A stretch of 6,795 nt of DNA from positions 1-6,795 of the forward strand of contig JALWSI010000012.1 of assembly GCA_027080315.1 (NCBI GenBank). The letters run 5' to 3'. Every line of letters begins with the position of its first letter. Position 1 is the first letter of the stretch. Below the pieces are notes generated by a model that ran no database searches, was not told the origin of the DNA, and was given only the letters and a program-made list of their open reading frames with translations. Below are positions 1-6,795 of the stretch, one piece after another. Origin of the DNA: a bacterium (lineage in GTDB: Bacteria > Thermosulfidibacterota > Thermosulfidibacteria > Thermosulfidibacterales > JALWSI01). The translations under genes were made by a program, and so were the position numbers.

Positions 1-977
1 TTCCCGAGGAGTACGGGGGAAGCGGCATGGACTCCCTATCCTTGGTGGTTGCCCTTCAAGAGGTGGGAAGGGGCTGTGCTTCTACAGCCGTCACCATGAG
101 CGTAACCAACATGGTGGCTCAAGGGAGCAGCGCCTTTGGCGCAGAAGAGCAGAAAAAGATGTATCTTCCCAAAATCTGTAGTGGAGAGTACGCTGCTGCA
201 AGTTTTGCCTTAACCGAGCCCTGGGCAGGTTCAGACGCCGCCTCTTTGAAGACCACAGCCCACAAAGAGGGTGACGAGTACGTAATAAACGGCTCCAAGC
301 TCTTCATCACCAGCGGCGCTTATGCCGGGGTGGTTATGGTAGCTGCGATAACCGACAAAGAGCAGGGCAAGCACGGAATAAGCGTCTTTCTTGTTGAGCA
401 GGGGACCCCTGGAATGATTATCGGAAAGGCAGAAGAGAAGATGGGTCAGAGGGGTTCCAACACTGTGGCCATAACCTTTGAAGACTGCCGTGTGCCTGCG
501 GAGAATCTACTGGGCAACGAGGGAGACGGCCTCAAGATCATGCTGGCGGACTTAGACATGGGACGTATCTGCATAGGAGCCCTGGCAACAGGCATACATC
601 GTGCTTGTCTTGAGGAATCGTTAAAATACTCCCAGGGCAGGGTGCAGTTTGGAAAACCCATCTCGTCTTTCCAAGCCATCCAGTGGATGCTGTCGGAAAT
701 GGCAACAGACCTTGAAGCAGCAGAGCAGCTCGTCTTTAGAGCAGCCTGGCTGAGAGACCAAGGCAAACCCTTCACCAAAGAGGCCTCAATGGCAAAGCTC
801 TTTGCTACAGAGGCAGCAAACAGAGCAGCCTACAAGGCCGTTCAGATCCACGGAGGCTACGGATACTCAAGGGAGTACACTGTTGAGCGGCTCTACAGAG
901 ATGTAAGGGTCACAACCATCTACGAGGGCACCTCTGAGATCCAGAGGATAGTGATTGCCCGTAACCTGTTGCACTGA
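1..977 (+). CDS. Acyl-CoA dehydrogenase, short-chain type (5' end missing)
   Basis: FAD-dependent acyl-CoA dehydrogenase that introduces the alpha,beta double bond of an acyl-CoA and passes electrons to ETF. The frame is open from base 3 and reads PEEYGGSG before the Met at base 27, so that Met is internal and roughly the first 60-80 residues lie outside the window. Visible family motifs, numbered from that Met: the flavin/substrate segment FALTEPWAGSDAAS (60-73), INGSKLFITSG (87-97), the helix with FGKPI (208-212), and IHGGYGYSREY near the C-terminus. The catalytic base is Glu300 in IYEGTSEIQR (codon 924-926), the short/medium-chain dehydrogenase position. The isovaleryl-CoA dehydrogenase position (LDLER in that enzyme) is Gly179 here, arguing against that subtype. 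Butyryl-CoA or isobutyryl-CoA would suit the neighbouring mutase, but chain length cannot be proved from sequence. The stop codon overlaps the next start. Confidence 0.95.
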   Translation, partial: PEEYGGSGMDSLSLVVALQEVGRGCASTAVTMSVTNMVAQGSSAFGAEEQKKMYLPKICSGEYAAASFALTEPWAGSDAASLKTTAHKEGDEYVINGSKLFITSGAYAGVVMVAAITDKEQGKHGISVFLVEQGTPGMIIGKAEEKMGQRGSNTVAITFEDCRVPAENLLGNEGDGLKIMLADLDMGRICIGALATGIHRACLEESLKYSQGRVQFGKPISSFQAIQWMLSEMATDLEAAEQLVFRAAWLRDQGKPFTKEASMAKLFATEAANRAAYKAVQIHGGYGYSREYTVERLYRDVRVTTIYEGTSEIQRIVIARNLLH

Positions 978-1510
978 TGCCGTTGGAGACAGGAAGGGTT
1001 CAGGTCTACACAGGGGACGGCAAGGGCAAGACCACAGCGGCCCTGGGCCTTGCGTGTAGGGCAGTGGGACACGACCTCAAGGTTGTGATGATCCAGTTCA
1101 TGAAAGGCTCCATAGACTACGGAGAGCTGAACACCGCCAAACGGCTGGCCCCAAACCTCACAATAATACAGCAGGGGAGAGAGAACTTTGTGAACCGTGA
1201 AGACCCCGATCCCATAGACGTAAAGATGGCCCAAGAGGGCATAAAGCTGGCCAAGAGGTTCATGGAGAAAGATCCTCCCGACATCCTGATACTTGACGAG
1301 TTGAACGTTGCGTTAGACTTTGGGCTGGTGAGCCTTGAACAGGTGCTTGAGCTCTTAAAGCTGAGACCAGAAAAGATGGAGCTGGTGATAACAGGAAGAT
1401 ACGCCCATCCAGAGGTTATGAAACGAGCAGATCTCATAACCGAGATGGTAGAGATAAAACACTACTACAACATGGAAGGTCTTGATGGCCGTGTTGGCAT
1501 AGAGAGGTAA
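977..1510 (+). CDS. cobO: Cob(I)alamin adenosyltransferase, CobO/CobA/BtuR type
   Basis: Transfers the 5'-deoxyadenosyl group from ATP to cob(I)alamin, making the adenosylcobalamin needed by the mutase encoded next. The 177-residue protein has the family's P-loop [12 protein letters not shown] (about 14-25), the following VVMIQFMKG strand, an acidic [12 protein letters not shown] strand (Walker B-like, about 101-112), VITGR (about 137-141) and the C-terminal ADLITEM..IKH segment. It begins almost directly at the P-loop, so it lacks the longer N-terminal extension of enterobacterial CobA. The ATG shares its first base with the dehydrogenase stop (TGATG), and no Shine-Dalgarno site lies just upstream, so translation is probably coupled. 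Placement inside a mutase operon indicates a dedicated cofactor-supply role rather than general corrinoid salvage. Confidence 0.95.
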
Positions 1511-1511
1511 G

Positions 1512-1519
1512 AAGGAGGA
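1512..1519 (+). promoter_or_regulatory. Strong ribosome binding site for mutase large subunit
   Basis: AAGGAGGA lies just after the cobO stop, with six bases between AGGAGG and the ATG at 1525. It fixes that start and predicts high expression of the mutase. Confidence 0.85.
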
Positions 1520-1524
1520 ATAGA

Positions 1525-3198
1525 ATGGCTGACGAGAAGATAAAAGAGGCTTTTGACTGCTGGGAAAAAGACGTTTACGCAAAAGAGGTGGCCAAACACC
1601 CTGAGCGCATGGAGAGATTCAGCACCATCTCTGACCTGGAGATAAAGCCCCTTTACACCCCCCTTGACCTTGAAGGGTTTGATTTTCTGAGGGATGTGGG
1701 CTTTCCTGGTAGCTATCCCTTCACAAGGGGAGTTCACTCCACCATGTACAGGGGTAGGTTGTGGACCATGCGCCAGTTCGCGGGTTTTGGCACCCCTGAG
1801 CAGACAAACGAGAGATACAAGTACCTTCTGAGCATTGGACAAACAGGACTCTCCATAGCCTTTGACTTTCCCACCCTTTACGGAAGAGACTCTGACGATC
1901 CCTTCTCACGAGGAGAGATCGGCAAGTGCGGAGTGGCAGTGGACACCTTAAGGGACTTTGAGATCATATTTGACGGCATCCCCATGGACAAGGTGACCAC
2001 CTCTATGACCATCAACCCACCCGCCATTGTGCTCTTGGCCATGTACATCGCCACTGCCGAGCAGCAGGGGGTTGGTCCCGACAAGATAGGAGGAACCATT
2101 CAGAACGACATGCTCAAAGAGTTCATCGCTCAAAAGACCTGGATCTACCCACCCCGTCCATCCCTCAGGCTCATAAGGGATACTGTGGTTTACTGCACCA
2201 ACCATGTTCCCAAGTGGAACACCATCTCCATCTCGGGCTACCACATCAGAGAGGCAGGAGCCACGGCCGTCCAAGAGCTGGCCTTCACCCTCGCTGACGG
2301 GATAGAGTACGTGAAGATGGGCATAGAAGCAGGTTTAGACGTGGACGCTTTTGCTCCCAGGTATTCTTTCTTCTTCGACAGCCACATGGACTTCTTCGAA
2401 GAGATCTGCAAGATGAGGGCCGCCAGAAGAATGTGGGCCAAGATCATGAAAGAGCGCTTTGGTGCAAAGAACCCCAGATCTTGGTGGATGCGCTTCCATA
2501 CTCAGACCGCAGGATGCTCTCTCACTGCCCAGCAGCCCTTGAACAACATCGTCCGTACCGCCTTAGAAGCCATGGCTGCAGTGCTTGGTGGAACCCAATC
2601 TCTCCACACCAACTCAATGGACGAAACCTGGGCATTACCCACCGAAGAGGCTGTGACTGTAGCCTTGAGAACCCAGCAGATCATCGCCCACGAAAGCGGG
2701 GTAACAAACACAATAGATCCTTTGGCAGGCTCCTACTTTGTTGAGGCCTTAACCAACGAGATGGAGGAGAAGGCCTGGGACTACATCAACAAGATCGAGG
2801 AGATGGGAGGCATCATCCCTGCCATAGAGAGAGGATACCCCCAGAAGGAGATCATTGAGGCGGCCTTTAGATTCCAGCAGCAGGTTGAAGCCAAAGAGAA
2901 GATCATTGTTGGCGTCAACGAGTACATCATGGAAGGTGAGGATCTGCCAATTGACATCCTGAAGGTGGATCCAGAGGTTGAAAGGGTGCAGCTTGAGCGT
3001 CTGAAAGAGGTGAGGTCAAAGAGAGACAATGCAAAGGTGAAGAGCCTGCTTGACGACCTTAGAGACGCTGCAGCCGACGAGAAGGAGAACCTTATGCCCA
3101 TAGTTCTCGATCTGGTAAGAGCATACGCCAGCATTGGAGAGATTATGGGCGCAATGAAGGATGTGTTTGGGGTTTACACCGACCCAGGCTACTTCTAA
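1525..3198 (+). CDS. B12-dependent acyl-CoA mutase large subunit, isobutyryl-CoA mutase-type active site
   Basis: Substrate-binding TIM-barrel subunit of the methylmalonyl-CoA mutase family; catalyses radical carbon-skeleton rearrangement of an acyl-CoA with adenosylcobalamin. At 557 residues it matches stand-alone large subunits and has no B12-binding domain, which is encoded separately at 4889-5305. Family landmarks: [19 protein letters not shown] (64-84), [10 protein letters not shown] (191-200), YPPRPS (208-213), ISISGYH (234-240) with Tyr239/His240 equal to Tyr243/His244 of the Propionibacterium enzyme, and QSLHTNS (358-364). The specificity residues differ from methylmalonyl-CoA mutase: Phe85 replaces Tyr89, and Gln203 replaces Arg207, which binds the substrate carboxylate. 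Phe plus Gln is the isobutyryl-CoA mutase signature. Ala112 sits where 2-hydroxyisobutyryl-CoA mutase has its diagnostic Asp. Isobutyryl-CoA/n-butyryl-CoA is the best substrate guess; pivalyl-/isovaleryl-CoA or a larger acyl-CoA remains possible. The symbol is left empty because orthology is unproved. Confidence 0.93.
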
Positions 3199-3208
3199 GC
3201 CCGAAAAA

Positions 3209-3216
3209 GGGGGAGG
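3209..3216 (+). promoter_or_regulatory. Ribosome binding site for CoA-transferase-like subunit A
   Basis: GGGGGAGG precedes the ATG at 3220. Only three bases separate GGAGG from the start, tighter than usual. The Met at 3220 is still preferred because the protein then begins at the same point as glutaconate CoA-transferase subunit A, and no better in-frame start lies nearby. Confidence 0.65.
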
Positions 3217-3219
3217 CAG

Positions 3220-4035
3220 ATGAAGGAGAAGCTCTGCTCATTACAAGAGGCAGTGGCCACCTACGTACACGACGGAGACGTTGTTGCCATAGGCGGCGTT
3301 GGAAGAAACCGTGCTCCCATGGCGCTGGTAAGAGAGGTGATTCGCCAGGGCAAGAAGAACCTTCACATTGTGGGGCGAGAGAAGGGTATGGAGTTTGACA
3401 TGCTCATTGGGGCAGGATGCGTCAAGAAGGTGAGCTTCGCCCTGGTGAGCCTTGAAGAGTTTGGTCTTGCCATGAACTTCAGACGCAAGGCCCAGGCAGG
3501 AGAGATTGAGCTTGACGAACACGCCTGCAACTCGGTAATCACCTCCCTCAGGGCAGCCTCAATGGGGCTTCCTTTTCTGCCTTTAAGAGGAATGTTCGGC
3601 TCTGGCGTGTTTGAGGTTAGTAAAAACCTCAAAGAGATAGAGTGTCCGTTCACAGGGGAGAGACTAGCGGCGGTGAGAGCCATAAAGCCCAATGTTACCC
3701 TCATTCACGCCCATCAGGCCGACAAATACGGCAATGTGCGCATCATGGGCTCCCCTTTTGAAGACATACTCAAAGCATGGGCGGCAGAGAAAACCATTGT
3801 GACAGTGGAAGAGATCATTGATAACGACGAGATAAGGAATAATCCCCAGCTAACCTCCATTCCCTACATCTACATTGACGCTGTGGTTCACCAGCCCAAG
3901 GGTGCATGGCCGGCCTCATGCGACTCTTACTACGACAGCGACATAGAAGAGATTAAAGCCTACGCCCAGGCGATAAAGAGTCCAGAGGGATTCCAGGAGT
4001 ACCTGGAGCAGCGGGTTTTGAGCAGGAGGGATTGA
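3220..4035 (+). CDS. CoA-transferase family I subunit A (GctA/IpdA-like)
   Basis: Alpha subunit of a two-subunit enzyme of the glutaconate CoA-transferase/IpdAB group. The 271-residue protein shows the N-terminal VHDGDVVAIGG turn followed by RAPMALVREV (about 16-41), GLPFLPLRGMFGSGV (116-130), the VTLIHAHQAD..GNVRI region (about 158-174), and a C-terminal block TIVTVEEII...DEIRNNP...IDAVV that resembles GctA closely. Asp99-Glu100 (ELDEHAC) falls where, from memory, IpdA-type hydrolases carry an important acidic residue; an alignment should confirm this. It is shorter than GctA (about 320 residues) and close to IpdA (about 290). The gene is one base from the B subunit and is inserted between the two mutase subunits. 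It is either a CoA transferase or, more likely given its partner's missing catalytic Glu, a C-C bond hydrolase acting on a cyclic or beta-keto acyl-CoA. Confidence 0.88.
   Translation: MKEKLCSLQEAVATYVHDGDVVAIGGVGRNRAPMALVREVIRQGKKNLHIVGREKGMEFDMLIGAGCVKKVSFALVSLEEFGLAMNFRRKAQAGEIELDEHACNSVITSLRAASMGLPFLPLRGMFGSGVFEVSKNLKEIECPFTGERLAAVRAIKPNVTLIHAHQADKYGNVRIMGSPFEDILKAWAAEKTIVTVEEIIDNDEIRNNPQLTSIPYIYIDAVVHQPKGAWPASCDSYYDSDIEEIKAYAQAIKSPEGFQEYLEQRVLSRRD
4024..4030 (+). promoter_or_regulatory. Ribosome binding site for CoA-transferase-like subunit B
   Basis: AGGAGGG sits inside the last codons of the A-subunit gene, six bases before the ATG at 4037. The two genes are separated by a single base, so stoichiometric, coupled translation is expected. 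Confidence 0.8.
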
Positions 4036-4036
4036 G

Positions 4037-4810
4037 ATGGCAGAGTACACCACCGCAGAATTGATGGCAGTATGCCTTGCAAGAGAGATCTCAGACGGAG
4101 ATAGGGTGCTGCAGGGGCTCTACTCTCCCCTGCCCATGATGGCTTGTCTCTTGGCAAAGAGGTTTCACGCTCCAAACATGACCTACTTCAACACAGCAGA
4201 TGTGATTGATCCCGAACCCAAAAAGGTTCCCTTCTCAACTGCAGGCCCGGCGCTCCAGGAGAGAGCCGTAACCTACATTCCGTTATGGCAGACCTTTGAC
4301 CTGGCACAAAGAGGTGAGCTTGATCTCATATTCTTGGGAGCGGCCCAGGTGGACAAACACGGCAACACCAATCTCAGCGCCATAGGGCCCTACGAGAAGC
4401 CCAAGGTGAGGCTGCCGGGAGGAGCCGCCTCTGCCCACCTCTGCGCCATAATGGATACGGTGATCTGGATACCCCGCCACAACAACAGGGTACTGGTTGA
4501 GAAGGTGGACTTCATTACGGGACAGGGATACCTGAGCGGTGGAGACGCCCGGGAGAAGGCCGGCATACCCAAAGGCGGCCCCCGCAAAGTGGTCACCAAT
4601 CTTTGCATAATGGATTTTGAGCCTGAAACCAAGGCTATGCGTCTGGTCTCTCTACATCCAGGGGTGAGCTTAGAACAGGTGAAAGAGGCAACCGGCTTTG
4701 AGCTCATCATACCCTCAGAGGTGAAAGAGACTGAGCCTCCCAGCCCTGAGGAGCTGGAGTTCATGAGAGAGATAGACCCCAAGGGAGTGAGGGAACTGGA
4801 GTTTCACTAA
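4037..4810 (+). CDS. CoA-transferase family I subunit B (GctB/IpdB-like), catalytic Glu missing
   Basis: Beta subunit partnering the preceding gene; 257 residues, the usual length. Family features: LLAKRFHAPN (38-47), FLGAAQVDKHGNTNLSAIG (about 98-116), a glycine-rich PGGAASAH loop, the RVLVEKVDFITGQGY strand, and a C-terminal MRLVSLHPGVSLEQV...IDPKGVREL segment that recalls mycobacterial IpdB. In glutaconate CoA-transferase the covalent CoA-ester residue is Glu54 in IIVESG. Aligning from the conserved AKR...AP segment puts Thr53 (YFNTAD) at that site, so the ping-pong transferase mechanism is not supported. IpdAB, the ring-cleaving hydrolase of steroid catabolism, also lacks this Glu. I therefore expect a hydrolase or retro-Claisen-type lyase rather than a transferase. 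The true substrate is unknown. Confidence 0.88.
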   Translation: MAEYTTAELMAVCLAREISDGDRVLQGLYSPLPMMACLLAKRFHAPNMTYFNTADVIDPEPKKVPFSTAGPALQERAVTYIPLWQTFDLAQRGELDLIFLGAAQVDKHGNTNLSAIGPYEKPKVRLPGGAASAHLCAIMDTVIWIPRHNNRVLVEKVDFITGQGYLSGGDAREKAGIPKGGPRKVVTNLCIMDFEPETKAMRLVSLHPGVSLEQVKEATGFELIIPSEVKETEPPSPEELEFMREIDPKGVRELEFH

Positions 4811-4888
4811 GATAGAGTCTGGAAATCAGCAGGTGACTCCATTAAAGTACCCTTTTGAATCCAGAAGAGAAAAAGAGCGGAGGATAAT
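4811..4888 (+). other. 78-base intergenic gap, no confident signal
   Basis: This is the only appreciable non-coding stretch in the window. It contains weak inverted repeats, GAGTC/GACTC (4815-4819 and 4835-4839) and TCTGGA/TCCAGA (4818-4823 and 4860-4865). Neither is GC-rich and neither is followed by a T-run, so no intrinsic terminator is called. No well-spaced promoter was found. It ends in the ribosome binding site of the mutase small subunit. Confidence 0.5.
4879..4883 (+). promoter_or_regulatory. Ribosome binding site for mutase small subunit
   Basis: GGAGG is five bases before the ATG at 4889, giving the small subunit strong translation independent of the gene upstream across the 78-base gap. 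Confidence 0.8.
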
Positions 4889-5305
4889 ATGGCACAAGAG
4901 AGAAAGGTAAAAATTCTGGTAGCCAAACCTGGACTTGATGGCCACGACCGGGGAGCAAAGGTTGTGGCTCGGGCACTTAGGGACGCAGGATTTGAGGTTA
5001 TTTACACCGGCCTGCATCAATCGTTAGAGCAGATTGTTGAGTCAGCAATAGAAGAGGATGTTGACGCCATTGGCATCAGCATACTTTCAGGGGCCCATAA
5101 CTACGTGTTTCCAACCCTTATGGAGCTTCTACGCAAAGAGGGTATGGATGACATCGTTGTCTTTGGTGGAGGCATAATTCCCTTGGACGACATTCCTGGT
5201 CTCAAAGAAGCAGGGGTGAAAGAGATATTCTTGCCAGGCACCTCTTTGGAAGAGATCGTTGACTGGGTGAAGGAGAACGTGAAACCCAGAGAGGTGGTTC
5301 TGTAG
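4889..5305 (+). CDS. B12-binding small subunit of acyl-CoA mutase
   Basis: Cobalamin-binding Rossmann-like domain that pairs with the large subunit at 1525-3198 to form the active mutase. The 138 residues cover just this domain. The base-off/His-on signature is complete: Asp17-x-His19-x-x-Gly22 (LDGHDRG), where His19 is the lower axial cobalt ligand; Ser64-x-Leu66 (SILSGAH); and the GGGIIP loop (93-98), which accommodates the nucleotide tail. The N-terminal [13 protein letters not shown] segment is typical of the mutase family rather than of methionine synthase or corrinoid methyltransferase domains. As a free subunit it matches IcmB or archaeal/anaerobe-type split mutases. Unusually, it is separated from the large-subunit gene by the two CoA-transferase-like genes. 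The crotonase gene follows after five bases. Confidence 0.95.
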
Positions 5306-5310
5306 GTCCC

Positions 5311-6081
5311 ATGGAACAGGAGGCGGGAGAGAAGGTCTCTCCGGTTACTCAAAACCGCCCCCTCCCCTACCGATTCCTTAAAGTGGAAGAGGGGGGAGAG
5401 GGGGTGCTTCACCTATGGATAGACCGTGCTAAACAGCTAAACACCCTTAGCGTGCCCACACTCCATGAGTTAACCAGCTTCTTTGCTTCCCTTCCCCAAA
5501 TGAAACATCAGGTTCTACTCATAAGAGGGGCAGGAGGGAAGGCATTTGCAGCAGGGGCAAATATAAAAGAGCTGATCCCCTTTGGTCCATGGGAGGCAAG
5601 GGAGTTTTCAGCCTTAGGACAGAACATATTCTTTCTCATGGAATCGGCTCCCCAAACCATAATAGCTGCAATAGACGGCTACTGTATGGGAGGCGGATGC
5701 GATTTTGCCATGGGAGCCGATATAAGGGTGGCGTCAGAGCGTTCGGTGTTTGCCCACACAGGGGCAAAGATGGGTATAATTACTGGTTTTGGTGGTACCC
5801 AAAGGTTGCCCAGGCTTGTGGGTATGCGCCACGCAAAAGAGATCTTCTTCACCGCAGAAAGGTTCTCTGCCCATGAGGCCTTACGAAAGGGATTTATCAC
5901 CCAGGTGATACCAACAGAGACCTTTCACCAAGAGGTTGAAAACCTGGCACAAAGGATAGCCAAAAGACCAGCCAAGGAGATGAAAAGGGCAAAAAGACTG
6001 CTGTGCAAGGCAATGGACATAAACAGGAATGCACACAGGCTTTTGGAATACAGTAATAGTGGAGACAGGCAATGGGAATAA
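5311..6081 (+). CDS. Crotonase-fold protein (enoyl-CoA hydratase/isomerase family), atypical active site
   Basis: Acts on an acyl-CoA thioester using the crotonase oxyanion hole: KAFAAGANIKEL (77-88) and the GYCMGGGCD loop (123-131), with Gly128 at the position of rat hydratase Gly141. The two catalytic glutamates of enoyl-CoA hydratase are not kept: Glu144 is Asp131 and Glu164 is Gly151 (FAHTGAKMG), although GGTQRLPRLVG follows normally. Simple water addition to an enoyl-CoA is therefore doubtful; isomerase, hydrolase, decarboxylase or C-C lyase activity is possible in this fold. The protein is 256 residues but has about 19 extra N-terminal residues, and it ends at GDRQWE, where family members continue with a final helix (EG..AF.EKR type). 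No good Shine-Dalgarno site precedes the ATG; the nearest, GAGGTGG (5291-5297), is 13 bases away, so coupling to the upstream gene is likely. The 3' end overlaps meaB. Confidence 0.9.
   Translation: MEQEAGEKVSPVTQNRPLPYRFLKVEEGGEGVLHLWIDRAKQLNTLSVPTLHELTSFFASLPQMKHQVLLIRGAGGKAFAAGANIKELIPFGPWEAREFSALGQNIFFLMESAPQTIIAAIDGYCMGGGCDFAMGADIRVASERSVFAHTGAKMGIITGFGGTQRLPRLVGMRHAKEIFFTAERFSAHEALRKGFITQVIPTETFHQEVENLAQRIAKRPAKEMKRAKRLLCKAMDINRNAHRLLEYSNSGDRQWE
6061..6064 (+). promoter_or_regulatory. Ribosome binding site for meaB inside crotonase gene
   Basis: GGAG lies seven bases before the ATG at 6072, within the crotonase coding sequence. It supports that start and the overlap of the two genes. 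Confidence 0.65.
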
Positions 6082-6795
6082 TAGAGAGAGTTCTTCAGGG
6101 AGACAGACGAGCCGCCGCCAGGGTGATGAGATGGGTTGAAGACGATCTACCCGAGGCACGGGAGGTGTTAAAGGCCATCTATCCTCACTGCGGAAGGGCC
6201 TACGTGATTGGCATAACCGGCCCACCAGGAGGGGGAAAGAGCACCTTGGTGGACCAGCTAATTGAGGCATTCTGTAAAAGGGGAAACACCGTTGGGGTTG
6301 TGGCAATAGACCCCACCAGCCCATTCTCAGGAGGAGCCATCCTGGGAGACAGGATCCGCATGCAGAGGCACAGCGGAGACGAGAGGGTGTTTGTGAAGAG
6401 CCTCGCCACAAGAGGACACCTTGGGGGTCTCTCAAAGTCCACCGACGATGTGATCCAGGTGATGGATGCAATGGGGAAAGACGTGATCCTCGTTGAGACA
6501 GTTGGAGTGGGACAGGACGAGGTGGATATTGTGAAGACAGCAGACACCACCGTCGTGGTGACGGTACCGGGCCTCGGAGACGACATCCAGCACATCAAAG
6601 CAGGGGTACTGGAGATAGGTGACGTCTTTGTTGTAAACAAAGGGGACCGACCCGACGCAGACAGAACCCAAAGGGATCTTGAAATCATGCTTGAGATGAG
6701 CGCCCCCAGACCAGACAACTGGAAGCCCAAGATCGTTCGTACAGTGGCCTACAAGGGAGAAGGCATAGAGGACCTTGTGGACGCCATAATGGAAC
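6072..6795 (+). CDS. meaB: MeaB/ArgK-type G-protein chaperone of B12-dependent mutase (3' end missing)
   Basis: G3E-family GTPase that gates delivery and release of adenosylcobalamin and protects the mutase from inactivation. The frame is open from the ATG to the window edge, giving 241 residues of an expected 300-330. Motifs: Walker A GPPGGGKS (50-57), DPTSPFSGGAILGDRIRM (80-97, the switch/Mg-binding region), VETVGVGQDEVD (141-152, G3 and the conserved ETVGVGQ), and NKGD (189-192, guanine specificity). The start overlaps the crotonase end by ten bases. The N-terminal helix MGIIERVLQGDRRAAARVMR is standard for the family, supporting this start. The C-terminal dimerisation arm lies outside the window. 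It is probably specific for the mutase in this operon; in IcmF-type isobutyryl-CoA mutases the same G domain is fused to the enzyme, whereas here it is separate. Confidence 0.95.
   Translation, partial: MGIIERVLQGDRRAAARVMRWVEDDLPEAREVLKAIYPHCGRAYVIGITGPPGGGKSTLVDQLIEAFCKRGNTVGVVAIDPTSPFSGGAILGDRIRMQRHSGDERVFVKSLATRGHLGGLSKSTDDVIQVMDAMGKDVILVETVGVGQDEVDIVKTADTTVVVTVPGLGDDIQHIKAGVLEIGDVFVVNKGDRPDADRTQRDLEIMLEMSAPRPDNWKPKIVRTVAYKGEGIEDLVDAIME

Follow-up and report, generated by a model that had tools for sequence, protein, structure and literature searches.

The window, by which we mean the whole 6,795-nt stretch analysed, forms the beginning of contig C12 in a 1.84-Mb genome (253 contigs, 94% complete), and it carries genes that probably encode a two-subunit, AdoCbl-dependent isobutyryl-CoA/n-butyryl-CoA mutase (large subunit at 1525-3198, small subunit at 4889-5305) that would feed a butyryl-CoA-type dehydrogenase. 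Such mutase clusters have already been proposed for syntrophs and sulfate reducers, and the window is a further member; the same role was proposed for the Slip_0757-0760 cluster of Syntrophothermus lipocalidus, with a related group in sulfate reducers (PMC5017805). Two parts of the picture might surprise a specialist, namely the apparent sharing of one small subunit by two large subunits and a neighbouring GctAB-like pair without the catalytic glutamate.

The large subunit (557 aa; all window genes described here lie on the forward strand) matched PF01642 at 764 bits and TIGR00641 at 822 bits, and as it is about 50% identical to a solved enzyme, its fold is certain. The columns compared were those of Tyr89 and Arg207 of methylmalonyl-CoA mutase (MCM) and of Asp117 of 2-hydroxyisobutyryl-CoA mutase; the first two sites served in an earlier study to identify a mutase as MCM from its Tyr/Arg pair (PMC7238569, citing Jost et al., 2015). 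The sequence-only reading had set Phe85 (TTC, 1777-1779) and Gln203 (CAA, 2131-2133) of this reading frame opposite Tyr89 and Arg207 of Propionibacterium MCM and had taken Phe/Gln as the isobutyryl-CoA mutase pair, and both statements stood. In residue-by-residue alignment to solved enzymes, the MCM residues (Propionibacterium and human) opposite Phe85 and Gln203 are the Tyr of RQYAGF and the Arg of KEFMVRNTYI; in the solved 2-hydroxyisobutyryl-CoA mutase (4r3u) they are Ile and Gln, and IcmF, both in the solved Cupriavidus enzyme (4xc6) and in an Ideonella homologue, has Phe (RMFAGEG) and Gln (KEDQGQNT) at these columns. With Ala112 (1858-1860) at the Asp117 position, the window enzyme and IcmF are of the type Phe/Gln/Ala; MCM is Tyr/Arg/Ala, 2-hydroxyisobutyryl-CoA mutase is Ile/Gln/Asp, and Xanthobacter Xaut_5043, which we take to be a pivalyl-CoA mutase candidate, is Leu/Asn/Leu. 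A search of 84,980 species genomes gave 80 closest loci, of which 79 have Phe/Gln, the lone exception (L052) being a Tyr/Arg enzyme that adjoins epimerase and carboxyltransferase genes; because so many of its nearest relatives share the pair, its presence in the predicted mutase is not due to chance.

The Phe/Gln label clusters on a tree of mutase large subunits in which IcmF represents the characterised isobutyryl-CoA mutases (3 changes versus 13.8 in shuffles), the 2-hydroxyisobutyryl-CoA mutases form a starred clade separate from the window enzyme, and Xaut_5043 lies far away, but a firm join of the window enzyme with characterised isobutyryl-CoA mutases did not emerge, as IcmF is a long branch and the deep forks connect Phe/Gln enzymes, MCM and IcmF without resolution. 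Since these forks are unsettled, membership among the isobutyryl-CoA mutases rests on residues and gene context and not on the tree. Several other mutases were seen. One from Sinorhizobium sp. M103 (L092:4971-6671) has Val/Gln/Asp at the three sites, groups with the 2-hydroxyisobutyryl-CoA mutases and shares its cluster with genes for an aminotransferase, an enoyl-CoA hydratase and an AMP ligase; another from Rhodococcus fascians pFiD188 (L093:4968-6431) is a divergent Leu/Arg enzyme within a non-ribosomal peptide synthetase cluster, where a crotonyl-CoA carboxylase/reductase is found as well; a third from Sphingobium sp. TomTYG65 (L095:3971-5692), also divergent, has Val at both specificity sites; and the 2.5-Mb genome G039 gives 19 mutase matches, scattered across many contigs.

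The genes around the large subunit supply the other features of an isobutyryl-CoA mutase, a DxHxxG small subunit and a MeaB chaperone. The small, B12-binding subunit (4889-5305, 138 aa; TIGR00640, 171.6 bits, and PF02310) is the only one over the cut-off in the genome, and its translation reads DGHDRG at the cobalamin-binding motif (4937-4954). The MeaB G-protein chaperone (6072-6794, running past the window; TIGR00750, 334 bits) is likewise the only strong match in the genome; a run of 10 N lies directly after the window, inside this gene (L003:6796-6805), and the frame beyond it is uncertain. Upstream of the mutase is a CobA/BtuR-type ATP:cob(I)alamin adenosyltransferase (977-1510; PF02572, E 6.6e-60), a second copy of which occurs at G000:C151, and before it an acyl-CoA dehydrogenase (3-977; PF00441, PF02770 and PF02771) whose 5' end is cut by the contig start and in which the motif YEGTSEIQR can be read. 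The closest solved relatives of this dehydrogenase include butyryl- and short-chain acyl-CoA dehydrogenases (341-316 bits), with short/branched-chain (274 bits), isobutyryl-CoA (251 bits) and isovaleryl-CoA (229 bits) dehydrogenases scoring lower. A riboswitch was looked for in the window and in four loci from other genomes of the order, and none was found.

The nearest relatives of this genome make up one order, in which the operon is conserved. Allowing for contig breaks and small genes missed by the caller, the gene order is kept in G001, G003, G005, G006 and G007 except for a crotonase-family gene; G002 keeps it with the crotonase, on a contig that ends before MeaB, and G008 keeps it over the fragment that its contig covers. 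EtfB, EtfA and an Fe-S oxidoreductase, named by eye from their sequences, lie just upstream in G003 and G005. Neighbours were also counted within 6 kb on each side of 64 Phe/Gln loci whose flanks were long enough and of 7 Tyr/Arg loci. An acyl-CoA dehydrogenase accompanies 47 of the 64 Phe/Gln genes, with carboxyltransferase at 5, epimerase at 2 and biotin carboxylase at none; at the Tyr/Arg genes the counts are carboxyltransferase 7/7, biotin carboxylase 4/7, epimerase 4/7 and acyl-CoA dehydrogenase 0/7.

Enzymes of this family hold the acyl-CoA in a TIM barrel formed by the large subunit and receive AdoCbl, in its base-off form, from the small subunit by way of DxHxxG; it is a 5'-deoxyadenosyl radical that makes the CO-SCoA group migrate. 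Replacement of Arg207 by Gln takes away the residue that pairs with the free carboxylate, and a non-carboxylated acyl-CoA is therefore expected. The sequence-only reading had predicted as much, and the prediction gains support from a separate Tyr/Arg mutase in the genome that would cover the methylmalonyl-CoA role. What Phe/Gln predicts is a non-carboxylated short acyl-CoA and not isobutyryl-CoA alone, because IcmF also acts on pivalyl- and isovaleryl-CoA as a second activity (PMC10481361). Isobutyryl-CoA and n-butyryl-CoA would be the simplest substrate pair, with a neighbouring dehydrogenase that would fit the product. The two subunits would interconvert these thioesters through a radical shift of the CO-SCoA group; CobA would make the cofactor, and MeaB would load it onto the mutase. 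We infer that the pathway most likely runs from a branched acyl-CoA, for example from valine, through the mutase and the adjacent butyryl-CoA-type dehydrogenase to crotonyl-CoA.

Two partners do not fit a plain route from isobutyrate to crotonyl-CoA, since the residues expected for their usual activities are missing. The first is a GctAB-like pair. Its A subunit (3220-4035; PF01144), of a kind usually annotated as CoA-transferase subunit A, has the glutaconate CoA-transferase A subunit (1poi) as best solved match, followed by AibA and IpdA; the B subunit (4037-4810; PF01144) matches 1poi_B, AibB and IpdB. All of these are two-subunit members of one GctAB-like family, and they differ at the column of the catalytic glutamate of the beta subunit. 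There the window pair has Thr53, and its Asn-Thr-Ala-Asp motif (4190-4201), the same in every orthologue compared from the order, stands where type I CoA-transferases have Glu-Ser-Gly. The alignment, in which the AibB cysteine and the catalytic glutamate were brought into one column by adding an Aib-like homologue (L113), shows Glu in the glutaconate enzyme and in a pca-operon homologue and Cys in L113, as in AibB; Gly is reported for IpdB. IpdAB, a C-C hydrolase, is likewise without the catalytic Glu (PMC5380842), and AibAB is a decarboxylase with Cys56, of which Ala, Ser, Asn and Val variants stay active (PMC7756340). The pair in the window is thus probably not a CoA-transferase. We reject it as an isobutyryl-CoA:acetate CoA-transferase activating isobutyrate, the catalytic Glu being absent, and so the argument from a neighbouring CoA-transferase, of a kind applied to another organism (PMC7764203), fails here. 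A paralogous GctAB-like pair (L154:1530-2815 and L153:2343-3628; beta subunits 54-56% identical) occurs with thiolase and acyl-CoA dehydrogenase genes, and its cluster in G007 also holds badI-like, badH-like and 3-hydroxyacyl-CoA dehydrogenase genes, as in ring degradation. The second misfit is the crotonase-family protein (5311-6081; PF00378 and alignments). It has Asp131 and Gly151 in place of Glu144 and Glu164 (rat crotonase numbering), and with both hydratase glutamates missing we reject it as an ordinary enoyl-CoA hydratase; its homologue in G002 has neither glutamate, and among the order loci compared the gene occurs in these two operons only.

These partners are what speaks for an alternative in which the mutase acts on another branched or cyclic acyl-CoA, such as 2-methylbutyryl-CoA or a ring-derived compound, and the GctAB-like and crotonase proteins serve an undescribed pathway. 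The Thr-bearing pair is fixed beside the Phe/Gln mutase throughout the order, the crotonase lacks the hydratase residues, and the ring-degradation genes next to the paralogous pair in G007 point the same way. We nevertheless regard this alternative as unlikely, as IcmF has exactly this residue triad, the two residues occur with no GctAB-like neighbour in most of the 79 nearest Phe/Gln relatives, and the crotonase is confined to the window and G002. An isovaleryl-CoA/pivalyl-CoA mutase is less likely again. The second activity of IcmF would allow it, and isovaleryl-CoA metabolism is where AibAB, among the closest solved relatives of the GctAB-like proteins, has its role (PMC7756340); but Xaut_5043, with its Leu/Asn pair, is remote in the tree, and the adjacent dehydrogenase is nearer to butyryl- than to isovaleryl-CoA dehydrogenases. 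Pivalyl-CoA mutase as the main activity was rejected on residues, the Leu/Asn pair of Xaut_5043 being missing.

Against isobutyryl-CoA mutase, the preferred reading, counts the fact that the closest solved enzyme overall is not IcmF (294 bits) but 2-hydroxyisobutyryl-CoA mutase (609 bits), with human MCM at 545 bits. Despite this top score, a 2-hydroxyisobutyryl-CoA mutase is very improbable and was rejected on residues and gene context, as Phe85 and Ala112 replace Ile90 and Asp117, the operon is without the acyl-CoA ligase of the Methylibium and Xanthobacter clusters, and those enzymes form their own clade. The name that automatic annotation gives, MCM, has in its favour the TIGR00641 and PF01642 matches and the adjoining MeaB and CobA genes, but neither Tyr89 nor Arg207 is present and a true Tyr/Arg mutase lies in a carboxylase operon of the same genome, so that this identity, too, was rejected on residues and context and has hardly any likelihood left. 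The sequence-only reading had warned that naming by homology would very likely mislabel the gene, and the best curated model above cut-off is indeed TIGR00641, "methylmalonyl-CoA mutase N-terminal domain"; misannotation of IcmF-type enzymes as MCM is widespread (PMC7764203). Its further remark, that the operon has no propionyl-CoA carboxylase or epimerase gene, holds for the window and also for the remaining ORFs of the 9.3-kb contig.

The second mutase of the genome (L004:9781-11463, minus strand) lies beside biotin carrier, biotin carboxylase and carboxyltransferase genes, and a methylmalonyl-CoA epimerase is encoded elsewhere, at C107. The methylmalonyl-CoA route therefore appears to be present without the window gene, and the window mutase is, going by gene content, not needed for it. 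The two large subunits have a fold family in common and are 61% identical; unlike the window enzyme, the genome's own MCM has Tyr/Arg and a carboxyltransferase/biotin carboxylase operon, and a small-subunit gene of its own was not found.

For its two large subunits the genome thus has a single small-subunit match above cut-off, the one at 4889-5305. The same was found in G001, G006, G007 and the less complete G002, each with one Phe/Gln and one Tyr/Arg large subunit and a single small subunit that always lies in the Phe/Gln operon; in the Tyr/Arg operons of the order no small subunit was found. In G003 and G005 a further small subunit lies beside a third mutase. Strong MeaB matches, too, are single in these genomes, at the Phe/Gln operon. 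Outside the order, seven genomes (G014, G016, G017, G022, G027, G028 and G040) have one Phe/Gln, one Tyr/Arg and one small subunit above cut-off, which adjoins or lies close to the Phe/Gln gene in six of them and elsewhere in G028, and two Bathyarchaeota genomes have two large subunits and one small subunit each. As a positive control, small and large subunits were equal in number and mostly adjacent in G041, G043 and G045 (deltaproteobacterial or other relatives) and in Dehalococcoidia G049, so the search finds partners where they are present. Assembly gaps cannot plausibly be the cause of all single-small-subunit cases; a highly diverged partner may still have escaped the search. In the small-subunit tree, the partners of Tyr/Arg enzymes are not clearly split from those of Phe/Gln enzymes. 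This pattern suggests that one B12-binding small subunit may serve both large subunits. The broader proposal joins a B12 small subunit common to isobutyryl-CoA and methylmalonyl-CoA large subunits, used as a plug-in module in this order and beyond it, Bathyarchaeota included, with a Glu-less GctAB-like pair that would carry out an undescribed acyl-CoA step; we put it forward tentatively, as having a little less than an even chance of being right. One narrow literature search brought up no paper obviously describing such small-subunit sharing, which is weak evidence of novelty.

The third mutase in G003 and G005 (L155:9583-11352 and L156:7582-9351) carries Leu at the first of the two sites and one extra residue close to the second. 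Its neighbours are a small subunit of its own, an AMP-dependent ligase, a TRAP transporter and an FAD-linked oxidase with an Fe-S partner; in L155 a GntR regulator lies beside it.

When such genes are by default named MCM, propionate metabolism is read into places that belong to branched-chain acid metabolism, and in the loci examined here two residues and the neighbouring genes tell the two kinds of mutase apart. In genomes with a single small subunit, a standard reconstruction would miss the absence of a dedicated partner gene for MCM. Sharing of the small subunit, if real, would make two pathways dependent on one protein and one MeaB for B12 loading and repair.

The predicted isobutyryl-CoA mutase of the window can be set beside three known systems. 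IcmF of Cupriavidus metallidurans has the same Phe/Gln/Ala columns and the same B12-binding, G-protein and mutase functions, held in a single chain of about 1,100 aa versus three genes in the window, and the large subunits are distant. The 2-hydroxyisobutyryl-CoA mutase HcmA/B resembles the window in its two-subunit layout, in Gln at the Arg207 position and in a nearby MeaB, and differs in having Ile90 and Asp117 where the window has Phe and Ala, the window being also without a ligase gene. The Slip_0757-0760 cluster of Syntrophothermus lipocalidus shares an anaerobic short-chain acid setting (PMC5017805), to which, in a comparison of gene content, the window adds an acyl-CoA dehydrogenase, the Glu-less GctAB-like pair and the crotonase.
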